Positions 1 through 29,199 of a stretch of DNA of 29,199 bases are shown here, piece after piece (position 1 is the first letter of the stretch; the number at the start of each line of letters is the position of its first letter). This stretch comes from a virus. The stretch is taken from the IMG/VR virus record IMGVR_UViG_3300013126_000172, positions 1 to 29,199 of that record. One strand, given 5' to 3'. A model generated the notes under the pieces. The model did not search any database, was not told where the DNA came from, and saw only the letters and a list, made by a program, of their open reading frames with translations. A program made the translations under genes and the position numbers.

Positions 1-2
1 AT

Positions 3-26
3 AATAACCCCTTAAATGGGGTTATT
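3..26 (-). terminator. Hairpin at the end of the leftward late operon
   Basis: A perfect 9-base inverted repeat (AATAACCCC / GGGGTTATT) encloses a 6-base loop. It overlaps the stop codon of the 54-residue gene on the minus strand. The bases past the stem on the minus strand fall at the window edge, so a T run cannot be confirmed. It could act in both directions. Confidence 0.6.
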
Positions 27-186
27 TATTCTCCCAATATTCGTTGGAGGCTATACCCTGAATAACAGCTTTTTTCTTTGCTTTACCTCGTTCAATTTCA
101 TCACCACATTTGTAATAATATTTTTTACCTTGATTACCCCATCTGGCATAACATCCATCTTTATCTTTATCTATTTGAACTGGCAT
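22..186 (-). CDS. Small basic phage protein, 54 residues
   Basis: This short gene reads from an ATG at 186 to a TAA at 22-24 and gives a protein that begins MPVQIDKDKDGCYARWGNQG, then KKYYYKCGD and a lysine-rich stretch, ending EYWENK. The layout (short start, a CYARWG strand, a G-K-x-Y strand, then a helix rich in K and A) resembles the small one-domain proteins common next to phage head genes, whose function is unknown to me. It lies 19 bases after the HAD-KTSC gene and its stop sits inside a hairpin terminator, so it looks like the last gene of the leftward operon. The overlapping plus-strand reading frame is hydrophobic low-complexity and is only its shadow. Confidence 0.7.
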   Translation of the reverse strand: MPVQIDKDKDGCYARWGNQGKKYYYKCGDEIERGKAKKKAVIQGIASNEYWENK

Positions 187-205
187 AATAATAATTTTTA
201 AATTG

Positions 206-901
206 TTAATCTATAAATCCTCCTTTTTTATAAGAATAATTCATTAAAATTTGCCAAACATTAGCCCCAACTGATGGCGATTTTCCAACCTCCCATTTTC
301 CCCATTTATTTTCACCAGATGTCTTACAAACACCTCCTGATCCACTTGCAAATTTATCAAAATCAGATTGTGAAACTTTGAAATAGGTATAAACAGATCC
401 ATCTTGGAATTTAACCACAAGTTCGCCCGTTTCCGTATTGTATTTGAACTTATGAACATTAGCACTTTTTATGGTGTTATTTCTCGTTCTTGTATTACCA
501 TATACGATTTTGAACTGCTCAATATATTCTTGTATCTTGTTGAATTTATAATCATCACTTAATTTTGGATGATCTAATAATTCCTTTATTTCTTCAAATA
601 CTTCCTCATCAGTGAAGAATTGATAACCTTTTGAGCCCAACTCCTTAATCACATCAGAATTGTTGTCGTAGTGTCGTTCTATTTCCAATTCAATAATCTT
701 TTCAATCTTATTTTTATTTGAACCAGTGGCATATACCCTTGAATGTGGAATGCCTAATTTATCGGCTCTATTTAACATCGGTGCTTTATCTTGTCTGGCA
801 CTTATTATATATAATGTATTTCCCTCATCAATTAATTTTTGAGCTAATTCCATACCTCTTGCAGTGGTTATAGTTTCATCATAATCAAAACTTATCTTCA
901 T
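206..901 (-). CDS. HAD-like phosphatase fused to a KTSC domain
   Basis: The N-terminal half looks like a small HAD-superfamily hydrolase. FDYDET places the two catalytic aspartates at residues 6 and 8, YIISAR supplies the motif II serine near residue 34, SNKNK a possible motif III lysine near 63-65, and HYDNN a motif IV acidic residue near 79. The last third (about 145-225) fits the KTSC domain: a strand pattern ending in LVVKFQDGSVYTYF, then a helix and a W-x-W segment. KTSC is known as a small domain with unclear function, found also at the C-terminus of lysyl-tRNA synthetases. The start is chosen because the DxDxT motif must be near the N-terminus. The gene follows the connector by 12 bases. 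Substrate and role are unknown; nucleotide or nucleic-acid 3' phosphate repair is only a guess from the HAD part. Confidence 0.7.
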   Translation of the reverse strand: MKISFDYDETITTARGMELAQKLIDEGNTLYIISARQDKAPMLNRADKLGIPHSRVYATGSNKNKIEKIIELEIERHYDNNSDVIKELGSKGYQFFTDEEVFEEIKELLDHPKLSDDYKFNKIQEYIEQFKIVYGNTRTRNNTIKSANVHKFKYNTETGELVVKFQDGSVYTYFKVSQSDFDKFASGSGGVCKTSGENKWGKWEVGKSPSVGANVWQILMNYSYKKGGFID

Positions 902-913
902 ATAATCAATTTT

Positions 914-1516
914 TTAACATCCCCCACAACCACCATTACCACAATTAAAACACGAATATCTATTACCTATATAAGTTGGTATATCAGGAAATAAATCTAA
1001 TCCCCTTCTTGATGTATAAACACCACTGAAATATGATTTTGAATTTGCAATTACATTCGCATAAGGATCAGGAGATAAATATTGTGGAAATAATTGTGAA
1101 TAATCACACAAGTATTGATTTAACCTTCTGGTAAAAAATTCTGCAAGGTCTCTTATTGAGTTTCTCAAATACTTAATCTCATCCAATTCTGATGGAGCGG
1201 AGAACTCTGATGATTGCTTACTAACCGCCTTATTAGTCATTTTAAAATTTAAAAACGGAAATACCTCATAAAATGCCCATTGTGCAAGACAAGGTTGAAT
1301 ATATGTCCTTAATAAATTTAATTCATCAGAATTTAAATTGTTATTAACAATGCCATCTTTTAATCTATCATATAATGTTGATCCAAGTGCAAGTTGAATA
1401 TGTGTATCTTGTGATGAATAAATATATGGAACAAGGATATTTTCATCAACGTTATCTTGAATAACTGTATTTGATTTTAAATAATCAGTTGATATGAATT
1501 TTACTTTATCGCTCAT
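914..1516 (-). CDS. Head-tail connector (adaptor) protein, DUF6712-like
   Basis: This 200-residue protein directly follows the portal (3 bases apart), where the adaptor that docks under the portal ring is expected. Its sequence fits the mostly helical connector family I know as DUF6712: a segment with LALGSTLYDRLKDGI, a helix LLRTYIQPCLAQWAFYEVFP, a middle T-N-K-A-V strand, and a long helix with YLRNSIRDLAEFF. The C-terminus is odd: the last 15 residues hold five cysteines (CFNCGNGGCGGC at the end) preceded by an aromatic PTYIGNRYS stretch. Such a Cys-rich tip could bind a metal or form disulphides in the virion. The family assignment is by pattern memory and context. Confidence 0.7.
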   Translation of the reverse strand: MSDKVKFISTDYLKSNTVIQDNVDENILVPYIYSSQDTHIQLALGSTLYDRLKDGIVNNNLNSDELNLLRTYIQPCLAQWAFYEVFPFLNFKMTNKAVSKQSSEFSAPSELDEIKYLRNSIRDLAEFFTRRLNQYLCDYSQLFPQYLSPDPYANVIANSKSYFSGVYTSRRGLDLFPDIPTYIGNRYSCFNCGNGGCGGC

Positions 1517-1519
1517 AAC

Positions 1520-2647
1520 TTATTGTATTTGTGTTGGTGTTATTTGTTGTTGATCATCTTTATATGTCTTTAAAACCAATTTTTCACTATATCCCAGTAC
1601 ATCAATAACATCATTAAATGCCCATTCTAATTGTTGTTGTCTTGGTGATATATAATATTGCTGAAATTCATTTAACAATTCCTTTCTTTCATCTGTTGAT
1701 CCTAATTTACCAGGTGTCAAAACAACCAATTGTGGTGGGATCTCGTGAGACATTACAATATTCTTTTCAACCATATCTTGAAGCATTATAAAACGTTCAT
1801 CTGAATCATTTAATTGAATGGGAGTTAATTGTGGTGCTTGATCTTGACCTTCAGAATATGTGATTATTATTTTACCCCCGTTATCAGTTCCTGCATAATT
1901 TCTTTTAAAATCCCTATAAAAATCATCCATTTCTTCAACTGATGGAATGCCAGTACCGAAATTTAAAATAAATGATGGTTGAAAGCCTTGTTTTACTTGA
2001 TTTAAATGGAATTTGCTTATCTCGTAATCTAATTCAATATAATTAATACCTGTTGTATAATTTGATATAGGATATAATTCGTCTTGTTGTGGGTTAGATT
2101 CTATATAATAGAATAATTGTCTTCCAGTTCTTATATTTGGATCAAATTCTCTAATTACTTCAGGATGATATTCATCCTTTTTATATTGATCCCAGTCTTT
2201 TGAATATAAAAAATGTGGAAAATCAATCTCCTTATCTTCTAATCCTCTTCTTATCTTATGAAGTGGGACATAATGTACATCAAATGATGATCCTTCATTA
2301 TTCCAAACAATTTCAAAACAAAAACCATTATATATCTCAAAATCAACATCACATTTGGATATCACCCTATCCAATTTGTTTTTATCAACAAAATCCTTTA
2401 ATTGTGGGTTTAGAATTGATTTAAGACCATATCCCGATGAAAGCCTAACCTTCTTATTAATAATTGATTTATGTGTCGTAGATCCATAATAATTATATAA
2501 TTTTAAAAGATATTCGGGATATTTATTGTCTGATCCCCATTCTACAAAATGATGTGATTTATTCCACTTATATTCTGGTGCAACATAAGCGGCATTGAAG
2601 TTAAAGACCTTAACCATATTCTTTTTTTGTGTTTCGTTATTTTCCAT
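1520..2647 (-). CDS. Portal protein
   Basis: The portal forms the dodecameric ring at one capsid vertex through which DNA is packaged. Evidence is the N-terminal pattern FVEWGSDNKYPEYLLKLYN followed by a helix STTHKSIINKKVRLSSGYG, typical of portal proteins of Bacteroidetes phages, then the central GTGIPSVEEMDDFYRDFKRN stem-like region and a C-terminal segment with PPQLV and a Q-rich tail. At 375 residues it is on the short side for a portal. It is the middle gene of a set of three with near-touching ends (2 to 3 bases), followed by the connector. It lies far from the terminase, behind the capsid genes. Confidence 0.85.
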   Translation of the reverse strand: MENNETQKKNMVKVFNFNAAYVAPEYKWNKSHHFVEWGSDNKYPEYLLKLYNYYGSTTHKSIINKKVRLSSGYGLKSILNPQLKDFVDKNKLDRVISKCDVDFEIYNGFCFEIVWNNEGSSFDVHYVPLHKIRRGLEDKEIDFPHFLYSKDWDQYKKDEYHPEVIREFDPNIRTGRQLFYYIESNPQQDELYPISNYTTGINYIELDYEISKFHLNQVKQGFQPSFILNFGTGIPSVEEMDDFYRDFKRNYAGTDNGGKIIITYSEGQDQAPQLTPIQLNDSDERFIMLQDMVEKNIVMSHEIPPQLVVLTPGKLGSTDERKELLNEFQQYYISPRQQQLEWAFNDVIDVLGYSEKLVLKTYKDDQQQITPTQIQ

Positions 2648-2649
2648 AT

Positions 2650-3042
2650 TTAAAAGAATGTATATTCTGAATTATTATTTATAAATGTATTTTGTGTTGT
2701 GCCCGTTCCAATAATCTCACATAAGCCTGATTCTAATACATCTGAAGTTGTTAAACCTGATATTGATAAAGTTGATCCGCTAGTTTGATAAACCATATAT
2801 GTATATTGACCAGGACTCATTATTGTTCCTGTATATGATGTTAGATCAATAGGAAACCTATTATACCTTGCATTATTTGTTGTCGTGTCAGCAGTTAATG
2901 GTAATGATATTAATGTATTTGAATGATCTTTTTTTGAATAAAATTCAATAATATATTGTGTCATCGCACTATAAGGTATTGTCTGTTTTTCAAATAAAGT
3001 AAAAGGACATTCCGTTATTACATTTTTATAGATCTTAATCAT
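2650..3042 (-). CDS. Small beta-rich protein upstream of the portal
   Basis: This 130-residue protein is not recognised with certainty. It is rich in T, S, N and Y, with predicted strands such as YIIEFYSKKD and GQYTYMVYQTSG and a middle region that reads like an Ig-like or virion decoration domain. It begins the leftward portal-connector-HAD group and ends 2 bases before the portal start. Its ATG lies 8 bases after a TTATATTTAATT box that also precedes two other late genes. A structural role at the head or neck is likely from context; nothing catalytic is visible. Confidence 0.6.
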   Translation of the reverse strand: MIKIYKNVITECPFTLFEKQTIPYSAMTQYIIEFYSKKDHSNTLISLPLTADTTTNNARYNRFPIDLTSYTGTIMSPGQYTYMVYQTSGSTLSISGLTTSDVLESGLCEIIGTGTTQNTFINNNSEYTFF

Positions 3043-3050
3043 AAGTTTTT

Positions 3051-3062
3051 AATTAAATATAA
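3051..3062 (-). promoter_or_regulatory. TTATATTTAATT box upstream of the portal group
   Basis: The same 12 bases occur at 21918-21929 and 22453-22464, in each case 2 to 8 bases before a minus-strand start codon. It may be a -7-type promoter element with a very short leader, or an AT-rich translation leader. The sequence alone does not decide between these. Confidence 0.35.
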
Positions 3063-3085
3063 AACATCATTTTTTGTTTATTTTA

Positions 3086-3117
3086 TTTGGCAGATTGAAA
3101 TATATTGCGTAAATTTG
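3086..3117 (+). promoter_or_regulatory. Plus-strand promoter P1, Bacteroidetes type
   Basis: TTTG at 3086-3089 and TAAATTTG at 3110-3117 match the Bacteroidetes -33 and -7 consensus (TTTG / TAnnTTTG) with a 20-base spacer. The block TTTGGCAGATT is repeated exactly at 28875 with the same 20-base spacing and the same 25-base distance to the start codon, so this is a well supported promoter pair. Confidence 0.75.
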
Positions 3118-3142
3118 TTATATAACATTAAAACAGGAACTA

Positions 3143-3283
3143 ATGACACTTACAAATCAACAACGAAAAGAATTCACAACTAAAGTATTTAATAAATTTG
3201 GTTATGGTTCTGAATATCAATATGTATTATTCTGTGAAGATGATAAATTAATTGAAATATGTAAAATCTTTAAACTAATATAA
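3143..3283 (+). CDS. Small plus-strand protein, 46 residues
   Basis: This ORF begins MTLTNQQRKEFTTKVFNKFG and ends CKIFKLI. It has no recognisable family. It looks real because it starts 25 bases after a good promoter, at the same distance as the right-end gene from its matching promoter, and because its stop is 1 base before the next plus-strand start. It opposes the surrounding leftward structural genes, so it probably belongs to the other expression class (early or moron-like). Charged and polar, with no membrane segment or signal peptide. Confidence 0.6.
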   Translation: MTLTNQQRKEFTTKVFNKFGYGSEYQYVLFCEDDKLIEICKIFKLI

Positions 3284-3284
3284 A

Positions 3285-3503
3285 ATGGCAACAAAAAAGG
3301 AACAATCGAGAGATTTAAAAATCGCATCACAATCTAATTTAAAATTAATTAATGAATGGTCTGGCAATTGTGGTATTTGTCTAACATTAAAGGAACTTGT
3401 GGCATTCACAAATGTATTGAATGATTATGTTGAATATGGTTATTCATCTGAAATTGGTGATAGATTGGAGACAATTGATAACTATTTAAAAAATAGAGAA
3501 TAA
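3285..3503 (+). CDS. Small plus-strand protein, 72 residues
   Basis: This protein begins MATKKEQSRDLKIASQSN and has a central helix CLTLKELVAFTNVLNDYVEYG with two cysteines just before it (NCGIC), then a C-terminal helix IGDRLETIDNYLKN. I do not recognise the family. It is co-transcribed with the 46-residue gene 1 base upstream, from promoter P1, and ends 3 bases before a hairpin that separates it from the oppositely directed tail-tube-like gene. Small size, own promoter and placement between late genes suggest an early or accessory function. Confidence 0.65.
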   Translation: MATKKEQSRDLKIASQSNLKLINEWSGNCGICLTLKELVAFTNVLNDYVEYGYSSEIGDRLETIDNYLKNRE

Positions 3504-3506
3504 AAA

Positions 3507-3545
3507 AAGCCGGTTATCCCCTTTAAGTAGGGGGACTTCCGGCTT
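3507..3545 (-). terminator. Terminator between convergent genes
   Basis: The stem AAGCCGG / CCGGCTT encloses an inner CCCC / GGGG stem. On the minus strand it is followed by seven T residues, the form of an intrinsic terminator, so it ends the leftward transcript after the tail-tube-like gene. On the plus strand the stem is followed only by ATAAG, so it is weaker there, but it may also stop the small rightward operon. Confidence 0.85.
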
Positions 3546-3564
3546 ATAAGATATATAGAGGTTA

Positions 3565-4080
3565 TTAAGACCCTATAGGTAATGATGTTCCTACTAATGA
3601 ACCATTCATTAGATATGCACCATTTGCACTTCTCCAAGTGAATGATAAGGTTGCACCATTCATATCTCCTTGTGCTATACCAACAGATGCAACTCCTTCA
3701 GTTGCTCTACCTGCTGATTCTACACCACAAGCATAATAATGTCCAGCATTTGATTTAGCCACTGCAAATACAGGTGCTTTACCTAATGTCACAACCAAAT
3801 TTCTTAAATCAGCATCCAATTCGATGAATTTAACAGATAAAACTGTTTCATAAAATACAGACCCATTGGATCTGTCAAAATTTCCTGTTTGATTTAATCC
3901 TGCAAATTCAATATCTTGTTCTAGAAGATATACTGTTTGTCCAGATGTAATAGCAGTAATAACATTATTGGCGTCAAAAGCATATGCCTGATCAGCATCA
4001 TAAGTTCCGATCCATACTTTTTCAACACCACCGATGGTATTACAACCCAAAACATACCCTTCGCTAATTACACAACTCAT
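3565..4080 (-). CDS. Structural protein, tail-tube-like
   Basis: The 171-residue protein begins MSCVISEGYVLGCNTIGGVE and has a strand order (GGVEKVWIG, then a D-A-N-N-V-I-T-A-I-T loop, FYETVLSVKF, a strand ending in LGKAPVFAVAK, GHYYACGVESAG, and a final GDMNGATLSFTWRS) like a family in Bacteroidetes phages thought to form the tail tube or a related ring. The central YYACG plus a late GDxNG turn are the recurring marks. It has its own leader sharing an 18-base block with the scaffold gene leader, and terminators on both sides, as expected for a strongly expressed virion protein. A head decoration protein is the main alternative, because it follows the major capsid gene. Confidence 0.55.
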   Translation of the reverse strand: MSCVISEGYVLGCNTIGGVEKVWIGTYDADQAYAFDANNVITAITSGQTVYLLEQDIEFAGLNQTGNFDRSNGSVFYETVLSVKFIELDADLRNLVVTLGKAPVFAVAKSNAGHYYACGVESAGRATEGVASVGIAQGDMNGATLSFTWRSANGAYLMNGSLVGTSLPIGS

Positions 4081-4094
4081 AATATTTTTGTTTT

Positions 4095-4112
4095 TTAAAT
4101 ATTGTTTATTTT
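4095..4112 (-). repeat. 18-base leader repeat, copy 1
   Basis: TTAAATATTGTTTATTTT occurs here and at 5891-5908, each time in the leader just upstream of a minus-strand structural gene (tail-tube-like and scaffold). On the transcript it reads AAAATAAACAATATTTAA. It is likely a shared promoter or translation-enhancing leader. Confidence 0.6.
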
Positions 4113-4116
4113 TTAA

Positions 4117-4139
4117 AAGGGGGTTTTTAGACCCCCCTT
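4117..4139 (-). terminator. Terminator after the major capsid gene
   Basis: A 7-base stem (AAGGGGG / CCCCCTT) with a 9-base loop is followed on the minus strand by a T-rich, then A-rich stretch. It lies 13 bases past the capsid stop codon and before the leader of the next gene, and could partly uncouple capsid from downstream expression. Confidence 0.75.
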
Positions 4140-4152
4140 ATTTTAATTTCAA

Positions 4153-5085
4153 TTATAGGCTGAAATACACTACGAACTCAGGAAACGCTGCTTGAACACC
4201 TTGTTTCCATTTAGCTCTAAATCTTACTTCATCAAAATCTGCTGAATAGAAGATTGAGAAGTCCTCTGCATCGCTTAACAAATCTGTACCGAAATATAGG
4301 TTAGATGCTGAAGTTAAGAAAAACTTGTTAGTTCCATTTAATCCTCTAACAGCAACAATTTTGATGTTAGTACCAGGAACCATTTGTGAATAATCTTCAC
4401 CTTGATTTTCTGCCCCTGTGTAGTGGAAGTAATTAGCGTTTCTTAATGCTGTTGCATAAGTTCTATAGAAGTCATAACCAACAAATAATATAAGGTCATT
4501 CATTCCTAAGATATCTGTAGGAACAACAAGTGCTGCTTCATCAACGATATCGATGATATTATTAACAGTGATTGACGTATAGTTAGATGGGTTTCCATCA
4601 ACAGTTGAAGCTGACCACTGAGTTGCCGCTAATCTAAGGAATCCATCACACAAATTCAAATTAGTTGAACCTGTTAATGTTGTATTTCCTTTCCAGATTA
4701 GATCATCAATAAGTGCATTGATTTTATCTGCTTTTTCAGATGCATATAATTGCTCAAAAGGAATTTGCTCATTATATGAACCTGGTTGCATCAATTTTTG
4801 TGTATAATATTGCTCTAAAGTATCCAAACAAATTGCTTCATTTACTCTTAAAGGGCATACACTTAATTCTTGTTGAGACAAGATTGTCTCACCATCTTCA
4901 TTCCATCCACATGCTCCTGCTTGTGCAACCAAGTCAGAATTGATGATGTTAATTGTTGCTGAAGATTTGATATCAGGTTGAACTGTGATATATCTTAAAG
5001 TTCTACCACCCAATACTGCTTTTTTGATCAACGCCATTTTGTTTTCATCAACATATGCCGTTAAGTCGCTCACATTTAAACTCAT
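4153..5085 (-). CDS. Major capsid protein, HK97-like fold
   Basis: This 310-residue protein is inferred to be the shell subunit. It follows the scaffold gene, and the sequence has the features of HK97-fold capsids of Bacteroidetes phages: an N-terminal arm (MSLNVSDLTAYVDENK), a region with LEQYYTQKLMQPG and PFEQLYASEKADKINALIDD forming the spine helix, a central NDLILFVGYDFYRTYA segment, a conserved LNGTNKFFLTSASNLYFG, and a C-terminal strand set (DEVRFRAKWKQGVQAAFPE, then VVYFSL). The A-rich leader upstream and a strong terminator downstream fit very high expression. Cysteines are few. I see no frame break or extra Ig domain. Confidence 0.85.
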   Translation of the reverse strand: MSLNVSDLTAYVDENKMALIKKAVLGGRTLRYITVQPDIKSSATINIINSDLVAQAGACGWNEDGETILSQQELSVCPLRVNEAICLDTLEQYYTQKLMQPGSYNEQIPFEQLYASEKADKINALIDDLIWKGNTTLTGSTNLNLCDGFLRLAATQWSASTVDGNPSNYTSITVNNIIDIVDEAALVVPTDILGMNDLILFVGYDFYRTYATALRNANYFHYTGAENQGEDYSQMVPGTNIKIVAVRGLNGTNKFFLTSASNLYFGTDLLSDAEDFSIFYSADFDEVRFRAKWKQGVQAAFPEFVVYFSL

Positions 5086-5128
5086 AATTTTTTGTTTTTA
5101 AAAAGTTTATTTTAATTTTATTTTTTTT

Positions 5129-5878
5129 TTATCTATTTCCGAAGAATTTCAATTTATCTTCTTTTGTAGTTTTTCTTAAATCCACCGTTTGTTTTAGTGG
5201 TTCAGTTGAAGGGGCTTTAGCAAATTTATTTACAGATGCTTTTAATTCTTCATTTTCGTTTTTAACTGAGATCAATTCATCTTTTAATGATTTTAATTCA
5301 TTCATTAAAATTTCTAGGGATGAGAATACTTCATTTAATTTAGTATCATCTCTTTCTTCAGTTTCTTTTGTTTCAATCTCGTTGATATTACCTTCAGCGT
5401 CAGTATAAACAACAAGACCACCTTCTACTTCGTGTTTTCCTTCAGGAGCTGTTTTATATTCTTCACCATCTTTAACTAATACTCTATCACCAACTGATAC
5501 TGCTTCACCCTTACTTAAAATTCTGATTTCAGTTCCATCAACCAATTTGGTATCAATTTGGTTTTTGTATTCATCTTCCATTTCTTCCTCTTTGTTTTTA
5601 TATCCCATATCTTCTTCTGAAATTGATTCTTCAGATGATTTCATTTCTATAACCTTACTACCTTCTACTTCTAATACTAAACCATCTTCTAATGTGTATT
5701 CTCCGTCAGTTAATGGGACTTCACCATCTGCTGTTATTTCAACCAATTCTGATCCAACATCTAATGAATCACTTTTACATCTGATGATTCTGCCATCTGC
5801 AGTTTTATAATCAGCAAATGAATATTCTTCTGCTGAAAATAATTCTTTAATTTTTCCTAATATACTTGCTTTATTCAT
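5129..5878 (-). CDS. Scaffold-type capsid assembly protein
   Basis: This 249-residue acidic protein sits directly before the capsid gene. It has two copies of a beta motif of the form L-x-D-G-x-E-V-x-I-x-x-x-G-E (about residues 22-80 and 111-170: DGEYTLEDGLVLEVEG and GKHEVEGGLVVYTDAEG), linked by a very acidic EE-rich stretch. A coiled coil (about 182-215, LEILMNELKSLKDELISV) follows, and a basic C-terminal end (DKLKFFGNR). An acidic coiled-coil protein with a positively charged tail next to the capsid gene is typical of phage scaffolds, whose tail docks on the capsid protein. Function is inferred from position and composition. Confidence 0.7.
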   Translation of the reverse strand: MNKASILGKIKELFSAEEYSFADYKTADGRIIRCKSDSLDVGSELVEITADGEVPLTDGEYTLEDGLVLEVEGSKVIEMKSSEESISEEDMGYKNKEEEMEDEYKNQIDTKLVDGTEIRILSKGEAVSVGDRVLVKDGEEYKTAPEGKHEVEGGLVVYTDAEGNINEIETKETEERDDTKLNEVFSSLEILMNELKSLKDELISVKNENEELKASVNKFAKAPSTEPLKQTVDLRKTTKEDKLKFFGNR

Positions 5879-5890
5879 AACTAATTTACT

Positions 5891-5908
5891 TTAAATATTG
5901 TTTATTTT
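5891..5908 (-). repeat. 18-base leader repeat, copy 2
   Basis: Exact second copy of the block at 4095-4112, located 13 bases upstream of the scaffold start codon. The related AAAATAAAC core also occurs in the capsid leader (around 5105) and upstream of the gene starting at 3042 (around 3078), although it is less exact there. Confidence 0.6.
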
Positions 5909-5923
5909 ATTATGTTTAACGAA

Positions 5924-6370
5924 TTATTCCTTGATCTGCTTCTTCATATTACTTGCTTCAAAAAATAATGTCTTAAATCCTTTTAAAAAACGTACGATTT
6001 TATCTGTTATTCCTTCACCATTTGCCCATTTGAATTTTTCATCAATTGAGCTGTATTCTATCCATACAAAAAATGCTGTCCAAAATCTTGTGAATGCATA
6101 ATCGAACCATACATAATTTCTTGTTATATCATTTATCATATATTTATCAATCAAAAATGAAAAAAAGATAACTGATAGATAAATCAATAATTTAACACAT
6201 AATCCCCTTCTTGTTTTTGATGAGGTAATAATCTCCCCTTGTTTTTTTGCATACCATCTACCAACAAATGTATCAAAAATTGATGCAATTGTTATGATAA
6301 GCATAAGAGGAAATAATGGGGTCATAAAAACCAAAAATCCAATCCAAAAATTACTTAATAATGTTTTCAT
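5924..6370 (-). CDS. Holin-like membrane protein
   Basis: The 148-residue protein has two clear hydrophobic segments (about residues 8-30, FWIGFLVFMTPLFPLMLI, and 57-76, LCVKLLIYLSVIFFSFLI). Between them is the sequence IFDTFVGRWYAKKQGEIITSSKT, which matches the pattern of the phage holin 4 / toxin-secretion holin family (I-D-x-x-x-G-x-x-x-A-K-K and a serine before the second helix). Later aromatic helices and a basic C-terminus (MKKQIKE) follow. Holins make membrane lesions that let endolysin reach the cell wall. No endolysin gene is recognisable in this window. The gene overlaps the protease stop by 4 bases and precedes the scaffold, an unusual place for a lysis gene, so co-expression with capsid genes is implied. 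Confidence 0.7.
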   Translation of the reverse strand: MKTLLSNFWIGFLVFMTPLFPLMLIITIASIFDTFVGRWYAKKQGEIITSSKTRRGLCVKLLIYLSVIFFSFLIDKYMINDITRNYVWFDYAFTRFWTAFFVWIEYSSIDEKFKWANGEGITDKIVRFLKGFKTLFFEASNMKKQIKE

Positions 6371-7320
6371 ATATTCAATAGGGTTTTAATTTTTAATTCT
6401 TTATTCTTATCTGTTATATCTTCATTTAAAATTGATCTGATATCATTAAATTTCTTGTCAATCATATCCTGCTCATATTGTTCAATAAATCTACCCTCCA
6501 ATGAAAATCCGTTGAAATTGTCATCAGTTTTTAATTTATTCCAATAATCTTCATCTTCAATATAAAATGATCCGACCCAACTACCATCTGGTATATTCGG
6601 ATATAGATCTGTTTTAACTCTTTCACCAACAATAAATGATTCAATAAGATAAACACCATTAACAACCTTTTTCGGGTTGTGTTGTTCATTTACATTATTG
6701 ATTTTATTCTCCTTGAAGTATTTTTTCATCATCTTCAATATGGTATCTTTTGAGAATTTAACGAAATAATTTCCTATTAAAGGGTTATATCTTGGTATTT
6801 CAGTTTCAGCTACCATTATGGGGGCTGTTATAATTCTTTTTTCATTTTCTTGGAATTGTTGTTTGGACATATTACCCATCGACATATTGTGGTGTATCCA
6901 TTCCATTTTTCTAATAGCCCATTCAATACCTTCAGTTCCTCCCCAAGCATCCCACATTAATCCACCACACCCCTCGTCATAAGGAACATCTTTATTTTGT
7001 TGATGTCTTTTAAATGATGCCATTCTTCCAATTGTGTCCATACTGATGTTTTCTTTATTACACAACTGGTTTGCACGTGTCCAACCTACCCTTGTTCCAC
7101 AATCATTTTCATTATTTGTCTTATCACGAAATTTTAAAGCTCTACAAGCATTTTCTGATGCTGCTTTTGGATAGTCATTATATGTGTCAGTTTGAGCTGC
7201 GAACATATTCCATACCAGTTCAGTTGCTGGCTTATCAACAAATGAAATTGCATCCATTCCTGAATACATATCATTTTCTTCTACTTCCAAATAAACAACG
7301 ATTTTCTTTTCATCATCCAT
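6367..7320 (-). CDS. XkdF-like prohead protease with an inserted domain
   Basis: The protein starts like XkdF-family capsid maturation proteases (YLEVEENDMYSGMDAISFVDKP, 11-31 in spirit) and resumes near residue 160 with RIITAPIMVAETEIPRY and YFVKFSKDTI. The likely catalytic residues are H214 in NEQHNP and S273 in GFSLEG, with E228 in LIESFIVGE nearby. Between about residues 46 and 145 is an extra domain beginning YPKAASENACRALKFRDK and containing GTRVGWTRANQL, DTIGRMASFKRHQ and DAWGGTEGIEWAIRK. I know this domain as a recurring passenger of phage head genes, but do not know its function. The protease cleaves scaffold and capsid N-termini during assembly; its position before holin, scaffold and capsid agrees. 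Confidence 0.75.
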   Translation of the reverse strand: MDDEKKIVVYLEVEENDMYSGMDAISFVDKPATELVWNMFAAQTDTYNDYPKAASENACRALKFRDKTNNENDCGTRVGWTRANQLCNKENISMDTIGRMASFKRHQQNKDVPYDEGCGGLMWDAWGGTEGIEWAIRKMEWIHHNMSMGNMSKQQFQENEKRIITAPIMVAETEIPRYNPLIGNYFVKFSKDTILKMMKKYFKENKINNVNEQHNPKKVVNGVYLIESFIVGERVKTDLYPNIPDGSWVGSFYIEDEDYWNKLKTDDNFNGFSLEGRFIEQYEQDMIDKKFNDIRSILNEDITDKNKELKIKTLLNI

Positions 7321-7357
7321 ATTATTAGATATTTAATTTGACTTAATGTTTAATACT

Positions 7358-10231
7358 TTAAAAAGTGGTTGAATTTTGTATTCTTTTGACCCTCTGTTGT
7401 GATGAAGTTATATCTTGTTCAACAACATAAGCTCTAACTGACATTTCCTTTTGATTTTCTTTATATGCCATAACTTTTGGCTTCATATCAGGTAATGCTT
7501 GATTTGGTAATAGATTATTACCTCCACCTGCCATATTGATCAGATTTAATAATTCTGGAAACATTTGTGATGAATTTGAGTTGATAACAGTTTCACCTGG
7601 TGCAAGTTTTGCATTAACACTATCTATATTTGATGGCATTCCATTTTGAGGGACAATACCCCCTTTTGCTGCATAAAATTCTGTTGATTCAATTGCCATT
7701 ACTTGCATCGCTGCAAATATCCCTGCAAGACCTGCGGCAACTGATTTAATTACAATTCCACCTGGTGTATTTGCAAATGCTGAAAGTACGGCTGTTGCCC
7801 CATCCATCGTTGCTTGTGCGATATTAAATCTCTTATTTGTTTGAAAGGTTTTTAATGCAAGTTGTTTTTCCTTTTGTGTTTGCGCATTCTCCATTCTTGT
7901 TTTTCTTGCATTATATTCATCATCTGTAATTGATTTATTTGCTAATGCCTTTTCATTTGCATCAACTTCAGCATCATAAATCGTTTTAATTTGATTTAAT
8001 CTATTCTGTGTTGCCGCATTTTCCATTGCTTGAAATGCTGATGTGAAATTTGAAAATGCCCCACTAATCATATCAAAATATTGAAGATATTGATTTGCCT
8101 TTTCCACTAAAGAATCTTTTAATGAAATAGTGGTATCATCATATAAAGCTGAAATTTGAGTTTGTGTATCTTGTTCCATCTTTAATATGTCGGCATTATA
8201 TTGCTCTCTTCTTTTTTCTTGTTCTACAAGATTTTGACTACCCTCTACATACTCTTTTTCATATTGTTTTGTTCGTATTTCTTTTTGTATTGATAAAGAA
8301 CCTAATAATAACTTCTCTTCTTTTTTGGCATATTCCAATCTGATCTTTCTTTTTGCTTCTTCTTTTTTGATTTCATTCATTTCACTATCATCAATTTCTT
8401 TTAATGCTTGTGCTTTTTGAAATTCATATGTATCAATTTGTGATTGCTCCCTTATTTTTTTTGTTTCATCATATAAAATTTTATTTAATCTGATCTCTTC
8501 ATTTTTTGCTTCTTCAGATTTTAATTTTAAAAGAGTGTAATATTCAGTTTCATTTGATGCAACCCTCTTATAATGCTCTTCCTCTATTTTTGCAACCCCA
8601 TCACTAAATTCTTGTTGTGTAATAATTTTAGCAGTCAGTTGTTTTGTTAAGTTATCCAATTCTTCTTGTAATGCTCTTGTTTCACTTTCTTGTAGGGACT
8701 TATATAAGTCATCAACTTCTTGTTGAACTTGCATAAGTTTTTCAGACACATACGTATATTGTCCATCCATAAATGAAATTAAAGCTCTTTCTTGTTTTTC
8801 CGATTCTTCTTTTGATAGTGAAAAACCAAATGCTCGTCCCACCAAACTTGGACCACCTATAATTTGTATAGATTTACCATAAGATGTTGCTACCTTTTGT
8901 AATTCTTTATCAACACTTTCTAATGTTTTTAAATAATCTAAATATGCTGAATTCTGAAATTCAACAGTTTTAATATTTTCAGTTTGTGTTTTAGTTGTTT
9001 TATCTTGCTGCTCACCATATTTTTTATTACCATCAGTTAATTCATATTCAGAATCTTTTAATACATTAATTCTTTTGGTATATTGATTTAATTTAAATTC
9101 AGCCCCTGACAATTGTTTATTCCATTGCTCCAATGATTTAACAACTTCGGAGTTATTTCTATAATATTCCCCTACTGTAATGTTTAATTTCTTGGCAACT
9201 CTTTCTGCATCAGATTGTGCTTGTTGAATTTTAGTTTCTAAATCTAATTTTCTTGTTAAAACCAAATTAAATGCTTCTTCATTTTTCTGAATTCTTAACT
9301 TTACAGTTTGATATGCAATATAATCTTCAACCTCCTTATTTAATAATCGTTGGAATTCTGTTTCATCATCTATATTTTTAAGGGTTGTACCATATTCTTT
9401 ATTAATTTCTTTTATAAGATCTTTTCGTTCTTTTGATCCCTTATTTGATTCTTTTAATTGATATATCAATCCAACAAATTTACCCGATTCTTCACCAATT
9501 GTTTTAATGGCTTCCTTTTGAGCCTTATTTATTGCTTCAATTTCTTGTCTTCTTTTCTTTTCTTCTTTTGTTAATTCTTTTGATGAACCACTAAATGCAA
9601 TAACTGCAGTTGTTAATGCAATAAGACCTGCAATGATTGCTCCTACTGGGTTTAGTTTCATTGCGGTATTTAATCCCTCTTGTGCCACTTCAGCCCCTTC
9701 TGTTGCTGCAGTTTCTGCAACAGTTGCTGTTGTTAAAATACCCATAGATTGTGCTGCGGCTGTTGCTGACGCTTTAATTTGAGTCATAGTATCTCCAAGA
9801 CCACCAACCACTTTAACGGCGTCTGCAAGTCCTGCAATTGCTTGTATTTTTAATAGTTGTTTTTGAATTTCTTCAGATTCAGTTCCAAATAATGCTTGTG
9901 CTGCCGTTACAGCTTGAAAGCCAGCAATACCAATACTTGCAACACCATTTAATGCTGTACCCAAATTCTCGAGACCAGTACCTGCAGTTGATGCAATTAC
10001 ATCTTGTGTATCTTTGATCTGATCCTTTAATTTACCCGCAGCAATGGTAAGTTCCCTGAACCTAGCCGATCCTTCGTCTAACGTGTTTAATTCGTTTTGC
10101 ATGGCTCTTAATTGAGCCTTTAATGTTGTTGTTTGTTTAACTGTACCTTGAAGATCCTGATTTAACTGATTAACCGAGTTATCAGCCTGTTTGGAATCTA
10201 CTTTAATATTAATTTGAGCTGTATTTGCCAT
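7358..10231 (-). CDS. Tape measure protein
   Basis: At 957 residues this sets tail length, roughly 140 nm at about 1.5 angstrom per residue. Evidence is the length, the alpha-helical and coiled-coil composition rich in K, E and Q, the N-terminal region with QINIKVDSKQADNSVNQLNQ followed by helices LKAQLRAMQNELNTLDEG, and three hydrophobic stretches (about 105-130, 190-215 and 845-865, GIVIKSVAAGLAGIFAAMQV) that may insert in the host membrane at DNA injection. The C-terminal glycine and alanine rich region ends in a basic tail. Unusually, the tape measure is placed downstream of the fibre and tail-tip genes rather than directly after the chaperones. Confidence 0.85.
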   Translation of the reverse strand: MANTAQINIKVDSKQADNSVNQLNQDLQGTVKQTTTLKAQLRAMQNELNTLDEGSARFRELTIAAGKLKDQIKDTQDVIASTAGTGLENLGTALNGVASIGIAGFQAVTAAQALFGTESEEIQKQLLKIQAIAGLADAVKVVGGLGDTMTQIKASATAAAQSMGILTTATVAETAATEGAEVAQEGLNTAMKLNPVGAIIAGLIALTTAVIAFSGSSKELTKEEKKRRQEIEAINKAQKEAIKTIGEESGKFVGLIYQLKESNKGSKERKDLIKEINKEYGTTLKNIDDETEFQRLLNKEVEDYIAYQTVKLRIQKNEEAFNLVLTRKLDLETKIQQAQSDAERVAKKLNITVGEYYRNNSEVVKSLEQWNKQLSGAEFKLNQYTKRINVLKDSEYELTDGNKKYGEQQDKTTKTQTENIKTVEFQNSAYLDYLKTLESVDKELQKVATSYGKSIQIIGGPSLVGRAFGFSLSKEESEKQERALISFMDGQYTYVSEKLMQVQQEVDDLYKSLQESETRALQEELDNLTKQLTAKIITQQEFSDGVAKIEEEHYKRVASNETEYYTLLKLKSEEAKNEEIRLNKILYDETKKIREQSQIDTYEFQKAQALKEIDDSEMNEIKKEEAKRKIRLEYAKKEEKLLLGSLSIQKEIRTKQYEKEYVEGSQNLVEQEKRREQYNADILKMEQDTQTQISALYDDTTISLKDSLVEKANQYLQYFDMISGAFSNFTSAFQAMENAATQNRLNQIKTIYDAEVDANEKALANKSITDDEYNARKTRMENAQTQKEKQLALKTFQTNKRFNIAQATMDGATAVLSAFANTPGGIVIKSVAAGLAGIFAAMQVMAIESTEFYAAKGGIVPQNGMPSNIDSVNAKLAPGETVINSNSSQMFPELLNLINMAGGGNNLLPNQALPDMKPKVMAYKENQKEMSVRAYVVEQDITSSQQRVKRIQNSTTF

Positions 10232-10244
10232 CGTATATTAATTT

Positions 10245-11525
10245 TTAGTTTACAAATGTGAATGATCCACCACCTCCTCCACCACCTGAAGGATAAGTTG
10301 TGGTTACGTTTGTTGTCCCTGATATTGATCCATTAATTGCAACAATTTGCTCTCCACCAGATGCATTTACATCATAAAAATTATAGTCTGTTATTTGTGA
10401 TGTTTCTTTATCTCCCAATACAATTGATACTTGTGAAGCTGATGTTGAACGTATTGCCGGTCTATCAGGTATTCCACCACCACTTAATTCCATTTTATCA
10501 AAATAATGTGTATAAGTTGGGTCTAATCTTAATGTTATACCTTTATATGTTAATGAACCGGCTGATGGTGGGTTTGTTGTTGATGATGTTGTCCTATAAC
10601 TTGAAGATAAATTTAAAGTTTGTGCTGATACTGTAGCCCCAGTAATTCTAACATCAATTGACGTAGCATCTGTTGTATAAGGTCTAGGACTATTACAAGT
10701 TGCTAATAAATTACAAGTAATACCTGAAGTTGTAGCAATATTTAAAATTGAAGCTGAAGCATTAGTTGTTTCATTAGTTATAAATAAATTATGTGGCACT
10801 TTTACATTAATAGTATAGTTATCCTTATAAGCGCTTTGTTTATGTAAAACAGTATTAAATAAGGTTGGTGTTCCAGCAGATAAAAAATTAAATGTTGGTG
10901 TTTGTGTAGCTGATATATTACCACCTATAACCATTGCTCTACCTATTGTATTATATGTTCCTGATGTATTTATTGTTAATGTTCCTGAAGCCGCATAAGT
11001 AAATGATATTAAACCACTTCCATCTAATATAAAATTAACTGTGCCACCAACATATACACCTGGTAAACTACTATTTGTTAAATTCCCAAAATCACCATTT
11101 GAATAAATTGTATTACCATTTATAGTAATACTTGCTGTATTTAAAAATTTCTGTGTATATAAATTGGTGCTTAAAGTTTTTGTTCCAAAACCGCATTGTA
11201 GTCCAGGTATTCTATTTGTATTATTTTGAACAAATGTTGCAGCTACGTTACATATAATATTTGATGTTCCAGCATAAGTTGTGGAAGTATCACCTAATGT
11301 ATGTGTTAATGATGCTGTAGCAAGTGTCAATGTATTATTCATTGTTAATGTATTAGCATAATTTGTTAAATTTAAACTTCTACAAGTTGCTGCGACATTG
11401 ACTGTTAATTGACCTGAAGTAGCAGTTGCTACAACATCATCTGCTGACGTTGGGACAGCACCCTCAACCCAAGTTCCAGTAGAGTTCCAGTTTCCACCAC
11501 CATTCGCTATAGTTCTAGTAGCCAT
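10245..11525 (-). CDS. Beta-rich virion surface protein
   Basis: The protein starts MATRTIANGGGNWNSTGTW and continues with EGAVPTSADDVVATATSG, a repeat-rich opening seen in beta-helix or adhesin-like proteins. The rest is almost only T, S, N, G and short hydrophobic strands, consistent with a beta-solenoid. The C-terminus is a glycine run (GGGGGGG) followed by SFTFVN. No enzymatic motif is visible. Position between the collagen-like fibre and the tape measure suggests a tail or fibre accessory, possibly receptor binding. The lysine and glutamate content is low compared with neighbouring genes, as expected for an exposed stable structure. Confidence 0.5.
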   Translation of the reverse strand: MATRTIANGGGNWNSTGTWVEGAVPTSADDVVATATSGQLTVNVAATCRSLNLTNYANTLTMNNTLTLATASLTHTLGDTSTTYAGTSNIICNVAATFVQNNTNRIPGLQCGFGTKTLSTNLYTQKFLNTASITINGNTIYSNGDFGNLTNSSLPGVYVGGTVNFILDGSGLISFTYAASGTLTINTSGTYNTIGRAMVIGGNISATQTPTFNFLSAGTPTLFNTVLHKQSAYKDNYTINVKVPHNLFITNETTNASASILNIATTSGITCNLLATCNSPRPYTTDATSIDVRITGATVSAQTLNLSSSYRTTSSTTNPPSAGSLTYKGITLRLDPTYTHYFDKMELSGGGIPDRPAIRSTSASQVSIVLGDKETSQITDYNFYDVNASGGEQIVAINGSISGTTNVTTTYPSGGGGGGGSFTFVN

Positions 11526-11528
11526 ATT

Positions 11529-11750
11529 TTATTCTTCTTTATTTGTTGTATAATCCACGATTAAATCAGATTCATCGTAAGTTTGTTTATCTAAAAATTC
11601 ATCAGTTAATTCATCTATTCTTTTTATAACTAATAGATTTATTTCCCTATCTGATAGATTTTTATCAATAGTTATCTCCCATTTTCTATTATCATATTCA
11701 AATAGAATTATATCATAATTTTCTTCTGCTGTATTAATTATATAGTCCAT
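11529..11750 (-). CDS. Small acidic protein of unknown function
   Basis: The protein has 73 residues, is acidic, and contains strands FEYDNRKWEITIDK followed by a helix SDREINLLVIKRIDELTDEF. I do not recognise the family. It sits between the collagen-like fibre and the beta-rich surface protein with 3-base gaps on either side, so it is translationally linked to them. A fibre assembly chaperone is conceivable from its position and size but not shown by the sequence. Confidence 0.55.
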   Translation of the reverse strand: MDYIINTAEENYDIILFEYDNRKWEITIDKNLSDREINLLVIKRIDELTDEFLDKQTYDESDLIVDYTTNKEE

Positions 11751-11753
11751 ATT

Positions 11754-14555
11754 TTATGATTTTGTTATATATATTATTAAATTTACTCTTGTTACAGATG
11801 TTGCTGAATCAACATTAAATGCTACAATATCTCCTGCAGTTACAGATGTTGTCCAAGTGGTTAAATTTGTATCTTGATTTTTAACTGCTGATGATAAGGT
11901 TGGTTTTTCTGATCCTGCAATTGTATCTCCTGATGTTGGTGGAAAGTTAGCATAAGTATCTTTCCATACATCTACAACGGTTGAACCTGATGTATCAGCA
12001 AATATATCCCATCCTGTAATTGTTCCATTATAAGGTACTGTAATATAACCTTTAACTCCTGTTGTAATTGCTGAACCACCACCATCTATTGTAATACCGA
12101 ATGATCCTTTACCGCCACCAACACCAAGTAAGTTTTTACCATCACCATTATAAGTTGTTGCTGATATTGTATTAGCTGTTAATCCATTTGTGAATTGAGT
12201 TGCTCCTGTTACAGTTCCACCTGTAAATGTTCCACCACCAGCAACACTATCAACATATCCTTTATCAACTAAACTTCTATTGGTATAATTTCCAGAATAA
12301 TCAGCATCATATTCCATCATACCACCATTAATGGTAATTGCTGATGGTATAATTATTATTGATCTTGATTCTGAACCATCAATTGCTGTTATTTCTAATT
12401 GATTTGAATCTAAATTAATTGCTGTATTATCAACACCTACTGTTGATTGTGATTTTAAATAACTACCATTTAAAGGATCTAATGATAAAGTGTCTTGTGA
12501 TAAAACACTTGTATTACCAATTGCTGTTGTTACTACTGAACCATCTGTAGATGAATTTAATAATATAGTAGAAGCAACATCTGATCCAACACTATTATCA
12601 TATACTGATGCTGTATTTTGTATTGGAGTAAGAATAATTTTTGATGTATTACTACTAGCACCATCTAATGATGTTAATTCTAATGATGTTTGACCAATTG
12701 TTAAATTACCTTGATTGCCTGATACTGAATCACTTGTTGTTCCTTGAATAGTATTATATTGTGTATCTAAAAAACTTGATTGATTGATACCATTGCTAGC
12801 AGTTATAATAGCATTTGGTGGATAAATAACAATACTTGATATATCAGTTCCATTTGTGACTTCATTAGTTAAATCAACTGATGTTATTTCACTATAACCA
12901 ACACTTGACCCACTTGTAGTTATTGTTTTTGTTGAAGTAATATTTTGTTCAATTACTGATGATTGTGATGTTCCACTAGCTTTAAATTGATTTTTAACTT
13001 TATTTAATTCAATTTTATATTCTGTTGATAATGAATCAGTCATACCTGCTTCAAAACCAACACCATCTTCATATTTAATAAACCCTATGTCATTAGATAC
13101 GGCATTACTTGTATTAAATTCTATATAATCTACTTTTTGTGTTGATGTATATAAACTACCAGCATTATTATCAACATCAAATTTTAATCTATCTAATTGT
13201 TGATTTAATTCTGATATTTCACCTGATGATGTTTTGGTAATTGTCCTTTTTAAATTACTTCCACTACTATTAACATCTTTTGCTATATATGATCCACCTG
13301 TGGTATAACCTGATATTGAATTATCACTATATATTGATAATGGGGAACATCCAATAATATTTGAAACATATAAATCAGTAATACAACTTCCTGATCCTCC
13401 ACTAAATGTTAATCCACTTGTTCCTGACGAACCTGAAGTACCATTAATTCCTGATGTTCCACTTGTTCCATCAATACCTGATGTTCCATTTACACCACTT
13501 GTGCCTGATGATCCACTACTTCCACTAGTACCTGATGTCCCTGAAGATCCTGCAGATCCACTTGATCCTGATGTACCTGACGTTCCGTCAATACCGCTGG
13601 TTCCTGAGCTTCCACTTGTTCCTGACGTTCCTGACGAACCACTTGATCCATCTATACCACTCGTACCTGAACTACCACTCGTTCCTGATGTGCCATCTAT
13701 TCCACTAGTACCTGAAGATCCACTTAATCCAGATGTACCCGATGTTCCATCAATACCAGATGTACCACTTGTACCCGAACTACCACTTGATCCTGAACTA
13801 CCTGATGTACCACTTGATCCTGAACTACCTGATGTTCCTGATGATCCACTTGATCCTGATGACCCACTAGACCCCGATGAACCACTTGAACCTGATGTTC
13901 CATCAATTCCTGATGTACCAGAAGATCCTGATAAGACAGATGGGTCTTGCCACGATGCATTTCCTGTTGCATCTGAAGTTAAAATATAACCTAATGTTGC
14001 TCCTGATGTGATTTGTATTTGATCTGTTCCAATTGTGGTGGCTGTTATATTACCATTGACAGTTAAACCTGTCATTGTGTTGATATAGGTATTTAATGTT
14101 GCTCCTGAATTGGGGATAATTGTTAATTTATTAGCCCCATCATAAGTAAATCCTGTCACATATATATCACCAGCATTTATTCCTGTTAAATTTGAACCAT
14201 CACCATAAAGGGTTGTTGCTGAAAAAGATCCATTAACAGTAAGACCTGTCATATCATTAATGGTTGCTTGAAGTGTTGAACCATTATTTTGTGTAATTGT
14301 TAAAGTATTTGCATCATTATATGTAAATCCTGTTGCATAAATTGATGAGGTATAACCTGAATTTAATATTTGTAAAATACCATTTTCAGTTCTGACCCAT
14401 AAATTCTCATCTGTTGAATTTAAAAACAATTCTCCCTTGAAAATATCTGTGGGGGAGAATGTATTTAAGGTTGTTCCTGTTGGTATTGTAGGTACTACAC
14501 CAGTGTCTGTAGCTCTTTTTATAAGTAATCTTGAGTATTCGATTTTATCTGACAT
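11754..14555 (-). CDS. Collagen-like tail fibre
   Basis: The 933-residue fibre begins MSDKIEYSRLLIKRATDTG with an attachment segment (FKGELFLNSTDENLWVRT). It then has two tandem copies of a roughly 55-residue beta unit (YATGFTYNDANTLTI and VTGFTYDGANKLTI, each ending in MTGLTVNG), a collagen-like G-x-y region (about 204-381, built from GTSG, GSSG and GIDG), a long shaft, and a C-terminal domain starting near GKGSFGITIDGGG with WDIFADTSGSTVVDVWKDT. That last domain type is common at the ends of phage fibres. It presumably trimerises and contacts the host surface. Expression is from the late leader with a 26-base repeat shared with the chaperone gene. Confidence 0.8.
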   Translation of the reverse strand: MSDKIEYSRLLIKRATDTGVVPTIPTGTTLNTFSPTDIFKGELFLNSTDENLWVRTENGILQILNSGYTSSIYATGFTYNDANTLTITQNNGSTLQATINDMTGLTVNGSFSATTLYGDGSNLTGINAGDIYVTGFTYDGANKLTIIPNSGATLNTYINTMTGLTVNGNITATTIGTDQIQITSGATLGYILTSDATGNASWQDPSVLSGSSGTSGIDGTSGSSGSSGSSGSSGSSGSSGTSGSSGSSGTSGSSGSSGSSGTSGTSGIDGTSGTSGLSGSSGTSGIDGTSGTSGSSGTSGIDGSSGSSGTSGTSGSSGTSGIDGTSGTSGSSGSAGSSGTSGTSGSSGSSGTSGVNGTSGIDGTSGTSGINGTSGSSGTSGLTFSGGSGSCITDLYVSNIIGCSPLSIYSDNSISGYTTGGSYIAKDVNSSGSNLKRTITKTSSGEISELNQQLDRLKFDVDNNAGSLYTSTQKVDYIEFNTSNAVSNDIGFIKYEDGVGFEAGMTDSLSTEYKIELNKVKNQFKASGTSQSSVIEQNITSTKTITTSGSSVGYSEITSVDLTNEVTNGTDISSIVIYPPNAIITASNGINQSSFLDTQYNTIQGTTSDSVSGNQGNLTIGQTSLELTSLDGASSNTSKIILTPIQNTASVYDNSVGSDVASTILLNSSTDGSVVTTAIGNTSVLSQDTLSLDPLNGSYLKSQSTVGVDNTAINLDSNQLEITAIDGSESRSIIIIPSAITINGGMMEYDADYSGNYTNRSLVDKGYVDSVAGGGTFTGGTVTGATQFTNGLTANTISATTYNGDGKNLLGVGGGKGSFGITIDGGGSAITTGVKGYITVPYNGTITGWDIFADTSGSTVVDVWKDTYANFPPTSGDTIAGSEKPTLSSAVKNQDTNLTTWTTSVTAGDIVAFNVDSATSVTRVNLIIYITKS
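13411..13935 (-). repeat. Collagen-like Gly-x-y coding repeat
   Basis: A run of about 175 codons encodes G-T-S, G-S-S and G-I-D triplets. The DNA is a degenerate array of 9-base units (CCTGATGTT and relatives on the plus strand). Such arrays change length by slippage and recombination and can vary fibre length. The long plus-strand frame over this array is a by-product of its 9-base period. Confidence 0.85.
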
Positions 14556-14574
14556 AATCTAATTTTTTATATAG

Positions 14575-14600
14575 ATATAATTTTTATTTTATTGTTTTTT
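14575..14600 (-). repeat. 26-base leader repeat, copy 1
   Basis: The 26 bases beginning ATATAATTTTTATTTTATTG are repeated exactly at 21924-21949. Here they lie in the leader of the fibre gene, immediately after the stop of the preceding tail gene. Confidence 0.75.
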
Positions 14601-17600
14601 TAAATATCGGGTCTATAAACATTACCAAATAAAGGAATTGAACCATCGATTATAGGTCTTAATTTACTATCACCACCATAATTTCTAACTGAATTAATGC
14701 CAGCATCTAATATATCTATTAAATTTGTTTTTGATATATCCATAACTGTATTTTCCCCACCATCAATTATATAAACATAATTTGATACAATTCCATCGTT
14801 ATTGATTTTTATTCCATCTAAATAGATTGTATTTGGTTCAGTTGCTGTTAATCCATCCCCTATTATAATATTATTTGATCCATTTGGTAATATGGAGTTA
14901 TTATTACCAATAATGATTGAATTTGACGCACCTTTTCCAATATAATTATTTCTACCAAAACTTGGTATATTTGGTGAGTTTGGTGAATTGAAATTTGTTT
15001 GTTGATTGGTTGTTATTTTATCAGATATGGTTGATAAAGGGTATTCAACTACTCCTCCACCAGTTGCAGATATAGGATCAAATGGGGGTCTATTAATTCC
15101 ATTAACCCAACATACACCATTTTTTAATGTACCCTTTAATGATTTACAACATTCAGCAGATATTATTTGTCCTGATGCTGATACATAATATCTTCTACCC
15201 TTTTTATCTAATTTTCCAACAACATCTGTAGGACATGCTGAATTTGATGCTGGTATTTGCACATTGTCGGGACTGAATATTCTAAGGTCATTAATTTTAA
15301 ATAATATGACTTTTGTTAATTTATCTATTGAGACCGGATCATAATCAACAATTTTATTAATCCTCCAATAAACGTTATCTATTAAAATTATATCCCTATA
15401 ATCAAATGTTGCAATGTCTTTTGGTGTTAGATAAAACATTGCCTCCATTAACCTTGAATTAATGTCTGTAATTGAATTAAAAGTTGATTTATGGAATTTA
15501 TCCATCAGGGTTTTTAACGGATATTGACCCGAATTAAAATAGATCTTTTTTGCATTGTCAAAAGCTAGATCATAAATGGGGTTGGTGGGGTTATCCCACA
15601 TACCACAATATGGATATTTTGTTAATACAACACCTTCGTTATCTGCCTGTGATGCATAATCTTTTAATCTATATGGTGTATTTGTATTTTGTAATCCCCC
15701 ATAAAACAATATTCTTGTATTAACTTTTCTTGATGACATTTGGTTATCATTTAAATCAATAAAGAATGGGGCAACACGATCATCAATATAATTTGATGCA
15801 TTTGGTGTTGGTGAAAATAATAATTCTAATGTGTTTGTTTCATTTGAAAAGTCGTTATCTACCTCCAATATAGAATCCCCATATATTCTTTTGGTGTCAG
15901 AAAAATATTCGTTGTTATAATAATCTTCATCTTGTCTATATGTGTAGGTATAGATCTTCGCATCCAATTCTGACATCGGAATTATTTTAATATCAGAATC
16001 GTTATCAATTTTATAAGTCCAATCTTTTACTTTTTGTTTGGATCTATAATAATCATCTCTTGGTTCAATTATAAAATCCTTATCTTTATCAGGGTTATCA
16101 GCAACAATCAAATTAAACATCTTGACAATATCCAAAAAGAAGTCCTTAATTTTAACTTCATTTGGTAATACCTGATTCATATTGATATTAGCATTTGTCC
16201 CCGTTTCAATATTTGATGATGGGACAACTTCTAAATATGCTGGTATTCCTGCTTCTGATTCTTCTAATAATGCTTGAACTATAATTTTGTCATCATTTCC
16301 ATCCCAATCTACAGCTTCTGGATATTGAAGACCAAAAAAGACGACAATTCTATCTCCTTGTTCCAAATATATATTTGATGCTGCAAGACTTAATGGCATT
16401 TTATTTCCTGTGTCATACCAGGGAGATACTTGAGTATTTGTTGTTGATGGTGTAAATGTTTCTGGCACTTCAGATGTATCTAATATGTTAGATGCCGTCC
16501 CACTTGCATTTATTTTAAATAATCTATAATAATAATTAAAATCACCATCCTGATATTTGACCGTATTAACACTTATATCTGTATTGATATATTTCATTAC
16601 CATAACGGCATTGAAATTTATATCATAATATCCTGATTCTTGACAAGTATATTTATTTTGTGTTGGTGATAGTGATGGTGCAAATGAATTTAAAGGGTCT
16701 TGAAATGTCTTATCTCCTACCTCCCCACTCTCTCTATCAAAACCTATATAATAATTCGTTGTATCGTTTTTATACCACTGATAACCATACCACATTAATG
16801 GGGTTATACTTCTATAACCTGTATCAAATGGTTCAGAAAATTGTGATGAATACTGATTGAATAATGATGTTTGCTCCCCATTTGAAGCATTTATACCAAC
16901 GATGGTTGTTTGCTGATTAATTTTTGTTTCATCCTTTTCTATTTTATCATTAACATATGGTAAAATTAACTTTTTAAAATAATCTGAATTAAAGAAATTT
17001 GAACTATAGGTTGTGCCAGCAAGATCAAATATCTTATCAATAATTGTTTTAACATAAACAGCAGGAAATATATCATATGCATATAAATTATTTAATATGT
17101 CTTGTGAATTTCCATTTATAATATAGGGATATACATAACCAGTTCCCCCTTCACCAACATTAACATCTTCATTAAATGACTTGATGGTATATTGCCAAGA
17201 ATTTTGAATATTTGTTTTTGATCGTTGGTGGTTGTATTCACTTAAATCCAAGTTTCTTAATGTAAGATCCCCGAAGTCAAATAATATTGTCCTTAAAAGT
17301 CCTGTAATAATAATCTCATATTCAACAAGACCATTATTGATTACAACGTTTAATAATTGTAAATCACCCTTAATTAATTGATTGTCTCCAATTCTTAATT
17401 CTGCTGATATTTTTTTAACGGGGTTGAATGATGCTGAATCAACATCAACTTGAAATATCCTTTTAAAGAATTTGTTATTTTCAGGAGTACCTGGAAGTAT
17501 TATGGTTTTTGAATAACTTGAGTTTCTTTTTGTGATATCTAAAATATCTTCTATCTGATAGTTTAAACTGATGTTAATATTGTCGTAAGTATCTAATACT

Positions 17601-17632
17601 TTTTGTTGAGCTATTATTTGAAAATCGTTCAT
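14600..17632 (-). CDS. Large tail protein with YadA-like beta-roll end
   Basis: This 1010-residue protein begins MNDFQIIAQQKVLDTYDN and continues ISLNYQIEDILDITKRNSSY then SKTIILPGTPENNKFF, a strongly conserved opening in tail proteins of Bacteroidetes phages, next to the tail tip genes. The middle looks like a distal-tail or baseplate hub structure with many aromatic residues. The C-terminal part contains SNSIIIGNNNSILPNGSNNI followed by IGDGLTATEPNTIYLDG, which fits the left-handed beta-roll repeat of YadA-type heads. CPTDVVGKLDKKGRRYYVSA and a CC pair precede it. It likely links tail tip and fibre. It has 166 bases upstream with a terminator, so it may begin its own transcript. Confidence 0.7.
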   Translation of the reverse strand: MNDFQIIAQQKVLDTYDNINISLNYQIEDILDITKRNSSYSKTIILPGTPENNKFFKRIFQVDVDSASFNPVKKISAELRIGDNQLIKGDLQLLNVVINNGLVEYEIIITGLLRTILFDFGDLTLRNLDLSEYNHQRSKTNIQNSWQYTIKSFNEDVNVGEGGTGYVYPYIINGNSQDILNNLYAYDIFPAVYVKTIIDKIFDLAGTTYSSNFFNSDYFKKLILPYVNDKIEKDETKINQQTTIVGINASNGEQTSLFNQYSSQFSEPFDTGYRSITPLMWYGYQWYKNDTTNYYIGFDRESGEVGDKTFQDPLNSFAPSLSPTQNKYTCQESGYYDINFNAVMVMKYINTDISVNTVKYQDGDFNYYYRLFKINASGTASNILDTSEVPETFTPSTTNTQVSPWYDTGNKMPLSLAASNIYLEQGDRIVVFFGLQYPEAVDWDGNDDKIIVQALLEESEAGIPAYLEVVPSSNIETGTNANINMNQVLPNEVKIKDFFLDIVKMFNLIVADNPDKDKDFIIEPRDDYYRSKQKVKDWTYKIDNDSDIKIIPMSELDAKIYTYTYRQDEDYYNNEYFSDTKRIYGDSILEVDNDFSNETNTLELLFSPTPNASNYIDDRVAPFFIDLNDNQMSSRKVNTRILFYGGLQNTNTPYRLKDYASQADNEGVVLTKYPYCGMWDNPTNPIYDLAFDNAKKIYFNSGQYPLKTLMDKFHKSTFNSITDINSRLMEAMFYLTPKDIATFDYRDIILIDNVYWRINKIVDYDPVSIDKLTKVILFKINDLRIFSPDNVQIPASNSACPTDVVGKLDKKGRRYYVSASGQIISAECCKSLKGTLKNGVCWVNGINRPPFDPISATGGGVVEYPLSTISDKITTNQQTNFNSPNSPNIPSFGRNNYIGKGASNSIIIGNNNSILPNGSNNIIIGDGLTATEPNTIYLDGIKINNDGIVSNYVYIIDGGENTVMDISKTNLIDILDAGINSVRNYGGDSKLRPIIDGSIPLFGNVYRPDI

Positions 17633-17675
17633 ATAATTTTTAAATAAATATTATTTTATGGTGATTGTTTTTAAT

Positions 17676-17762
17676 ATAAAAACCCCACCTACAGAATTAT
17701 AGATGGGGCTTAAAGAAAAAAACCTAAAAATGGCAAGAAAGATTTAAATATAAATATACATA
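17676..17762 (-). ncRNA. Candidate small RNA between two tail genes
   Basis: A CATATATTTATA box at 17768-17779 is followed about 60 bases later by a terminator, and no ORF of useful length lies between. A transcript starting about 7 bases past the box would be roughly 85 bases with a U-rich middle. The simpler reading is that the terminator only ends the upstream tail operon; then the box has no purpose here. Start is estimated. Confidence 0.3.
17678..17708 (-). terminator. Terminator after the 653-residue tail gene
   Basis: On the minus strand CCCCATCTA pairs fully with TAGGTGGGG (one U-G wobble) around a short loop and is followed by five T residues. The plus strand has a C/A mismatch at the wobble position, which shows the minus RNA is the functional one. 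It separates two large tail genes. Confidence 0.8.
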
Positions 17763-17767
17763 TTACA

Positions 17768-17779
17768 TATAAATATATG
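17768..17779 (-). promoter_or_regulatory. CATATATTTATA box, copy 1
   Basis: One of three exact copies of this 12-mer in intergenic DNA, all on the minus strand (others at 27633 and 28828). No conserved -33 element is seen 20 bases upstream. Read as an extended -7 box. It lies between the stop of a tail gene and a terminator. Confidence 0.4.
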
Positions 17780-17798
17780 CAAGTTTAGCAAAAGTTCA

Positions 17799-19760
17799 TT
17801 AAAATCTAAATTCGTTATAAGAAATTATTAAATTAAACTCATATTTGAAGATGTCCTCATTTATTTTCTTATATATTTCAATATTTGATTCTGATAGTTG
17901 AGCTGGATATATCTTGCCATCAGGACTTTGCATATAAACAGATGGGGACTGAATTAGATCTTTCATCAATTCTCTTTCAAATTCAAATAACCACCCCGAA
18001 TTAAGGGTATATATTTCTTTTGATTTTTGATAAAAATCTTTTGTTCCTCTATCCCACTGATCATAACCAAATGATCCTACTGAAAAATTACCTTCTGTTT
18101 TATAATAAGATGATTTAACACTCTCAATTGATTCTCTTGATATGTAAATAAATGGATATGTGATAAACGATCCATTCTTATCTTTCCACATAATGTGATA
18201 TATTTCATACATACTACAATCATTATTCAATTCAAATACAATATCTTTTGACATTTGAGTGTAAGTCATGCCAGTTAAATCAACTGCAAATACACTATAT
18301 GAATTAACATTACCCGAATAACCACTAAATTGATTTGTTATTTCTGTTTTATTTGGTGTTTTTGCTATTTGATCTAATCCTATTGGTGAATAAAAATCTG
18401 TTGCTCCTGATGGTTTTGGTATTACAAGTTCCCCTAATGTATTGCTATTGTTATCATAAAATACATAAGCCATGCCATCCACAAATGATCCTGTCCCTTC
18501 GCAATGTGTTAATAAAAACCCTATTGATGATCTTTCAATTCTATAATTATGATTTGTATTTAAAATGGTGGAGATATTCTCTAATGTGGCACCAGGTTGA
18601 ATTACATAATCATTAAAATAAGTTGTCGTATAATCAGGTCTATCAATATGTGCATTATATGTCCTTTTATTTAATATTTCTGCTTTAACGGGGGTTTGTG
18701 ATAACCTTCCATCTGCATATTTTATATATCCACTAATTGCAACTGATGATGTTGCATAAGGTATATCAGTTAAAATACATAACCCCAATGTGGGATGAAC
18801 GAATATTTGTGTAATTGTCCCCACCGTATTATATGTAGGTCTTGGTGTTCCAAATATCTGTCCTCCTTCTACTGGTGTATTTCCTTGATATGCTTTTGAT
18901 GTTATGACATATTGTGTTCCTGCTGATAAAATGGTTGTCTGTCCATTATAGAATGGAAATGTATTTTGACCAGCAACTGTTATTGTTTGTCCCGATAAGA
19001 ATGAATGGGTGGTATTTCCTGTAAATCCTACATAACCATCGCTAAAAAAGTTATCAGTATAATTCCATATTGATATATTCTGTTCAATAATAACCTCATC
19101 CCCTACTTGGAATATGGTATCATTAACATTTGTTAAACCAGTATTATTAAATCCTACTGTCCCACCACTAAAAAAGTTATCATTAAATGGAAATGAATAT
19201 AATGTTTCTTCACCAGCATATATGTCATATTCGAACATCGTGTCAGTTCCTTCATATGATAAGCCATAAGATATAACATTTGGATATGTTGTGGTGTCTG
19301 CTGATAAATTCTGTGATACAAAATCCTTTAATGTATTTGATAAATTCACATTCCCATATCCATAAGGGTTTGGATCAATTTTATATTTAATTACATTTGC
19401 TAATATAAATGAAAATGATGTTATGGGTGCTGATGGTTCTAATGTTATAACCACTTGTGTTGATGATAATACTCTAACAACATCATAATATCCATTTACA
19501 GACGATCCTGATGAATATAATAGGATCTTATCCCCTACCGTAAAAGAATGTGCTGTAGTGGTTGTAAATTGTGTATATATTTCATTTTCTAATGGATAAG
19601 CTTGTGCTGTTGATCCACTTGATGTTACCCTATTCCAACATAAATTTATCAGATATTTATATTGATCGTAATCATCATAATTTGTTGAATATACTTGAAC
19701 GGGTACTGCTGAATAAGCTGCCGTGTAATTGCTTGGTGTTATTGTAAATGAATATGACAT
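17799..19760 (-). CDS. Large structural tail protein
   Basis: This 653-residue protein starts MSYSFTITPSNYTAAYSAVP, an opening I associate with tail proteins of Bacteroidetes and freshwater phages, without a firm family name. Much of it is beta-rich with two related segments (DNFFSGGTVGFNNTGLTN and DNFFSDGYVGFTGNTTHSF), each followed by a FxxGxxVxI strand, so it has an internal duplication of about 60 residues. The C-terminal 200 residues include SKDIVFELNNDCSMYEIYHI and GYDQWDRGTKDFYQKSKEIY. It is placed after the gp10-like gene and before the 1010-residue protein, where tail tip or distal tail proteins normally lie. Confidence 0.6.
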   Translation of the reverse strand: MSYSFTITPSNYTAAYSAVPVQVYSTNYDDYDQYKYLINLCWNRVTSSGSTAQAYPLENEIYTQFTTTTAHSFTVGDKILLYSSGSSVNGYYDVVRVLSSTQVVITLEPSAPITSFSFILANVIKYKIDPNPYGYGNVNLSNTLKDFVSQNLSADTTTYPNVISYGLSYEGTDTMFEYDIYAGEETLYSFPFNDNFFSGGTVGFNNTGLTNVNDTIFQVGDEVIIEQNISIWNYTDNFFSDGYVGFTGNTTHSFLSGQTITVAGQNTFPFYNGQTTILSAGTQYVITSKAYQGNTPVEGGQIFGTPRPTYNTVGTITQIFVHPTLGLCILTDIPYATSSVAISGYIKYADGRLSQTPVKAEILNKRTYNAHIDRPDYTTTYFNDYVIQPGATLENISTILNTNHNYRIERSSIGFLLTHCEGTGSFVDGMAYVFYDNNSNTLGELVIPKPSGATDFYSPIGLDQIAKTPNKTEITNQFSGYSGNVNSYSVFAVDLTGMTYTQMSKDIVFELNNDCSMYEIYHIMWKDKNGSFITYPFIYISRESIESVKSSYYKTEGNFSVGSFGYDQWDRGTKDFYQKSKEIYTLNSGWLFEFERELMKDLIQSPSVYMQSPDGKIYPAQLSESNIEIYKKINEDIFKYEFNLIISYNEFRF

Positions 19761-19763
19761 TTC

Positions 19764-20255
19764 TTATATGTATTTAAAATTTTCGTTTATAAGCTTCAAT
19801 AAGTTATTAATCCCTTCTTCTTCATATTTCCTTTGTAGGGTTTTTGATGTTTCAATCTCCGTTACGGTTTTTTGTATTACGTTTGTTGGTGCAATACCAA
19901 ATTTGAATATGTTTTTTCTAATTCCAAATACTGCAGATTGTGGTATTCCCTTAACTGATGCCCATCTTGATATTGCTTGAATGGGTGGCATTTTTGTTGT
20001 ATATCTAAATGGGGTATTATATTTCTTTTCAGTACCACTAACCCCCTTATCAACATATTTTAAATAATCATTTGCTATTAGTTGAATTTGTGTTGCATCA
20101 TCTAATAATTTAAAATTAAGTGAATTTAATAATGATCCTGTTGCTCTTTTTGCATAAGGTCTATTTGACAATAAAAATCTTGATAGAATTTTAACATAAT
20201 CCCTACCGAATTCTCTCATCTTTTTTTCTGATATGGTTGAAAATTCTTGTGCCAT
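19764..20255 (-). CDS. HK97 gp10-like head-tail or tail completion protein
   Basis: This 163-residue protein follows the pattern of the HK97 gp10 family: a first helix (EFGRDYVKILSRF), RATGSLLNSLNFKLL, a strand with LIANDYLKYVDKGVSGTEKK, then IQAISRWASVKGIPQ and a helix KNIFKFGIAPTNV. The family forms a ring at the end of the tail or in the neck and is normally encoded beside the tail genes. Its start overlaps the preceding stop by one base (TAATG). The next gene starts 3 bases after its stop. Family assignment is from motif pattern; it is moderately secure. Confidence 0.65.
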   Translation of the reverse strand: MAQEFSTISEKKMREFGRDYVKILSRFLLSNRPYAKRATGSLLNSLNFKLLDDATQIQLIANDYLKYVDKGVSGTEKKYNTPFRYTTKMPPIQAISRWASVKGIPQSAVFGIRKNIFKFGIAPTNVIQKTVTEIETSKTLQRKYEEEGINNLLKLINENFKYI

Positions 20256-21109
20256 TAGCCTATTACTGTAAATTGAAAATTAGTGGTATAACCTACATTT
20301 AACAAAGTTAAATCAACATCGAAACTATTTAGTTGAAAGTTATGAATACCCTTCTGTGTTTTTGTAGGTGGTGTTTTATACCAATTATCGCTTCCAGGAT
20401 AACCTTCTTCGTACCATGCCTCAATTTGTGGAAATCTATTATTTAAATTATGATTTATTGTTATATATGTATTTGGTACTAATAATTGAGTTACTTGATA
20501 CATTTCAATAGTACCCACTTGTTGTTGAATATATTGTTGCAATTGAGTACAAGCAGTTACGGTATCACAAGTCAAATATCTTGTTGTCGGGTTGATGGGG
20601 GATAAATTTGTCTGAACAATATCTCCTGTTGGTAAAATACAATTTGAATGTTTTGTCCTTATTGTAAATTCACCAACCCACCCATTAACGGAATCTTGCG
20701 TTTCATCAACTGCTGGATAACAATTAATATCATCCAATAACATAATACCATAATTTCCGAAATTAACCTGTATTTCTGTTATAAAATCTTGAAGACATTG
20801 CAGCATATCAGATAGGATCTCTTGAACGTTATTTGAATTAACCCCATTTTCTTCCAAATAATTTTCTTGAATATTTGTCTTATCCATAAATAATACGGTA
20901 AATGATAGATCGGGGATCGCCGTTTTATTTGTTGCCCTTATAACTGAATTTTGTGATGTTGTAACCCACATATATGGCATTTCCATTTGTCTTGTTGTTC
21001 CGATATCAGATGTTGGTCCATATCCAAAATCATTTATAAAGTAATGCCTATCAGCAAAGTCCTTAAATAGGTCTATTATTTGGTTTAATGAGATTATATT
21101 TACGCTCAT
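20255..21109 (-). CDS. Structural protein between chaperone and gp10-like genes
   Basis: The protein is 284 residues, beginning MSVNIISLNQIIDLFKDF. It contains PYMWVTTSQNSV and a strand pattern LSFTVLFMDK, a helix VQEILSDMLQCLQDFITEIQ with NFGNYGIMLLDD, GWVGEFTIRTKHSNC, and a C-terminal domain with PNTYITINHNLNNRFP, typical of a small beta domain. In context it could be a tail terminator or neck protein, which usually stands beside gp10-like genes. I do not recognise a family with certainty. Its ATG overlaps the stop of the frameshift product (ATGA), so its translation is linked to the chaperone. Confidence 0.5.
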   Translation of the reverse strand: MSVNIISLNQIIDLFKDFADRHYFINDFGYGPTSDIGTTRQMEMPYMWVTTSQNSVIRATNKTAIPDLSFTVLFMDKTNIQENYLEENGVNSNNVQEILSDMLQCLQDFITEIQVNFGNYGIMLLDDINCYPAVDETQDSVNGWVGEFTIRTKHSNCILPTGDIVQTNLSPINPTTRYLTCDTVTACTQLQQYIQQQVGTIEMYQVTQLLVPNTYITINHNLNNRFPQIEAWYEEGYPGSDNWYKTPPTKTQKGIHNFQLNSFDVDLTLLNVGYTTNFQFTVIG

Positions 21110-21911
21110 ATTAATGTATTTTTGTTATTCTGTTCGTTTATTTTGTCCCTCTGATAAAAATAAGACATCCAATTTAAACAACTTATATAGTTTTTCTTAT
21201 ATATTTTATCATCAGTGGTATTCAATTCTCTTATAAGCAAATGAACCATCGCTAACCATTTATATTTATCGTCCATTTGAACATTACTTTTTAAGTCAAA
21301 TTTACTCTTTTTCTTCCCCTCCTTTTTTATTGTTTTTCCAAATAATCCTTCGTATTGATGTCTGATAAATTGCCGCCAGTTAAAAAAAAAACAAATAGGG
21401 GATAAACCTCCTTGATATTTAGTGATTTAAATAACTCTTGTCTATTCATAAAATCTGATTTGAATTTTTCCAATTCACCATTTTCCTTTTTCTTTCTTAA
21501 AAATATTGCCAATAATTGTGGCATTACTGAAAATAAATTACCATTTGAAGAATTGATGATCATTTCAATTGATATTACTTCTCCCATCGTTAATTTTGAA
21601 AAATCACTTTTTAAATAATATCTTTCATCATTAATATCCACATATTCAACTGGCTCTCCTTCAATTTCTTTATTTGTGAATGATATGTTATCAATTAGAT
21701 TTAGAAAATCGTGGTAATCAATTGCCATAAGATCATCTTCACTAATCCCCATAAAAATTGTTAATATTTTAACTGATATTTCTATTGCATTTTTTTCATC
21801 TCTATTAAATGAAAATATCTGTGCAAATTGCTCTACACTAACCTCACTCCAATCGGTGGGCAAATTGAATGATTTTTCTTCGTCTTCTAATATTAAATTG
21901 ACCTGTATCAT
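21106..21911 (-). CDS. Tail assembly chaperone GT, made by -1 frameshift
   Basis: A hidden gene: the minus strand between 21381 and 21106 is open in the -1 frame relative to the upstream gene, giving 91 residues starting NWRQFIRHQYEGLFGKT and ending NNKNTLI, stop TGA at 21106-21108. The junction is the slippery heptamer T TTT TTA, where the upstream protein frame reads GTT TTT TTT TTA ACT. A shift there yields a fusion of about 268 residues (177 from the first frame plus 91). This is the G/GT arrangement of tail assembly chaperones in long-tailed phages, placed between the terminase and tail structural genes as expected, although the tape measure is further away than usual. The -1 part has one internal ATG (at MDDKYK) but no independent leader. 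Confidence 0.75.
21327..21911 (-). CDS. Tail assembly chaperone G (unshifted product)
   Basis: The 194-residue protein begins MIQVNLILEDEEKSFNLPTD and is acidic and alpha-helical; its middle has FMGISEDDLMAIDY and a strand YVDINDERYYLKSDFSKL, and it has a KKKEN stretch. These features and the position between terminase and tail genes fit a tail assembly chaperone, though sequence similarity within the family is low. It ends TGGNLSDINTKDYLEKQ after the slippery site, so only 17 residues differ from the frameshift product. The start has a leader with the 26-base repeat and a TTATATTTAATT box 6 bases ahead. Such chaperones are not in mature virions. Confidence 0.7.
   Translation of the reverse strand: MIQVNLILEDEEKSFNLPTDWSEVSVEQFAQIFSFNRDEKNAIEISVKILTIFMGISEDDLMAIDYHDFLNLIDNISFTNKEIEGEPVEYVDINDERYYLKSDFSKLTMGEVISIEMIINSSNGNLFSVMPQLLAIFLRKKKENGELEKFKSDFMNRQELFKSLNIKEVYPLFVFFLTGGNLSDINTKDYLEKQ
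21381..21387 (-). promoter_or_regulatory. Programmed -1 frameshift site T TTT TTA
   Basis: The sequence is part of a run of ten T residues followed by AA. In the reading frame it is T TTT TTA, the classical slippery heptamer also used by HIV-1. The -1 frame stays open for 91 codons to a stop that overlaps the next ATG, strong evidence that slippage is used. Confidence 0.8.
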
Positions 21912-21923
21912 AATTTTAATTAA

Positions 21924-21949
21924 ATATAATTTTTATTTTATTGTTTTTT
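21924..21949 (-). repeat. 26-base leader repeat, copy 2
   Basis: Exact repeat of 14575-14600. Here the last codons and stop of the HNH gene lie inside it. Its TTATTGTTTTTTAC part also recurs just past the large terminase stop. Confidence 0.75.
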
Positions 21950-22450
21950 ACGTCTATCCCGTAATGCTTTAGCTCTACAATTTAAATGACAATATTTACT
22001 CCTATCAGGGAATGGTGTTTGATATTCTTTACCACAAACTTGACAATTTAAAGTAGTATATTGTTTATTCTCCCACGATTTTTTACCTATTTCACTATGG
22101 AATTTTCTACCTTCTTCTGATTTGTGCCATTCTTTTGATGCTTCTCTACCTTTTTTATTAAATTCTTTGAACCATTCAGGATCTTCTTCAATCCTTCGTT
22201 TTGATTCATAAGATAGATGTTCTTTAGCCATCATCAATTGAAGATTATCAATTCTATTATCGTGACTATCCCCGTTAATATGGTGAATATGAAATCCCTT
22301 TGGTATTTTACCATTATGATATTCCCATACTACCCTATGCATTCTTTTAGTTCCTCTTGAAAAATATCTTTGATTTGGATATAAATAATAAGTTTTACCA
22401 TCAAACTCCTGTGTTGGTATTTCAATTTTTTGTGTTAATTCGCATCCCAT
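21938..22450 (-). CDS. HNH homing endonuclease inserted after terminase
   Basis: This 170-residue protein has an HNH-type nuclease motif: MHRVVWEYHNGKIPKGFHIHH, with H56-H57 and INGDSHDNRIDNL giving the second half. A lysine-rich linker leads to a C-terminal zinc-ribbon-like segment (LNCQVCGKEYQTPF, then KYCHLNCRAKAL). It is free-standing, placed between the terminase and the chaperone. The end of the ORF (KKQ-stop) is made of a 14-base sequence that is repeated 567 bases away just after the terminase stop, suggesting insertion of the gene with duplication of a preexisting junction. Homing nucleases cut uninserted relatives and spread by repair. Not required for virion building. Confidence 0.85.
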   Translation of the reverse strand: MGCELTQKIEIPTQEFDGKTYYLYPNQRYFSRGTKRMHRVVWEYHNGKIPKGFHIHHINGDSHDNRIDNLQLMMAKEHLSYESKRRIEEDPEWFKEFNKKGREASKEWHKSEEGRKFHSEIGKKSWENKQYTTLNCQVCGKEYQTPFPDRSKYCHLNCRAKALRDRRKKQ

Positions 22451-22504
22451 ATAATTAAATATAATAACTTAATACATTTAGTGAATAATAAAGGATGTAT
22501 TTAG

Positions 22505-22518
22505 TTATTGTTTTTTAC
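22505..22518. repeat. 14-base direct repeat flanking the HNH gene
   Basis: TTATTGTTTTTTAC here and at 21938-21951 are identical and flank the HNH gene, with one further mismatch per few bases outside. One copy overlaps the large terminase stop codon, the other the HNH stop codon. It looks like the footprint of gene insertion in a terminase-chaperone junction. Confidence 0.65.
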
Positions 22519-23711
22519 ATCATCTTGAATATTGGCTTTCTTGATCCCTCTTTACGTGCTCCAAGTTTCATCATTGCCACATATCTTAATGCGTCGCATC
22601 CGTGATTATAAGAATCAATAGGGGTAGTTTCATATCCCCCATTTTTATCTCGTTTCCACATATATTTTTGTAATTCCTCCAAAAGATTATTACTATGTTT
22701 AGTTATTAACATTTTATTTTGTTGGAGAACCTGTATCCCGTAGTTAATACTATCCCTACCTTTTTCAACAGGTTTAATTTGAAATCCATATTTTTTTAAT
22801 TCAGCAATTGATTTGGGCTCCGAACTATCGGCATAAATTTCACCCTTAATATTTAGTTGTTTCATTTGTGATGCTAATTCACTATTTAATAATCCCGTCT
22901 GATAAATAACCTCATCAGCAATAATTGAATCATTATATTTGTATAGGGCTATTAAGGCTAAAGGATCTGACGCATATCCAAAATCACATCCATATCCCAA
23001 TAATCTTGCATCCTCTGGTATTTGATCTATAACTTCATAATCCTGATATATCGTTCCTTCAATATTACCCATTTGACCATCCAAATATACCTTAACCCAG
23101 TTTTGGTAATATGTCGATGTCTTTGCTTTTTCCCTATATGATTCTAATTGATCTATAATGGTTTTTGGTAATGCTTCGTTATCCCTATATGTGAGTGTTA
23201 AAAAATCAACATCATCTTGATTTTGAAGTTCAGTATTCGCCCAGAATTTCGATGATGGGTTGTAATCTAAATAAATGTCCTCATTTGTCCTAATTGCTAG
23301 TTGAGTATATGATTCATAATCAATAGAATTACACTCATTCACATATAAGATATCTCTTCTACCACCTCTTAATTTATCAGGTTGATCAGCACCAAAAAAT
23401 TCCATATATGATCCATTAGAAAATGTGTAAATTGAATTTGAAATATTCCAATGACTGGGGATGAATCTATTTGTCTCCTTCATTATATTTAGAAAATCAC
23501 GTAATGCACCCCTTCTTAAGTGGGGCATTGATTCTGCAACAACCGATATTCTTAATTGTGGGGTTTTAATTGCCTTGTCAATAAGTATCATTAGAATGGC
23601 AATTGTCTTTCCTGCTGATGATCCTCCGGGTATTACCTTAATTCTTTTATTTAATCCCCTTATTTTCTTTATTGCCGTTGTGTATTTAAACTTATTCTTC
23701 TTCTGGTTCAT
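22515..23711 (-). CDS. terL: Terminase large subunit
   Basis: The packaging motor: an N-terminal ATPase and C-terminal RNase H-like nuclease, 398 residues, usual size for this class. Walker A is GGSSAGKT (29-36). Walker B and catalytic acid are in DILYVNECNS (about 120-129). Nuclease acidic residues are D243 and D249 in GYGCDFGYASDP, D295 in EIYADSSEP, and D373 in GCDALRYV. The protein begins MNQKKNKFKYTTAIKKIRGL and ends KEGSRKPIFKMM. Its start overlaps the small subunit gene by 20 bases, a common translational coupling. The 3' end abuts the 14-base repeat that flanks the HNH gene. Confidence 0.95.
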   Translation of the reverse strand: MNQKKNKFKYTTAIKKIRGLNKRIKVIPGGSSAGKTIAILMILIDKAIKTPQLRISVVAESMPHLRRGALRDFLNIMKETNRFIPSHWNISNSIYTFSNGSYMEFFGADQPDKLRGGRRDILYVNECNSIDYESYTQLAIRTNEDIYLDYNPSSKFWANTELQNQDDVDFLTLTYRDNEALPKTIIDQLESYREKAKTSTYYQNWVKVYLDGQMGNIEGTIYQDYEVIDQIPEDARLLGYGCDFGYASDPLALIALYKYNDSIIADEVIYQTGLLNSELASQMKQLNIKGEIYADSSEPKSIAELKKYGFQIKPVEKGRDSINYGIQVLQQNKMLITKHSNNLLEELQKYMWKRDKNGGYETTPIDSYNHGCDALRYVAMMKLGARKEGSRKPIFKMM

Positions 23712-24069
23712 CCGTAAATAATGGTTGTTCAGATATGGTTATATCTTGTTGCATTTTATCTGTATATTGATAGTGATTTTTAAGGACAAATATTGCCATT
23801 GTTGGGTTTATACTATGCTTGAATGTTAAATCTACAATCTTACCCTCCTGAATTTTCTTTGCTCTTTTTATAAGTTCGGCAAACTTGGGGTATTTATCAC
23901 ACATTTCACTTGTAAATTGTGGATATAGATCTTTTTCCTCATATAAAAATCGTTCGAACCAGATGTTATCATCATCTGATTTTAACCATTCAATTAAGTC
24001 ATTTCCCAACTCAATTACTTTTTCTTCAGTCCATTTGGTAGGTCTCCCACCTAGATTCTTCTTTTTCAT
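23692..24069 (-). CDS. terS: Terminase small subunit
   Basis: The 125-residue protein binds the packaging site and hands DNA to the large subunit. Evidence is position (overlapping terL) and the N-terminal pattern GGRPTKWTEEKVIELGNDLI followed by EWLKSDDDNIWFERFLYEE, typical of small terminases in Bacteroidetes phages: a helix-turn-helix, then a helix KFAELIKRAKKIQEGKIVDL, and a FVLKNHYQYTDK end with an acidic tail. It starts only 2 bases after a GIY-YIG-like gene. The likely packaging site (cos or pac) is not identified. Confidence 0.85.
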   Translation of the reverse strand: MKKKNLGGRPTKWTEEKVIELGNDLIEWLKSDDDNIWFERFLYEEKDLYPQFTSEMCDKYPKFAELIKRAKKIQEGKIVDLTFKHSINPTMAIFVLKNHYQYTDKMQQDITISEQPLFTDEPEEE

Positions 24070-24072
24070 CTT

Positions 24073-24498
24073 TTAATTTTTAAATTCATTTATAATTGAT
24101 TGATCATTTTTGAACCATTCTCTATGTAATTGTTTTAATTTTATAGGGTTATTAAGATGCTTGAATTTTTTATGTATTGTTGATTCTAAAAATGAATAAT
24201 TTGGTAATAATTGAATTATATTTATTTGATTCAATTTCATTTGATTTTTAATTGATCTCAATCTTTCATCTATATTATTAGTTATACCAATTTTTAATAA
24301 ATCCAATTCAGGTGAATATAAAAGATATAATATATTTGAATTCCAATTTTTAGAATATTTTTTACATAATTCAATTAATTCCATAATTTTATTATGTTGA
24401 TCAATAGTTTTTGTATAATTATTATTTATGCAATTCATAATAATATCATCTAATTGATTCATATATTTATAATACTGTTTTTTATCTGATAGTTTCAT
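24073..24498 (-). CDS. GIY-YIG-like nuclease (MUG113/T5orf172 type)
   Basis: The protein is 141 residues. The middle (56-80) reads ILYLLYSPELDLLKIGITNN, which matches the GIY-YIG core in the T5orf172/MUG113 group (x-Y-x-L-x-S, then K-I-G-x-T-x-x and R79). The C-terminal third contains SFLESTIHKKFKHLNNPIKL and EWFKND, the H-x-x-F and E-W-F signature of the group. The N-terminus is helical with no clear family. Its start overlaps the methyltransferase stop by 4 bases (ATGA), and its stop is 2 bases from terS. It may be a homing endonuclease or a damaged relative; the catalytic R and E seem present. Confidence 0.7.
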   Translation of the reverse strand: MKLSDKKQYYKYMNQLDDIIMNCINNNYTKTIDQHNKIMELIELCKKYSKNWNSNILYLLYSPELDLLKIGITNNIDERLRSIKNQMKLNQINIIQLLPNYSFLESTIHKKFKHLNNPIKLKQLHREWFKNDQSIINEFKN

Positions 24499-26429
24499 TT
24501 TAAAAATTGTCTATATTCTTGATAATTTTTTATTCTTGCTTCTGCTATTTTAAAATATTCTTCATCCATTTCCATTCCGATGAATTCATATCCCCCTAAA
24601 AGTGTTGCAATACCTGTTGATCCTGATCCCATAAATGGATCTAATATAACTCCACCTTTTGGTGTTATAAGATTTACAAGGTAATACATAAGTTGAACTG
24701 GCTTAACAGTTGGATGTGATGTTTTATCCTCAAAATGGTCTAAGCCCATATTTCTTTCCTTCTTACTTACTTTTGCTTGATAGAAAAATCTACTTGCTCC
24801 ACCTTTACTTGATGGGTAATCTTTAATGTCATTACCACCACCTAAATTACCTCCATCATATTTCTTTTTTGGCTTTGATGCTCCAGTAATACTAATACCA
24901 CTTTGTTCGTCTAATATTCTACAAGGACAATCGGGGTTGGTATGTATGTCTGCTTTATCTTTATACCAAGTACCTTCTATTTCTTTTGCTGTTGGTTGTG
25001 TTTTTCTCCCATCTTTTTTACCATATTCACCATTTCCATAATTATCAAAAGTTTGTTTTTTTAATCCATTATTTTCACCTTTAATCACTTCATCACATAT
25101 ACACTCTAAAATAATGTTGGCTGGAAATCTACCTTCACTATCTCTATAAGAATTAGTATCACTTCCTCTACCTGCTTCACCACCAGCAAATGTTCCTTTC
25201 GGTGCATTATGTATTGATATAATTTCGATTCCAACCCTACTTCCATCAATATTTATCCCACCAGTTCCATATTTTAATACATTTTCAACAATTGTTTTTT
25301 CTGATAAAGGCTTTCTTGCCAAACAGATTGGTTCATTTAGACAATCCATTTTGTCTTCCTTGTATATAACATTGTCTTCCACAGAATGTCGTTGGATGTC
25401 TTTCAACTTCAAGTTTAAGGCGTTGAAAAGAACCTCCGCAGTTAAGACATTTACATTCACACCATCTGTCTGTTTGTTTTTGACTTGGATGATGTTCTCT
25501 AATATGTTCTGCCACTCCAACGATTTTAAGGTTTTCAAGTCTATTATCAGATTTGATTTCGTTGATGTGGTGTATCTGCTCATCTTTTGATAAAGGTCTT
25601 CCAATATGTTGCTCCATAATCCAACGGTGTTCCAACATATATTTTCCATCAATCTTAATTGCGACATATCCATCAGCCCTTGTAAAGCGACCTGTATATT
25701 GGTGTTTTTCTCTACAAGACATTGAGCAGTATCTAACGCCTCTTTTTGCTCTACTTGGTTTAACTCGGAACTGCTCTCCACAATTTTCACATATAATTTC
25801 CATAATTCACTTTTTATTATATATATCAAGTTTAACGCCGTTCCCTCTAAATCTTCTGGCTTCTGAGCCACGGCTATAATTTCCTGTGCTGGTTTGAGCG
25901 ATGTTCCCCATCCTTCCCATTCAGATTGACCTTTTGTTTCTTTATTATTAACTTCATATCCAAACATTCCATAACTTCCTCCTCCGTGTCTTTTACTATC
26001 ACCAACTACCACTCTTTCATTACCTTGTAATTTATCAACCGCCTTACCGATGTTTAATGACTTTGGAAACCCACTTCCATATAACCACATAATCTGGTCT
26101 CTTATTTCAAAACCAGCATCTTCTATATTTACAGCCATTCTGTGATATGTTCTTGTTCCACCGAATGATACTACATGCCCACCTGGTTTTAACACACGAT
26201 ACACTTCACGCCAGAACTCAACCGTTGGAACTTCAGCATCCCATTCTTTACCCATAAATCCTTTTGATGCTCGTTGAAATGCACCATCAGTTCCATATTG
26301 TGCTGATCCTTCTTTACCAAATCTTTTTCTTATGCTGGTTAAAGCATAAGGTGGATCTGTTACAACACTATCAACTGAATTGTCATCTAGTGTTTTTAAT
26401 AATTCTAAATTGTCTCCCTGTAATATCAT
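24495..26429 (-). CDS. DNA methyltransferase with large insertion
   Basis: The reading frame is open for 644 codons. Residues 1-180 are a normal DNA methyltransferase start: LQGDNLELLKTLDDNSVDSV then DPPY (25-28), VYRVLKPGGHVVSFGGTRT, and SWEGWGTSLKP-type ending; DPPY favours N6-adenine as target. The C-terminus has VILDPFMGSGSTG (594-606), the SAM-binding motif, so motif order (IV before I) is beta-type. Residues about 181-365 are foreign: a short homologous stretch QEIIAVAQKPEDLEGTAL is followed by ~155 residues that are the shadow of a nested HNH gene, and then the methyltransferase resumes at EPICLARKPLSEKTIVENVL. The conserved E-x-I-x-x-A-x-K-P segment therefore appears twice. Whether the product is active is unknown. 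Confidence 0.75.
   Translation of the reverse strand: MILQGDNLELLKTLDDNSVDSVVTDPPYALTSIRKRFGKEGSAQYGTDGAFQRASKGFMGKEWDAEVPTVEFWREVYRVLKPGGHVVSFGGTRTYHRMAVNIEDAGFEIRDQIMWLYGSGFPKSLNIGKAVDKLQGNERVVVGDSKRHGGGSYGMFGYEVNNKETKGQSEWEGWGTSLKPAQEIIAVAQKPEDLEGTALNLIYIIKSELWKLYVKIVESSSELNQVEQKEALDTAQCLVEKNTNIQVALQGLMDMSQLRLMENICWNTVGLWSNILEDLYQKMSRYTTSTKSNLIIDLKTLKSLEWQNILENIIQVKNKQTDGVNVNVLTAEVLFNALNLKLKDIQRHSVEDNVIYKEDKMDCLNEPICLARKPLSEKTIVENVLKYGTGGINIDGSRVGIEIISIHNAPKGTFAGGEAGRGSDTNSYRDSEGRFPANIILECICDEVIKGENNGLKKQTFDNYGNGEYGKKDGRKTQPTAKEIEGTWYKDKADIHTNPDCPCRILDEQSGISITGASKPKKKYDGGNLGGGNDIKDYPSSKGGASRFFYQAKVSKKERNMGLDHFEDKTSHPTVKPVQLMYYLVNLITPKGGVILDPFMGSGSTGIATLLGGYEFIGMEMDEEYFKIAEARIKNYQEYRQFLK
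25333..25803 (-). CDS. HNH endonuclease nested in the methyltransferase gene
   Basis: This 156-residue protein starts MEIICENCGEQFRV with a zinc ribbon (C5, C8, then YCSMSC near 27-32), then an HNH-like core: EHRWIMEQHIGRPLSKDE, QIHHINEIKSDNRLENL and EHIREHHPSQK, and a C-terminal second zinc ribbon (CKCLNCGGSF and FCGRQCY). It lies wholly inside the methyltransferase ORF in a different frame on the same strand; the methyltransferase frame is open through the whole nested gene. The arrangement of HNH core between two Cys clusters fits free-standing homing endonucleases of phages. The codon style and position inside a conserved motif suggest recent arrival. Confidence 0.85.
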   Translation of the reverse strand: MEIICENCGEQFRVKPSRAKRGVRYCSMSCREKHQYTGRFTRADGYVAIKIDGKYMLEHRWIMEQHIGRPLSKDEQIHHINEIKSDNRLENLKIVGVAEHIREHHPSQKQTDRWCECKCLNCGGSFQRLKLEVERHPTTFCGRQCYIQGRQNGLSK

Positions 26430-26707
26430 TTCTTACTTGTTTTTCTTTGCTTGCATGATTGGCAACCTTTTGGTGCTTCTATTGCCGGTTCAGCGTTTAT
26501 TACTTGTTGAATTTGTGGCACATTTGAATTATACCAATTGATAAGTTGTTTTTGATATGCCTTTATCTGTGCCGAACAAAAAGCACATATATTAACCTTT
26601 TCATTCATTAATGTCATAAACATCGTCTCCATCGATTTAACATCAAATTTGGTTACCCTTTTTAATCCTATTAGTCGTTCTAATTCCAATTTTACATTTT
26701 CATCCAT
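26426..26707 (-). CDS. Small protein with Cys pairs
   Basis: This 93-residue protein has a helical N-terminus MDENVKLELERLIGLKRVTK, then VNICAFCSAQIKAYQKQLIN (CxxC, residues 41-44) and a C-terminal GCQSCKQRKTSKK (CxxC). Two CxxC pairs could bind zinc. I do not recognise the family, though similar proteins sit near terminase and methylase genes in Bacteroidetes phages as far as I recall. Its stop overlaps the methyltransferase start by 4 bases (ATGA), so the two are translationally coupled. DNA or protein binding is a guess. Confidence 0.6.
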   Translation of the reverse strand: MDENVKLELERLIGLKRVTKFDVKSMETMFMTLMNEKVNICAFCSAQIKAYQKQLINWYNSNVPQIQQVINAEPAIEAPKGCQSCKQRKTSKK

Positions 26708-26709
26708 AA

Positions 26710-27228
26710 TTATTTTATATTTTTTTTTATTTTAATTTTCATTTTCTTAATGCAATGAAATGCTGATACGTGATCAATATCCCAGTCCTTTTCAATCTCT
26801 CTAAATGTCTTATCTTTAACAAAATATTCTTCCCACATTAAATTGTCAAACCAGCTTTTTGAAATATTCTTATATATCTTCTGTATCTTATCCAATTTCT
26901 CTTCAAATATAATCTTATTCTCAATATCCTGATCGTCGTCCAGAATGGTTATATTCTCATAAAAATCATAATCTTTTATTCTTACATTCTTATGAAAGGA
27001 TGATGTATTACTATGAATTTGAAATCTCACCACGTTGATAAAATAATATTTAAAATATCCTTCATTATATATCCTTTCAATTTTTTCTTTATTCTCCAAA
27101 AATGATAAAGCAATTTCTGATATCAATTCTGGTTTTAAGTCAAATCGGGGAGTTATTAAATTGTTTATAATTTCATCATAAATGCTCCCTGATGTGCAAA
27201 TCTCCTTTAATATGTTATCTAATACCAA
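26710..27228 (-). CDS. Sigma-like HTH transcription regulator
   Basis: The 172-residue protein begins MVLDNILKEICTSGSIYDEI. Its last third reads SKSWFDNLMWEEYFVKDKTF followed by REIEKDWDIDHVSAFHCIKK, a two-helix pattern that resembles sigma region 4 or an ECF-like helix-turn-helix with recognition helix VSAFHCIKKMK. An acidic stretch (LDDDQDIENKIIFEEKLDKI) precedes it. It is one of two sigma-like proteins here and stands at the head of the late genes, so a role in late transcription is plausible. No region 2 core is obvious, so it may act as an anti-sigma or accessory DNA-binding protein instead. The next gene starts 2 bases after its stop. Confidence 0.55.
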   Translation of the reverse strand: MVLDNILKEICTSGSIYDEIINNLITPRFDLKPELISEIALSFLENKEKIERIYNEGYFKYYFINVVRFQIHSNTSSFHKNVRIKDYDFYENITILDDDQDIENKIIFEEKLDKIQKIYKNISKSWFDNLMWEEYFVKDKTFREIEKDWDIDHVSAFHCIKKMKIKIKKNIK

Positions 27229-27231
27229 GAT

Positions 27232-27621
27232 TTAATTATTTCTATTTAATTCTGATATTTGGTTGAAGATATAATTAAATTGGTCATCTACATAATCAAT
27301 ATCAATAATTTCTATATCTGGATCAATTCTATTTAATTCCAATTTTAAAATGTATTCAAATATATAATAAGTCAGATCATAAATTTTCTTACATAATTCA
27401 AATTCCTCCTTTTCTACCAGTTCATTAATATACATAACACTACGATGCAAATATCTAATGAAATGATCACAAATATCATCGATCATTTTCGTGTATTTTT
27501 GTTTTGATGAATTGACCAAATAATTGAATGTAATATAAGTTAAAGTATTTTCTTTATATTCCTCCAACATTTGGATATGAATTTTATATTTGTTGGGCAT
27601 AAAATCAGATAAATTACACAT
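27232..27621 (-). CDS. Helical protein of unknown function
   Basis: The 129-residue protein starts MCNLSDFMPNKYKIHIQMLE and is predicted all-helical, with many aromatics and charged residues, and no membrane segments. No family is recognised. Its ATG follows a CATATATTTATA box 11 bases upstream. It belongs to the same leftward set as the two sigma-like proteins, with 3 bases separating it from the next gene. A regulatory partner of those proteins is possible from context only. Confidence 0.5.
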   Translation of the reverse strand: MCNLSDFMPNKYKIHIQMLEEYKENTLTYITFNYLVNSSKQKYTKMIDDICDHFIRYLHRSVMYINELVEKEEFELCKKIYDLTYYIFEYILKLELNRIDPDIEIIDIDYVDDQFNYIFNQISELNRNN

Positions 27622-27632
27622 AAGCTTTTTAT

Positions 27633-27644
27633 TATAAATATATG
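27633..27644 (-). promoter_or_regulatory. CATATATTTATA box, copy 2
   Basis: Exact 12-mer located in the 24-base gap between the HNH/sigma-like gene and the 129-residue gene, 11 bases before that start. It may be a promoter -7 box with a near-leaderless transcript. Confidence 0.45.
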
Positions 27645-27645
27645 G

Positions 27646-28485
27646 TTATTTCAAAAAGTTATATTCTTTAAATATTTTTTTGTAATTTTTGTTTATATAT
27701 GTATATAAACGCCTTCTTAAATTATTTGCTTGATTCTTATCAATATTTAATTCACTCATAACCCTATTTATATTCCCTCCATCCAACGTTATTAGTAGAT
27801 GTTGATATAATGTATCATCTTTTAATTTTAAATCTCTTAAAATCAATTCAAATATGTTATTTAGATCATCATTTTCTTCTTTAACCGGTATTAAAAATTC
27901 AGATTCAGTTATATCATAATTTTTATCTAATATCTTTTGTTCCCTATTATATCTTTTTCTTTCAGCATTAAATTCGTTTTTGCATAATATAAACATATAA
28001 CCCTTTATATCATTTAAGTTGGTGGTTATTTTACCCTGATTTATCTTATTAATGATCTTGATGAATGAATTATTTATAATTGTATTTCTTGTATTTTTAT
28101 CCCTATAGGTTTTAAACCCTGGCTGCATATTTAAATTCTTTCTAATCATCTTCAATAATTCTTTTTCACTTATTGATAAATCAGGATATTGATATTTTAA
28201 CTGGGGGTTTTGAAATCTAAGATTAGATATTGATGAGTTGCTGTTATCCCCATCCAAATGTATTACTCTTGCTCTATCATATACTTCATTTGTTGCCATA
28301 TATATGATAAAATCATCTTGAGTAATTGTTGCTTTAAAATCAGCAACTAATATTATTTTTTTATTATTATGATTTTTTGATATTAATTCTTTTCCTTCTG
28401 CATTATATACTATGCCTTTTTCAACATCACAAGTATATCCTTTCTCTATTAAGTATTTGATTTTTGTTAATTTATCCATTGCCAT
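27646..28485 (-). CDS. HNH-like domain fused to sigma-like domain
   Basis: The 279-residue protein seems to have two parts. Residues about 17-95 resemble HNH/AP2-type nuclease cores: DDFIIYMATNEVYDRARVIH then LDGDNSNSSISNLRF, with H76 and the N-x-x-N-L hallmark, but the second histidine pair is not clear, so catalysis may be lost. Residues about 135-275 look like a small sigma factor: NDIKGYMFILCKNEFNAERK recalls region 2, and TLYQHLLITLDGGNINRVMS followed by ELNIDKNQANNLRRRLYTYI recalls region 4. The start chosen is ATG 28485; a second ATG two codons later is possible. It is first in the leftward gene set, behind a TATATTTTATA box. It may direct late transcription. Confidence 0.5.
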   Translation of the reverse strand: MAMDKLTKIKYLIEKGYTCDVEKGIVYNAEGKELISKNHNNKKIILVADFKATITQDDFIIYMATNEVYDRARVIHLDGDNSNSSISNLRFQNPQLKYQYPDLSISEKELLKMIRKNLNMQPGFKTYRDKNTRNTIINNSFIKIINKINQGKITTNLNDIKGYMFILCKNEFNAERKRYNREQKILDKNYDITESEFLIPVKEENDDLNNIFELILRDLKLKDDTLYQHLLITLDGGNINRVMSELNIDKNQANNLRRRLYTYINKNYKKIFKEYNFLK

Positions 28486-28496
28486 TTTATTTTAAT

Positions 28497-28509
28497 TATA
28501 AATATATGA
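28497..28509 (-). promoter_or_regulatory. Variant CATATATTTTATA box
   Basis: Same as the 12-mer but with one extra T in the T run. It lies 11 bases before the start of the HNH/sigma-like gene, at the same distance as the box upstream of the 129-residue gene. Confidence 0.35.
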
Positions 28510-28534
28510 TAAATTAAAAAAATATTATATTTAG

Positions 28535-28592
28535 GTAATATAAATTAAGTTATCCCCCCTACCCCCCATAAGAAAAGATAACTTAAATTACC
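28535..28592. repeat. Long inverted repeat with C-rich loop
   Basis: GGTAAT and TTAAGTTATC (with a 5-base insert between) at 28535-28555 pair with GATAACTTAAATTACC at 28577-28592. That is 16 paired bases plus one bulge, with a loop holding two cytosine runs separated by TA, a marked GC-rich spot in AT-rich DNA. It lies in the control region between leftward and rightward transcription. A replication origin, an operator or a packaging signal are possible. It is not a T-run terminator in the usual sense. Confidence 0.7.
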
Positions 28593-28726
28593 ACTATATT
28601 TGAGGCTAATGGTTATCATAAGTTGTCGAACGATAGAGCCATTATTTAAAATTGAAATATTATTTTATTTAACTTTTGATCAGTCCTCCACCATGCTTAT
28701 GTGTCTTGCCAAGATAGGATAAAATA
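28593..28726. other. Intergenic region without a supported gene
   Basis: From the inverted repeat to the terminator I see no convincing gene. A 37-codon plus-strand frame (28609-28722) exists but has no promoter, no typical leader and an odd composition. No tRNA cloverleaf was found on either strand by eye. Confidence 0.6.
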
Positions 28727-28820
28727 AAAAAACCCCTACTTTAATTTCCCGAACAAATTTCAGTAGAGGTTCAAACCATAAAGGTTAATTTCTTTCTAAC
28801 TTTATAAGTTCGGTCTTATA
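28727..28820 (-). ncRNA. Candidate small RNA in the control region
   Basis: A leftward CATATATTTATA box at 28828-28839 is followed by about 90 noncoding bases and a strong terminator at 28733-28769. No minus-strand gene stands to the right within the window, so this terminator would otherwise have no purpose. The transcript contains AACTTATAAAGTT, a small hairpin, and the segments CCGAAC and GTTCGG, which could pair with each other in competition with the terminator stem. Start position is estimated. Confidence 0.45.
28733..28769 (-). terminator. Strong leftward terminator with no gene upstream
   Basis: On the minus strand CCTCTACT pairs with AGTAGGGG (one U-G wobble) with an inner AAATTT / AAATT pairing, followed by seven T residues. 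On the plus strand the same position is a C/A mismatch, so it works leftward. Confidence 0.85.
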
Positions 28821-28827
28821 TGTTATA

Positions 28828-28839
28828 TATAAATATATG
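28828..28839 (-). promoter_or_regulatory. CATATATTTATA box, copy 3
   Basis: Exact third copy of the 12-mer, about 60 bases upstream of a leftward terminator. A weak TTTA lies 19 bases upstream where TTTG would be in a host-type promoter. Confidence 0.5.
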
Positions 28840-28874
28840 GGTTTTTTAAAAAAGAGTAAATATTAAAAAATTAT

Positions 28875-28906
28875 TTTGGCAGATTAAAATAAAATACTTA
28901 TATTTA
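28875..28906 (+). promoter_or_regulatory. Plus-strand promoter P2, twin of P1
   Basis: TTTG at 28875-28878, 20-base spacer and TATATTTA at 28899-28906. TTTGGCAGATT is identical to P1 at 3086. Leader length to the ATG is 25 bases in both, and both leaders contain ATTAAAA and CAG close to the start codon. Confidence 0.75.
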
Positions 28907-28931
28907 CAGAAACAATTAAAAACAGATAAAA

Positions 28932-29199
28932 ATGGAAACAAAAACAATTAAAGTAATTTCAGCTATTTCATCAATTATTAATCAACCAGTAGATTGTATT
29001 GATGAATCATTTGCAAGTTGGGTAGATCTTGAAGATTCTATTATTTATGATTTTGAATTTGATGTTGTTATTCTTGGTGATGATTACCTATTAAACTCAT
29101 CTCAATTCATAAATCTATGTAGGTTATCCAATGATCTTGATTTTGATATCATTTTAGAATCTGATCTACACGATCATATAATGGATAAGAACGACGATC
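28932..29199 (+). CDS. Acidic protein of unknown function, 3' end outside window
   Basis: An ATG at 28932 opens a frame that runs to the window end for at least 89 codons. The protein begins METKTIKVISAISSIINQPV and is rich in D, E, F, I and S (LEDSIIYDFEFDVVILGDD), without any recognised domain. The promoter P2 and 25-base leader make it likely to be expressed. It is the first visible gene of a rightward set that probably holds early genes. An acidic small protein of this sort could be a host takeover or DNA mimic protein, but there is no direct evidence. Incomplete: true length unknown. Confidence 0.65.
   Translation, partial: METKTIKVISAISSIINQPVDCIDESFASWVDLEDSIIYDFEFDVVILGDDYLLNSSQFINLCRLSNDLDFDIILESDLHDHIMDKNDD

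Follow-up and report, generated by a model that had tools for sequence, protein, structure and literature searches.

Results

An HNH endonuclease gene nested in a methyltransferase gene

The window, that is, the whole stretch of 29,199 nt of viral DNA that was analyzed, contains on its minus strand an open reading frame (ORF) for a DNA methyltransferase (MT) that harbors a second ORF, for an HNH endonuclease, in another frame (Table 1). The MT ORF matched the Pfam family N6_N4_Mtase (E=1.5e-32), with the match split in two halves that flank an insert, and its motif order, DPPY first and DPFMGSGST last, is that of the beta class. The relatives with known structure are CcrM, M1.HpyAVI, and M.BceJIV, and the MT motifs are intact on either side of the insert. 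The preliminary description of this DNA, made from the letters alone, had placed an HNH gene of 156 residues inside the MT ORF on the same strand, and both the coordinates and the Pfam match agree with this assignment. The two frames are arranged such that position 3 of the MT codons is position 1 of the HNH codons. The catalytic residues of the HNH core and the putatively zinc-binding Cys pairs on both of its flanks are invariant in 35 relatives, and the predicted fold is of high confidence (pLDDT 90.6). A sequence search for a relative of the HNH protein with a solved structure yielded nothing convincing, and the nearest solved fold, that of I-HmuI (1u3e), was matched weakly (prob 0.89, E 0.077). 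The window contains a further HNH_3 gene of another lineage, which is free-standing and adjoins a terminase-like ORF (21938-22450, minus strand), and an ORF of the GIY-YIG-like T5orf172/MUG113 type (24073-24498, minus strand) shares 4 bp with the end of the MT gene.

Table 1. Positions of the features in the window and of related arrangements at other loci.
Feature	Position	Strand	Basis or remark
DNA methyltransferase ORF, beta-class N6/N4, 644 aa, open across the insert	24495..26429	-	N6_N4_Mtase, PHROG 67, relatives CcrM and M1.HpyAVI
N-terminal MT segment (residues 1-181); catalytic motif DPPY, residues 25-28	25887..26429	-	alignment with empty-site relatives
MT C-terminal part, residues 365-644, AdoMet motif DPFMGSGST	24495..25337	-	
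549-bp insert spanning 183 MT-frame codons; missing in relatives L159-L178; borders accurate to roughly one codon	25338..25886	-	uninterrupted relatives
E-x-I-x-x-A-x-K-P copy 1, EIIAVAQKP, carried by the insert	25857..25883	-	sequence; unstructured in the model
E-x-I-x-x-A-x-K-P copy 2, native, EPICLARKP, downstream of the insert	25308..25334	-	forms strand 368-372 in the model
156-aa ORF for the HNH endonuclease, in a frame other than that of the MT, same strand	25333..25803	-	Pfam, relatives, predicted fold
HNH_3 core, HNH residues 59-100	25504..25629	-	Pfam HNH_3, E=4.6e-10
Apparent intein with HNH in another frame between splicing blocks	L120:405-2315, HNH 850-1905		0 stops in the intein frame vs about 19 expected
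Apparent inteins with out-of-frame HNH	L183-L262, e.g., L188:1477-3738, HNH 2000-2797		
HNH of the second family downstream of GFPKS, MTs without intein blocks	L176:3-1631, HNH 238-738; also L214, L219, L231, L238, L241, L248, L256, L262		
Further HNH, other phase, at another MT site near C-terminal DPFMGAGTT, 682-codon open MT frame	L012:1467-3515, HNH 2824-3315; also L013		

The alignment with uninterrupted MTs that had been proposed as a check defined the insert as an in-frame segment. At this site, the uninterrupted relatives read ...GWGTALKPANEPICLARKPLSEK..., and the window reads LKPA-[QEIIAVAQKP ... KMDCL]-NEPICLARKP, where the brackets enclose the insert. The occurrence of the motif E-x-I-x-x-A-x-K-P on both sides, in differing codons, had been noticed previously; indeed, the two copies share only 14 of 27 nucleotides. 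This pattern extends to the aligned invaded MTs, which have two copies of the motif or a close variant, one on each side of the insert, as compared to a single copy in the empty MTs. The extra copy might stem from an imported flank or, alternatively, from an ancient duplication of the target. The insert had also been thought to be AT-rich, but it is not especially so: its G+C content is 36.6%, with 30.1% in the whole window and 32-38% in the flanking MT sequence. Its codon periodicity tracks the HNH frame. In an AlphaFold model based on 42 sequences (contig-derived rows only; two rows from annotated phage records were left out), the MT core is built around the native second motif copy (block mean pLDDT 93), whereas the first copy (residues 183-193, pLDDT <50) is unstructured, and the insert is predicted mainly as a helical excursion of low confidence.

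The insert belongs to a known but more widespread kind of element

For mycobacteriophages, an element that occupies this MT site in the same phase has been published as the ‘ShiLan domain’ (Genes 2023, 2025). The later of these papers compared ShiLan with nine other phages (Genes 2025), and a further phage with the element, Applejack, was announced in 2025 (PMC12613952). The nearest named relatives, all annotated as DNA methylases, come from the mycobacteriophages ShiLan, MISSy, Pollywog, Bipolar, Mantra, and Starcevich, and from the Cylindrospermopsis phage Cr-LKS3. The window copy agrees with ShiLan in every sequence feature tested: a beta-class phage MT with the insertion at LKPA(x)E / PIxxARKP, junctions that align with those of ShiLan and of empty relatives, an MT frame without a stop codon, first residues of the insert that mimic the 3' flank of the MT, flanking Cys motifs of the HNH, neither an intron nor an intein, and a patchy spread with movement between divergent MTs. 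In all elements, the HNH and MT frames are offset in the same way (tblastn against ShiLan, E=2e-31, 40.8% over 94%). Thus, as judged from these features, the window element is a distant relative of the ShiLan insertion and of an already known kind. The differences are that the HNH identity is only 40-41%, that the window phage is AT-rich and lacks Shine-Dalgarno (SD) motifs, and that the insert comprises 183 codons rather than the 202 of ShiLan. Furthermore, the window HNH has an ATG start, 83 bp inside the insert, and its TGA stop is formed from the MT's own AAT-GAA codons, whereas the TAA stop of ShiLan lies within the insert. The nearest named relative, the DNA methylase of Cr-LKS3 (UKM31241.1, OM373202.1), shares the site, the phase, and the open frame, and its HNH is 55% identical; however, it is annotated as a plain DNA methylase with the HNH unannotated, and it has a strong SD motif.

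To collect further copies, viral and genome contigs were searched with an HNH alignment, and annotated phages were added. Altogether, 67 elements have adjoining MT sequence in the same phase. It flanks 64 of them on both sides, whereas L102 and L119, which are cut by a contig end, and L092 have it on a single side. The set comprises about 40 non-redundant elements at 90% identity, and the G+C content of the loci ranges from 27 to 68%. The loci are mostly from phages, plus one betaproteobacterial and one Woesearchaeota (archaeal) MAG; a search of plasmids with the HNH gave five partial matches, none of which covered 80% of the query. Thus, the ShiLan-type element is far more widespread than reported. 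In L092 (1471-3863), the left half of the MT is missing and is replaced by a C5-cytosine methylase ORF that overlaps the first 11 bases of the HNH ORF, followed by the right half of the MT.

The insert of the window and that of L001 are nearly identical (99.4% of the HNH residues, 97.3% for the in-frame insert), whereas the MT flanks are only 52.6% identical, indicating that the insert is mobile. The window MT is closest to two empty MTs, L168 (74%) and L172 (68%), which exceed any invaded MT. The DNA identity jumps at the insert edges, and co-conversion is slight.

Both frames are under purifying selection

The absence of stop codons from the MT frame throughout the insert, emphasized in the preliminary description, is well beyond chance. 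Dinucleotide shuffles of the insert contained 13.5 stop codons on average, and none of 1,000 was open; synonymous shuffles of the window HNH gene predicted 4.4 stop codons in the MT frame, whereas none was observed (P about 0.0002-0.001). A frame that is open by chance is ruled out by these two types of shuffling. Among the 67 nested elements, across their entire G+C range, not a single one has a stop codon in the MT frame. In 79 free-standing HNH loci, in contrast, the same relative frame contains 4.2 stop codons on average, compared with 3.9 upon synonymous shuffling of those genes.

The distribution of substitutions likewise differs between free-standing and nested genes: the third positions of the HNH codons hold 64-96% of the differences between relatives in the former but 40-56% in the latter. 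We classified the substitutions in observed sequence pairs by their effect on the two frames; no sequence was used in more than one pair of an identity band, although a few occur in more than one band. The ratio of changes that are silent in HNH but alter the MT (SN) to changes silent in both frames (SS) was 0.40 (95% 0.32-0.53) in 19 pairs of relatives, which have few doubly silent sites, compared with 0.88 (0.63-1.41) in free-standing HNH controls, which belong to other HNH clades and have a shorter matched length. These values argue that purifying selection acts on both the MT and the HNH frame, in line with the earlier suggestion that selection keeps both frames open and that the segment is dual coding. 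An NS/SS ratio of 0.16-0.20 shows that the HNH frame is constrained even more than the MT frame, and an NN/NS ratio of 0.87 that the MT-frame constraint is weak where a change also alters HNH. In a codon-permutation test of host-frame similarity, the nested set showed excess conservation in both alternative frames; therefore, it is the class-based SN/SS comparison, and not the permutation test alone, that singles out the MT frame.

Stop codons in the frame in question were found at one locus, L120, where an HNH of this family follows a truncated MT and the frame contains 12 of them. Thus, the frame need no longer stay open after the MT has been lost. Since the constraint on the MT frame is moderate, the data speak more strongly for a frame that is kept translatable than for one that serves a separate function. 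Because the codon periodicity of the insert matches the HNH frame and related HNH genes occur free-standing, the HNH reading probably came first, and the MT frame was accommodated to it.

A conserved start for the nested gene

Of the 40 non-redundant elements, 29 have a good SD match, often TGGAGG, 4-9 nt upstream of the family-aligned HNH start, compared with 20% for other ATG and GTG codons nearby (P=1e-12). In ShiLan itself (L063:3417-3501), the sequence is ACTGGAGGACGA-GTG, such that GGAGG precedes, by four bases, a GTG at the aligned position of the conserved HNH start of the family. The published HNH start of ShiLan is a GTG 18 bp into the insertion, for which no ribosome-binding site was reported and leaderless initiation was proposed (Genes 2025). 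In the window and in L001, the HNH frame opens one codon ahead of the ATG, leaving no room for an upstream extension, which, together with the conserved position, favors the downstream start. The literature leaves open how the hidden HNH gene is translated, and the conserved SD motif probably provides a simple explanation. The window HNH has no SD motif; however, no gene of the window phage has an SD match (the mean duplex energy is above background), and the start therefore fits the habit of its own genome. Genes without SD motifs are typical for phages of SD-poor hosts, such as Bacteroidota.

A probable non-splicing homing element and its alternatives

Very probably, the insert represents a homing element of the ShiLan-domain kind that does not splice, with an internally started HNH gene, an MT frame that is kept open, and a retained loop. 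The HNH homing endonuclease would be translated from a start internal to the MT gene and would cut insert-free MT genes at the conserved coding site KPA-NEPI, and repair would copy the element into the cut gene, as the distribution of the element suggests. The insert would be removed neither from the RNA nor from the protein. The stop-free and moderately constrained reading through the insert suggests that the MT is still translated into a single chain; the enzyme would then tolerate an extra loop of 183 residues and presumably remain active.

If the insert were instead a self-splicing intron with an HNH ORF, it would leave the mRNA, and the open host frame would be irrelevant. Phage introns often bear HNH genes, and the insert is mobile and occupies one conserved site; with the HNH endonucleases of group I introns such as I-HmuI, the window protein shares an HNH with DNA-binding parts. 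However, a cmscan of positions 24400-26800 against Rfam revealed no catalytic RNA core of a group I or group II intron, nor any other family, up to E=1, and the published search in ShiLan likewise ended without an intron. Moreover, introns have no need of an open host frame, yet all 67 elements maintain one, and changes in the MT frame are selected against, which renders an intron highly improbable. Equally improbable is an unusual intein, or another protein-splicing element, that is excised from the MT chain. Such an element would explain an in-frame, open, and mobile insertion at a conserved site, and the patchy pattern among the many invaded relatives resembles that of homing-endonuclease inteins, which occur in the same MT family. 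Nevertheless, the window MT matches no intein family, the insert begins with Q and is followed by N-E-P, so that a Cys/Ser/Thr nucleophile pair is missing, the low-confidence model of the insert appears to lack a Hint fold, and the endonuclease, unlike that of inteins, is out of frame.

The two remaining alternatives concern the MT. It is improbable, although slightly less so than splicing, that HNH alone is real and that the MT is dead, with its frame open by chance or as a relic. The periodicity of the insert and the moderate constraint on the MT frame would fit this reading, but the frame is open in 67 of 67 elements across 27-68% G+C, the SN/SS ratio is low, and the MT motifs are intact on both sides. 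Also unlikely, if somewhat less remote, is the possibility that the MT has come to use the insert as a domain, for example, for target recognition, and does not just tolerate it as a loop. The constraint on the MT-frame amino acids and the predicted helical nature of the insert would be compatible with such a role, whereas many close MTs lack the insert, the model is of low confidence, and the history of the insert tracks HNH and not the MT.

Homing elements within genes normally spare the host gene by splicing out. The ShiLan-type element appears to stay in and to encode, in the other frame, a second, tolerated protein segment. It thus offers a clean natural case of dual coding, in which empty-site alleles and free-standing HNH genes serve as built-in controls, and it implies that many genes annotated as phage methylases contain an overlooked endonuclease. 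What the present analysis adds to the published work is the wider spread, the measured dual-coding selection, and the SD motif that precedes the HNH start in the majority of elements, ShiLan among them.

Other out-of-frame HNH genes in methyltransferases

Overprinted HNH homing endonucleases are likely to be a general, recurrent class in phage MTs and not an oddity of mycobacteriophages: at least three HNH groups, each at its own MT site, seem to lie out of frame inside open MT frames, and in one group the HNH gene is flanked by the splicing blocks of apparent inteins, with both frames kept open by selection. The exceptional locus L120 led to a second HNH family, in which 79 of 81 loci have an out-of-frame HNH ORF in the other phase and the host frame has no stop codons, compared with about 4-20 expected. 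At 74 of the 79 loci, MT matches were found on both sides in the host frame. As judged by motif, about 49 loci of this family are in apparent inteins between YG and SGFPKS of the MT, an intein site that is also used in ShiLan. These apparent inteins start with block A (CLSEDTEIL...) and end with ...GAFVARRNGKVFITGN, followed by S; the matches to intein profiles were weak in L120 and L207. Our literature search found no report of an out-of-frame HNH in MT inteins, which is not proof of absence. If this arrangement is confirmed, a single DNA segment would specify the splicing domains of an intein in one frame and its endonuclease in another. The further HNH group near the C-terminal MT motif, represented by L012, conforms to the same pattern, with no stop codon observed in the host frame where 11.6 are expected.

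Follow-up and report, generated by a model that had tools for sequence, protein, structure and literature searches.

The window analysed here is the whole 29,199-base stretch from IMG/VR, which encodes a portal protein, the large and small terminase subunits, tail and head proteins and a DNA methyltransferase. Its large terminase is 52% identical to those of Flavobacterium psychrophilum phages such as Fpv5. The gene order of the window was found across most of the length of 12 further IMG/VR contigs, and these were joined with the window to form a 13-phage comparison set. Four Bacteroidota phages with related terminases, carrying neither of the sigma-like proteins described below (P1 and P3) nor any Sigma70_r2 protein, served as outgroup. 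No replication protein was matched among the window genes searched, and the window yielded no match to Rfam and no tRNA. Of note, about 6 kb appear to be repeated at the ends of contig G007 (34,147 bases), which suggests a genome near 28 kb. The methyltransferase reading frame (24495-26429, minus strand) contains an extra central stretch, approximately residues 203-365, that is unmatched in relatives; inside it and in another frame lies an HNH reading frame (25333-25803, minus strand; HNH_3 at 4.6e-10), and the extra stretch may stem from the insertion of an endonuclease without interruption of the outer frame.

The region under study is composed of three neighbouring minus-strand genes, P1, P2 and P3, together with promoter-like sites and a conserved intergenic element (Table 1). 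The reading frame that a sequence-only reading had singled out as an HNH-like and sigma-like fusion is indeed present there, on the minus strand, with an ATG start and 279 codons for amino acids.

Table 1. Coordinates of the genes, domains and candidate signals in the window.
Feature	Positions	Strand	Evidence or context
P1, fusion of a degenerate HNH domain with predicted ECF-like sigma2-sigma4, 279 aa, ATG start	27646..28485	-	
P1 HNH-derived N-terminal region, ~residues 1-95 (domain ~5-95)	28201..28485	-	homology and alignment of catalytic positions
P1 sigma2-like domain, ~residues 102-188	27922..28182	-	AF2 model and VIA match to T4 gp55
P1 sigma4-like helix-turn-helix domain, ~residues 206-272	27670..27870	-	VIA matches to SigW and BldN
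P2, small protein directly before P3	27232..27621	-	similar-sized ORFs at this place in most relatives
P3, second sigma-like protein, sigma2 ~residues 1-85, sigma4 ~100-172	26710..27228	-	
Conserved intergenic element upstream of P1, possible structured RNA	28554..28710	-	nhmmer E 1.1e-10, model from four other phages
Class A promoter-like site	28489..28529	-	10 nt before P1; leave-one-group-out 20.9 bits
Class A promoter-like site	27625..27665	-	10 nt before P2; 26.1 bits
Class A promoter-like site	17760..17800	-	24.6 bits; hairpin and T-run terminator ~85 nt on
Exact CATATATTTATA with A-like upstream box	28828..28839	-	under scan threshold; hairpin and T-run terminator ~95 nt downstream
Class B promoter-like site	17635..17675	-	9 nt before 1010-aa late gene 14600-17632; 17.5 bits
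Class B promoter-like site	14562..14602	-	13 nt before fibre-like gene 11754-14555; 22.7 bits
Class B promoter-like site	21911..21951	-	6 nt before gene 21327-21911; 17.8 bits
Class B promoter-like site	5882..5922	-	10 nt before gene 5129-5878; 14.3 bits, at threshold

In its N-terminal part, P1 is homologous to HNH endonucleases. Its residues 5-94 match the HNH endonuclease family phrog_959 (E 0.0015), and the match to Pfam HNH_3 has an E-value of 0.016, under the Pfam cut-off. The assignment is firm because P1 finds a complete HNH protein (L026) by tblastn at E 7e-9 and because a P1 homolog (L004:1-804) exceeds the HNH_3 cut-off, with 27.6 versus 24.8 bits. An HNH/AP2-like core had been proposed; the HNH half is upheld by phrog_959 and the relatives, and the AP2 half is withdrawn, as no AP2 domain was matched in P1 and the AP2-like tail of the free-standing HNH relatives is missing, with the sigma part in its place. 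In the AF2 model the N-terminal 100 residues have pLDDT below 50, the alignment used being short of HNH rows and hence giving a poor N-terminal fold, so that the HNH identity rests on sequence and not on structure. Single-sequence searches of IMG/VR and of a phage collection returned no P1 relatives, and those discussed here were found through P3 and gene order.

The catalytic residues of I-HmuI are D74, H75 and N96 (PMC12724721). At these positions P1 has Ile75, His76 and Lys97, respectively, so that only the histidine is kept; the D74 and N96 positions are occupied by Ile and Val in a related free-standing gene (L007) and by Asn and Leu in the L004 homolog. Two of the three positions are thus lost, so that the domain, which would descend from a phage homing endonuclease, is probably no longer a nuclease. 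That the HNH part still nicks DNA, P1 then being a homing endonuclease targeted by a sigma-like tail, would fit the retention of His76 and of the NL motif, and is most improbable in view of the replacements in all three proteins. The domain may instead have been recycled as a DNA-binding module.

The C-terminal part of P1 is predicted to be a two-domain ECF-like sigma factor, consisting of sigma2 and sigma4. P1 itself is unmatched by the Pfam and PHROG sigma models. Among its homologs, that of L021 matches phrog_1740, 'RNA polymerase sigma factor', at 1.7e-9 and Sigma70_r4_2 at 2.2e-5, its gene (in G005) lying above the Sigma70_r4_2 cut-off in a whole-contig search, and that of L003 matches phrog_1740 at 8e-8. 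A profile built from eight relatives of the C-terminal part recovers sigma-H (3mzy) at E 5.4e-4 over both domains, and such relatives sit upstream of P3 in most related phages. The AF2 model of P1 has a mean pLDDT of 59.1, with residues 102-183 and 207-272 mostly between 70 and 90. When the model of residues 102-272 was compared with the PDB by Foldseek and VIA, the top rows were almost all sigma factors: residues 99-195 superpose on T4 gp55 (7d7c_F) with a VIA Z of 7.4 and an rmsd of 2.9 over 88 aligned residues, and the sigma4 domain superposes on SigW (rmsd 1.6 over 62) and on BldN (rmsd 1.5 over 58). Foldseek gave no single match to the P1 model with E <0.001, and the sigma call thus rests on the agreement of many rows and on the homologs.

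P3 is a protein of 172 amino acids with a TTG start. It is present in all 13 related phages compared and is 47-66% identical in 17 other loci; distant relatives of near 200 amino acids occur in further phages. Like P1, P3 itself is unmatched by the Pfam and PHROG sigma models; a divergent relative (L068) matches Sigma70_r4 at 5e-4, under the cut-off, and neither the phage collection nor 84,980 species genomes yielded a match to P3. Its predicted model is all-helical with two domains (mean pLDDT 77.6), and the PDB rows retrieved with it are nearly all sigma factors, many of them aligned over the whole length, including sigma-H 3mzy (Z 8.9, rmsd 2.1 over 68) and sigma-28 (Z 8.8, rmsd 5.7 over 136). 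The two-domain helical model and these rows identify P3 as a second sigma-like protein. The sequence-only reading had noticed its sigma-4-like helix-turn-helix, which is correct and incomplete, as a sigma2 domain is also present. Structure prediction had been named both as a check and as one of the tests that could overturn the proposal; it gave the C-terminal region of P1 a sigma fold, where a sigma region 2/4-like part had been suspected, as well as in P3, in line with the idea of two divergent sigma-like proteins in one phage.

In principle, the fusion seen in P1 could be recent, without function or an assembly error that joined a sigma gene to the gene of an HNH homing endonuclease. Mobile HNH genes are frequent in this group of phages, and the majority of P1 relatives have no HNH part. 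Nevertheless, the homolog in L004, which lies on a different contig and whose reading frame runs past the contig edge at its 5' end, likewise joins HNH to sigma and is followed by homologs of P2 and P3. It is only 31% identical to P1 and the N96 position is lost in both, which indicates that the fusion is old and has been kept open and makes an accidental junction very unlikely.

Parts of homing endonucleases were also found with sigma genes in other phages. The tail of the P1-type protein of L019 matches NUMOD1 at 6.4e-4, slightly under the cut-off, and tails similar to it by eye were seen in L016, L018, L021 and L035. L007 carries a sigma gene that scores above the Sigma70_r2 cut-off, and the start of this gene is overlapped by a free-standing HNH-like gene in which the D74 and N96 positions are both lost. 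Phages more distant from the window have a divergent P3-type sigma gene directly preceded by an HNH gene whose motif appears intact and which ends in an HTH-like tail (L074:9670-10683, L068:5306-6397 and L087:8500-9591). Together, the NUMOD1-like tails, the L007 gene and the HNH genes of the distant contigs show that the association between sigma genes and homing-endonuclease parts recurs. The tails of the P1 relatives and the HNH-like gene of L007 may, in the same way as the P1 domain, be recycled DNA-binding modules.

A promoter-like 12-mer had also been pointed out. The exact sequence CATATATTTATA occurs 5 times in the window against 0.06 expected, four copies being intergenic on the minus strand and three of those lying within class A sites as defined below. 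With 2 mismatches allowed there is no enrichment (27 versus 26 expected), and the exact 12-mer is absent from most relatives, the core in common being ATATTTATWA. Across the 13 phages, intergenic copies of this core point toward the next gene in 47 cases and away from it in 4, and mostly end 2-19 nt before a start codon. Alignment of the sites revealed a second, upstream box in two forms; in both, some 13-16 nt separate the end of the box from the common ATATTTATWA. The class A upstream (-35-like) box is roughly TTGACTTTT and precedes the sigma operon and regulatory and other early-side genes; that of class B is roughly TAAAAACA and precedes late structural genes. The recurring 12-mer thus marks a real signal, a longer one with two boxes, of which it supplies only the -10-like half.

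The two classes were evaluated with weight matrices trained without the tested phage and its near relatives, at a threshold of 14 bits. By this leave-one-group-out procedure, class B gave 45 sites toward genes, 0 away and 3 inside genes, and class A gave 31, 1 and 5, respectively. Shuffled upstream regions yielded means of 0.26 (class B) and 0.10 (class A) as compared with 45 and 30 real regions. Late genes follow class B in 41 of 45 regions, and genes of other kinds follow class A in 29 of 30 (Fisher p 2e-15). A DNA-only scan with strict patterns was then extended to the 2.9 million viral contigs of IMG/VR. Strict class B was found in 18 stretches, all in contigs that encode the late proteins of the window's phage group, some of these contigs coming from the training set and others being new. 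Strict class A was found in 22 stretches, of which 12 fall within the same group.

The remaining ten class A stretches are located in other phages, several of them just before a homing-endonuclease-like gene. Class A sites were seen in unrelated phages before small genes, several of which resemble HNH or GIY-YIG endonucleases (L067, L069-L072, L075, L077, L080, L083 and L088), and endonuclease genes may travel with a class A promoter. P3 was not detected in the unrelated class A phages by a search that also missed known divergent copies.

One reading of the sites is that classes A and B are host-type promoters used by host sigmas, P1 and P3 being otherwise employed, for example as anti-sigmas or activators with a sigma-like fold. 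The resemblance of class A to the canonical TTGAC...-10 layout and its occurrence in unrelated phages would agree with this. On the contrary, the four outgroup phages, which lack these sigma proteins, contain no class A or class B site, the strict class A pattern has 0 matches in the 84,980 species genomes, and each of the three largest unrelated class A contigs encodes a Sigma70_r2 protein. The Flavobacterium sigma-A box is TAnnTTTG (PMC9723704). This box points more often toward genes than away in the four P3-less relatives, a bias that nearly vanishes in the P3-bearing phages (38 toward and 31 away). By this orientation test, a simple TAnnTTTG host box does not account for the sites. On balance, a purely host-directed origin of the two classes is unlikely.

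Another reading takes ATATTTATWA as a translation-start signal of Bacteroidota-type mRNAs instead of a promoter element. The short distance of most copies to start codons is what such a signal would show, as is the lack of Shine-Dalgarno sites in the host group (PMC6847099). It does not explain the second conserved box at a fixed distance upstream, in two alternative forms, nor the sites that lie 100-550 nt from the next gene, some of these then followed by terminators; moreover Fpv5, which has a similar base composition, has no gene-oriented ATATTTATWA. A translational role is hence highly improbable. The suggestion that the phage possesses its own promoter recognition system is, in turn, strengthened by two oriented classes of fixed spacing in 13 phages, by their early-side and late split and by their absence from the four relatives without these sigmas.

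Two further features of the intergenic regions deserve mention. At 17680-17800 (minus strand), a class A site overlaps the end of a gene; downstream of it come a strong terminator and, ahead of the next late gene, a class B site. Given this terminator, the class A site (17760-17800) could yield no more than a short RNA, about 100 nt long. The conserved element upstream of P1 has counterparts at L055:9960-10162 (-), L057:10990-11193 (-), L058:8283-8485 (+) and L052:319-544 (-). It measures 160-200 nt and, in many of the group's phages, occupies the space between the sigma gene and the divergently oriented gene next to it, frequently following a class A site. It has no match in Rfam and is possibly a non-coding RNA or another DNA signal.

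Domain content, folds, synteny, the promoter classes and their division between gene sets were computed directly. The reading that best accommodates them, with a probability of roughly 0.72, is that P1 and P3 are phage sigmas that reprogram the host RNA polymerase, P1 with a probably non-cutting HNH part, and that with the core enzyme they serve classes A and B, which share ATATTTATWA. From here we infer polymerase binding, the assignment of sigmas to classes, DNA reading by the HNH part and timing. In such a scheme, P1, P2 and P3 would first be made by the host RNA polymerase, after which P1 and P3 would bind the core enzyme and direct it to phage promoters, class A serving the sigma operon and its neighbours and class B the structural genes. 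The favoured assignment is that P3 would read class B, as P3 and this class are both kept throughout the group, in contrast to P1-type proteins, which are highly variable or give way to a different type of sigma. P1-type sigmas would act in an earlier step, perhaps on class A. Nevertheless, both classes are kept across phages whose P1 proteins are very different or of another type, so that P1 need not read either, and P3 would be the likelier and more conserved promoter reader. Because unrelated larger phages also have class A in front of homing endonuclease genes, the factor that reads it may be a shared one or a host sigma. A bolder version, in which the promoter choice of the sigma P1 is set by its recycled, catalytically dead homing-endonuclease domain, and in which phages repeatedly equip sigmas with HNH or NUMOD1 DNA readers to create private early and late promoter codes, is tentative and rather doubtful.

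It is well established that phages encode sigma factors, that they have late promoter classes and that HNH homing endonucleases are common among them. Most knowledge of phage sigma factors comes from larger phages that infect model bacteria. These factors include SPO1 gp28 and gp33-34 and the phiEco32 sigma, and SPO1 uses more than one. The sigma factor of phage 7-11 belongs to this repertoire (PMC8948821). T4 gp55 and other phage sigmas send the host RNA polymerase to later genes, and the system predicted for P1 and P3 would be similar in this respect; here a candidate late promoter class (B) is known from its DNA pattern. Compared with known phage sigma systems, the window phage differs in its size of about 28-30 kb, in the HNH fusion and in the use of two -35-like boxes with one -10-like box. 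The literature searched, which covered few subscription journals, describes no HNH-sigma fusion and no phage of such a size that pairs two sigma-like proteins with two promoter classes built on a common -10-like box. Two sigmas appear to be encoded by this compact group related to Flavobacterium phages, along with two promoter classes predictable from the DNA alone. The HNH-sigma fusion would represent a route from a selfish endonuclease to a transcription regulator, and the class A and B promoters could become tools for Bacteroidota, in which orthogonal promoters are scarce.

ECF-type sigmas, made of sigma2 and sigma4 without sigma3, resemble P1 and P3 in having two helical domains with a short linker, the structural matches being SigL, SigH, SigE, SigW and BldN. 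P1 departs from them by its HNH-derived N-terminal extension and by the lack of a Pfam sigma match of its own, and both proteins differ in being encoded by a phage and in the AT-rich -10-like box common to two promoter classes. The I-HmuI-like HNH homing endonucleases of phages are homologous to the N-terminal part of P1, in which the D74 and N96 positions are lost and the AP2-like segment of free-standing relatives is missing. The nearest idea to the HNH-sigma fusion is the pair of a nuclease-dead Cas12f and an ECF sigma (PDB 9n9q). This pair acts in RNA-guided transcription. Phage TldR likewise is a former nuclease that serves transcription (PMC13418256). As proposed for P1, both are cases of a former nuclease in transcription, that of Cas12f moreover with a sigma factor; P1 differs from them by its other nuclease fold, by the fusion of the domain to the sigma and by being known without a guide RNA.
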